Source: a virus
Virus record (IMG/VR): IMGVR_UViG_3300024968_000001
Location: 1-35,879 of that record
Length of the DNA: 35,879 nt
Reading direction: 5' to 3' (one strand)
The translations under genes were made by a program, and so were the position numbers. Within the stretch, counting starts at the first letter, position 1, and each line of letters begins with the position of its first letter. The notes under the pieces were generated by a model, which was not told where the DNA came from, did not search any database, and saw only the letters and a program-made list of their open reading frames with translations. Below, one piece after another: positions 1-35,879 of the stretch.

Positions 1-127
1 ATTGATATTATATGCGCTTTACAGTTTCAACAAAGCGCATTGTAATACAATAAGTGATTGAATTTGAGACTATTTGATAGTATTGATGTTAAACAATATC
101 AGATAAATGTGCTTCTTCTGGGCACCA
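1..127. repeat. 127-bp terminal direct repeat, left copy
   Basis: These bases are repeated without a mismatch at the other end of the window. Removing one copy gives a circle of 35,752 bp in which the integrase is followed directly by the left non-coding region. A length of exactly 127 is the usual largest k-mer of de Bruijn assemblers, so the simplest reading is the overlap of a circular contig. Real attL/attR repeats of a prophage are the alternative. Confidence 0.95.
12..40. repeat. Perfect hairpin in the att region
   Basis: ATGCGCTTT (12-20) and AAAGCGCAT (32-40) form a 9-bp perfect inverted repeat around an 11-nt loop. There is no T-tract on either side, so it is not a convincing intrinsic terminator. 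It lies upstream of the integrase (second copy at 35764-35792). It could be a recombinase or accessory-protein site, or it could stop leftward late transcription before int. Confidence 0.6.
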
Positions 128-329
128 AATAACAAGCAAACACGCGGCTTTCAGACCATCTAGTGTAATTTATGTGTAGCTAGTTTAAAAATAGTATTAA
201 ATCACTACCTTTAACACTTAAAAAACGTTACACACATCAAGCTAACTAGAATCGATTATAAACGTAATTGCATTTATATTCAGAACTATTGGATTTAAGT
301 AATCGATACAAATAAATACATAGGGTCAA
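128..329. other. Non-coding att/regulatory region
   Basis: No gene is visible between the terminal repeat and the end of the Rz-like gene. The stretch is AT-rich. It holds an 8-bp inverted repeat, ATCGATTA (251-258) and TAATCGAT (300-307), and a GTGTAATTT word at 163-171 that matches the tandem words in front of int. Its place between the late-operon end and the integrase fits an attP region, but the core crossover site cannot be named without a bacterial junction. Confidence 0.5.
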
Positions 330-920
330 CTAATGAGCTTGCTCTACAGTACCGCCGCACTTATGATTGCTACACACACCATCAATCCAGCCACGCGCCA
401 GGTTAAAGTCTGCAGTAGTTACTGCGCACGCTTCTTCGACAATTGATAATCTAGTATCGGCTGCGTCAAGCTTTCGCCTGCAGCTGGCAGATTGCTCGGT
501 ATCGCTGGTAGCTTCGCCTGCGGCACTGGGATTACCGGCTTCGATGGACATGCGGTCAGCATAAGAAGCAAGCCTAAAATCAGCATTAGTTTTGTTAGCA
601 TATAAACTACTCACTTTCTTTTGAAGTTGTGCCCTATCTACATTTAAAGCGGCAATGATTGATTTGTGCTTATTGATCTCAAGCTCTACAGCCTTTTGCG
701 TGTTAGCTTCAATGATCTGATTCTTTTGCGCTTGCAGCGCGGCTTCTTCTTTCGCTAGTGCAATGTACTCTGCGAAATCCTGCTTTTCCTGCTCAAACGC
801 GCTTTTGTAGTGCCAGATAGCCACCAGCATCAGCACTACCAGCACAATGCGCCAGTGCGTGATTAGCAGTTGAAGTAAAGATTGAAACTTACCTAATAAC
901 CATAAGCCGAAAGTAATCAT
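330..920 (-). CDS. Rz: Rz-like i-spanin (inner-membrane spanin subunit)
   Basis: 196 aa. One N-terminal membrane segment (about residues 18-38) is followed by a long, charged, Lys/Glu/Gln-rich helical region with coiled-coil character (about 40-110) and a variable tail. This is the plan of class-I Rz proteins, which sit in the inner membrane and span the periplasm to fuse with the outer membrane in the last step of lysis. The ATG overlaps the stop of the endolysin gene (ATGA), with GGAG 8 nt upstream. The Rz1 partner is encoded inside this gene in another frame, which strongly supports the call. It is the last gene of the leftward late operon. Confidence 0.85.
   Translation of the reverse strand: MITFGLWLLGKFQSLLQLLITHWRIVLVVLMLVAIWHYKSAFEQEKQDFAEYIALAKEEAALQAQKNQIIEANTQKAVELEINKHKSIIAALNVDRAQLQKKVSSLYANKTNADFRLASYADRMSIEAGNPSAAGEATSDTEQSASCRRKLDAADTRLSIVEEACAVTTADFNLARGWIDGVCSNHKCGGTVEQAH
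419..601 (-). CDS. Rz1: Rz1-like o-spanin lipoprotein embedded in Rz
   Basis: 60 aa, fully inside the Rz gene in a different frame. The N-terminus is a lipoprotein signal ending in the lipobox LTAC, so Cys18 would be lipidated. The mature part of about 43 residues is proline-rich (P19, P22, P25, P27 and later). Small size, lipobox, proline content and complete nesting are hallmarks of lambda-type Rz1, which sits in the outer membrane and binds the C-terminus of Rz. The ribosome site is weak, which fits production by coupling to Rz translation. Confidence 0.85.
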   Translation of the reverse strand: MLTKLMLILGLLLMLTACPSKPVIPVPQAKLPAIPSNLPAAGESLTQPILDYQLSKKRAQ

Positions 921-1384
921 TGGTCTAACTCCACAAAATCCAAAGGGTCCAATCTGTTAGCCGTACCTAATCCGCACACTTGCTTGGTGCGAATCTCAAA
1001 ATGCAGGTGACCACCCTTAGCAATAGTTTCCATGCCAGCCGCATTGCCGGTGCTGCCAGTTTTACCAATCCAGCCGCCTGCATTAATCTTGTCGCCCACT
1101 TTTACCGAGACTAGGCTTAGGTGCGCGTAGAATGCATATAGCGGTTTGCCTTCATGCTCAAATTGGAGGGTTACTGTGTAGCCGTAGCCGTCATGCCCCA
1201 TGTTTACGCCAACGATAGTGCCATCAGCAACCGCAAGTGCCATGTCGCCTTTGTTAGCTTGTAGATCAACGCCTTGGTGCGCGCGCTTTGAGCCGTCCGC
1301 ATTTCTACGCACTAGCCCGAACTTAGCGCTATTCACACTGGCAAGTCCAGCTGTACGTAACTTACATATTTTTAATGGCTTCAT
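917..1384 (-). CDS. M23-family endolysin (LytM-type zinc endopeptidase)
   Basis: 155 aa, essentially one peptidase M23 domain. The zinc-binding HxxxD motif is H36/D40 (HQGVD), H88 lies in YAHLS, and the closing HxH motif is H126/H128 (HLHFE). M23 enzymes cut peptide cross-links of peptidoglycan. No signal peptide or membrane segment is seen, so export should depend on the holin genes just upstream. Its start overlaps the holin stop by ATGA and its end overlaps the Rz start. An M23 lysin replaces the transglycosylase or lysozyme of lambda or P22. Confidence 0.88.
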   Translation of the reverse strand: MKPLKICKLRTAGLASVNSAKFGLVRRNADGSKRAHQGVDLQANKGDMALAVADGTIVGVNMGHDGYGYTVTLQFEHEGKPLYAFYAHLSLVSVKVGDKINAGGWIGKTGSTGNAAGMETIAKGGHLHFEIRTKQVCGLGTANRLDPLDFVELDQ

Positions 1385-1656
1385 TTGTCACCTATCCTAT
1401 TTCTATAATCACCGCGCCACCTGTAAACCATCACTGGCCATATAAACAAAGTGATTGCCAGCATCATGATGAACACCGGAATGGTGATTTGATTGGGGGC
1501 CTTAAAGAACCAATAAACAACAATGGCAGATGAAATAAGTGCTGCCACGTACTTAGCAAGCCTACAAAGCTTATCGCCGCCATCCATCTTATAGAATGCG
1601 ATAAAGCACTCCACGCCCACATAAATTGCACAAACTAAACAGATACGAGCCAACAT
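1381..1656 (-). CDS. Small 3-TM holin-like protein
   Basis: 91 aa with three hydrophobic segments (about 3-22, 33-51 and 57-78) and a charged C-terminal tail. Size, topology and the place directly before the endolysin fit the putative three-TM holin families of proteobacterial phages, which form the lesion that releases or activates the endolysin. Start ATG overlaps the preceding stop (TAATG), with AGAGG 8 nt upstream. With another membrane protein upstream, it is unclear which is holin and which antiholin. Confidence 0.65.
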   Translation of the reverse strand: MLARICLVCAIYVGVECFIAFYKMDGGDKLCRLAKYVAALISSAIVVYWFFKAPNQITIPVFIMMLAITLFIWPVMVYRWRGDYRNRIGDK

Positions 1657-2036
1657 TATTTAATCCTCTGGAATCTAATTGAAATTAACTTACCACCTAG
1701 GTCAATTAACAATTCACGGTAAACCATCAAAGCCATTGCACCAAAAAAAGCCACCGGGTACTCAGCATCAGGAAAGTACTTTTTAAGCCAGAACATGGCG
1801 AAAGCTGTACAAATCGTTGTAATAAGCACATACCCTGCATTGCCAAAGAAGCGTAATGCTAGGTCAACTTTAGACTTTGCTTCAGGCGGTGCAGGACGAA
1901 AGGCAAGGCCGCAACCAGCACCAACAATGGCGATTAAAAATGTGATGGCTTGAATCTGAAAAACTGTGGTGATGGCAACGCCTATAGCTGCTAATATTGG
2001 CGCTGAGTTACCTGCGTGTGTAATTGGGTCTGACAT
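1656..2036 (-). CDS. Membrane protein, putative holin or antiholin
   Basis: 126 aa with about four hydrophobic stretches (roughly 12-27, 29-48, 63-84 and 92-106). The layout resembles small phage holin-like proteins found next to a 3TM holin in betaproteobacterial prophages. AAAGG is 6 nt before the ATG. Being one of three or four membrane genes in front of the endolysin, it probably takes part in lysis timing. Assignment rests on topology and context, not on a diagnostic motif. Confidence 0.5.
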   Translation of the reverse strand: MSDPITHAGNSAPILAAIGVAITTVFQIQAITFLIAIVGAGCGLAFRPAPPEAKSKVDLALRFFGNAGYVLITTICTAFAMFWLKKYFPDAEYPVAFFGAMALMVYRELLIDLGGKLISIRFQRIK

Positions 2037-2051
2037 AATTACCTTTCTTAT

Positions 2052-2288
2052 TTATTTTTTTATATTGTCCAACTCATCATGACGCAGCCAATCAAAGTTA
2101 TCTACAAATAACTCCGGCCTAGTCAACACAAACCATAGCAGCCGAATATGGTTAATTCTGTTGCTTTGGTCCATTGGTAAGCGTTTTGATTTGAATAGGC
2201 TGACGATGACAAACAAACCAAACAGCGCAAGCAGAAGAAATGTGCTGAAGCCTGCCGCCACAAGAATCCAAATGACTGAGCTAATCAA
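2052..2288 (-). CDS. Small membrane protein of the lysis region
   Basis: About 78 aa. A strongly hydrophobic N-terminal segment (about residues 3-31 of the chosen product) is followed by a basic, soluble tail. There is no ATG. The TTG at 2288 has AGGGA 6 nt upstream and overlaps the stop of the previous gene; a TTG at 2309 would add seven residues. Function unknown; a holin-related or phage membrane role is inferred from position only. Confidence 0.5.
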   Translation of the reverse strand: MISSVIWILVAAGFSTFLLLALFGLFVIVSLFKSKRLPMDQSNRINHIRLLWFVLTRPELFVDNFDWLRHDELDNIKK

Positions 2289-2613
2289 GATGGTTCCCTG
2301 TATGGTCAAATGGATTTAAAAGTACATTGCCAAACCACCGCGCCATCTTCCCCCTGAATGTTTGCTCATTCACATGGCGCTTTAGTCTTGCAGTTACTAG
2401 CAACTCTTTAGGTAGCTCTGCAAACAGAATACTGAACACTGTCATGTTATTGATGAAGTCAATCACAACACTTATCGCCACGAACGGCAAGCAAAGCACC
2501 CATAACACACCATTAAGCTTGTTTTCAGCATGCGCACGAATCATGCCCATGCTTGCAACGTACATGATGAAAAATACGTAAAGGTCAGCGACTAGGATGC
2601 AAAGCAACTTCAT
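2281..2613 (-). CDS. Conserved phage membrane protein, lysis region
   Basis: 110 aa with two hydrophobic segments (about 4-24 and 36-62), then a basic region and a C-terminus around FGNVLLNPFDHTG. The combination of an ELPKEL stretch, an arginine-rich segment and a closing NPFD motif resembles uncharacterised proteins I associate with lysis regions of Burkholderia-type prophages. ATG overlaps the stop of the tail-fibre chaperone gene (ATGA), so it is translationally coupled. Function not known. Confidence 0.6.
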   Translation of the reverse strand: MKLLCILVADLYVFFIMYVASMGMIRAHAENKLNGVLWVLCLPFVAISVVIDFINNMTVFSILFAELPKELLVTARLKRHVNEQTFRGKMARWFGNVLLNPFDHTGNHLD

Positions 2614-2984
2614 ACAATTTCTTTCAGCTCAGCTCGTAACACCGTCACTTGGTCGTTAACGTCTTTCAGCTTTTTGTAGAATGGGTTAACACCGTACAGA
2701 GTTTCCAATGAAACAGATTGTGCAGCCGCTTTCGATTCAAACATCATCAGCCAGCCTTCACGCTCCCCTCGCGTCATGTATTGGCTTGCCTCTAGAGCGT
2801 CAATTTCTGATTGCTTGTCAGCTTTACGTTCTGCTAGTGTTGGTTCGTCAAATGGAAACGGTACATTACCTTCACCTACCCACTTTAGATACCCTTGGTA
2901 ATCCGCATTGTTTAAATCAATTGGTATAGTCGCTCCGTCAAATATCCTAACAATGCTTGTTGAGTTTTTAATTAACTTATACAT
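2610..2984 (-). CDS. Tail-fibre-associated protein, probable chaperone-like
   Basis: 124 aa. The N-terminal half has the pattern of small proteins that follow tail fibres: a short strand region, a DGA.IP motif, then a YQGYLKWVGEGN segment, and after that a charged helix (about 50-75) and a helical C-terminus. It has an excellent ribosome site (AAGGAG, 5 nt) just after the fibre gene stop. Such proteins assist fibre folding or attach to it. No classical Tfa domain is evident, so the exact role is inferred. Confidence 0.55.
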   Translation of the reverse strand: MYKLIKNSTSIVRIFDGATIPIDLNNADYQGYLKWVGEGNVPFPFDEPTLAERKADKQSEIDALEASQYMTRGEREGWLMMFESKAAAQSVSLETLYGVNPFYKKLKDVNDQVTVLRAELKEIV

Positions 2985-2993
2985 TACAGCTCC

Positions 2994-4511
2994 TTATAAT
3001 TCTGCTGAGGCAGTCCATGTGAAATCACCAGGTGATGCTGCCTGAGCCCTAAAACCATGTGGACTAACATAGCTTGACACGCTTACAGATACAGAGGCGC
3101 CACTAGTTGTTGTGACGGATACAGTAGCCACGGCCCTTTTTAATGACCTATAGGAGATATTGGCAGTGTTATTAACAGTGACTTGGTGTGTAGGCGCTTC
3201 ATAGTACCTATAGCACAAAGCCTCCTCTTGGGTGGCGCTTCTGGCTTCAAAAGATGAAGCCTGTTGATTTAGCTCTAATTGAACTAACGCAATCTTGAAG
3301 TTATTTGCAACATTGTCTAAGTTATTTACTTGGTTTGATGTTGCCCAAAAATCACCAGCAGCCCAAGCATTTGCAGCAGTTTGATACGTTGAACCTGCCG
3401 CCAATGCGAAAACTACATCTAAACCAACACCAGTGTCGTACAGCCATGTTCCAGATGTATCTACCGCAATGATCACTGTAGCTAACTCCCACGCATCAGT
3501 TACCGATTGCGTGTACTCTGCAACATATGAACGGTTTGCAGCACTGTTACGTAACGCTACACAATGAGTACCGGTTTTTGTGTGTTTATGCCAGAAGCTA
3601 AGCGTAACGTACCGCACACCAGCCTGACCAAACCCTAATGACGCAGAATTTAAACCTTCTATCTTCTGACGCACCGCCATTAAGTCACCAGCTGCTATGG
3701 CGATGTCAGCTGTAGTTACGTCCACATGCAAACAATGGGTGGAATACGTACCCGATTGAGCCGCAGTAGGGGAATCTGCGGTTTTTAGAACAGAAGCCAC
3801 GCCGGCTGAGGTATTACGGTATTGCCAGCGGTCTGCTGAATAAGCCGCATCTGCAATTGCTGCGAAAGTGGTACCGCGTTGCCAAGGGTTAGTAGCAAAG
3901 TCGCCGCCTATGATTTTATTTTTAAAAGAAGATGCACTAGAGGACTGCGTTACCGCGCTTCCATCCTGCTTAGTAACATTAACTCGCACCACCCCAGCGC
4001 CGTCTTTAAACACTTTCAACCTATCGCCAGCAGCGCAGGTATAACTTACACCACCGCTTATGTTCATTGTGGTTGCGTTATAGGTAAGAGGTAGTGCACC
4101 AACGGCCACCAATTCCATTTGCTGGCCAGCATTCATAGTGAAAGCTGTGATGGCTGTTGTACCTGTGATGCGTATAGTATTGCCAGTGGCAGCGGTTAAA
4201 TCTACCGTAGATGCAGAGGCTATATCGGCACCATCATCAAGATTTAGCAACCCTGTAATTACTGGGTTTGATTTCTTTAAAAATCCCCAGTCAACAGATG
4301 CTAACTCTCCTTTTTCAATCCATGCGCTATTCGCTGCATTACGTTGCTTCATTAAGCCAGAGGTAGTATCCGCCCATGTCATATAGGCAAAAGTTACCGC
4401 TGGAGACGTTGCGCCTGAACTATTGCTTACTAAAGCCGCGATTGCGTTATTGAGATCAGTCCTAAATGATGCTCCAGGCTGATTGTTTAAAGTCATTGCA
4501 TGTTGTGACAT
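2994..4511 (-). CDS. Tail fibre / receptor-binding protein
   Basis: 505 aa. The N-terminus (about 1-75) carries the tail-attachment type of region seen in many siphovirus fibres, with FRTDLNNAIAAL and a YMTWADTTSGLMKQR segment. The middle is low-complexity, Ala/Thr/Ser-rich and beta-prone. From about residue 195 (KNKIIGGDFATNPWQRG) it resembles carbohydrate-binding-like fibre domains. It probably decides host range together with gpJ. AAGGGC precedes the ATG, and the gene follows a small ORF after 3 nt. Such C-terminal parts are usually the most variable of the phage. Confidence 0.75.
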   Translation of the reverse strand: MSQHAMTLNNQPGASFRTDLNNAIAALVSNSSGATSPAVTFAYMTWADTTSGLMKQRNAANSAWIEKGELASVDWGFLKKSNPVITGLLNLDDGADIASASTVDLTAATGNTIRITGTTAITAFTMNAGQQMELVAVGALPLTYNATTMNISGGVSYTCAAGDRLKVFKDGAGVVRVNVTKQDGSAVTQSSSASSFKNKIIGGDFATNPWQRGTTFAAIADAAYSADRWQYRNTSAGVASVLKTADSPTAAQSGTYSTHCLHVDVTTADIAIAAGDLMAVRQKIEGLNSASLGFGQAGVRYVTLSFWHKHTKTGTHCVALRNSAANRSYVAEYTQSVTDAWELATVIIAVDTSGTWLYDTGVGLDVVFALAAGSTYQTAANAWAAGDFWATSNQVNNLDNVANNFKIALVQLELNQQASSFEARSATQEEALCYRYYEAPTHQVTVNNTANISYRSLKRAVATVSVTTTSGASVSVSVSSYVSPHGFRAQAASPGDFTWTASAEL

Positions 4512-4514
4512 AAT

Positions 4515-4739
4515 CTAGCCCTTATTTAATTGTTGTTGTATGTATACCAAGGTAGGCATAAACGTTTTTTTATCCGCATCCCATTGGTAACCACCTATTG
4601 CTAAATCACAATCTGACGGCACCAAAACATCACTGGCCGTTAACTCAGACTTTGGAATATGCTTTACGCCTTGATAGATGTTTTTATCATCTAAATTAGC
4701 TACTGAGACCAACTCGATTGTTGTATTTTTTTTTGCCAT
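4515..4739 (-). CDS. Small hypothetical protein between gpJ and tail fibre
   Basis: 74 aa, soluble and acidic/basic mixed, with no recognised domain. A strong ribosome site (AAGGAG) overlaps the end of gpJ and sits 5 nt before ATG. Its place between the central fibre gpJ and the side fibre suggests a structural linker or assembly factor, but nothing in the sequence proves it. The A8 run after the start (Lys codons) lies close to the ATG. Confidence 0.6.
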   Translation of the reverse strand: MAKKNTTIELVSVANLDDKNIYQGVKHIPKSELTASDVLVPSDCDLAIGGYQWDADKKTFMPTLVYIQQQLNKG

Positions 4740-4748
4740 CTGCGCTCC

Positions 4749-7700
4749 TTAAACTGGCACCTTAGCAACAACACTAAGTGCCGAAATTGATATGTTATGA
4801 CTGATATTTCCACTCGCTAAATCAAGCTTGAATCTAGCTGCCCTGCATGTAAAATCAGCTACAAAGAATGGTGTGTATGCACTCCAAACTGGAGAGCCAA
4901 GCGGATTATCATTGGTAGTAGAGGCATACAATGTTGCATCACAATCATTAATGGTTGAGCCATCCATCAAACCCCAGCTATCAACACTGTCGGTACGGCT
5001 ATCAATATATTCACCAGTATCGAAACTGAATGCAGTTATCGCAGACTCAAACCTATAAGTTGCAACTGAGGCCAGATCCATAATCGCATTAAATTCATAC
5101 GACCCATCAGCCATAATGCCGCCCACAAAATCTATCAAACCCAAATCATCAACATTGGTTAAGATGTCGTCGATTAGCGTAGCTGCTGATAATTGAATTG
5201 AGTTTGCAACCAGTGAAACATCCGTTTTTGTGCCGCCGAATGAAGGGTGCTGTGTTGATGTGGCCACTGTAGAAAAGCCTGTGACCATCCCCTCTGTTGC
5301 TATAAATGAAACTTCGTTTTCAGACCAATTACCAGTTGAGTCAACGGCCTTAGCCATATAAGTGCCTGTCATCAATGGCAATAGCCCGCTTACTGCATTT
5401 CCTGAGAAAGCTTCAAGAATTACACCATCAACCCAAGTCGCACCTGATACTAATGGGCTATGCCTAATCACGATATTGCCACCCACTTGAACATCTAAAT
5501 CCGCATGTAATGACCAAGAGGCAAGTGCTAAACCAGAGCTCTTAATAATGCTGAAAGAATTAACATTAACTGGCGGTGTAGTTTTCCCATAGATAGTGGC
5601 AACTGTTTGGCTACCCTGAGAGCGACGCCCTAGATTATTTACGGCATAAACGGTAAAGGTGTAATCACCTTCTACAAGAGGCTTAATGTCTATGCTATTA
5701 GTACGGATGTTATCAATCGTGATAGGGTTCTGATTAGACAGCTGGTATGTCAGCACATAGGTAGATGCTGCAGGCACCAGATCCCAACTCACCGTAGCAT
5801 TCACCCCAATCACACTTAAACCGACCAGGTATAAAGATTCCACTACATTTAAATTAGATGGTGTAGCTGGCTGTCCAGCATTAATAGCACTTGTTTGCAA
5901 TGGCTCTAAAACTAACCCCTGCTCTACCGCAGCATACTTATCAGCCCGGTAAGCCAGCGCAACAATCTCAAGCTGCGTTTTATCTACCTCGGCAATAGAA
6001 ACCACGCGCCATGTTTCAGGCACCAAATCACTAGCAGCCACTACCCACATAGAATAATTTTGTGGGGCGCTACTAAAGTCACTCTCCAAATCAATCACGG
6101 TATGCGAACCAGCTGCATTAGTAATTGCCTTAGTTTCAATCTCGCCATTAGCTAAGCAGCATGAAATTTGGTAAGTCTTGCCAGCTTCAATAGTAATGGC
6201 GGCATCAATAGTCACTTGGCTTGCGCTTGCAGCAACCAAACGCCCCCCCATCCGCTTACCTGCACGCACTGGATCTGTGGTTTGAATCAAACTACCTGAT
6301 TGAATAAAGACTGAATCTAAGCCAGCTTTAAACGATACCGTTTCAACCTCTTCTTGCTCGGTAGTTAGCAACATTTTACCCAAGCGGTGCGCCTGCCCAC
6401 GCGAGGTGCAGCCGGCTGCCACAATCTCAGTTTGCACCACACCAAAACGTGAGATTGCATCGTTATCAGACACATACTCAATTTTTGGTAAATAGTTGTC
6501 TAGTGGATCAATCCAAGTTACTAATACAACAGTGTGACGGACTTTTACACTTGAACCTGAATAGTTAAATACACCATCCACCACATTAGCAGGGCTAAAA
6601 ATCTGAGACACATCCTGTGGCGCATCTTGAGATACATACACGGAACCAGAAGCCCAATACACCATTGCTCTGAATATAGAAGCAATATTAGAAAGCACCT
6701 GGTACGCTTGCTCTCGCGTTTGCAAATAAAGATTACATGTAAAACGAGGCTCTGAGCCACCAAAACCATCATCAACAAACTCATCACAATACTTACCAAT
6801 GGAGTACAAACCCCATTTATCAATCATGCCTTCGCCAATTAAATCACCAAGGCCATAACGATTATTGGTGGCAATATCGTAGAAGATCCATGCAGGGTTA
6901 TCCGTCCAGGCTACCGTAAATGTACCATCCCAAGTGCCGGTATATTCACGGGTCAATGGGCTATAGTTAGATGGCACCTTAACTTTAATGCCTCTAATTT
7001 CATATCGACGCACTGGAATACTATTGAACTGACTAGAGTCAATCTGCAAGGCCACTAATGCCGTGTTTGGATAAGTCAGCTTGGCATCAATAATTTCAGT
7101 ATAGCTATCCCACATCGTATTGTTTTGAAGCGCAATCGTTGTGCTGTCCGGTGTGATCCTACGTACACGAACATCCCACTCATCACCTTCTGGCAATGGC
7201 ACGTAATAAGCGCGCTGGTATTTAGAGGTTGTTTTACCTGATATCGTGTCCGTGTAAGCAGGAGCGTATAACTCTGCGTAACCTATAGAGACTGAGCCAC
7301 CATAGGCCATACCAGAAACAACGTAAGGGTCAAACTGTTGGTATCTATATGCTATTGCACTACCACCTGTTTTAAGCGCTCTAAACTGATATAAACCACT
7401 TGCTAAAGTGAGTGAAAAAGTACGGGAACCAGTTGGAGAGGTAAATGAGCCAGGACTATAATTTCCGTTAACAACGTCGGCTGATCCATTACCAGAGAAT
7501 GAATAATTTTCGTGGGTAATCCAATCAATAGCACCAACTACTCTATATTGAAGCGCTAAAGATAAACTTTGATTTCCTCCAATAAGCTGACCAACCCAGT
7601 TAACCGTGATATTAAACTTATCAGATACAACACCATTACTAACAAAGTCAGATCCATATGCAAAACTGCCAGATTGAAATGTTTTGCGTAAAGGCTGGGC

Positions 7701-8186
7701 CACAAAACCACCACCATCAGTTTGCACATCAATAGCAATCTCAACTGAGGTACCGTTAATATCGCCATTAGTTGTATCTTGCTGGCTTAACTGAGGCACA
7801 GAAAGCGTGACACGCACAGCTGTATTATTGGAATTAGTGATTGAACGAACAACACTTGAGGCCTGCTTAATCTGTACGCCAACAGGCCCCTCAGACTCTG
7901 CTGCAGAGAAGCCAGAAATATACTCTTGCGATTGAGCGCCATTGCGTGTTGATACAGTTACACCAGTAAAGTTAAATGAACCGTCAGCGTTTTGTAGCGG
8001 GGTGTCATCAAGATAGATTGATTTTAATCCATCCACCAAGCCTTCAATTTCACCCTCACTGATCACATCAATGATATTCGCATACTGAATAGATCTAAGC
8101 GTATCCGGGGCCTCAACAGCAACCCTTCCGCTGCCGCCGCCACCCTTACCACCACCCCCGCCATGTCCTTTAATCAGCTCACTCAT
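4749..8186 (-). CDS. J: gpJ-like host-specificity / central tail fibre protein
   Basis: 1145 aa. The N-terminus has the glycine-rich stretch (residues about 7-20) and then the typical gpJ opening, TLRSIQYANIIDVISEGEI, which starts the tail-hub domain. The middle has hub and beta-sandwich domains, including the Trp-rich segment NPAWIFYDIATNNRYGLG near 435-455. Fibronectin-III-like segments follow (about 775-865), then a variable C-terminus that should carry receptor specificity. In lambda, gpJ is the tail tip that binds LamB. Start ATG overlaps the gpI stop (ATGA). Length matches lambda gpJ (1132 aa). Confidence 0.93.
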   Translation of the reverse strand: MSELIKGHGGGGGKGGGGSGRVAVEAPDTLRSIQYANIIDVISEGEIEGLVDGLKSIYLDDTPLQNADGSFNFTGVTVSTRNGAQSQEYISGFSAAESEGPVGVQIKQASSVVRSITNSNNTAVRVTLSVPQLSQQDTTNGDINGTSVEIAIDVQTDGGGFVAQPLRKTFQSGSFAYGSDFVSNGVVSDKFNITVNWVGQLIGGNQSLSLALQYRVVGAIDWITHENYSFSGNGSADVVNGNYSPGSFTSPTGSRTFSLTLASGLYQFRALKTGGSAIAYRYQQFDPYVVSGMAYGGSVSIGYAELYAPAYTDTISGKTTSKYQRAYYVPLPEGDEWDVRVRRITPDSTTIALQNNTMWDSYTEIIDAKLTYPNTALVALQIDSSQFNSIPVRRYEIRGIKVKVPSNYSPLTREYTGTWDGTFTVAWTDNPAWIFYDIATNNRYGLGDLIGEGMIDKWGLYSIGKYCDEFVDDGFGGSEPRFTCNLYLQTREQAYQVLSNIASIFRAMVYWASGSVYVSQDAPQDVSQIFSPANVVDGVFNYSGSSVKVRHTVVLVTWIDPLDNYLPKIEYVSDNDAISRFGVVQTEIVAAGCTSRGQAHRLGKMLLTTEQEEVETVSFKAGLDSVFIQSGSLIQTTDPVRAGKRMGGRLVAASASQVTIDAAITIEAGKTYQISCCLANGEIETKAITNAAGSHTVIDLESDFSSAPQNYSMWVVAASDLVPETWRVVSIAEVDKTQLEIVALAYRADKYAAVEQGLVLEPLQTSAINAGQPATPSNLNVVESLYLVGLSVIGVNATVSWDLVPAASTYVLTYQLSNQNPITIDNIRTNSIDIKPLVEGDYTFTVYAVNNLGRRSQGSQTVATIYGKTTPPVNVNSFSIIKSSGLALASWSLHADLDVQVGGNIVIRHSPLVSGATWVDGVILEAFSGNAVSGLLPLMTGTYMAKAVDSTGNWSENEVSFIATEGMVTGFSTVATSTQHPSFGGTKTDVSLVANSIQLSAATLIDDILTNVDDLGLIDFVGGIMADGSYEFNAIMDLASVATYRFESAITAFSFDTGEYIDSRTDSVDSWGLMDGSTINDCDATLYASTTNDNPLGSPVWSAYTPFFVADFTCRAARFKLDLASGNISHNISISALSVVAKVPV

Positions 8187-8773
8187 AGTTGCGCCACGCT
8201 AAATCCAACAGAAACAACTTGAGAGCCAACACCCATCTTGCCATAGCAAACGGGCACAGGGTTACCTTGGCCAGTCACATTCACAGCACCTGAAAATGAA
8301 GTATTAGGGATATTTTCCGCACGCTCACCGGCATTCTTTTGTGCCTTTGGCGGTGCAAACAACATTTGAGAAACACCACCAAGCAATAAAGAGAAGCCAA
8401 TCCCTGAAGCAATGCCAGACAAACTATATGAGAATGAGCTCATGGTGCTTAAGTAAGTAGTACCAGGCAAGTAGAAAGATGCACCAATCAATGCAGCCCC
8501 CAGCAAAGCCTTACCTAAACCACCACTGCCAGACACGATAGGCACGATCTTAATTGTCTTAGATGTTCCAACGTGCAGCTTCTCTTGATTAGAACGGTTA
8601 TCACCACCGGCTAATACTTTGTAATAAGCTTGCCCATCCTGAATAATGGCATCTTTAAAATCAGCATAATTGGCGCAGAAAGCACGAATCACCTCAGCTG
8701 GTGTTCTAGCATTCAGTTGATGCACTTTTCCGTATCTATCGGCTAAAAATCCGTAAAGAATCACTGTTAGCAT
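8183..8773 (-). CDS. I: gpI-like tail assembly protein
   Basis: 196 aa from the ATG at 8773, which overlaps the gpK stop inside ATGCTAA; a TTG start at 8815 is less likely. The N-terminal part (about 1-80) has the small ubiquitin-like region of lambda gpI, and the middle is a glycine/alanine-rich hydrophobic region (about 85-150). The C-terminus ends with the PVCYG...VGSQVVS type motif common in this family. gpI acts in assembly of the tail-tip complex and is not found in the virion in lambda. Order K-I-J is as in lambda. Confidence 0.85.
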   Translation of the reverse strand: MLTVILYGFLADRYGKVHQLNARTPAEVIRAFCANYADFKDAIIQDGQAYYKVLAGGDNRSNQEKLHVGTSKTIKIVPIVSGSGGLGKALLGAALIGASFYLPGTTYLSTMSSFSYSLSGIASGIGFSLLLGGVSQMLFAPPKAQKNAGERAENIPNTSFSGAVNVTGQGNPVPVCYGKMGVGSQVVSVGFSVAQL

Positions 8774-9474
8774 AGAGATTGATGCCTCAATATTTTTGAA
8801 GTGATTTTTCTCCAATAGCCGCCATACACATCACGGCTTGAGGCCTTGCCCATCACGTGATGCAAAATAACGTTATCAGCAACATAAACGGCGCAATGAT
8901 TTGGAACAGGGCTCACTACTTGCATCAAAATAATGTCGTGCAGCTGCGGACTATCCACTTCAACAAATCCAGCCGATTTATAATTGTCCAGGTAAAGGTT
9001 GTCGCCCTTATTCCACCATTCCACATCGCGTGGGTAATCAATCATTTCAATGCCAAGCTCACGCTTGTAGTAGTCACGCCAGATTGCATAGCAATCGGTA
9101 ATGCCGTGCACAAAATTACGGCCAACATAAGGCGCAACATAGCCGCTAGGCTCTGTGTACGTCCAGGTATGCAATGGGTAATTCATAATTAAATATGGCA
9201 GCTGGTGGCGCTCAATCTCAATCAAATCAGCCTGGCTAGGCGCAGGGTTAACATTGATATGGGAATGCACCACACAAACAACCTTGTACTTGTCGCAAGC
9301 ATCTGCATACTCAGCAGGATCAATCGCAAAATCAATATCACGAGGCGCAACGTTGGTGCATGGTAAGTACAATTGCTTACGGCGATGACTTACCACCAAG
9401 CCACAAACTTCACGCCTTGGTGAGCTTGCTACGTGTGCTTTTACTGCCTCTAAAATATGGTCTGCAATCGTCAT
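8767..9474 (-). CDS. K: gpK-like tail tip protein: JAMM peptidase plus NlpC/P60
   Basis: 235 aa with two domains. Residues 1-110 form a Mov34/JAB metallopeptidase with E22 and the HxH...S...D set H70, H72, S80, D83. Residues 120-230 form an NlpC/P60 hydrolase with catalytic C128 (TDCYAIW) and H193 (NHCAVYV). In lambda-like tails gpK is needed for tail-tip assembly and can cut peptidoglycan during DNA entry. Both active sites look intact. It overlaps the start of gpI and follows gpL after 2 nt. No strong ribosome site, so coupling to gpL is likely. Confidence 0.9.
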   Translation of the reverse strand: MTIADHILEAVKAHVASSPRREVCGLVVSHRRKQLYLPCTNVAPRDIDFAIDPAEYADACDKYKVVCVVHSHINVNPAPSQADLIEIERHQLPYLIMNYPLHTWTYTEPSGYVAPYVGRNFVHGITDCYAIWRDYYKRELGIEMIDYPRDVEWWNKGDNLYLDNYKSAGFVEVDSPQLHDIILMQVVSPVPNHCAVYVADNVILHHVMGKASSRDVYGGYWRKITSKILRHQSLC

Positions 9475-9476
9475 GG

Positions 9477-10169
9477 TTATCTAATCAACTTAATCGCAGG
9501 AAACCCGCCATAAGGCAGTGGATTGTTACCAAAACGTAAACGGCATGAGCGCAATCTTTTACCGCAATCGTCAAGCGACAAATCAGCTGTAGGACTATCG
9601 CTTTTATCTGCCACAGCATCACCGGCATAACTACACTCAGCTGAGCGATAAGCCCAGGTACAAACGTTTTGAATACATTGGCGGCGTGGCAACATAGCGC
9701 CTTCAAGATCTAAAGCGCTGGCGAGCTCCCACTCCACCATTACTTTATTTTCATTGGCTTTACGGTCGATGAAATATACCTCTTCATCCAATGCAGCATT
9801 AGGGTCTGCACTAGGGTTTACACCACCCTCAAAGTTAACCGCATCAAGATATTTTAAGAAGGTACGACGGCGTATGAATTTAACGCGCACCAGATCATCG
9901 TTTTCACGAGACAGCCCACCAATCAATCCATCCACGTTGGCAATACGCAACGTTGGCCTAGCCTGCTTACCATTGCCATTACGCTCAAAGCCATCCGCAT
10001 CAATCGGCAATCTGGTGTAGGTGATAGCATTAAACACAACATTGCCAAGAAGATCATTAACACCATTATGGAAGTAATAATGTTCATCAATGCCAATGGT
10101 ATTAAGATCAAGCTCAAACAGCTCAAGCAAAACACCTGCATTTGCTTTTTGGATGTCAGCAGTAATCAT
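9477..10169 (-). CDS. L: gpL-like tail tip protein with Fe-S cysteine cluster
   Basis: 230 aa. The C-terminal domain carries Cys at 165, 170, 179, 202 and 209. The set C170-x8-C179-x22-C202-x6-C209 matches, as I recall it, the four-cysteine spacing that binds a [4Fe-4S] cluster in lambda gpL. The N-terminal part binds the tail hub. Start ATG overlaps the gpM stop. Neighbours M and K are in lambda order. Confidence 0.9.
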   Translation of the reverse strand: MITADIQKANAGVLLELFELDLNTIGIDEHYYFHNGVNDLLGNVVFNAITYTRLPIDADGFERNGNGKQARPTLRIANVDGLIGGLSRENDDLVRVKFIRRRTFLKYLDAVNFEGGVNPSADPNAALDEEVYFIDRKANENKVMVEWELASALDLEGAMLPRRQCIQNVCTWAYRSAECSYAGDAVADKSDSPTADLSLDDCGKRLRSCRLRFGNNPLPYGGFPAIKLIR

Positions 10170-10495
10170 TCAAACACCTGCTCAAACTTGGTAGAGATCA
10201 CACCAACGTTAGGTGCGATAATTCGACGCGACCAATTACGGCAAAGAACCTTGATTTCACTTCTGCCAGATGGAGTCCAGGTGAATGAATCCACCCCGCT
10301 CTTTGCTTTAAAGAAACTTTCAATCACATCAATTTCAGCAACTGGCCTTTGAAATACAACTGACCACATATCCTTAGTGATATTAATACCATCAGCTACA
10401 CGCTGCTCGTAACCATCACCAAAGCTCACAGTTTTAACACGCGGGGTATTATCAATCACGGCTTCATATGAGGGCTGAAAGTTAAAATCACTCAT
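10166..10495 (-). CDS. M: gpM-like minor tail protein
   Basis: 109 aa, the usual length of the family. It shows the typical FGDGYEQR (about 25-33) and a beta-rich distal-tail-type fold that includes SVVFQRP and SFTWTPSG. It joins the end of the tail tube to the tip complex. ATG overlaps the tape-measure stop (ATGA), and its own stop overlaps the gpL start. Confidence 0.88.
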   Translation of the reverse strand: MSDFNFQPSYEAVIDNTPRVKTVSFGDGYEQRVADGINITKDMWSVVFQRPVAEIDVIESFFKAKSGVDSFTWTPSGRSEIKVLCRNWSRRIIAPNVGVISTKFEQVFE

Positions 10496-12633
10496 GCCAA
10501 CAGCCCGCCTTGACGTTTTTCATTAATCAATACAGAACGAACTGCACTGGCTATCTGGCGGCCAAGATCATTACCTTTATCGCTATTACCTTGAACGTTG
10601 CTACCACTAGCATCAACACTTACTTGAACGTTGTACTCAACATTGCCAGCACCAGCACCACTTGCTTGCACACCAAGCTTGCCGTCTTTACCGCGTTTAA
10701 GCGGAAAAATACCCTCAGCACCAGCTTCACCCATCAAGCCAGCACCATTTGCAAATGCAAACATCGTTGGGCTACTCACTACGCTGCCAGAAAAGGCAGA
10801 TAAACTTGGACTGTTGTAAACACCACCATTAGCATTAGGAATAATGCTTTTAAACCAGTCACTAATCCCACTGCTAAATCCATCAAAAGCTTCAGCAAAT
10901 GGCTCAGTCACTTTTTTACGCGTAAAAATACGGATAAGGTCTTCACCTAACCCATCAACAACATCACGTAGCTCATTACCTTTAACGATAGAATCTTCAA
11001 ATGCAGAGCTAAACGTTAAGCCTAAATCTCTACCAATATTTGAACTTTGAGATGTCTGTTTTTCAAGCGCCTTAAAAGCAGCACTTTGTCTTTCAAGTTC
11101 AGCCTCTTTGATTATGGCAATCTGATCAGCCTCACCATCCATTAGATCGATACGTTCTAAACGGCGCCTATTTTCAATTTCAAGCTGTTTACGCGCACGC
11201 TCTTTATCATTTTCAATTAATGAAGCATTGAGATCTTCTGTCTCACGCAAAATAGCATTGTAGGTTTCAGAATTAGCGTTATAGAATGATTGGGTAGCAT
11301 CATCAGATTCTTGTAACTCAGCCATCATTTCATTGTTACGCTCAATTGAAGCATTAAGTGCATCTGATGATGTAATAGCATCTTCTTGAGCCTTTGATTG
11401 CGCAATCAAGCTTTCTGCATAACTTCTTACTACAGGTGATAGTTGCGTGTAAGCATCAAGTTGCTCCTGAAGCTTCTCTGAAACAGTTTGAGTTGGCTTC
11501 ACAGCGTCATCAAAAGATTTAATAAGCTTAGCCATATCCTCAGTGTATTTTTCAGCATCAGATTTACCAGATGATTTTGATGTTTTATCTTTTTTATCTA
11601 CTGGAGATGGCTCAAATGATGTCTTTGGCTTGTTTCTAGTCTTCGTCTCGTTTTCTGCCCTTGCCCTTTCAATATCAGCAAGCTTTGAGTAAGTGTTAAG
11701 TTCTTTTTGCGCAACCTCGATCTGAGTATTTAGAATTGCGATGTCGTCTGCATTAAAAAATCTTGAAACAGATCCAGCATTATTAAATGCATCGCGAGTT
11801 TTAACGAGCTTAGCCAATCTTTGCTCTGCATCAGCAACACCTTGTGCGCCTGATTTGTTTTCAAAGGCAGCTAAGAAGCCCGCATAAAATCCATCTGAGG
11901 CTTGCGTTAGATCCAAAAACCCTTGAGTTAAATCGGCAAGTGCCGGTAATAGTGTATTACCAAGTTCTATTTTCAAACCTGATGCAGCCTGAGTAATCTT
12001 GGTGATATTGTCGTTAAATTTTCCAGCCGCCTCAGCAACGTCATTAGAAACAATTAACCCAAATCTCTCAGCTTCATCTGAAGATTTTCTTAATCCATCA
12101 GCACCCTGATTAATAAGCGGCAAAAGTTGAGCACCAGACTTACCTAGCAACTCTTGTGCGATAGCAGTTTTTCTGGCGCCATCTTCCATTTTTGATAATT
12201 TATCAGCCACAACAGTAAATAACTCTGCAGTGTCTGTAAAATTTGTTGGGTCTATTTTTAGCTTACCAAATGATTCAATTGCACCAACAGATCCATCTCT
12301 AAAATCTTCTGAAACTTTAGCTAGCTTACCCAACCCAGCTTGCAATGGCTCGAACACGCCCTCAATATCAGCCGCGTATTTAAGCGCAGATAATTTTTCA
12401 GTAGTAGTACCAAGCGTTTGAGACAGGTCACCCATCTCATCAGAAAAGTCTGCAGCAGACCTAACAGACTGCGCAAGAAAACCAACCGCAGTAGCCGCAG
12501 AAAGTCCACCAATTAAACCAGTAATCTTGCCAAAACCTTGCTCAACACCCAACAGACGGTTACTCAAAGATGTGAAAGCGGGAGCGGTTTTATCCTCTGC
12601 CGTAATTTCAATCTTAGTTTCATTTCTCGCCAT
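10492..12633 (-). CDS. H: Tape measure protein (gpH-like)
   Basis: 713 aa from the ATG at 12633 (MARNETKIEITAEDKTAPAF), preferred over an upstream in-frame start because it overlaps the end of the frame-shifted gpT by 14 nt. The N-terminal part has Ala/Gly-rich hydrophobic helices, and a long charged helical region runs from about 330 to 560. The C-terminus has the motif GLMGEAGAEGIFPL (about 655-670), common to tape measures. It fixes tail length and leads DNA injection; at about 1.5 angstrom per residue the tail would be near 107 nm. Long AT-rich coding region. Confidence 0.9.
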   Translation of the reverse strand: MARNETKIEITAEDKTAPAFTSLSNRLLGVEQGFGKITGLIGGLSAATAVGFLAQSVRSAADFSDEMGDLSQTLGTTTEKLSALKYAADIEGVFEPLQAGLGKLAKVSEDFRDGSVGAIESFGKLKIDPTNFTDTAELFTVVADKLSKMEDGARKTAIAQELLGKSGAQLLPLINQGADGLRKSSDEAERFGLIVSNDVAEAAGKFNDNITKITQAASGLKIELGNTLLPALADLTQGFLDLTQASDGFYAGFLAAFENKSGAQGVADAEQRLAKLVKTRDAFNNAGSVSRFFNADDIAILNTQIEVAQKELNTYSKLADIERARAENETKTRNKPKTSFEPSPVDKKDKTSKSSGKSDAEKYTEDMAKLIKSFDDAVKPTQTVSEKLQEQLDAYTQLSPVVRSYAESLIAQSKAQEDAITSSDALNASIERNNEMMAELQESDDATQSFYNANSETYNAILRETEDLNASLIENDKERARKQLEIENRRRLERIDLMDGEADQIAIIKEAELERQSAAFKALEKQTSQSSNIGRDLGLTFSSAFEDSIVKGNELRDVVDGLGEDLIRIFTRKKVTEPFAEAFDGFSSGISDWFKSIIPNANGGVYNSPSLSAFSGSVVSSPTMFAFANGAGLMGEAGAEGIFPLKRGKDGKLGVQASGAGAGNVEYNVQVSVDASGSNVQGNSDKGNDLGRQIASAVRSVLINEKRQGGLLA

Positions 12634-12829
12634 GGTTTTTAATTTTCTCAAATTGAGCAAGTAGCTGCTCTATGTCGGTTATGCCAATTATTTCTGCCAC
12701 GATCTCAAGGGCGGTCCAGTCCAATTTCCCACCCATCATGTTCCATGCCTTTATTGCTAAAACCACGCTTTCATCTGGCAGCAAATCAGACTTGATCGGC
12801 AGGTCTGCCGAATCAAGCCAATCTGTTAT
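12620..12829 (-). CDS. T: gpT-like extension of tail assembly chaperone, made by -1 frameshift
   Basis: The frame has no start of its own. It is entered from gene G by slipping back one base on the A8 run at 12829-12836 (minus strand), just before the G stop codon. The extension is 69 codons, begins ITDWLDSADLPIKSD, contains the segment LDWTALEIVAEIIGITDIEQ, and ends at TGA 12620-12622 inside the start of the tape measure gene. Lambda G and GT work in the same way: GT binds the tape measure and recruits tail tube protein. The layout G, slip, T, H is conserved in long-tailed phages. Confidence 0.88.
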   Translation of the reverse strand: MTDWLDSADLPIKSDLLPDESVVLAIKAWNMMGGKLDWTALEIVAEIIGITDIEQLLAQFEKIKNHGEK

Positions 12830-13161
12830 TTTTTTTCAGCACGCTCTACTTTCAGGTTGTGCTCAGCAATAGAAGCCTTAATTGCATCATTAATGGGTGA
12901 CCACAATTCGGCATGATCATCTACATACGCTGCCCAAAGATCAGGCTCAAATTTAGCGTCAACAGCATCACCGCCAGGGATTAAATCTATCTCCTGCAAA
13001 TTCCAGCCAACAACAAATCTGCGAACAAGATCAAGGCGCGAAGCTCTTTCTGCTAACATCTGCACTTGCTCAGCTTCAGTGGGGCGTCGGATGGTAAATC
13101 GCTTACCATCCACCTCCACTATTGATTCTCGTGCTTTTTTTATTTTTTCAACTAAACTCAT
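12826..13161 (-). CDS. G: gpG-like tail assembly chaperone
   Basis: 111 aa, soluble, charged and helical, ending in ERAEKK. It lies between the tail tube gene and the tape measure, exactly where G stands in lambda. It chaperones the tape measure during tail assembly and is absent from the virion. The GT fusion product spans 12620-13161. The ribosome site is weak; coupling from the tail tube gene (stop 5 nt upstream) is likely. Confidence 0.88.
   Translation of the reverse strand: MSLVEKIKKARESIVEVDGKRFTIRRPTEAEQVQMLAERASRLDLVRRFVVGWNLQEIDLIPGGDAVDAKFEPDLWAAYVDDHAELWSPINDAIKASIAEHNLKVERAEKK
12829..12836 (-). promoter_or_regulatory. Slippery A8 site for programmed -1 frameshift
   Basis: The coding strand reads GAA AAA AAA TAA. 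Two lysine codons in an uninterrupted run of eight A sit next to the zero-frame stop, a classic slippery A-AAA-AAA site. The -1 frame is open for 69 more codons and encodes a gpT-like domain. Confidence 0.85.
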
Positions 13162-13166
13162 GTTGA

Positions 13167-13811
13167 TTAACTTGCGTAGTAGCTAGGAGTGCCGTTCATG
13201 GTGATGGTCGTAGGCGTTGTCACTAAGCCTTGTGCCTGACCACCTGGCAACAAGTTCGCACCCACATAACCAACAAACAACATCACCTGGCCGCCAGCAC
13301 CAAATGTGAATTTAAATGCACGCTTAGCTTGAGCATCTGAAGCCGTTTTCATTGCCAATAATCCAGCATCTGAAACATCCCAAATGTTGTCAAATGTAAA
13401 AGTTGATGCAGCGGGCAAGCCAGGCATTTGCGTACGGCTGTTATCGTGAATAGTAGTGGTATCGATAAAATCAAAGCTACCGCCACTAGAACTAATACTT
13501 GTAGCAGTAGAAATGGTTGTACCAAAAGTGATTTTCTGAGCAGTACCAGAAGAGAATGTGTCAAATGCCGTCGTATCAATACCTTCTAACTCAAAAGTAT
13601 CATTGGTTTTATTTGCTACACGGACCACGCGGTCGTTAACCTGACGCATGCCCTGTACATCTAAGTACAACAAATCACCATTTGAAAGGCCATGAGCCAC
13701 CGATGTGACCTCACCAGGCGATTCCTTCGTAATTGCTGTAATAATGATTGCATCTGCCAATGCAGATTGCATTGCGATCTGCACATTACTCCATTTTTTT
13801 GCTTGTGCCAT
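13167..13811 (-). CDS. V: Major tail tube protein (gpV-like) with inserted domain
   Basis: 214 aa. The N-terminus (1-30) and the part from about 105 onward fit a lambda-type tail tube fold. Between about 32 and 92 lies an insert with HGLSNGDLLYL, DRVVRVANKTNDTFELEG and TFSSGTA, a beta-rich module often labelled ubiquitin-activating-enzyme FCCH-like and found as a decoration on several phage structural proteins. AGGGGC precedes the ATG. Polymer of this protein makes the tail tube. Position after gpU and before gpG confirms the call. Confidence 0.88.
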   Translation of the reverse strand: MAQAKKWSNVQIAMQSALADAIIITAITKESPGEVTSVAHGLSNGDLLYLDVQGMRQVNDRVVRVANKTNDTFELEGIDTTAFDTFSSGTAQKITFGTTISTATSISSSGGSFDFIDTTTIHDNSRTQMPGLPAASTFTFDNIWDVSDAGLLAMKTASDAQAKRAFKFTFGAGGQVMLFVGYVGANLLPGGQAQGLVTTPTTITMNGTPSYYAS

Positions 13812-13826
13812 TTGATTAGCCCCTAA

Positions 13827-14282
13827 TTAAATTGAAACATCAGGCACACTTGCCTGTGTGTAATACTCTACTTTGAAAGATAATGTCGCCTGCCCTGTAG
13901 GTGTTTCAGCTTCTGAGTTTCCATCAGTCTCAATATCAGTGAGTACCATGCTTTTAACCAAACCGCTCAAAGTATTCACTTCTTCTGATTGGTTAATTGC
14001 TTGCTCAACCTCTTTGATAATTTGGTCTATTTCATCATCCAAACCATCCACAGCTTTAGCTACTACATTCACAATTGCCACCAACTCACGTTCAAGTATT
14101 GGGTTGGAATTAATAGTGATTGCCTCAATCACTTCTTTATTGGTAGAAACCACTAATGCAGGCAGCTCGTTTTCTTGCAGTGCTGATATTTTTGACTGAA
14201 ACACGTTAGCGCCTGTGGTTGTTAATCCAGTTAAGGTTGCAACAATGGCGTGCCTGATTTGAGCTCTAACGTGATCTGCCAA
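13827..14282 (-). CDS. U: gpU-like tail terminator protein
   Basis: 151 aa. It starts with a TTG that is 1 nt after the FII stop; the N-terminal pattern IRHAIVATLTGL ... GANVFQSK matches the beginning of gpU-type proteins and supports the TTG. Later parts show ELPALVV and a helix with DDEIDQIIKEVEQAI, then a beta strand end. In lambda gpU caps the finished tail tube and joins it to the head. The order FII-U-V follows lambda except that gpZ is missing between FII and U. Confidence 0.82.
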   Translation of the reverse strand: MADHVRAQIRHAIVATLTGLTTTGANVFQSKISALQENELPALVVSTNKEVIEAITINSNPILERELVAIVNVVAKAVDGLDDEIDQIIKEVEQAINQSEEVNTLSGLVKSMVLTDIETDGNSEAETPTGQATLSFKVEYYTQASVPDVSI

Positions 14283-14283
14283 T

Positions 14284-14562
14284 TTATACTTTCAACAACT
14301 CAATACGTAAAATACCTGTGCCGTCTGGTTCAAAAGTTTTAACTTTGTAATTTGTAGCTTCAATTACTAAAGCTTGCCCTTTTTCTACTCCAATAAAATC
14401 ACTAGCATTTGCTGTAATAAAAGGGTTACTTCCAGCTGCACCAAACTGCTCGGTGTATTCGTGGTCGTAAATAACATTGACTGAGGTAGTGCCTTTCCAA
14501 AGCGCAACAACAGAAAACTCGTTGTCATCAAATAAATCACTTATATCCTCAGTCATTGCCAT
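14284..14562 (-). CDS. FII-like head-tail joining protein
   Basis: 92 aa with the pattern of lambda FII and its relatives: an N-terminal DLFD helix, beta strands, and a GVEKGQALVIEATNYKV core ending in a GTGILRIEL strand. It would close the head-tail connector after DNA packaging and accept the tail. The ATG overlaps the previous stop (TAATG), and AAGG lies about 9 nt upstream. Slightly shorter than lambda FII (117 aa). Confidence 0.78.
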   Translation of the reverse strand: MAMTEDISDLFDDNEFSVVALWKGTTSVNVIYDHEYTEQFGAAGSNPFITANASDFIGVEKGQALVIEATNYKVKTFEPDGTGILRIELLKV

Positions 14563-14750
14563 TAATTACTGCCTTCTTTGCCTTTTTCAGATTCTGCTGC
14601 AGCTTTCTCTTCAGCTTTAGTTAACTTAACTTCTACAGCCCAGCCATGCTTAATCGCCAGCTTGCCTTCTGATTCTGAAACTTTCTCTTTCTTACCAGCA
14701 ACTACTTGTCGATCATCTAGTTGCATGGTGCGTTTTGGAATAATGAACAT
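14562..14750 (-). CDS. Small head-region protein (position of lambda FI)
   Basis: 62 aa. After the N-terminus MFIIPKRTMQ the protein is charged; its C-terminal third is Lys/Glu/Ala-rich and helical. GGAG stands 8 nt before the ATG. It lies between capsid and FII, the place of FI in lambda, but shows no clear FI similarity. A role in head completion or capsid interaction is inferred from position only. Confidence 0.6.
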   Translation of the reverse strand: MFIIPKRTMQLDDRQVVAGKKEKVSESEGKLAIKHGWAVEVKLTKAEEKAAAESEKGKEGSN

Positions 14751-14766
14751 TGTGGATTCTCCATAA

Positions 14767-14802
14767 AGCAGTTAGGAAAAATTTATATTTCACCTAACTG
14801 CT
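14767..14802. repeat. 10-bp inverted repeat after the capsid gene
   Basis: AGCAGTTAGG (14767-14776) and CCTAACTGCT (14793-14802) are perfectly complementary around a 16-nt AT-rich loop. It fills the 61-bp gap between the capsid gene stop (14812) and the next start. On the transcribed strand only three T follow the stem, so it would be at best a weak terminator; mRNA stabilisation or attenuation after the abundant capsid message is as likely. Confidence 0.65.
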
Positions 14803-14811
14803 GCTGAGTGG

Positions 14812-16659
14812 TTAAGCGGTTAATGCGTCTTTCATTGCTGAGAAGCTCTCAGCATGACGTACCGCAATATCAACATCTTGTAAGGCAACAACGCGAACAG
14901 TGCCAGATGTTGAGCCTGTGTATGGATCAACCATCAAATCTAATGAACCCCATTGACCGATAATTAAGTCATTCCAGTTACCTGCAATGATGGCTGAGGC
15001 AACACCTGATGATGAGCCTTTAGTTAAGTTGGCTGGCACTTGATTAGAAACACCACCACGCATACCGCCAATTGACGTTAAGCCTTGAGCATCAGGGAAA
15101 TTCTCGACAATGTAGCCAGAAACACCAGATGATTTAAGTGTGGTCATTAACTTACCAATCACTTTAGCGTTGGTCATAATGCCCATGCTGCCAAAGTCAG
15201 CATTTGCAGTAGCAATATCGCTCCACAACTCAACGATATGCGCCCATGTAGGGGCTAAACCATCAGTACCACCTACTACAGAGCCGATGCCGCTAGTGTT
15301 TAAAATACCGCGTGGCTGATTATCAGCACCAGTGCCGCTGATTGCTGCTAAGTCAATTGCCAAAGCAACTACGCGAGACAAGTCGTTACGAACGAAGCTT
15401 TCAACATCCATGCTTGATTGCAATAACAACTTACGGCTAATGTCAGTAAATGCACCTAATGTTTTAGGTGACATTGTCACTTGGTCAAATGCTTGTTGTG
15501 ATTCTGCTGGTGCGCCTGATTCAGCAACCCAATATGCAGTTGCACCACCTGTTTGACGTGGGATAGCAATCTGGCCAGTTAAGCCAGTCAGCATTTGAGC
15601 ACCCATACGTTGCACTAAAATCTTGTTGCGTAGCAGATCAATAAAAGAACCTGACAATAAATCAGTAGCTACCGTGTTACCACCGGCTGTTGCTGTCGTG
15701 ACATTCAAATCACGCGCCTGCACTTCGATTGGCACAAAGAAACCTTGTGCAGATTTACCGTGTTTTTGTGCAAAAGCATCAGATGCTTCACGCTCAAACT
15801 TTGCAGCCTCTTGTGCTTTACGATCAGCAGGGTTTGCTAATGCGTTTAAGGCACGTAAAAAGCTAAAGTTCCCAGCTTCTTTTTTGGTCATACCAATCGT
15901 TGCGCTATCTACTGGCTTGTTAGCCATGCGCTCTAAAACGATCGATGTAAACTCTTTTACGCTTTTACCATCCTGAATAGCTTGTGCAGCTAAATCAGCG
16001 CATTTGTATTGCGTACCAATCGCTAGAATTTCGTTAACTGTTGACATAGCACCTTTTGCGCCACGCTCTTCAATCACTTTTACGTCAACTTCTGGTTTGG
16101 TTTCTACTTTGTCCATGCTTTTCTCCATAGGGGAATTTTTAATTTCGATAATTGGGTTTGGAGTATCAGCACTTCTGCCGACACCGACTGTTGCATCTGC
16201 TGGCACTGAAACGAGAGAAATTTCGTATGGCTCCCAGTCCGTCACGGTGTAGGTTTCTTGATCGCGTGATTCTTCAGTTAACACTGCTTTATGAATCATG
16301 TATCCAACACTTACGCTGCGACGAATGCCGTCTTTTACGTCTTGAAAAACCTCTTCTGCACGCGCACTTTTCCCAAAACGCACCACAGCACGACCTACTC
16401 GGTCTGTACCGATCTGCACAGATTCAACTACCCCAATATGGTCACGACTATCGTGATCCATTAAAAATGGGCCGCCATCTTTCAAGCGGTCAAGGCGAAT
16501 ACTTTTTTCTTCGTGGCTAAGGATTTCAATTCCCCACCAACGCTCATAAGGTGTTTCAGATGAAAACGCCAACTCAACCGTTCTTGACTCTTCATTAATC
16601 GCTTCACGATTAAATAAAAAGCTTCTGACTTCTTTTGTACCTGGCTTAATTGTTTTCAT
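14812..16659 (-). CDS. Prohead protease fused to HK97-type major capsid protein
   Basis: 615 aa from the ATG at 16659, chosen for its AAGGAG 6 nt upstream. Residues 1-165 are an HK97-type (S78) prohead protease with LMDHD (H69), RRSVSVGY (candidate Ser 115 or 117) and the closing EISLVSVPADA. A charged linker/scaffold-like part follows (about 180-330). Residues from about 330 form the HK97 capsid fold, with segments TATAGGNTVATDLL, QIAIPRQTGGATAYWV and PRGILNTSG. In lambda, protease/scaffold (C/Nu3) and capsid (E) are separate genes. The fused form implies self-cleavage to free the capsid subunit. The gene follows the portal across a 48-bp gap with a hairpin. Confidence 0.9.
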   Translation of the reverse strand: MKTIKPGTKEVRSFLFNREAINEESRTVELAFSSETPYERWWGIEILSHEEKSIRLDRLKDGGPFLMDHDSRDHIGVVESVQIGTDRVGRAVVRFGKSARAEEVFQDVKDGIRRSVSVGYMIHKAVLTEESRDQETYTVTDWEPYEISLVSVPADATVGVGRSADTPNPIIEIKNSPMEKSMDKVETKPEVDVKVIEERGAKGAMSTVNEILAIGTQYKCADLAAQAIQDGKSVKEFTSIVLERMANKPVDSATIGMTKKEAGNFSFLRALNALANPADRKAQEAAKFEREASDAFAQKHGKSAQGFFVPIEVQARDLNVTTATAGGNTVATDLLSGSFIDLLRNKILVQRMGAQMLTGLTGQIAIPRQTGGATAYWVAESGAPAESQQAFDQVTMSPKTLGAFTDISRKLLLQSSMDVESFVRNDLSRVVALAIDLAAISGTGADNQPRGILNTSGIGSVVGGTDGLAPTWAHIVELWSDIATANADFGSMGIMTNAKVIGKLMTTLKSSGVSGYIVENFPDAQGLTSIGGMRGGVSNQVPANLTKGSSSGVASAIIAGNWNDLIIGQWGSLDLMVDPYTGSTSGTVRVVALQDVDIAVRHAESFSAMKDALTA

Positions 16660-16687
16660 TAATTGCTCCTTCATAAGTGCTATAAAA

Positions 16688-16725
16688 CCATGCAAAGCGT
16701 CAACAAATTAAGGCGAAGTGTTGAC
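16688..16725 (-). repeat. 38-bp repeat with palindrome, copy 1 (portal end / capsid leader)
   Basis: This copy and 18795-18832 agree at 36 of 38 positions. It contains GCGTCAACA (16697-16705) and TGTTGACGC (16719-16727), a 9-bp perfect inverted repeat with a 13-nt spacer. On the coding strand it covers the last codons of the portal gene (GTC AAC ACT TCG CCT TAA) and the leader of the capsid gene. Confidence 0.85.
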
Positions 16726-18222
16726 GCCCTCATCCTCTAGCTTTGGCTTTTCTGCAACAGGTGTTGGATTAGTAAATTCAGGCAAGCCAAGTGATTTAGC
16801 TTCTTTGTTTGCACGGGCGATATCTGCCATCACATCATTAAGATCAACGCCCATTTGGTTAGCGATCACATATGGCGACTGCAGTGAGTTTTTAACTGCA
16901 AGCAAACTTGCTTGAATGTCACGTAATGGGTCAACCCACTGCCAACGCCTACCTTGCCATGTATGCGCAGTAAACTTATCTAACTTGCCAGCTGGCAATG
17001 TGGAGCCATTTAATAATGTTATTTCGCCTTTTAATAGCGCAATTGATAGCCACTCTCTAAACATTGGCTTAAGCAATGAGTCAATAAACCAACTTTGAAT
17101 TGTCATCCATTGCTCACGCTCATCAATCACGCCACTTCTAATGCTTGAGAAATTAACACCTTCAAGATCATTAGCTAGTCCGTTATAGGCAACATTTAGG
17201 CCGCTGGATGCACGGCGTAAAAAGTTTTTTACAAACGGCCCCATCATTGTGTCTGGGTATCGTGTGTCGTAAGGTTTGAAGTCGTAACCTTCTGGCAAGG
17301 TATCAAACTCACCAGGTACGCTAATGTCAATTGGCGCGTCATCTGCTTCACCGCCGTCTCCTACTGGCGGCAATCCATCTGGCGACACAATAAAGCCTAG
17401 TGTGTTAGCGCCTTTACGCGCAGCGATTAAAGCGCTCTGCTCAAACTCGCCTAAATGATGAAGCGTCAGCATACTGGCACTCATCCACGGCACACCGCGC
17501 ACTTGCTCTGGATTTTCGTAAATGAAGTCGTGATAAATATCTTCAGCTGGCACAGCCTCACGTATTCTTGATTGATTTGACTCGCTTTGATGGCTGGTAT
17601 AAATGTGATAAAAAAGTGGACGTCGGTATTCATCCACCTCAATCCCCATAACTACTTGATTACGTCCATTACCTGGTGCAACGTTGTATTGCGTATCAAG
17701 CTTATCAATGTCGATCAGCTGCAGTGCAAAACCAAAGCGATTACGTGCTTTTGTGCCACGAATCTTACGGATTAAATACTCCCCGTCACGCGCAAATGCT
17801 CGCGCAGTGGCACGTTCAAGCTCAGCCAAACTCATTCGCCCGCTAATTTCACATACGCCTTTTTCTGCCCACGCATAAAATGCACGCTCTATTGCATCTG
17901 CTGCTGGCTTATCTTCCACAGTCTCATTGCTCATCACACGAGATTGCAAAATAAAACCGTTTGGCCCCACAACGTTCGCGACCACCATGTTGATAAACTT
18001 CTTGGCGTAATCGTTGTTTTTGGTCAGGTCACGTGATCGTGCGCGGAGCTTATCAAGATCTGTGCGTAACTCTTGGTTGATGCTATCGGTAGTTGTAAAC
18101 CAGCCGCTAGTTAACCTATTGACGATTGCTGCGGTGAAGCGCCTAACTTGCTTGCCTTGCTTTGGCGTTTCTTGCACTATGGCTGGCGTGCCACCAAACA
18201 TGCGTTGAATTAAATTAGCCAT
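16708..18222 (-). CDS. Portal protein (lambda gpB family)
   Basis: 504 aa, the normal length for lambda-family portals. Recognisable parts are an Arg/Asn-rich segment near the N-terminus (LRARSRDLTKNNDYAKKFI), RFGFALQLIDIDKLD (about 170-185), EDIYHDF, GVPWMSASMLTLHHL (about 240-256), and SSGLNVAYNGLANDLEGVNFSS near the C-terminal third. Twelve copies form the ring through which DNA enters and leaves the head. The ATG overlaps the gpW-like stop (TAATG). Its last codons lie inside the 38-bp repeat. Confidence 0.93.
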   Translation of the reverse strand: MANLIQRMFGGTPAIVQETPKQGKQVRRFTAAIVNRLTSGWFTTTDSINQELRTDLDKLRARSRDLTKNNDYAKKFINMVVANVVGPNGFILQSRVMSNETVEDKPAADAIERAFYAWAEKGVCEISGRMSLAELERATARAFARDGEYLIRKIRGTKARNRFGFALQLIDIDKLDTQYNVAPGNGRNQVVMGIEVDEYRRPLFYHIYTSHQSESNQSRIREAVPAEDIYHDFIYENPEQVRGVPWMSASMLTLHHLGEFEQSALIAARKGANTLGFIVSPDGLPPVGDGGEADDAPIDISVPGEFDTLPEGYDFKPYDTRYPDTMMGPFVKNFLRRASSGLNVAYNGLANDLEGVNFSSIRSGVIDEREQWMTIQSWFIDSLLKPMFREWLSIALLKGEITLLNGSTLPAGKLDKFTAHTWQGRRWQWVDPLRDIQASLLAVKNSLQSPYVIANQMGVDLNDVMADIARANKEAKSLGLPEFTNPTPVAEKPKLEDEGVNTSP

Positions 18223-18782
18223 TAGAAACCTATCATGGATTTATTGCGGGCAGACATGCCGTTTTTTGTGCGCTCGGCACTTATTTCTCGATTTACTTCT
18301 TGCTGAACTTTTGAACGGAATGCCAAGAAATCACCTGGGCTATTAAAGCTCATGGTGCGACCCGCGATTGAGTATTGCTGCAGGTATGCTTTTTTGCCGT
18401 AATTAGCAAAGGCTTCATTTAGCTGATCAAGACATTTTTTTGCTGAGCTTCGAGTATCAAACCCTGCCGCCTGGCCTGCTAAATTGGTATTAATTTTAAT
18501 GCTGCCATTAGCAATGGTGTATCGTTCATCACCCTTGGTAACAAATGACTGAGTGCTATATGCACCAGCTGCATAACCAGAAGAAGTTGTAGCTGTGATA
18601 TTTACTTTGTGAGACTGGCCGTCAGCCGTACTTGATACCGTGTATTTATTGGCCGCATTGATAAATACATAATTTAAAACCCACCCGTCATCTGCAGGGT
18701 AATCGCTTAATGTTTTAATCCATTGAACGGTATCACCTGCCGTAAACTCTGCTGGCTCTGTGTTTAAAATAGTATTTTGCAT
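18222..18782 (-). CDS. gpW-like head-tail joining protein with extra N-terminal domain
   Basis: 186 aa. The C-terminal part (about 105-170) has the order helix, beta hairpin, helix of lambda gpW: LDQLNEAFANYG, then LQQYSIAGRTMSFNS, then a FLAFRSKVQQEVNREI helix. The first ~95 residues are a beta-rich domain (FTAGDTVQWIKTLSDYPADD, YTIANGSIKI) absent from the 68-aa lambda gpW. Location between terminase and portal is that of W. gpW binds below the portal after packaging. No strong ribosome site; the second copy of the 38-bp hairpin repeat ends 13 nt upstream of the ATG and may govern translation. Confidence 0.72.
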   Translation of the reverse strand: MQNTILNTEPAEFTAGDTVQWIKTLSDYPADDGWVLNYVFINAANKYTVSSTADGQSHKVNITATTSSGYAAGAYSTQSFVTKGDERYTIANGSIKINTNLAGQAAGFDTRSSAKKCLDQLNEAFANYGKKAYLQQYSIAGRTMSFNSPGDFLAFRSKVQQEVNREISAERTKNGMSARNKSMIGF

Positions 18783-18794
18783 GCAAGCACTTTG

Positions 18795-18832
18795 CCATGC
18801 AAAACGTCAACAATTTAAGGCGAAGTGTTGAC
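18795..18832 (-). repeat. 38-bp repeat with palindrome, copy 2 (leader of gpW-like gene)
   Basis: Second copy of the repeat at 16688-16725, two mismatches in 38. GTCAACA (18806-18812) and TGTTGAC (18826-18832) are perfect inverted arms around 13 nt. It starts 3 nt after the Mor-like gene stop. Read on in the frame of that gene it would encode SVNTSP and a stop, nearly the same as the GVNTSP end of the portal protein, so the repeat looks like a copied gene end plus leader. Confidence 0.85.
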
Positions 18833-18835
18833 AGA

Positions 18836-19162
18836 TCACCCCTTAAATATTGCATAGGCACGCTGGCGAGAGATGCCAAATTTACGTCCAATAAAACTGA
18901 AGCTTTCACCAGCACGAGCAAGTCGGATAATCTCACGGCGGCGGCTCGATATATATTCATCACTCATTAATTGCTTGCCAATGTAAGGGCGCTCACCATT
19001 CCAGTCTTGCCTCACTTCACGCTCTATTTGCTCAAAATGTGCCGTTGTGAGCGCACCTTCTGCTTTAAATACAGAATAAATACGCTGCAATATATCCAAC
19101 ACAATATCGTTAGATTCAACATGAGACTGGTCTTCTATTTTTTTTATATCAAATTCACTCAT
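18836..19162 (-). CDS. Mor/C-like DNA-binding protein in the head module
   Basis: 108 aa. The middle HFEQIEREVRQDWNGERPYIGK and the C-terminal helix-turn-helix (about 78-107: REIIRLARAG, then FIGRKFGISRQRAYAIF) follow the plan of the Mu Mor/C activator family: a dimerisation part with a GERPYI turn and a C-terminal HTH. Such proteins activate middle or late phage promoters. AAGGA is 8 nt before the ATG, right after terL. A transcription factor between terL and gpW is unusual for a lambda-type head operon. Its target may be the palindromic repeat that starts 3 nt downstream. Confidence 0.7.
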   Translation of the reverse strand: MSEFDIKKIEDQSHVESNDIVLDILQRIYSVFKAEGALTTAHFEQIEREVRQDWNGERPYIGKQLMSDEYISSRRREIIRLARAGESFSFIGRKFGISRQRAYAIFKG

Positions 19163-19164
19163 TG

Positions 19165-21282
19165 CTATTTCCTTGCAATCATTCTGCGTCTTGGTTTTCG
19201 GCTAGAGACAAGCGGTGCAGCTTGACCACTAGTTGGAATTACGTACTTACTCAAATCAACAGCACATAAGCGCATGGCAGCAAATGAATAAACTTTGCAG
19301 TCAATCGCCTCATTACGTGGGCGTGTTTTAACCCACTCTAAAATAGGACGCTGGCCCCGCATCTTGGTCACTAGCTTTTCAGCGGTAAGCTGCGCAAAAT
19401 ATTCATCATCAAAGTCTGGCTCTTGCGGATAATGAATGTAGCCAGGACCAGGCGTGGTAATTTTTAAACGCGAATACACCAGCGCCTTCCCTTGATCAAC
19501 ACCCAAGGGCTCAACATGCACCCCGCGCTTACGCTTTGCACGTAAGCGGGCGCGACGCTTTTTCTCATCTTCGATTAACGGACGTCCAGCACCTTCAACC
19601 CCTTTAATCGCCACACACCATTTGCGCTTTTCACAGAACGCATACACCATGCTTGTGTTGTAGCCTGAGTCAATCGCAGCCAGTCGAACGCCAGCCTCAC
19701 GCAATACTTCGTCTAACTCATCCCAAACATCTTGTGCAGCTGTATCACCAGGGATTACCAGATGATTAAGTGTCCAGTTCTCCTCATCTTTACCCCACCC
19801 ATCAATCGTGACTTCTAGCCGGTCTTTTTGTACGTCCACCCCTGCAGTTTTGAATGCGATAGATGGATTGTCGTAAACTTCAAGTCGCATGATGAGTGCA
19901 GTAGGATCTTGCTGATCACCCTGCTCTTTAAACACTTCACCCAAATAGGTGTTGATAAATGCTTTCAGCTCAGAACTATCACCCTGGCATTGCAGCCACT
20001 TTTCAACAATGGCACGCCAGCCAATCCCTAAACCAACTGGGGAATACAGTGCATTTAAATGGTAGCCATGATGCAGCTTGATACTAGGACGCTCAGCAAT
20101 CCAACGCCCTTTTGCCAGCATTTCAGTTTTATGCCCTTCATCGATGTAAACACCGCAGTGCTCGCATAAATACTGCACAGACTCCACTTGAGCTGGCTCA
20201 TCATCTACAGGCAAAGACATTTTCCATTTGAGGCCATAAGCAAAGTCCTTACCGCCAAACTTAAGGGTTTGAAATTCACCGCAATGTGGGCATGGCACGT
20301 GATAGCGGCGCATATCACTACGCTTATATAAAATATCAATTCGCGAGGCTTCATCTTTTGTAGGGGTGCTCACAAAGTAGCTTTTTGCTCGGCTAAATGT
20401 GCGCTGACGGTTTTCAATCAACGTCATCGGGTCGCCTTCACCGCCAACATCCCAAGGGAACGCATCAACTTCATCAGCCTCAACGTATGGCAAGTGATCA
20501 CTACGCAAACTATCTGGTGAATTTGCGCCTGCTTTGATAATGCGAGCACGTGCGCCATATTCCAAAAGGTCGCCACGATTGGCTTTATTGCGTGTGGATT
20601 TATTCACCAGCTCTTTAAGCACTGGCGTTTCTTCCATCATTTTGCTTAAACGTGGGTTAAGTGAACGCTCGCGTAGCTCCAATGTTGGCACTACGCACAG
20701 CAAATCTTTATTTTGAAGATGATGCATGATGTAGCCCACCCAGTTATACATCACCTCAGTACCACCTACGCCAGATGATTTAATAAACGTCACACTGCGC
20801 ACAGGGCTGTGCTCGCTTAGGTCGTCCATAATTTCGCGCAGGTATGGTGTAGTGGCAGTATTCCAACGTCCAGGTAAGTTGGTACCGCTTTCTAGCCAAC
20901 GGTTACGATCTGCCCATTGGCTTACTGTAATTAAATCGCGAGGCTTTGCACCACGCTTAAAATATTCGTTAAACTCAGGTAGTGGGGTATTAGTGTTATC
21001 TATTTGCGTAGATAATGAGTGCATTAAATCCAGCAAACAATCTGTCATTAAATAGTGGGTGCGTGTTTCATCGTGTGTATTTTCGATTGCATCCATCAAC
21101 GCGCTTTGCATTTTATTGGTAATGCTCAACATTAAACTACGCACGCGCATGGCAGACATCACCACCTCACCAGACAAGCAGCTTTCATCCTGCGCCTGCT
21201 GATACTGCTTAAGCGCGATCGTTGCATTAAGCTTAGCTTCTTGCGTTTTTAAATCTGGCATTGATGTTAGCGCAGCACTCAC
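19165..21282 (-). CDS. terL: Terminase large subunit (gpA family)
   Basis: 705 aa from a GTG with AAGGG 7-8 nt upstream. The ATPase domain has the deviant Walker A of this family, SSGVGGTE at 169-176, and Walker B YVEADEVD around 266-273. A zinc-binding insert has CPHC (C331/C334) and CEHC (C373/C376). The nuclease domain starts near 485 with AGVDVQKDRLEV and AIDSGYN. gpA-type enzymes cut cos sites and drive DNA into the prohead. Overall length is close to lambda gpA (641 aa) with longer ends. It follows terS directly. Confidence 0.94.
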   Translation of the reverse strand: MSAALTSMPDLKTQEAKLNATIALKQYQQAQDESCLSGEVVMSAMRVRSLMLSITNKMQSALMDAIENTHDETRTHYLMTDCLLDLMHSLSTQIDNTNTPLPEFNEYFKRGAKPRDLITVSQWADRNRWLESGTNLPGRWNTATTPYLREIMDDLSEHSPVRSVTFIKSSGVGGTEVMYNWVGYIMHHLQNKDLLCVVPTLELRERSLNPRLSKMMEETPVLKELVNKSTRNKANRGDLLEYGARARIIKAGANSPDSLRSDHLPYVEADEVDAFPWDVGGEGDPMTLIENRQRTFSRAKSYFVSTPTKDEASRIDILYKRSDMRRYHVPCPHCGEFQTLKFGGKDFAYGLKWKMSLPVDDEPAQVESVQYLCEHCGVYIDEGHKTEMLAKGRWIAERPSIKLHHGYHLNALYSPVGLGIGWRAIVEKWLQCQGDSSELKAFINTYLGEVFKEQGDQQDPTALIMRLEVYDNPSIAFKTAGVDVQKDRLEVTIDGWGKDEENWTLNHLVIPGDTAAQDVWDELDEVLREAGVRLAAIDSGYNTSMVYAFCEKRKWCVAIKGVEGAGRPLIEDEKKRRARLRAKRKRGVHVEPLGVDQGKALVYSRLKITTPGPGYIHYPQEPDFDDEYFAQLTAEKLVTKMRGQRPILEWVKTRPRNEAIDCKVYSFAAMRLCAVDLSKYVIPTSGQAAPLVSSRKPRRRMIARK

Positions 21283-21284
21283 AA

Positions 21285-21833
21285 TTAACCCTTTCTCAAT
21301 CTGCGCATAGCGCGTGGAAACTCTGCTTTAATTACGCGACTCAGTTTCTTAATTTCTTCCTCTAAAATCCTATGTCTCAATCCAGCGTCTTTAGTCACAG
21401 CTAAACGCGGAGCAGTTTGATCAACCAATCGCTCTAAACTTGCCCTTAGCGTGTTGCCTAATGCCTGGGCTTCGCGGCGCACATCCGCAATTAAAAAACG
21501 TTTTCCTAGCACCAAATCAAACTCAAGTGCCTTATGGTCGTTTTTCACTTGCTGCAATGTGCGCTCGTAATATTGACGACTACCTTCTTCAACCTCTGCC
21601 ACCTTGCGTTTTTTACGAGCAGGCTTCATACCTTTACGCTCTGCCTCATGGCGTGCTGCCACGGATGGTTTAGCCCCGCTTGCTGTGGCCTCTATTTTTG
21701 AAATTGAAGCCTCAACCTCAACACGCTTACCATCCTCAGTAAGCACAATGCGCCCATGATTAATCAGCTCAGTGATATAACTTGGCGCACGCTGAATACG
21801 CTTAGCAAATTGGCTTTTGGTTTCGATGGTCAT
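21285..21833 (-). CDS. terS: Terminase small subunit (Nu1-like)
   Basis: 182 aa, the same length class as lambda Nu1 (181 aa). The N-terminus is a winged HTH (KSQFAKRIQRAPSYITELINHGRI), which would read the cos/pac site. The middle is very basic (PARKKRKVAEVEEGS near 70-88), and the C-terminal half is helical (YERTLQQVKNDHKALEFDL, then LGNTLRASLERL) for oligomerisation and TerL contact. ATG overlaps the preceding stop (TAATG). Immediate neighbour of terL. Confidence 0.88.
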   Translation of the reverse strand: MTIETKSQFAKRIQRAPSYITELINHGRIVLTEDGKRVEVEASISKIEATASGAKPSVAARHEAERKGMKPARKKRKVAEVEEGSRQYYERTLQQVKNDHKALEFDLVLGKRFLIADVRREAQALGNTLRASLERLVDQTAPRLAVTKDAGLRHRILEEEIKKLSRVIKAEFPRAMRRLRKG

Positions 21834-22024
21834 TAATCAACAACTTCCAACTTGAATTTTTTTTCTATAAGCTCCAAGTTAAAATCAACGACAACAAAGT
21901 AAGTTGCAACAATAGTTGGCAATTGGTTAGGTGATACCTCTAATTTAAATTTATGAAGATTCTCAATATCCAAACCAAACGCCTTTGCAAGATTGATATT
22001 TACTTTATTTACATTTGTATTCAT
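21833..22024 (-). CDS. Small hypothetical protein
   Basis: 63 aa, Asn/Lys/Val-rich with an N-terminal NVNKVNINLAKAFGLDIENL and a hydrophobic VATYFVVVDFNLEL strand pattern. No known domain recognised. It is coupled on both sides: its ATG overlaps the previous stop (ATGA), and its stop overlaps the terS start. Confidence 0.6.
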   Translation of the reverse strand: MNTNVNKVNINLAKAFGLDIENLHKFKLEVSPNQLPTIVATYFVVVDFNLELIEKKFKLEVVD

Positions 22025-22209
22025 GATTTATTTTCCATATAAATAACTTCATACGCATCACAATCATCACCAGCCAATGCGTAAAAAGAAGCCCACGCCT
22101 GGTTTTCTGCCTCTGGTCTAAGGTAACGACCGCATGATGTTTTAAACGCGCAGTTAAGCCCCTCACACTTAGCAGCATCAGCCCGTTCTTTTAATGTGTT
22201 ATCTGCCAT
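22021..22209 (-). CDS. Small four-cysteine protein, probable metal binder
   Basis: 62 aa with cysteines at 15, 20, 26 and 50 in the pattern C-x4-C-x5-C-x23-C, and a conserved-looking SFYALAGDDCDAYE end. Small phage proteins with such spacing are common near terminase or ninX-type regions and are thought to bind zinc or Fe-S, but the function is unknown. Coupled to both neighbours. Confidence 0.6.
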   Translation of the reverse strand: MADNTLKERADAAKCEGLNCAFKTSCGRYLRPEAENQAWASFYALAGDDCDAYEVIYMENKS

Positions 22210-22452
22210 CTACTTTTTACCTAATTCAATTTTTAATAACCCAGCAACAACTCCATCCGCTGGTACCTGCTTCCCTAACTCTCCTAGCGCAAGATAGTCA
22301 GCACCATTTATTTCTAACCTAGGGATTGAGGAATCTTTCCAACCCTTACTTCCACCAACTTGACCAGTTTCAAAATTAGTCGCTTTAAACTCCACAGCAC
22401 CAAAAGAAGATCTAAATTCATCTACTACTTCTTTAATACTTTTCTCTTTCAT
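22210..22452 (-). CDS. Small hypothetical protein
   Basis: 80 aa, soluble; residues 1-20 are charged and helical, and GVVAGLLKIELGKK closes the protein. No domain recognised. ATG overlaps the stop of the iteron-region ORF by ATGA, but no ribosome site is seen. If that upstream ORF is not translated, expression of this gene is uncertain. Confidence 0.55.
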   Translation of the reverse strand: MKEKSIKEVVDEFRSSFGAVEFKATNFETGQVGGSKGWKDSSIPRLEINGADYLALGELGKQVPADGVVAGLLKIELGKK

Positions 22453-22727
22453 ATAGTAAAAGTAGTGTGATGGGGTGTGATGGGGTCATATGTACCCCGT
22501 AACATCCGCAAGGCGCATGTATAAAGGAGTGTGATGGGGGTGATGGGTGTGATGGGGTGTTGCTCGTGTGCGTGAGAGTTAATTATTAAAATATTAGTAT
22601 TAATATCACTACGTGTACGCGCACACATGAAACCCCATAACACCCGTAACAAACCAATATTGGCGCGGTGTTTGCCCATCACATACCCCGTCACATAACC
22701 CATCACACCCATCACATTTCTAATCAT
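22449..22727 (-). CDS. Doubtful ORF read through the iteron array
   Basis: 92 codons starting at an ATG overlapped with the primase stop, with GAGG 8 nt upstream. The product (MGVMGYVTGYVMG near the start, HPITPITPIT near 57-66) is a direct readout of the 10-bp repeats and does not look like a folded protein. It may serve only to keep ribosomes and coupling going through the origin region, or it is chance. Listed because start context and length allow expression. Confidence 0.3.
   Translation of the reverse strand: MIRNVMGVMGYVTGYVMGKHRANIGLLRVLWGFMCARTRSDINTNILIINSHAHEQHPITPITPITLLYTCALRMLRGTYDPITPHHTTFTI
22467..22715. other. Candidate replication origin: mirror-arranged iterons
   Basis: About twelve copies of a 10-bp unit, GTGATGGGGT and variants GTKAYGGG(G)T. 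Plus-strand copies start at 22467, 22477, 22531, 22540 and 22549. Copies on the other strand are at 22494, 22632, 22642, 22675, 22685, 22698 and 22707. Apart from the one at 22494, left copies point right and right copies point left. Between them is an AT-only-like tract (22579-22606, one G in 28) flanked by GTGTGCG (22566-22572) and CGCACAC (22620-22626); all are centred near 22595. Iterons plus AT-rich core beside the replicative primase-helicase are the usual signs of an origin. A cosB-like terminase site is the alternative. Confidence 0.7.
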
Positions 22728-25044
22728 TTTGTGGCCTCAATGCTTCTTTAAAATCAAGTACGCAAGTTGTTACCCATTGAGATTCAGTAGAATCAGGTTT
22801 TTTTAACTGCTTTTCTGAAATAAAATCTTCAGGTGGATAAATCACAGCACGCTGCTTTGCCTCACCAGTAAAGTGATAATTTGAATATATGCGCGGCTTA
22901 CTGCGTGACCAGCCACTCATTTTCACAATATTGCCTATCAACTGATTCAACTCACGCGGTCTAACCACGCCATTACGCTTAGCCCAATCGGTATATGCTT
23001 TATATAAATCCTCGCTTAAGCATGGGCAAACAGGCAGATCCAACTCACTAGCGGTCCATTCCTGCAAGAATCTATCGCCAGACTCAAGATTGATATCAAT
23101 CAGATCCTGCTTAGATTTAGTCATCGGTGGCTTGCTATGCTGGTTAAAATCACCAAGTGGCAAGTTCAAAAGATAATCATGCAGGGCTTCAATACCCCCA
23201 CACGCAACCTCTTCAGCTACATCAGAATAGTAATTAGGGTGAAGTTTTTCTGGTGTCCAGATCACAGCAAAACGTCTGTCATCTTTCTCAAGCACTAACG
23301 GTTGCTTTTCATTAGATAAAAATACGATATTGACGTGGTTTTTTTCATCATGAGCAGCCACGTTTTTAGGGTTAATCCTGATCGTGTCGCCAGTGATTAA
23401 TGCTTTGATTTTGTTTTTAATGTGAAAAAGCTCTTGCCTCGCCACAACCTCATCAGCAATCATGAATAACTTGCCAGAAGCCCAATCATTAAACTTATCA
23501 TCGATTTCAGCCTGGCCAACAATGCGAGAATATTTACCAAAAATTTGCGCATAGGCTTCAAAGAACAGATTTTTACCAGCACCCTGTGGACCATGAAAAA
23601 TGAGTGCCGTACGCATTTTTGCGCCCTTGTTTTGTAGCGGATATGCAAGCCACTTCAAAACCCACTCGTAAACCTCTTTATTGCCAGACTCTTCACCACT
23701 GCAAAGATGCTCAAGCAAACTTAATAAGATTCCGCATTGCCCAGCTTTGGGCTCAGTAGGCCAACCACCCCATAAATTGCAGATGATGTTTTTATCTTTC
23801 TCAGTAGGATCAAAGCCAACCTCACTTAAGCGCACAACACTACGCATTGGGTGTAACTTCCACTCACGCCAGGCGTGATCAACACAAATATCTAATACAT
23901 CAGACTTTGGTATTAGGCTTGCCTCTTGGTGGTCGTACATCGTGCCGCCCGCACCATAGATTAAGCTGTAACGATCAACTGCCTCACCCACATCAAGCAA
24001 AGGCTTTAATGTACCTCTAGCATCATCCCCACCCCCCTGCTGTGTAGTAGCCGCACGCGGCACTACAGAAACCCAACCAAGCTGGTGGAGCTTATCCTCT
24101 ATTTGCACTCTAATGGTGCTTTCAGAGCAGTTAGGAAAGTTAACAAGGTCATTAAAGTCAGTAAGTTTTTTACCTTCACGGTCAAATGGAAAATCAGGCT
24201 TAACCCATGCCCCACCCACGGCAATCGCTGCTTTCTCTGCTGCAGCACATCCAGGATTTCCCTCACTCAAATAATCATCGTCAGCACAAATTAAAATGTG
24301 TGCACGTGGATATTCTTTGTGAAGCGACTCTGCCACTGGCTGAAGATTTCCTGCATCAAAAGCCACTGCCACAGGAATTTCTGTCGCTTGATAAATACTT
24401 GCGCCGGTGGCATAACCTTCAGCCACTAATATTGTTGGCGTTTGTAGAGAAACGCTGCCACACAAATGAAAGTGTGATTTTTTATTAAGGCCTTTAGGCC
24501 AGTATTCTTTTTCAAGCTTAGTGCCGCGGTCTTTTCCGCGAATGATTTGCAACCCCCATACTTTGCCTTTAATGTCCTTCATTGGCACCGCAACTGTACC
24601 GTTGCCAGATGGTGCAAACCTCAACCCATGAGAGCGCACACCTTTTCGATTCAGATAACTACTTTCTCCTTCAGGCACGTATTTGTGCCAGGCAATCGCA
24701 GCCATCTTTGCGGCCTTTTCTGCATCCTGCTCGCGTTTTAGCTTTTCGCGTTTTTGCGCTTCTGCATGTTGTTTTTTTATAGCGGCCAGCTGATCCTTGC
24801 TTAGCTTAACTTCTGCACCTGGTGAAATTTTTTCACTGTAAGCCTCACCACCAAACCAGTAGCCAAAAGAACCAATCAATGCATGACGACCATCATCCAG
24901 CGTGATCTCATGCACAACGTACCAGCCCTTTTGTCCATGGCCATTACGTTTAATACGTCTCATCACACCGATATCAAGACTGCTGACAATGAAGTCATGA
25001 CTGACTAGCGTACCGATCACATCATCATAGTTAATCCAGCTCAT
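22720..25044 (-). CDS. Primase-helicase (Toprim plus SF3/D5-type helicase)
   Basis: 774 aa. An N-terminal region with a charged linker (about 85-115) leads to a Toprim primase domain with E209 (VAEGYATGASIY) and D255/D257 (ICADDDYL). From about 400 on there is a D5/VapE-like superfamily 3 helicase with Walker A GPQGAGKN (485-492), Walker B LFMIADE (525-531) and a sensor region VFLSNEKQPLV followed by DDRRF. No classical zinc finger precedes Toprim. This is the replication initiator and fork enzyme, of the P4-alpha type in architecture. ATG overlaps the preceding stop, with AAGG upstream. It lies next to the iteron array, its likely binding site. Confidence 0.9.
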   Translation of the reverse strand: MSWINYDDVIGTLVSHDFIVSSLDIGVMRRIKRNGHGQKGWYVVHEITLDDGRHALIGSFGYWFGGEAYSEKISPGAEVKLSKDQLAAIKKQHAEAQKREKLKREQDAEKAAKMAAIAWHKYVPEGESSYLNRKGVRSHGLRFAPSGNGTVAVPMKDIKGKVWGLQIIRGKDRGTKLEKEYWPKGLNKKSHFHLCGSVSLQTPTILVAEGYATGASIYQATEIPVAVAFDAGNLQPVAESLHKEYPRAHILICADDDYLSEGNPGCAAAEKAAIAVGGAWVKPDFPFDREGKKLTDFNDLVNFPNCSESTIRVQIEDKLHQLGWVSVVPRAATTQQGGGDDARGTLKPLLDVGEAVDRYSLIYGAGGTMYDHQEASLIPKSDVLDICVDHAWREWKLHPMRSVVRLSEVGFDPTEKDKNIICNLWGGWPTEPKAGQCGILLSLLEHLCSGEESGNKEVYEWVLKWLAYPLQNKGAKMRTALIFHGPQGAGKNLFFEAYAQIFGKYSRIVGQAEIDDKFNDWASGKLFMIADEVVARQELFHIKNKIKALITGDTIRINPKNVAAHDEKNHVNIVFLSNEKQPLVLEKDDRRFAVIWTPEKLHPNYYSDVAEEVACGGIEALHDYLLNLPLGDFNQHSKPPMTKSKQDLIDINLESGDRFLQEWTASELDLPVCPCLSEDLYKAYTDWAKRNGVVRPRELNQLIGNIVKMSGWSRSKPRIYSNYHFTGEAKQRAVIYPPEDFISEKQLKKPDSTESQWVTTCVLDFKEALRPQND

Positions 25045-25643
25045 TTGCCAGCCTTACTAAGTTGCAGATTAATTGCCCTGTCAAACTCAATAATCATTTC
25101 AGCATTGATACGATCAATCACTCTTTTGCTAATACGCTTAGTGTTGAACATTTGAGGAACATCAATCGTGGTCAATGCTTTAATTGGCAATCTTGCTTTA
25201 CCAATACGAGCAAACACGGTGCGTCCGTTGTTACCAAGAAAAGCACCTTTAATTACTTTTCCTGACGCGCCTTTTTTAATCTGGAATCTAAGATCGTTCT
25301 GAGTGCCAGCTTTTTTTCTCCTACGGCCTTCAGCTAAAGAAACTTTCTTTTCAGCAAATCTGATCAAGTTAAAACCACGACCACGCCTAGCTTTTACGTT
25401 AGGGTCCAAAGATGCAACCCAGTTACCTCCAACACTCCTAGCTTTGGTAACGCGTAAATTTTCTCGAACCTCTGAAGCCTTAATGTTAAATTCTGAAGTA
25501 ATGCCTCGCACCATTTCAGTATTTGCTTTGGCAACCACTTTGTTGAGTGCAGCAGGGATTACCTTTTTTTGTATATTTTCCGGAATAGATTTAAGACGCT
25601 TCTGCAAATCTTTGAAGTCCGCTTTTATTGTTAAACTAACCAT
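25041..25643 (-). CDS. Minor tail protein Z-like, displaced into replication operon
   Basis: 200 aa, highly basic. It has the build of the prophage minor tail Z family: an N-terminal IKADFKDLQKRL helix, VIPAALNKVVAKANTEMVR, a basic middle (RGRGFNLIRF, GRRRKKAGT), the core KGAFLGNNGRTVFARIG, and a C-terminal IDRINAEMIIEFDRAI helix. Lambda gpZ acts late in tail maturation for DNA injection. AGGGA is 7 nt before ATG; the stop overlaps the primase start. Lambda places Z between FII and U, where this phage has nothing. A DNA-binding role near the primase cannot be excluded. Confidence 0.7.
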   Translation of the reverse strand: MVSLTIKADFKDLQKRLKSIPENIQKKVIPAALNKVVAKANTEMVRGITSEFNIKASEVRENLRVTKARSVGGNWVASLDPNVKARRGRGFNLIRFAEKKVSLAEGRRRKKAGTQNDLRFQIKKGASGKVIKGAFLGNNGRTVFARIGKARLPIKALTTIDVPQMFNTKRISKRVIDRINAEMIIEFDRAINLQLSKAGK

Positions 25644-25685
25644 GCTTAATCCCTGCCAAATTTCAGTAATCTAAATATTCAAAAC

Positions 25686-25781
25686 CTAGCGGTGTTTCGC
25701 GCTCGATTCGCCCCGTAATGAAACATCCCAGGGAGTACCTTTTGAAAACTTAAACACTGGCTTACTGAAATATGAAATCAT
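25686..25781 (-). CDS. Very small ORF with strong ribosome site, possibly split
   Basis: 31 codons: MISYFSKPVFKFSKGTPWD and twelve more residues. AAGGA stands 9 nt before the ATG. In the -1 frame, the DNA from the same place on stays open to a TGA at 25663-25665 and reads GCFITGRIERETPLGFEYL, which looks more protein-like than the zero-frame end. Either a frameshift joins the two parts or an ancestral gene of about 40 codons has been broken. Function unknown. Confidence 0.4.
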   Translation of the reverse strand: MISYFSKPVFKFSKGTPWDVSLRGESSAKHR

Positions 25782-25818
25782 CTTAAAACTTCCTTTAATC
25801 TACGCACGGGGCGCGGGG

Positions 25819-26028
25819 CTACTTCTTCTTACGAGTTAATCTAAGCTGCCAGTCATCACGGCAATGCTCATCACAAAACACAGCACTACCAATTAAAACT
25901 TCATCACAGTTATAGCAATGGCCTATAGGCTTTAATGCTGGTTTGCTGGCTTGTGCCCTTACTATTGCTAAAGATAATTCGCGCTCACGCATCTCAATAT
26001 CTGTTGCCTTGTCATAAACGTCTGTCAT
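25819..26028 (-). CDS. Small zinc-finger protein (TraR/DksA-like build)
   Basis: 69 aa. The N-terminal helix (DKATDIEMRERELSLAIVRAQ) resembles small phage TraR/DksA-type proteins, and a four-cysteine finger follows: C38-x2-C41-x11-C53-x3-C57. Phage relatives bind RNA polymerase or act as small regulators; here only the metal site is clear. ATG overlaps the cII stop (ATGA), with AAGG upstream. It is part of the pR operon. Confidence 0.7.
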   Translation of the reverse strand: MTDVYDKATDIEMRERELSLAIVRAQASKPALKPIGHCYNCDEVLIGSAVFCDEHCRDDWQLRLTRKKK

Positions 26029-26468
26029 ACAACCTTGCTTTCAATCGTACTTTGGAATGCTAAGAGCTTGGCTTGCACGCCTGTTACCTCTGCGCATATA
26101 CGCGCAAACTCTTTTCTATCAATCGACCCATCTGCATAAGAGCTTTGAAATTCAGACGCTAACTCCCCCATCTCCTTCATGATCTGCATGTATGAATCCA
26201 ACAGGTTCATATCTCCCTGGTCTATTACATTAGGGAGCTTAAAGACCACGGCATTGCACTTATCTGCGAAGTATTGAGCCAGCTGATAATTGGTATCAGT
26301 AAAGTCACCCATCATTTCCAGCTCATCAATAGTTAAATGGTGCGTTTGAGTGTTAGGGTTTAACTTACTTGCTAAAACCTTGTCACCACGGCCCATCAGT
26401 GCCGCCAGTCCTACAACGCCACCTTTAAATTCATGAGCGATGCGATACGCTAAATGTGAAATAGTCAA
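26025..26468 (-). CDS. CII-family phage regulatory protein
   Basis: 147 aa, with the shape of the phage regulatory CII (CP76/YmfL-like) family: an N-terminal HTH (AYRIAHEFKGGVVGLAALMGRGDKVLASKLNP), a TIDELEMMGDFT segment, and a C-terminal helical region (MKEMGELASEFQSSYADG). It should bind DNA and influence lysis/lysogeny or replication. No ATG exists: upstream in-frame codons end in a stop, so the TTG at 26468 with AAGGA 8 nt upstream is taken. Second gene of the leftward early operon. Confidence 0.8.
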   Translation of the reverse strand: MTISHLAYRIAHEFKGGVVGLAALMGRGDKVLASKLNPNTQTHHLTIDELEMMGDFTDTNYQLAQYFADKCNAVVFKLPNVIDQGDMNLLDSYMQIMKEMGELASEFQSSYADGSIDRKEFARICAEVTGVQAKLLAFQSTIESKVV

Positions 26469-26564
26469 CGTGTATTTCCTTAAAAAGTAACGTGTTTATT
26501 GATAATAATCATGGACATAATGCAATCAAGCAGTGAGTACATAACTAAGTAAACGAGGCCAGTC

Positions 26565-26828
26565 ATGACAAACACCGAAAGAATTGCATTACTAGAAAAA
26601 GCACACAGAGCCATGCATGCAAGGCTAGAAGCAACAGTGATAGCTTGTAGGGTGATGGTGCCACTCATGCCGGGCACACATTCAATAAAACAGATGCTAA
26701 TGACCACTGCATATGACGCACTAAATGCGCACATGGAGAGAGCAAACTTTGACCAAGAGTTTCAGCAAGACGCGAGACTGGCATTTGATGAATTATTTTC
26801 ATCTTTAAAATCATGCAGCACTCCTTAG
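26565..26828 (+). CDS. Antisense-oriented small protein between cro and cII
   Basis: 87 aa, soluble and helical (TERIALLEKAHRAMHARLEA, then ANFDQEFQQDARLAFDELF). Its ATG has GAGG 6 nt upstream, and the composition looks like a true protein, while the opposite-strand frame encodes an odd hydrophobic chain. It points rightward, against the surrounding leftward operon, and its end overlaps the 3' end of cro by 18 bp. Similar short helical proteins occur near immunity regions of betaproteobacterial prophages. Function unknown; its transcript would be antisense to the pR message. Confidence 0.65.
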   Translation: MTNTERIALLEKAHRAMHARLEATVIACRVMVPLMPGTHSIKQMLMTTAYDALNAHMERANFDQEFQQDARLAFDELFSSLKSCSTP

Positions 26829-27074
26829 ATGATCAGGCAATCCATCATCAGGGTGTGGGTAAAGGTCTGGGCGTAATTGGTGCGGTGTAACTTCCCAGTT
26901 AACAGCAGAACATGCACGAATAACATATCTTGCTGGGATTCCTTCAGCTGTTGTATTAAGCCATCGCCAAACATGAGCTTGTTTTATTGGGTCTTCATCA
27001 GTTGCAAATTTCTCAGCAAGAGCAACCTGACCACCAGCTAGATGAACAATTTTTTCAAGGAAATATTTTGACAT
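26811..27074 (-). CDS. Cro-like repressor (YdaS family)
   Basis: 87 aa from the ATG at 27074; a TTG 15 nt upstream would lie inside the promoter. HTH region: IVHLAGGQVALAEKFA followed by AHVWRWLNTTAEGIPARYV, and the signature VTPHQLRPDLYP near the end, as in YdaS/Cro-like proteins of prophages. It stands opposite cI and is the first gene from pR, which is the place of cro. The predicted transcription start coincides with the ATG, so the mRNA appears leaderless; no ribosome site is present. Confidence 0.82.
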   Translation of the reverse strand: MSKYFLEKIVHLAGGQVALAEKFATDEDPIKQAHVWRWLNTTAEGIPARYVIRACSAVNWEVTPHQLRPDLYPHPDDGLPDHLRSAA

Positions 27075-27080
27075 GAGTGA

Positions 27081-27110
27081 AGAATACAACCACAGTTATA
27101 TTCCTGTCAA
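27081..27110 (-). promoter_or_regulatory. pR promoter (leftward, cro and early/late array)
   Basis: On the minus strand TTGACA (27110-27105), 18 nt, TATTCT (27086-27081). A perfect -35 box is followed by a fair -10. The expected start lies at about 27074, the A of the cro ATG. Operator AACTGTGGTT covers the spacer. Confidence 0.75.
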
Positions 27111-27131
27111 TAACTTTAGTTGTTTTACAAC
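27086..27131. promoter_or_regulatory. CI/Cro operator region
   Basis: Two near-palindromes of the form AACTNNRGTT: AACCACAGTT (27088-27097, reads AACTGTGGTT on the other strand) and AACTTTAGTT (27112-27121), centres 24 bp apart, with the pR -35 box between. A third dyad, GTTGT-TTT-ACAAC (27119-27131), overlaps the -35 of pRM. The first two recur with the same spacing at 29596-29629. Confidence 0.75.
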
Positions 27132-27152
27132 AAAGAAGATTGATTGTATAAA
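27124..27152 (+). promoter_or_regulatory. pRM promoter for cI
   Basis: TTTACA (27124-27129), 17-nt spacer, TATAAA (27147-27152). Start of transcription is expected at about 27159-27160, at the double ATG of cI, so the cI message is predicted to be leaderless, as from lambda pRM. Confidence 0.72.
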
Positions 27153-27156
27153 CTTG

Positions 27157-27879
27157 ATGATGAACTATGGTGAACGTCTAAAAAAAGCACGACAAAATGC
27201 AAAGCTTTCACAAGCTGCATTAGCTGAGAAGGTAAAAATAAGCCAAGCAAACATCTCAAAACTAGAGATAAGTAATGCTAGTGGCTCAGAATTTACCGCG
27301 CAAATCGCTCGCGCTTGTGATGTAAACCCTCATTGGTTGGCAACAGGAGATGGGGATATGATAGATAGTTCATCTAATACCATCCCCTTATTTAGCAGAT
27401 CAGCAAAGCAAGATGTTGCCGAATACAAACCTGAACCAATCAACCTGGTCGAGAACCCAGACTATCCTTCGATTAGAAGAGTCAATCTAAGGCTATCAGC
27501 AGGGATTGTCGGCTTTAGTATCGACCACGATATAGACGATAAATCCCCAATTGTCATGCAGCGCCAATGGTTTGAATCTCGTGGTTACAATCCATCTAAA
27601 CTTCTGGCGACAGGGGTTAGGGGCGATAGCATGTCACCAGGAATGAATGATGGTGATACCGTCGTAATTAACACAGAGGACACCACCCCTGTTGATGGCA
27701 TAGCATTTGCTATCAACTACGAGGGTGAGTTAACTGTAAAACGTCTATTTCGTGATGCTGGCATATGGTGGCTTTCATCAGACAACCCAGATCAGCGTAA
27801 ATATCCGCGTAAGCAATGTACTGGTGACTTATGTTTGATTATCGGCAGGATTGTACATAAACAAAGCGAAGTGATTTAA
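27157..27879 (+). CDS. cI: CI-type repressor with LexA-like self-cleavage domain
   Basis: 240 aa from the first of two adjacent ATGs (27157 or 27160). Residues 3-62 are an HTH_3 DNA-binding domain (LSQAALAEKVKISQANISKLE). The C-terminal S24 peptidase has a cleavage site Ala115-Gly116 (LSAGIVGF), catalytic Ser158 (GDSMSP) and Lys195 (LTVKRLF). It keeps the lysogen by binding operators at pR and at the pL-like promoter and is inactivated through RecA-stimulated self-cleavage after DNA damage. A longer frame back to 27073 exists but runs through the operators and its extra residues are not HTH-like. Confidence 0.92.
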   Translation: MMNYGERLKKARQNAKLSQAALAEKVKISQANISKLEISNASGSEFTAQIARACDVNPHWLATGDGDMIDSSSNTIPLFSRSAKQDVAEYKPEPINLVENPDYPSIRRVNLRLSAGIVGFSIDHDIDDKSPIVMQRQWFESRGYNPSKLLATGVRGDSMSPGMNDGDTVVINTEDTTPVDGIAFAINYEGELTVKRLFRDAGIWWLSSDNPDQRKYPRKQCTGDLCLIIGRIVHKQSEVI

Positions 27880-27903
27880 TCTAAAATAGAAGATTGGGAA
27901 ACA

Positions 27904-28089
27904 ATGAATTCTTTAGGTGGTGCAGTTACCATAATTGGGATTGGGTTTTTAATCATATTAGCAATATTGTGGTTTTGTTTACCATTTGCAGTTTTTGGCA
28001 CAAAACCACTAATTGAAGAATCAATTAGAGAGCAAAAAGCACTTAGAAAAGCTATTGAAGATTTACATAAAACAATTAAGGAAAAATAA
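27904..28089 (+). CDS. Small one-TM membrane protein behind cI
   Basis: 61 aa: hydrophobic segment at about 8-30, a FAVFGTKPLIEE turn, then a charged cytoplasmic helix. Small proteins with this FGTKPLL.E pattern are found scattered in proteobacterial chromosomes and prophages, without known function. It follows cI by 24 nt in the same direction and its stop overlaps the next start, so it is probably expressed in the lysogen. Confidence 0.65.
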   Translation: MNSLGGAVTIIGIGFLIILAILWFCLPFAVFGTKPLIEESIREQKALRKAIEDLHKTIKEK

Positions 28090-28370
28090 TGGGCATGCAT
28101 GATCCAGCACATATCTGCTTAAACTGCGGACATCAAGGCTCGCCCAAAGATATTTCAAAAGGCACGTTTATCACAGAATTATCTTTTTGGATTGTGACAG
28201 CAATCATCGCAGCCTCTAGCACATGGGCCCTTCTAATCGCCCCACTTGCCTTTACAATATATAGAGCAACAAACAAGGTGGCAGTATGTGAGCTATGCAA
28301 CAGTAAAGAAATTATCCCTGCAGACTCACCTAAGGGGAAGTCGCTAATTGATACTAAGCAATCAAATTGA
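28089..28370 (+). CDS. Zinc-ribbon membrane protein
   Basis: 93 aa. Two CxxC knuckles (C10/C13 and C67/C70) flank a membrane segment at about 31-58. AAGGA stands 6 nt before ATG. The plan resembles small bacterial membrane proteins with a split zinc ribbon. Starts on the stop of the preceding membrane gene, so the two are likely made together. Role unknown; a lysogenic-conversion function is a guess from position. Confidence 0.65.
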   Translation: MGMHDPAHICLNCGHQGSPKDISKGTFITELSFWIVTAIIAASSTWALLIAPLAFTIYRATNKVAVCELCNSKEIIPADSPKGKSLIDTKQSN

Positions 28371-28630
28371 AATACCTTCTAATTTTATTATTAACATTAG
28401 CATCACTACCTGCTGATGCTGAATATAAACGCAGCACTAAAGCAAAAAACCAATTCAAACAATCACAGCCTTGCCCTGTGACCGGCCGTAGCAAAGGCTC
28501 ATGTCCTGGCTACATAATAGATCACGTTCAAGCGCTTGCTTGTGGCGGTGCAGATCATCCAAGCAATATGCAATGGCAGACTAAAGCTGATGCAAAGGCT
28601 AAAGATAAGTGGGAACGTAGAGGGTGTTAA
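28367..28630 (+). CDS. Secreted HNH-type nuclease
   Basis: 87 aa from a TTG that overlaps the previous stop (TTGA). Residues 1-18 form a clear signal peptide with a cleavage site after ADA. The mature part contains cysteines 36 and 46 and an HNH core, IIDHVQALACGGADHPSN (H53, N67), followed by MQWQTKADAKAKD. Similar small exported HNH proteins occur in bacteria and prophages. An extracytoplasmic nuclease encoded behind cI could act on incoming DNA, but this is inference. Confidence 0.75.
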   Translation: MKYLLILLLTLASLPADAEYKRSTKAKNQFKQSQPCPVTGRSKGSCPGYIIDHVQALACGGADHPSNMQWQTKADAKAKDKWERRGC

Positions 28631-28646
28631 TAACAATAAGGATAAT

Positions 28647-29477
28647 ATGATAAATCAAGAGTCATTAGTTATTAGATTTGATGGATTAGAAGCTGAAGCT
28701 CATGAAATAGACTTATTTTCACTAGGTGCATCTTTGCAGGGGTTGGCACGAATTGCCGGGACAGCTGGGACTTTTGCTTTAACTCAAAAATATTCAAAAT
28801 ATTTCATCGCACATGATGTCAAAGTCTTAGCAAAAGAAGCTAAAGCCAACTGTTTTTCAATGTCTTTGGCATGGACTTTTGTGCAACAACATCAAATATT
28901 AGCTGGATCATTCGGCGCCATTGCAGTCCCATTGGTTGGGTATATAATGGCTTACAATGCAAATAAGCGTGAAGAAATGAAACTTCTAAAAGAGGCCTTA
29001 GAAACAGCAATACATCAGCTTGGGAACCGTGATCAAGCCGTAATATCTCGCCTTTTAGATACAGTAGATCGTATGTCTATAGACCTTCACGCATCAGTTA
29101 AACAAGTAGTCTCGCCACTCGGGAAGTCAGCAAAAACTGTAACAATATATAGCCCAGCCAACTCGTTATCTACCACTCTTAATGAAGATGACGCAGAAGT
29201 CATAAACAAGAATGAAGATGATGAAATTACCGAAACTAAAGATTTAGTAGTTCTTATAACTGAATTAGACTTGAAGTTAGGCTCTTGCAAAGTAACAATT
29301 GGTGATTCAAAGTCAAATCAAAGAATTAATGCAGTGATTACTGACCCATTATTGCGCAATGTTAATAATATCTACAGCCTTGCTTTTGCAGCAGGTGAAA
29401 GAATAGCTGTTAAAGCAAAGTTGCAAATGAATGATGGAGAAATTACCAAGATTTATATTTCAGACACAGGAATATAA
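28647..29477 (+). CDS. Unknown protein, candidate lysogenic cargo gene
   Basis: 276 aa from the ATG at 28647 (AAGGA 5 nt upstream); a longer frame back into the HNH gene is rejected. Residues 1-35 contain RFDGLEAEAHEIDLFSLGAS, LQGLARIAGT; a hydrophobic stretch follows at about 90-110 (LAGSFGAIAVPLVGYIMAY), then a helical part and an acidic linker (NEDDAEVINKNEDDEI) before a beta-rich C-terminal domain. The beginning resembles a family of uncharacterised proteins found on mobile elements. AT-rich compared with the late genes, by eye. Last gene before the terminator of the cI operon, so it should be made by the prophage. Confidence 0.7.
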   Translation: MINQESLVIRFDGLEAEAHEIDLFSLGASLQGLARIAGTAGTFALTQKYSKYFIAHDVKVLAKEAKANCFSMSLAWTFVQQHQILAGSFGAIAVPLVGYIMAYNANKREEMKLLKEALETAIHQLGNRDQAVISRLLDTVDRMSIDLHASVKQVVSPLGKSAKTVTIYSPANSLSTTLNEDDAEVINKNEDDEITETKDLVVLITELDLKLGSCKVTIGDSKSNQRINAVITDPLLRNVNNIYSLAFAAGERIAVKAKLQMNDGEITKIYISDTGI

Positions 29478-29517
29478 ATTACCCATTCAATCTTACGCAA
29501 AAACCGTACAACTCACC

Positions 29518-29542
29518 AACCGCCCACTGAGGCGGTTTTTTT
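29518..29542 (+). terminator. Intrinsic terminator of the cI operon
   Basis: AACCGCC (29518-29524), loop CACTGA, GGCGGTT (29531-29537), with a run of seven T from 29536. Textbook Rho-independent terminator about 40 nt after the last cargo gene stop. It separates the lysogenic operon from the pL-like promoter downstream. Confidence 0.93.
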
Positions 29543-29592
29543 ACGCCAAAAATTCATCAAAAATAAAAAATATTACTGAAGTTATTTTTAAA

Positions 29593-29636
29593 TATAACTT
29601 TAGTTGTTGACATTAATATAACTGTGGTTGTATATT
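29593..29636 (+). promoter_or_regulatory. pL-like early promoter with operator pair
   Basis: TTGACA (29607-29612), 18 nt, TATATT (29631-29636), directed right. Operators AACTTTAGTT (29596-29605) and AACTGTGGTT (29620-29629) have centres 24 bp apart and sit at the same places relative to the -35 box as in pR. An extra half-repeat AAGTTAT (29579-29585) pairs with ATAACTT (29594-29600). Controls the rightward small-gene operon. Confidence 0.8.
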
Positions 29637-29651
29637 ATTTAAAACGCACCA

Positions 29652-29669
29652 CCTAAACCGTAATTTAGG
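29652..29669 (+). promoter_or_regulatory. Hairpin over the first ribosome site of the pL operon
   Basis: CCTAAA (29652-29657) and TTTAGG (29664-29669) form a 6-bp stem with a 6-nt loop. The 3' arm includes part of the Shine-Dalgarno AGGAG (29667-29671) of the gene starting at 29679, so the folded RNA would hide it. Confidence 0.5.
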
Positions 29670-29678
29670 AGTTTGAAA

Positions 29679-29879
29679 ATGCCAGCAACAGCAGACTTAC
29701 AAATCGCATTTAACACCTCACAACTCCCACGGTTGGGCTACACGTTTGAACGCGCCATGCAGAGTAAAGCATTGGTGATTTGTTTAACCAGGCTGACACA
29801 ACGCAAAGCACCGCAGCAGCCAATACCAGAAAAATCGCGGAAAAATGGCGCGACAGAATACTGGTACGACAAACTTTAA
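29679..29879 (+). CDS. Small hypothetical protein, first gene of the pL-like operon
   Basis: 66 aa, basic, starting MPATADLQIAFNTS, with a proline/lysine-rich end (APQQPIPEKSRKNG). AGGAG stands 7 nt before the ATG. No domain recognised. First gene after an operator-controlled promoter, a place often used for early host-takeover, antitermination or recombination proteins, but nothing specific can be claimed. Confidence 0.65.
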   Translation: MPATADLQIAFNTSQLPRLGYTFERAMQSKALVICLTRLTQRKAPQQPIPEKSRKNGATEYWYDKL

Positions 29880-29887
29880 GGACGACC

Positions 29888-30070
29888 ATGCAAACCATTC
29901 ATTTACAAATTGCAGAAAACACGAGTATCCGCACCGTTCAAACAATTATTGACGAAGCCAAGGCGCTTGGACTTCGTGTGGCGCATAAACCTGAACCAAA
30001 GAAAAGCAATGTTGTATCGCTTGAAGCTCGCCGCCAGATGATGGCTAACGTGAGTGCTGAGTGCGCTTAA
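29888..30070 (+). CDS. Small hypothetical protein
   Basis: 60 aa from the ATG at 29888 with AAGGA 5 nt upstream; an upstream in-frame start would overlap the previous gene by about 100 nt and has no ribosome site. Contains a helix SIRTVQTIIDEAKALGLRV and a basic linker to SLEARRQMMANV. No known domain. Confidence 0.6.
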   Translation: MQTIHLQIAENTSIRTVQTIIDEAKALGLRVAHKPEPKKSNVVSLEARRQMMANVSAECA

Positions 30071-30072
30071 TA

Positions 30073-30273
30073 ATGAGTAATAACCACCCACTAGACGACC
30101 TCACATCAAGTGATTTTATCTATCAAGCGCTTAAAAGCATTGTTGCAGCCGTATTTATTTTAACGATCACTTATCTGTTAACGCCCTTATTTTTGGAGTT
30201 ATTACATGAAGCTTATAACGGCATTCTTATTTGGCTACACGTTTTCATGGATTACACATGGGCGGCTGATTAA
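30073..30273 (+). CDS. Small membrane protein
   Basis: 66 aa. An N-terminal acidic segment (PLDDLTSSDF) precedes a hydrophobic helix at about 24-46 and an aromatic-rich amphipathic end. The ATG comes 2 nt after the previous stop; only weak GAG upstream. It overlaps the next small gene by 68 nt in another frame. Function unknown. Confidence 0.5.
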   Translation: MSNNHPLDDLTSSDFIYQALKSIVAAVFILTITYLLTPLFLELLHEAYNGILIWLHVFMDYTWAAD

Positions 30274-30358
30274 GCGCATTAAAGACACACACTACTACGT
30301 TACAAAGCGTCCTTACAGCTTAATTGAATCATGGAAACTATCAGGGAGAACAATATGA
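30206..30358 (+). CDS. Small protein with N-terminal hydrophobic segment
   Basis: 50 aa: MKLITAFLFGYTFSWITHG and a basic C-terminal part with KDTHYYVTKRPYSLIESW. GGAG lies 7 nt before the ATG, a better start signal than that of the gene it overlaps, and its stop overlaps the next ATG (ATGA). Probably membrane-bound. No family recognised. Confidence 0.55.
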   Translation: MKLITAFLFGYTFSWITHGRLIKRIKDTHYYVTKRPYSLIESWKLSGRTI

Positions 30359-30627
30359 AATTTAATCCAGCTAATCACAATACGGCTAAAACTATCATCA
30401 ATAGCTTAAAGATAAATACATCCGTATGGATTACACATCATCAAACTGGAGAACTTAGACAGGATGTAGCAAACATTATCACAATAGATACAGGCTCATG
30501 CCATATCCATGAAGATCTCAGCGCTGAACAAGCCCAAGAGTTGATCAACATGCTTAATCAACATATTGAGTACATCAAAGAGGCTGAATTAGAACTACTA
30601 GCGTTGCAAACAAAGGCAGCAGCATGA
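30355..30627 (+). CDS. Hypothetical early protein
   Basis: 90 aa from the ATG at 30355 (GGAG 6 nt upstream). Soluble, with a beta-type part (SVWITHHQTGELRQD), then DLSAEQAQELINMLNQHIEYIKEAE, a helix with coiled-coil character. No domain recognised. Coupled by ATGA at both ends. Confidence 0.65.
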   Translation: MKFNPANHNTAKTIINSLKINTSVWITHHQTGELRQDVANIITIDTGSCHIHEDLSAEQAQELINMLNQHIEYIKEAELELLALQTKAAA

Positions 30628-30872
30628 CCGCATTAATCATCTTTGGCAGCACGTTTATTTTAGTGTTTGCACTTGGTTTTCAGAGCTTAAACGTGAATAA
30701 CGGTCACTACAAAGCCGCATTCTTTACAAGCTTCGCCATTGCACTATCTAACCTAGTGCTATTCAAAACCGTTCCGCAAGCTGGTGTGATGGAAATTGCC
30801 GCCTACTTAACATCTGGCCCATTTGCGATTGTTGCAAGCATGTGGGCTCATCGCCGCTGGGTGAAAAAATGA
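30624..30872 (+). CDS. Conserved phage membrane protein
   Basis: 82 aa with about three hydrophobic stretches (2-19, 31-47 and 56-72). The NVNNGHYKAAFFTSFAI, NLVLFK and GPFAIVASMW segments recall a small membrane protein family often seen in early regions of proteobacterial phages. Function not established. Coupled to both neighbours by ATGA overlaps. Confidence 0.65.
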   Translation: MTALIIFGSTFILVFALGFQSLNVNNGHYKAAFFTSFAIALSNLVLFKTVPQAGVMEIAAYLTSGPFAIVASMWAHRRWVKK

Positions 30873-31051
30873 CTAAGCGTAATGAAATTATTGCTAGATT
30901 GCGCAAGCTTTCAGCTGAAATGCTAGATCTTGGCGCAGAGATTGATTATTACTATGGGCTTAACCCACTAGCAAGACATGGCGGAGAAATGATAGGCGCA
31001 GGAATTATTGCTGAAAGCTGGGCCAATGAAATGGAGGCCGGCAATGAGTAA
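30869..31051 (+). CDS. Small helical hypothetical protein
   Basis: 60 aa from the ATG at 30869. Helical start (RNEIIARLRKLSAEMLDLGAE), then LARHGGEMIGAGIIAESWANEM. A type of small soluble protein common in phage early operons. The stop overlaps the next start. Confidence 0.6.
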   Translation: MTKRNEIIARLRKLSAEMLDLGAEIDYYYGLNPLARHGGEMIGAGIIAESWANEMEAGNE

Positions 31052-31526
31052 TAAGAAGCCTCGCAAAAAATATAGACCAAAGCCATGTGGCGATACTAGA
31101 AGCATCCGTCTATTAGCCATGAAAGAAGACTTTGACGAAATTGAAGGCGTATTTCGCCAGCTAAAAACAGGTGATCTGATAGAAGCAAAAGACCCTAAAA
31201 ATGGCGAGTGGGTGCTGGTATATAAAAAGGCAGACGGCACGATCTGCTACTTACTAAAAGTAGCCACAGAATGGGTGAACTTCTTTGCAGAGCTGGCAAC
31301 GCACTACATGCCAGATTACAACGACAAACCTATGCGCAAGCTACTTACAAAACTACGCATCGGGCAAACACTTGATATGCAAACCGTACTCGATGCTGAG
31401 AAGGTGCTTGATGTGCAGCGCAGGTTGTTTTTGATGGCTGATGCAAAGGTTTACAACGCGATTGGCTCAAAACATGTAGATGATTTTTACGAGTTTACAG
31501 ATCGCGGCGAAAAGCTTGCAGCATGA
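31044..31526 (+). CDS. Hypothetical phage early protein
   Basis: 160 aa from the ATG at 31044 with GGAGG 6 nt upstream. Basic N-terminus KKPRKKYRPKPCGD, resembling a recurrent phage protein opening, then charged and helical parts, including a YMPDYNDKPMRKLLTKLR stretch and a long helix (AEKVLDVQRRLFLMADAKV). No catalytic motif seen. Coupled to the next gene by ATGA. Confidence 0.65.
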   Translation: MSNKKPRKKYRPKPCGDTRSIRLLAMKEDFDEIEGVFRQLKTGDLIEAKDPKNGEWVLVYKKADGTICYLLKVATEWVNFFAELATHYMPDYNDKPMRKLLTKLRIGQTLDMQTVLDAEKVLDVQRRLFLMADAKVYNAIGSKHVDDFYEFTDRGEKLAA

Positions 31527-32212
31527 CCAAGTCACTCAACAAAATAGCTAAGAGACGCACCTGGACGGATGAAGATAAACGCATGATTGCCCTACTTTAT
31601 CCATGCAGCAATACGGCTGCCATAGCAAAGCTATTTAATGCCAGCAAGTGCCAGGTATTCAACATGGCAGGCAAGGTAAATGTAGGTAAGTCGCAATGGT
31701 TTAAAGATAGCCCAATGTCTGGCAGCTTGAAACATGATAACAGCGCTGGACAATGCACTAGATTTAAAAAAGGACAAGTGCCATCGAATAAAGGTAAAAA
31801 AATAACACCACACCAAAACTCAATAAAGACGCAATTTAAGTCAGGGCAAAAATCACCAAACTACAAACCTGTAGGCACTTATCGAGTGGTTAAAGATGGC
31901 TACCTAGAAGTAAAAATAGCAGAAGGCCTACGACAATGGAAATCTGTTAGCAGATTGGTTTGGGAGCGATGCAACGGAAAGATCCCAGACGGGCACATGG
32001 TCGCTTTTATTGATGGCAACAAGCTAAATGTAGAGATCACAAACTTAAGGTTGATGAACAAAGCAGAAAACGCACACCGCAATCACCCTAAGAAATACGG
32101 AAAAGAGTTTGCCCAAGTAGCACAGTTAAAAGGTGCCATTACAAGGCAAATTAACAAACAAAGGAAAGAACATGAACAACGATATTCAAGCACTCAGATC
32201 ACACCTGTTTAA
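31523..32212 (+). CDS. HNH endonuclease with N-terminal HTH
   Basis: 229 aa. Residues 10-55 look like an HTH/SANT-type DNA-binding part (RRTWTDEDKRMIALL, then IAKLFNASKCQVFNMAGKV). A basic linker follows, then an HNH_3-type core near 145-190: SVSRLVWERCNGKIPDGHMV, AFIDGNKLNVEITNLRLM, NKAENAHRN. This is the architecture of free-standing homing-like endonucleases carried by phages. The 3' end overlaps the next gene by 41 nt. No intron is visible. Confidence 0.85.
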   Translation: MTKSLNKIAKRRTWTDEDKRMIALLYPCSNTAAIAKLFNASKCQVFNMAGKVNVGKSQWFKDSPMSGSLKHDNSAGQCTRFKKGQVPSNKGKKITPHQNSIKTQFKSGQKSPNYKPVGTYRVVKDGYLEVKIAEGLRQWKSVSRLVWERCNGKIPDGHMVAFIDGNKLNVEITNLRLMNKAENAHRNHPKKYGKEFAQVAQLKGAITRQINKQRKEHEQRYSSTQITPV

Positions 32213-32489
32213 CACTTTGACGGCCCTACAAGATAAAGATAACCCAATGGATATTGATAGAGCCAGAGCAATTTGCCAAGTAGGTGATGTGATTGTAGAT
32301 ACAGCTAAAGCTGAAATTGATTTTGCGCGTGTAAATGGAAGCATTGATACGCAGTTCTTTCATAAGCCATCAGCCCCAACAAACCTGCCAGCACCAGCTG
32401 CTACGCATGCAATTGAGCATAAAACTACTGAAAACAACCGCGCAACAATAACAGTTGAAGGCAACGTAACAACCCACAGAGCGAAGTAA
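32172..32489 (+). CDS. Hypothetical phage early protein
   Basis: 105 aa from the ATG at 32172 (AAGGA upstream, inside the HNH gene end). N-terminal helices with MNNDIQALRSHLFNTLTAL, MDIDRARAICQVGDVIVDTAKAE, then a proline/alanine-rich, likely disordered, C-terminus. Similar short proteins with the ...RA..I...G..I...AK.E pattern occur in early regions of enteric-type phages. Function unknown. Confidence 0.65.
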   Translation: MNNDIQALRSHLFNTLTALQDKDNPMDIDRARAICQVGDVIVDTAKAEIDFARVNGSIDTQFFHKPSAPTNLPAPAATHAIEHKTTENNRATITVEGNVTTHRAK

Positions 32490-32534
32490 GCAAGGCGGTA
32501 ATTTCTACAAAAGTGAACATGAAAGGTTGGCGGC

Positions 32535-32657
32535 ATGAGTATTAACTGGCCAATAGTTGCAATAAGAGTGCTTGATGGGTTCTGCTATGGAAGCGGATTT
32601 ATAGCAGCCGTAATGATGTGGGTTTGGATATTCCAAAAGGACAAGAAGAATGGCTAA
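32535..32657 (+). CDS. Very small membrane protein
   Basis: 40 aa: MSINWPIVAIRVLDGFCYGS, then a hydrophobic segment FIAAVMMWVWIF and a Lys-rich end. AAAGG lies 8 nt before ATG, and its stop overlaps the next ATG. Single-pass membrane peptide by composition; function unknown. Confidence 0.5.
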   Translation: MSINWPIVAIRVLDGFCYGSGFIAAVMMWVWIFQKDKKNG

Positions 32658-32934
32658 GAATTATTTTACTGATGAGCAGTTGAATGCAATACACGAAGAA
32701 ATTTGCAGATTAGAGGATTTAGATAGCGGTATATCTATGCAATTTCAGCCACTTAATAATATCGGAGCTGCGAATCTTCGTAGAATCTGTAACCTAGCAG
32801 TAGAGACAGCGATTGGTGAGCCTGTAGGAAATGTATTTATCAATAACAATGTTGTCGGAATTGCATTTAATTCACCTTTGAAGCAATTGGAAAATAATCA
32901 ATTACTTTACTCAGTTAAAGAATTGGATAACTAA
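32650..32934 (+). CDS. Hypothetical early protein
   Basis: 94 aa, acidic, starts MAKNYFTDEQLNAIHEEICR, with a conserved-looking GAANLRRICNLAVETAIGEPVGNVF segment. No known domain. It overlaps the preceding very small gene by 8 nt and is followed by the next ATG after 1 nt. Confidence 0.6.
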   Translation: MAKNYFTDEQLNAIHEEICRLEDLDSGISMQFQPLNNIGAANLRRICNLAVETAIGEPVGNVFINNNVVGIAFNSPLKQLENNQLLYSVKELDN

Positions 32935-32935
32935 C

Positions 32936-33490
32936 ATGACACAAACAAATAAAGAGCGCGATGCGCTGATTGCTGATGCTAAAGATGCTGGATTTACAAT
33001 AAAAGATATGCCGACTGGCTTGATTGTTGGAACCCCTGATAATCATCCGCTAGGTGAATTATTATCAAAATTTGCCGCCATTCGTGACGCAAGAGCGCAA
33101 TCACCAACATCGCAGAACGAACAGCAAGAGCCAATAGCATATTTGAAATTTTATGCAAAACAATGGTTTATTAATCCTGAAATCGGCATGGATTGTTGCG
33201 AAGGGCTTGAAGTTTGCAGAAAAGATGAAATAGGTGATGACGGATTGCCAGCTTTTGCAGTTTTCACCTCACCCCCTAAGCAAGCGATACCAGAAGATGT
33301 TATTAAAGATGCTGAAAGATACAGAAAACTTAAAGAGCTTTCATTAACTCCGCAAAATTTTAAATCATTTGCAATATCAAAATTTAACGGTAGGCACTGG
33401 GATGGCTATGAAGGTGGGCTTTTTGAAATAGATAAAGAGCTTGATAAATTCATATTTTTAGCACCAACCAATACGGAGGCGGGGGAATGA
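32936..33490 (+). CDS. Hypothetical early protein
   Basis: 184 aa. The N-terminal part has NKERDALIADAKDAGFTIKD; the middle has a PIAYLKFYAKQ stretch and two adjacent Cys in GMDCCEGLEVC; a helix DVIKDAERYRKLKEL precedes the C-terminal region with WDGYEGGLFEIDKELD. Mosaic small early proteins of this type (Ea22-like build) are common in lambdoid phages. Function unknown. The stop overlaps the next ATG. Confidence 0.6.
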   Translation: MTQTNKERDALIADAKDAGFTIKDMPTGLIVGTPDNHPLGELLSKFAAIRDARAQSPTSQNEQQEPIAYLKFYAKQWFINPEIGMDCCEGLEVCRKDEIGDDGLPAFAVFTSPPKQAIPEDVIKDAERYRKLKELSLTPQNFKSFAISKFNGRHWDGYEGGLFEIDKELDKFIFLAPTNTEAGE

Positions 33491-33645
33491 AGCTTAGCGA
33501 TGAGGAAAAGCATAGACGATTAACAGCAAGAGCACACGAGCTATGCAAAATTCACGGTTTGGATGTTTTCAGAAATATTGAATGGAAATGCATATCTACA
33601 AAACTTAGTAAATTGAATGAAAAGATGAAGAGGACTAACCCATGA
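33487..33645 (+). CDS. Small basic hypothetical protein
   Basis: 52 aa, MKLSDEEKHRRLTARAHELC and a Lys-rich end. Very strong ribosome site GGAGG 7 nt before the ATG. ATG and stop both overlap neighbours, so expression as part of the operon is likely. No domain recognised. Confidence 0.6.
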   Translation: MKLSDEEKHRRLTARAHELCKIHGLDVFRNIEWKCISTKLSKLNEKMKRTNP

Positions 33646-34190
33646 ACAATAACCAAGATACTACGCTTACGAATAGAGATAATTTTGAAGCTTGGGGGAA
33701 ATTAGATAAATTCCAAGCAAGACGTACAGAATGCGGAACCAGCTACCATGACCCTATTGTTGCTGGTGGTTGGGCTGGTTGGCAAGCCGCCACCAAAGCC
33801 AGCGAGCAACGCATACAGGAGTTGGAGGCTGAAATTAAACATTTATTAGCAGACCATTTAAGCCATTCAGACATTTATGAACAATATTGCAAAATGTCTG
33901 AAAAGAAAATATTAGAACTAACCGCATCTAACAATCAATTGAGGGAGGCTGGACAAGCTTTGGTTGCCAGATGGAATACCCCAAATTGGAAATACGCAGA
34001 GCACACAGCTACGTTTATTCATGCGATTCAAAAAGCCCTATCATCAACCCCTACCCAATCACTAGTAGAGCATGATAATGAAGTGATTGAGAGATGTGCC
34101 GTAGCTTGTGAATCCATCCGAGAGAATGAGTATTGTGTGGATGTTAGAGCTGGGGCAGAAGCCATCCGCGCACTGAAAGTAACGCTATGA
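33642..34190 (+). CDS. Eae/Ea22-like phage early protein
   Basis: 182 aa. The N-terminal part has FEAWGKLDKFQARRTECG and VAGGWAGWQAATKASEQRIQ, a pattern repeated in many phage early proteins (F..W......Y....W.GWQAA followed by a coiled coil). A coiled coil at about 55-105 and a C-terminal EVIERCAVACESIRENEY ... AGAEAIRALK segment complete it. The W-x-GWQAA module is usually found joined to varying partners. Function unknown. Confidence 0.65.
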   Translation: MNNNQDTTLTNRDNFEAWGKLDKFQARRTECGTSYHDPIVAGGWAGWQAATKASEQRIQELEAEIKHLLADHLSHSDIYEQYCKMSEKKILELTASNNQLREAGQALVARWNTPNWKYAEHTATFIHAIQKALSSTPTQSLVEHDNEVIERCAVACESIRENEYCVDVRAGAEAIRALKVTL

Positions 34191-34402
34191 ATGAACAACA
34201 TTGCGAAAAGCATGATGCAACATGGAAGCTTGGCGACAAATGCCCTAAATGCTCAAAGCCAACAGAGATGATAGTTATCTCTAAAGAAGAACATGAGCAG
34301 CTTAAGGCCGATGCAGATAAATGGCGTGAACAACTAAAGCGCCAAATGAATGCGATTATTTACGGCAATAGTCACCCAGAAGCAATAGAGAGCAAGCCAT
34401 GA
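34187..34402 (+). CDS. Small zinc-knuckle protein
   Basis: 71 aa. Possible metal ligands C6, H9, C19 and C22 (HCEKH and KCPKC), then a charged helix (SKEEHEQLKADADKWREQLK). Start overlaps the preceding stop by ATGA. Likely a small regulatory or DNA-associated protein; function unknown. Confidence 0.6.
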   Translation: MNEQHCEKHDATWKLGDKCPKCSKPTEMIVISKEEHEQLKADADKWREQLKRQMNAIIYGNSHPEAIESKP

Positions 34403-34548
34403 CTAGAGAGTTCACCGTTATATGGCCGGACGGCACCAAAGAAGCAAAAGGGTTTTCTCAGGCCTCGCAGTTAGCAAGCGACCTTTTCAAGCAAGGTCTT
34501 GAACCTGAAATTAAGATTAAGTATAAACAAGAGAAGTTGGAAGGATAA
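34399..34548 (+). CDS. Very small hypothetical protein
   Basis: 49 aa: MTREFTVIWPDGTKEAKGFS then a short helix and a Lys-rich end. Coupled to the previous gene by ATGA. Its end carries the ribosome site (AAGGA) of the excisionase-like gene. Confidence 0.55.
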   Translation: MTREFTVIWPDGTKEAKGFSQASQLASDLFKQGLEPEIKIKYKQEKLEG

Positions 34549-34552
34549 GAGC

Positions 34553-34768
34553 ATGAGTGAATTTGAAATAGCATTAAAAGCAGTGCAGACATATGCAGAA
34601 ATGCACCCAAGGCCGCTACAAGTTACACAGAAACAAGCAGCTGAGATGTTAGCCATTAGTCAAAACACGCTTAGAAAAATTGTATCTCGTGGCGATATTA
34701 AGCTTAATAAAATGGGCATGATTTCAATTACTGAGATAGATAATGCTTTGCTTAGTCGAGCAGCTTAG
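34553..34768 (+). CDS. Excisionase-like HTH protein
   Basis: 71 aa from the ATG at 34553 (AAGGA 7 nt upstream). The core PLQVTQKQAAEMLAISQNTL, RKIVSRGDIKLNKMGM is a MerR/Xis-type winged helix as found in phage excisionases and small AlpA/HTH_17 proteins. It is the last gene of the pL-like operon and its end overlaps the convergent integrase gene by 17 bp. In lambda-like phages Xis turns the integrase towards excision; the position fits, but an ordinary regulator is possible. Confidence 0.72.
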   Translation: MSEFEIALKAVQTYAEMHPRPLQVTQKQAAEMLAISQNTLRKIVSRGDIKLNKMGMISITEIDNALLSRAA

Positions 34769-35723
34769 AAATGTCGCTTGCTTTCGGGTTGTAGTAAGTG
34801 AGCGCCATTTTCGTGTCTGACCAGCCAAATATCTTACATAGTGTAAGCGCATCTACTTTTCGGCTAATCCAAGTTGCCGCAGTATGTCTTGCATCGTGAA
34901 ACGTAAAGCCTTCTAGCCCTGCGTTATCCCTAGCCTTTCTGAATAGCACATCACGCACGGTATCAGTTAAATTAAATACCAGCGTATCATCATAGCCTCG
35001 CATTCTCTCTATCAGCCTAATTGCTTTCTTTGATAGCGGAACATTGCGAGGAATGGTTTTTGTCATCGGCAAAATGCAATAGTTTGACTTAACATTACCC
35101 CAAGTTAAATCACACAACTCACCTGCCCTCATGCCAGTTCTAAGCGCCACTAAAAAACATACCGCAACTGACTGAGATTTGTTTTTAATCTCACCTCTAG
35201 TTAAACCAAACGCTTTTAGCATTTTCTTGATCTGCCATCGTGTAATGGTCACTTCTCTATGCCTTGGCGCTGGCGGCTTTCGCACATCTTTGAGCGGATT
35301 TTCAGAAACCCACTTTAACTCACGTCTTGCGAACTCAAATATAGATCGCAACATACCAAGCTCACGAATAATAGAGCCGGCACTAAGCGTCTGTTTATCG
35401 CGCCATTGGCCTATTATTTCGGTGGTACATTTTGATAATGGCTTATCTATTGGCAGTGTGCTCTTTAAAAACTTATTGATACGCACCACTTCCCAACGTG
35501 AGCCGCGCTTTGTGATTGAAACTTCATCACGGTATTTTTCTAGTAGATCACGTAAGGTATGCTTATCCGATACAGGCAATTTATCGCTGGCGCGTAATTC
35601 TGTTTCACGCGCACTTGCCCATGCATTAGCTTCACGCATTGTGCGAAATGTTTGGCTATCTCGCACGCCTTTGACATAGACAAAAGCCCGATAGCCCTTG
35701 GCTGATGGCTTAATTGAGGCCAT
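34752..35723 (-). CDS. int: Tyrosine-type site-specific integrase
   Basis: 323 aa. An N-terminal arm-binding part (1-48, GYRAFVYVKGVRDSQTFRTM) and SAM-like core-binding domain (about 55-140) precede the catalytic domain. Catalytic residues: R199 (TGMRAGEL), H276 and R279 (HDARH), W301 in place of the usual second His, and nucleophile Y310 (ALTYYNP). Inserts and excises the phage at att sites. The ATG at 35723 has no ribosome site; two tandem copies of GTGTGTAATTT lie just upstream and may be integrase sites that also limit its own expression. Confidence 0.93.
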   Translation of the reverse strand: MASIKPSAKGYRAFVYVKGVRDSQTFRTMREANAWASARETELRASDKLPVSDKHTLRDLLEKYRDEVSITKRGSRWEVVRINKFLKSTLPIDKPLSKCTTEIIGQWRDKQTLSAGSIIRELGMLRSIFEFARRELKWVSENPLKDVRKPPAPRHREVTITRWQIKKMLKAFGLTRGEIKNKSQSVAVCFLVALRTGMRAGELCDLTWGNVKSNYCILPMTKTIPRNVPLSKKAIRLIERMRGYDDTLVFNLTDTVRDVLFRKARDNAGLEGFTFHDARHTAATWISRKVDALTLCKIFGWSDTKMALTYYNPKASDISKLLD

Positions 35724-35729
35724 GGCTTT

Positions 35730-35751
35730 GTGTGTAATTTGTGTGTAATTT
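35730..35751. repeat. Tandem 11-bp repeats in front of int
   Basis: GTGTGTAATTT occurs twice without gap (35730-35740 and 35741-35751), 7 to 28 bp upstream of the integrase start. A related GTGTAATTT is at 163-171 on the other side of the circle junction. Spacing and place fit arm-type integrase binding sites. Confidence 0.6.
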
Positions 35752-35752
35752 C

Positions 35753-35879
35753 ATTGATATTATATGCGCTTTACAGTTTCAACAAAGCGCATTGTAATAC
35801 AATAAGTGATTGAATTTGAGACTATTTGATAGTATTGATGTTAAACAATATCAGATAAATGTGCTTCTTCTGGGCACCA
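35753..35879. repeat. 127-bp terminal direct repeat, right copy
   Basis: Identical to the first 127 bases of the window. It begins 30 bp upstream of the integrase start codon, so the contig was opened right beside the expected phage attachment site. Confidence 0.95.

Follow-up and report, generated by a model that had tools for sequence, protein, structure and literature searches.

What is the function of a dense cluster of short repeats that lies between the primase-helicase gene and the terminase genes of a temperate phage: does it start replication, direct packaging, control an operon, or encode a repetitive protein? The window analyzed here (the whole stretch of DNA, 35.9 kb) is the genome of such a phage. 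The record is circular, its first 127 bases being identical to its last 127 bases (a 127-bp terminal overlap), and it contains its own virion and packaging set, comprising terS, terL, portal, capsid, head-closure, and tail genes. With this full complement, the element is a complete phage and not a PICI satellite. On the minus strand, the primase-helicase gene is followed by the array, three small ORFs, terS, and terL (Table 1). The evidence described below indicates that the array is very probably the phage's replication start site.

Several features of the gene order are recorded here as separate observations. The first ORF after the array (80 aa; 22210-22452, minus strand) is kept in close relatives (L003, L004, L006, L007, and L019) and had no match in Pfam or PHROG. 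A gpZ-like neck/tail-completion gene (25041-25643, minus strand; PF06763, PHROG 27) is found in the early operon, between a DksA-like gene and the primase gene, and not among the head-tail genes; about 16 relatives share this placement, whereas the gpZ-like gene directly follows the array in L158, L162, and L166. The head maturation protease and the major head protein are apparently fused into one 627-aa ORF (14812-16695, minus strand; PHROG 617 and 4523).

Table 1. Coordinates of the array, its components, and the neighboring genes in the window
Feature	Position	Strand	Remarks
terL, lambda GpA type	19165..21282	-	PF05876/PF20454
terS, terminase small subunit	21285..21833	-	PHROG 57
92-codon open frame through the array	22449..22727	-	openness above expectation in relatives
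terS-side arm	22466..22556	+	six iterons: TGTKAYGGG at 22466, 22476, 22496 (flipped, minus strand), 22530, and 22548; GGTGATGGG at 22539
Flipped iteron TGTTACGGG	22496..22504	-	counted as sixth member of the terS-side arm
Core between the arms	22557..22633		measured in relatives as distance between innermost iteron starts
Alternating purine-pyrimidine run CGTGTGCGTG	22565..22574		terS-side core edge; direct reading
AT tract	22580..22608		27/29 A/T; candidate melting site in this genome
Alternating purine-pyrimidine run TACGTGTACGCGCACACATG	22610..22629		20 bp; primase-side core edge
primase-side arm	22634..22716	-	six iterons: TGTKAYGGG at 22634, 22643, 22675, 22687, 22699, and 22708
primase-helicase gene	22720..25044	-	774 aa; Pfam PF13362, PF19263; PHROG 2249 DNA primase

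The two-armed array in the window and in relatives

Against an expectation of 0.92, the 35.9-kb genome contains the word TGTKAYGGG 12 times; shuffled sequences never contained it more than four times. Eleven of the 12 matches fall at 22466-22716, and no second array or second cluster of this word was found elsewhere in the window. When the variant GGTGATGGG is added, the array comprises 12 iterons of the TGTGATGGG type, six in each arm, one flipped copy included. A sliding two-arm statistic, which gives credit when a word on one flank of a midpoint is matched by its reverse complement on the opposite flank, reached 11 at the array and at most 6 at 1,731 other positions in the window. The two-armed iteron array that the initial annotation had described at 22449-22727 is therefore real. 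Its five rightward copies, six leftward copies, and one reversed copy at 22494 are present as well, although the reversed copy turns out to be a regular sixth member of its arm. The mirror symmetry also claimed for the array holds for the polarity of the iterons but not for their internal spacing, which is 4 + 2 in one arm and 3 + 3 in the other.

With the primase as the query, two scans of viral contigs and one genome scan yielded 170 usable loci, 167 of which had enough downstream sequence for array scoring; these 167 loci were not dereplicated. An inverted two-armed array directly 3' of the primase stop codon scored above the 99th percentile of 2,964 control windows, drawn from the same loci, in 154 of the 167 cases (median score of 12 in relatives; control maximum of 7). 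The layout is conserved while the word changes between lineages, TGTGATGGG, TGTGCAGGG, TGTGCCGGG, TGTGCGG, TGTTACAG, CGCTACGGG, AACCACGCC, CGAACGCA, TGGAACG, and CGATACG being among the variants. Conserved symmetry with changing sequence, which had been suggested as a check, is thus found in relatives, and the conserved primase-adjacent layout supports the original reading of the locus as an origin. In all, the layout was found in more than 100 related phages and prophages; a nucleotide search of plasmids with the array gave no match. Later statistics refer to 125 array-bearing loci with primase identity below 90%.

The layout is also preserved in four isolated phages, PG1, pAN, Turba, and H4907. 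The exact-word statistic is low for these four and for PS3 and KT1, because iterons are degenerate or some repeats are flipped, and their arrays were recognized by reading the sequence, which makes them weaker evidence than the 154 scored loci.

The number and spacing of the iterons follow a common pattern. Among the 117 loci with a recognizable core, six iterons were counted in the primase-side arm of 61 and in the other arm of 48, and seven iterons were present in only 5 and 2 loci, respectively, consistent with an upper limit of six in each arm. Where fewer were counted, the scan probably overlooked diverged copies. In the 32 loci with 6 + 6 iterons, the usual spacing is 9, 12, 12, about 32, and 9 from the primase to the core, and 9, 9, 32 to 43, 12, and 9 beyond it. 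Gaps of 18-60 bp between iterons of the same orientation cluster at multiples of 10.6 bp (R 0.70), which places the iterons on one face of the helix. One iteron in the far arm is regularly flipped, giving the conserved pattern <<<><< when viewed from the primase, and some lineages have a flipped iteron in the near arm, too. The flip seen in the window recurs in L043, L053, L056, L083, L094, L141, and others. A further variant of this pattern, with the outer far-arm iterons reversed, was observed in the Pseudomonas phages L184, L185, and L186.

Association of the array with the primase-helicase and with terS

The position of the array raises the question of which neighboring protein reads it. 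If the array were the terminase site cosB, TerS would bind the repeats and the DNA would be cut nearby for packaging, an alternative in keeping with the short distance to terS, which in the window starts 633 nt from the array and in 129 loci is found downstream of it, and with a lambda-type TerL, which implies cos packaging. However, the array is fixed in position relative to the primase gene, with the first iteron at a median of +7 nt from the stop codon (SD 18 nt), and variable relative to terS (SD of the distance, 558 nt). In PG1, Turba, and H4907, the array remains at the primase gene while lysis genes (and, in PG1 and H4907, also an HNH nuclease) separate it from terS, which is located 2-3 kb downstream. 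Moreover, seven arrays have no detected terS or terL within at least 3 kb of downstream sequence.

Comparing word similarity between loci with protein identity separated the two candidate readers further. The iteron word co-varies with residues 655-774 of the primase (partial r 0.27, or 0.32 when TerS is included; p 0.002 by permutation, the lowest attainable value) and with the N-terminal part (partial r 0.16-0.19), and gives no signal for the helicase core (partial r -0.09). For TerS, the value is 0.067 once the primase is accounted for, which is not significant (p 0.07). It is important to note that physical linkage may feed the co-variation, because the C-terminal coding region touches the array; yet the co-variation does not fall steadily with distance, as the helicase core lacks a partial signal despite lying closer than the N-terminus. 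The array thus goes with the primase in both position and co-variation, and not with TerS, and cosB, which the initial annotation had offered as its alternative, is a very unlikely identity for it. GC skew, another of the checks suggested at the outset, does not turn at the array; it tracks the direction of the genes, has its minimum near 27-31 kb, and is uninformative here.

The predicted initiator combines a Toprim domain (aa 205-300), a DUF5906/SF3-type helicase domain (aa 483-591), and a C-terminal domain (about aa 655-774), the last of which is proposed from the co-variation to be the reader of the iterons. An AF2 model of the full protein has a mean pLDDT of 84. For the helicase half, Foldseek matched the NrS-1 C-terminal region, SaPI5 PriRep, and the pox D5/E5 hexamers, of which sequence comparison retrieves only NrS-1. 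The C-terminal domain alone is modeled with a pLDDT of 92 and had no significant Foldseek match (best E 0.6, mostly winged-helix proteins). As a separate observation, two versions of the helicase region (around alignment columns 500-700) exist among the relatives, one in L012, L019, L026, L027, and L030 and the other in L008 and L009. L008 and L012 differ in this region and share the iteron word TGTGCAGGG, which suggests modular exchange inside the primase gene.

The core and the open frame

The two arms are separated by a core of similar length in relatives, the innermost iteron starts being 74-105 bp apart (5-95%; median of 90). Two elements had been singled out in the core of the window, an AT tract in the middle, which is present (Table 1), and a GTGTGCG/CGCACAC pair. 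The pair exists (22566-22572 and 22620-22626) and is better described as part of two alternating purine-pyrimidine runs at the core edges. Such a run of at least 10 is found in 97% of the relatives' cores, compared to 8% of control stretches, and 86% have another one of 8 or more. The AT content of the core shows no overall excess across relatives and a slight local one (0.60 versus 0.555), and an AT-rich core was discarded as a general defining feature. The conserved property of the core is the alternating purine-pyrimidine tract more than AT richness.

The array also coincides with an open frame of 92 codons, whose start codon overlaps the primase stop and which ends in a TGA overlapping the ATG that opens the next ORF (ATGA). 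This frame was initially regarded as a mere disguise of the array; its existence is confirmed, but the relatives do not bear out that view of it, as most of them keep it open. On the primase strand, 97 of 123 dereplicated arrays are open throughout, compared to 42 on the opposite strand (57 versus 2 discordant, p 6e-15) and to 48 expected from shuffles. In 94 arrays, an ORF starts near the primase stop and reads beyond the last iteron, most frequently with a 4-base overlap.

Openness so far above expectation, in a frame that starts at the primase stop, would also be explained by a real gene for a repetitive protein, with the iterons as coding repeats. Such a gene is barely credible, considering that the iterons are inverted between the arms and are spread over all three phases of the frame (41/27/26), and that the peptides are unlike each other across lineages and the product matches no Pfam or PHROG family. 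Since the phase varies and the peptides are dissimilar, what is kept seems to be openness and not a protein. The RNA of the window array folds far better than shuffled sequences (z -5.9), and translation would keep this fold open.

Comparison with known origins and implications

In a survey of PICIs, two iteron sets were found to flank an AT-rich stretch directly 3' of pri-rep, the pri-ori segment of EcCICFT073 drove plasmid replication and needed ori, and the organization was claimed to be absent from every other known bacterial replicon (PMC6092414). For SaPIs, binding of Rep to downstream iterons via the C-terminal domain has been reported, apparently in the form of two hexamers (PMC7581432). 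The EcCICFT073 array has a two-arm score of 9 in the same place, 3' of the primase gene. As in these origins (e.g., EcCICFT073 and SaPIbov1), the window array is located directly 3' of the pri/rep gene, consists of two opposed iteron sets and a core, and uses a word that differs between elements. The initiator of the satellites is a hexameric primase-helicase with a DUF5906-type helicase; the window protein has a DUF5906 match and, judging by its fold, may form a hexamer, although only the DUF5906 segment aligns with the EcCICFT073 protein in BLASTP and profile comparisons. In contrast to the satellites, the array resides in a complete phage that encodes its own terminase as well as head and tail proteins, the primase part is of the Toprim type and has no match to D5_N or Pox_D5, the core is longer (about 90 bp from one innermost iteron start to the other) with conserved alternating purine-pyrimidine runs, and the array is carried inside a coupled open frame. 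The likenesses suggest that the window array works like a PICI/SaPI origin in an element that is a complete phage.

The same comparison bears on whether the primase or another early protein uses the array as an operator to control its own operon. The array sits inside a transcribed operon, and iteron arrays often regulate copy number as well; the array may have a regulatory role besides that of an origin. As its sole function, autoregulation is highly improbable: the array comes after and not before the primase gene, two six-site arms around a melting-prone core exceed the needs of an operator, and in EcCICFT073 an array of the same layout proved to be an origin when tested by experiment.

Other systems resemble the locus in part. 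P4, the model favored by the initial annotation, encodes a primase fused to an SF3-type helicase (alpha) that acts on iterons of about 10 bp at ori, and it needs a second cis region, crr. The window shares the fusion and the short iterons with P4 as generally described, and no second array that would be a crr counterpart was found in it; the closest known system is the SaPI/PICI origin, with its two iteron sets 3' of pri/rep. The lambda origin has direct iterons on one side, inside gene O beside an AT tract, is transcribed through as part of the early operon, and depends on O and the loading of a host helicase. The window likewise has iterons next to an AT tract in an early operon, but with two inverted arms and a phage-encoded helicase. 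Among solved proteins, the NrS-1 primase-polymerase is closest to the helicase half in both sequence and fold, with only its C-terminal region matching the window protein.

Taken together, the array is very probably an origin worked by the adjoining primase-helicase. The protein from the gene just upstream would bind the iterons via its C-terminal domain, probably with one hexamer per six-iteron arm, so that two oppositely oriented hexamers flank the core. The core, with its alternating purine-pyrimidine runs and, here, an AT tract, would melt; threading of the helicases onto the strands would follow, with bidirectional synthesis primed by the fused Toprim domain. Ribosomes re-initiating at the primase stop may keep the array translatable inside the early operon, allowing transcription and translation to pass through to the packaging genes.

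A broader model is more tentative, the chances of all its parts holding jointly being somewhat less than even. In this model, phage origins of this class would be widespread, and each arm, with exactly six iterons, would provide the seat for a single hexamer, the two hexamers being head to head; the word and the reader domain would diversify in step, so that the origins of co-resident phages are not cross-fired; the alternating purine-pyrimidine tracts would be where the core melts; and a translated frame through the origin would be maintained by selection, to let ribosomes hold the RNA hairpin open.

The plan itself is already known from satellites, and new here is its occurrence in phages; a literature search that was thin on subscription journals found no paper describing phage arrays of this layout. 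The findings carry the origin plan of PICIs and SaPIs over to complete temperate phages from many Proteobacteria and are relevant to the source of the satellites' replicons. More than 100 iteron arrays paired with reader domains constitute a natural library, with which the DNA-recognition code of SF3 primase-helicases and the idea of one hexamer per arm become directly testable. Finally, an origin kept open as a translated frame would represent a seldom-considered constraint on origins inside operons.
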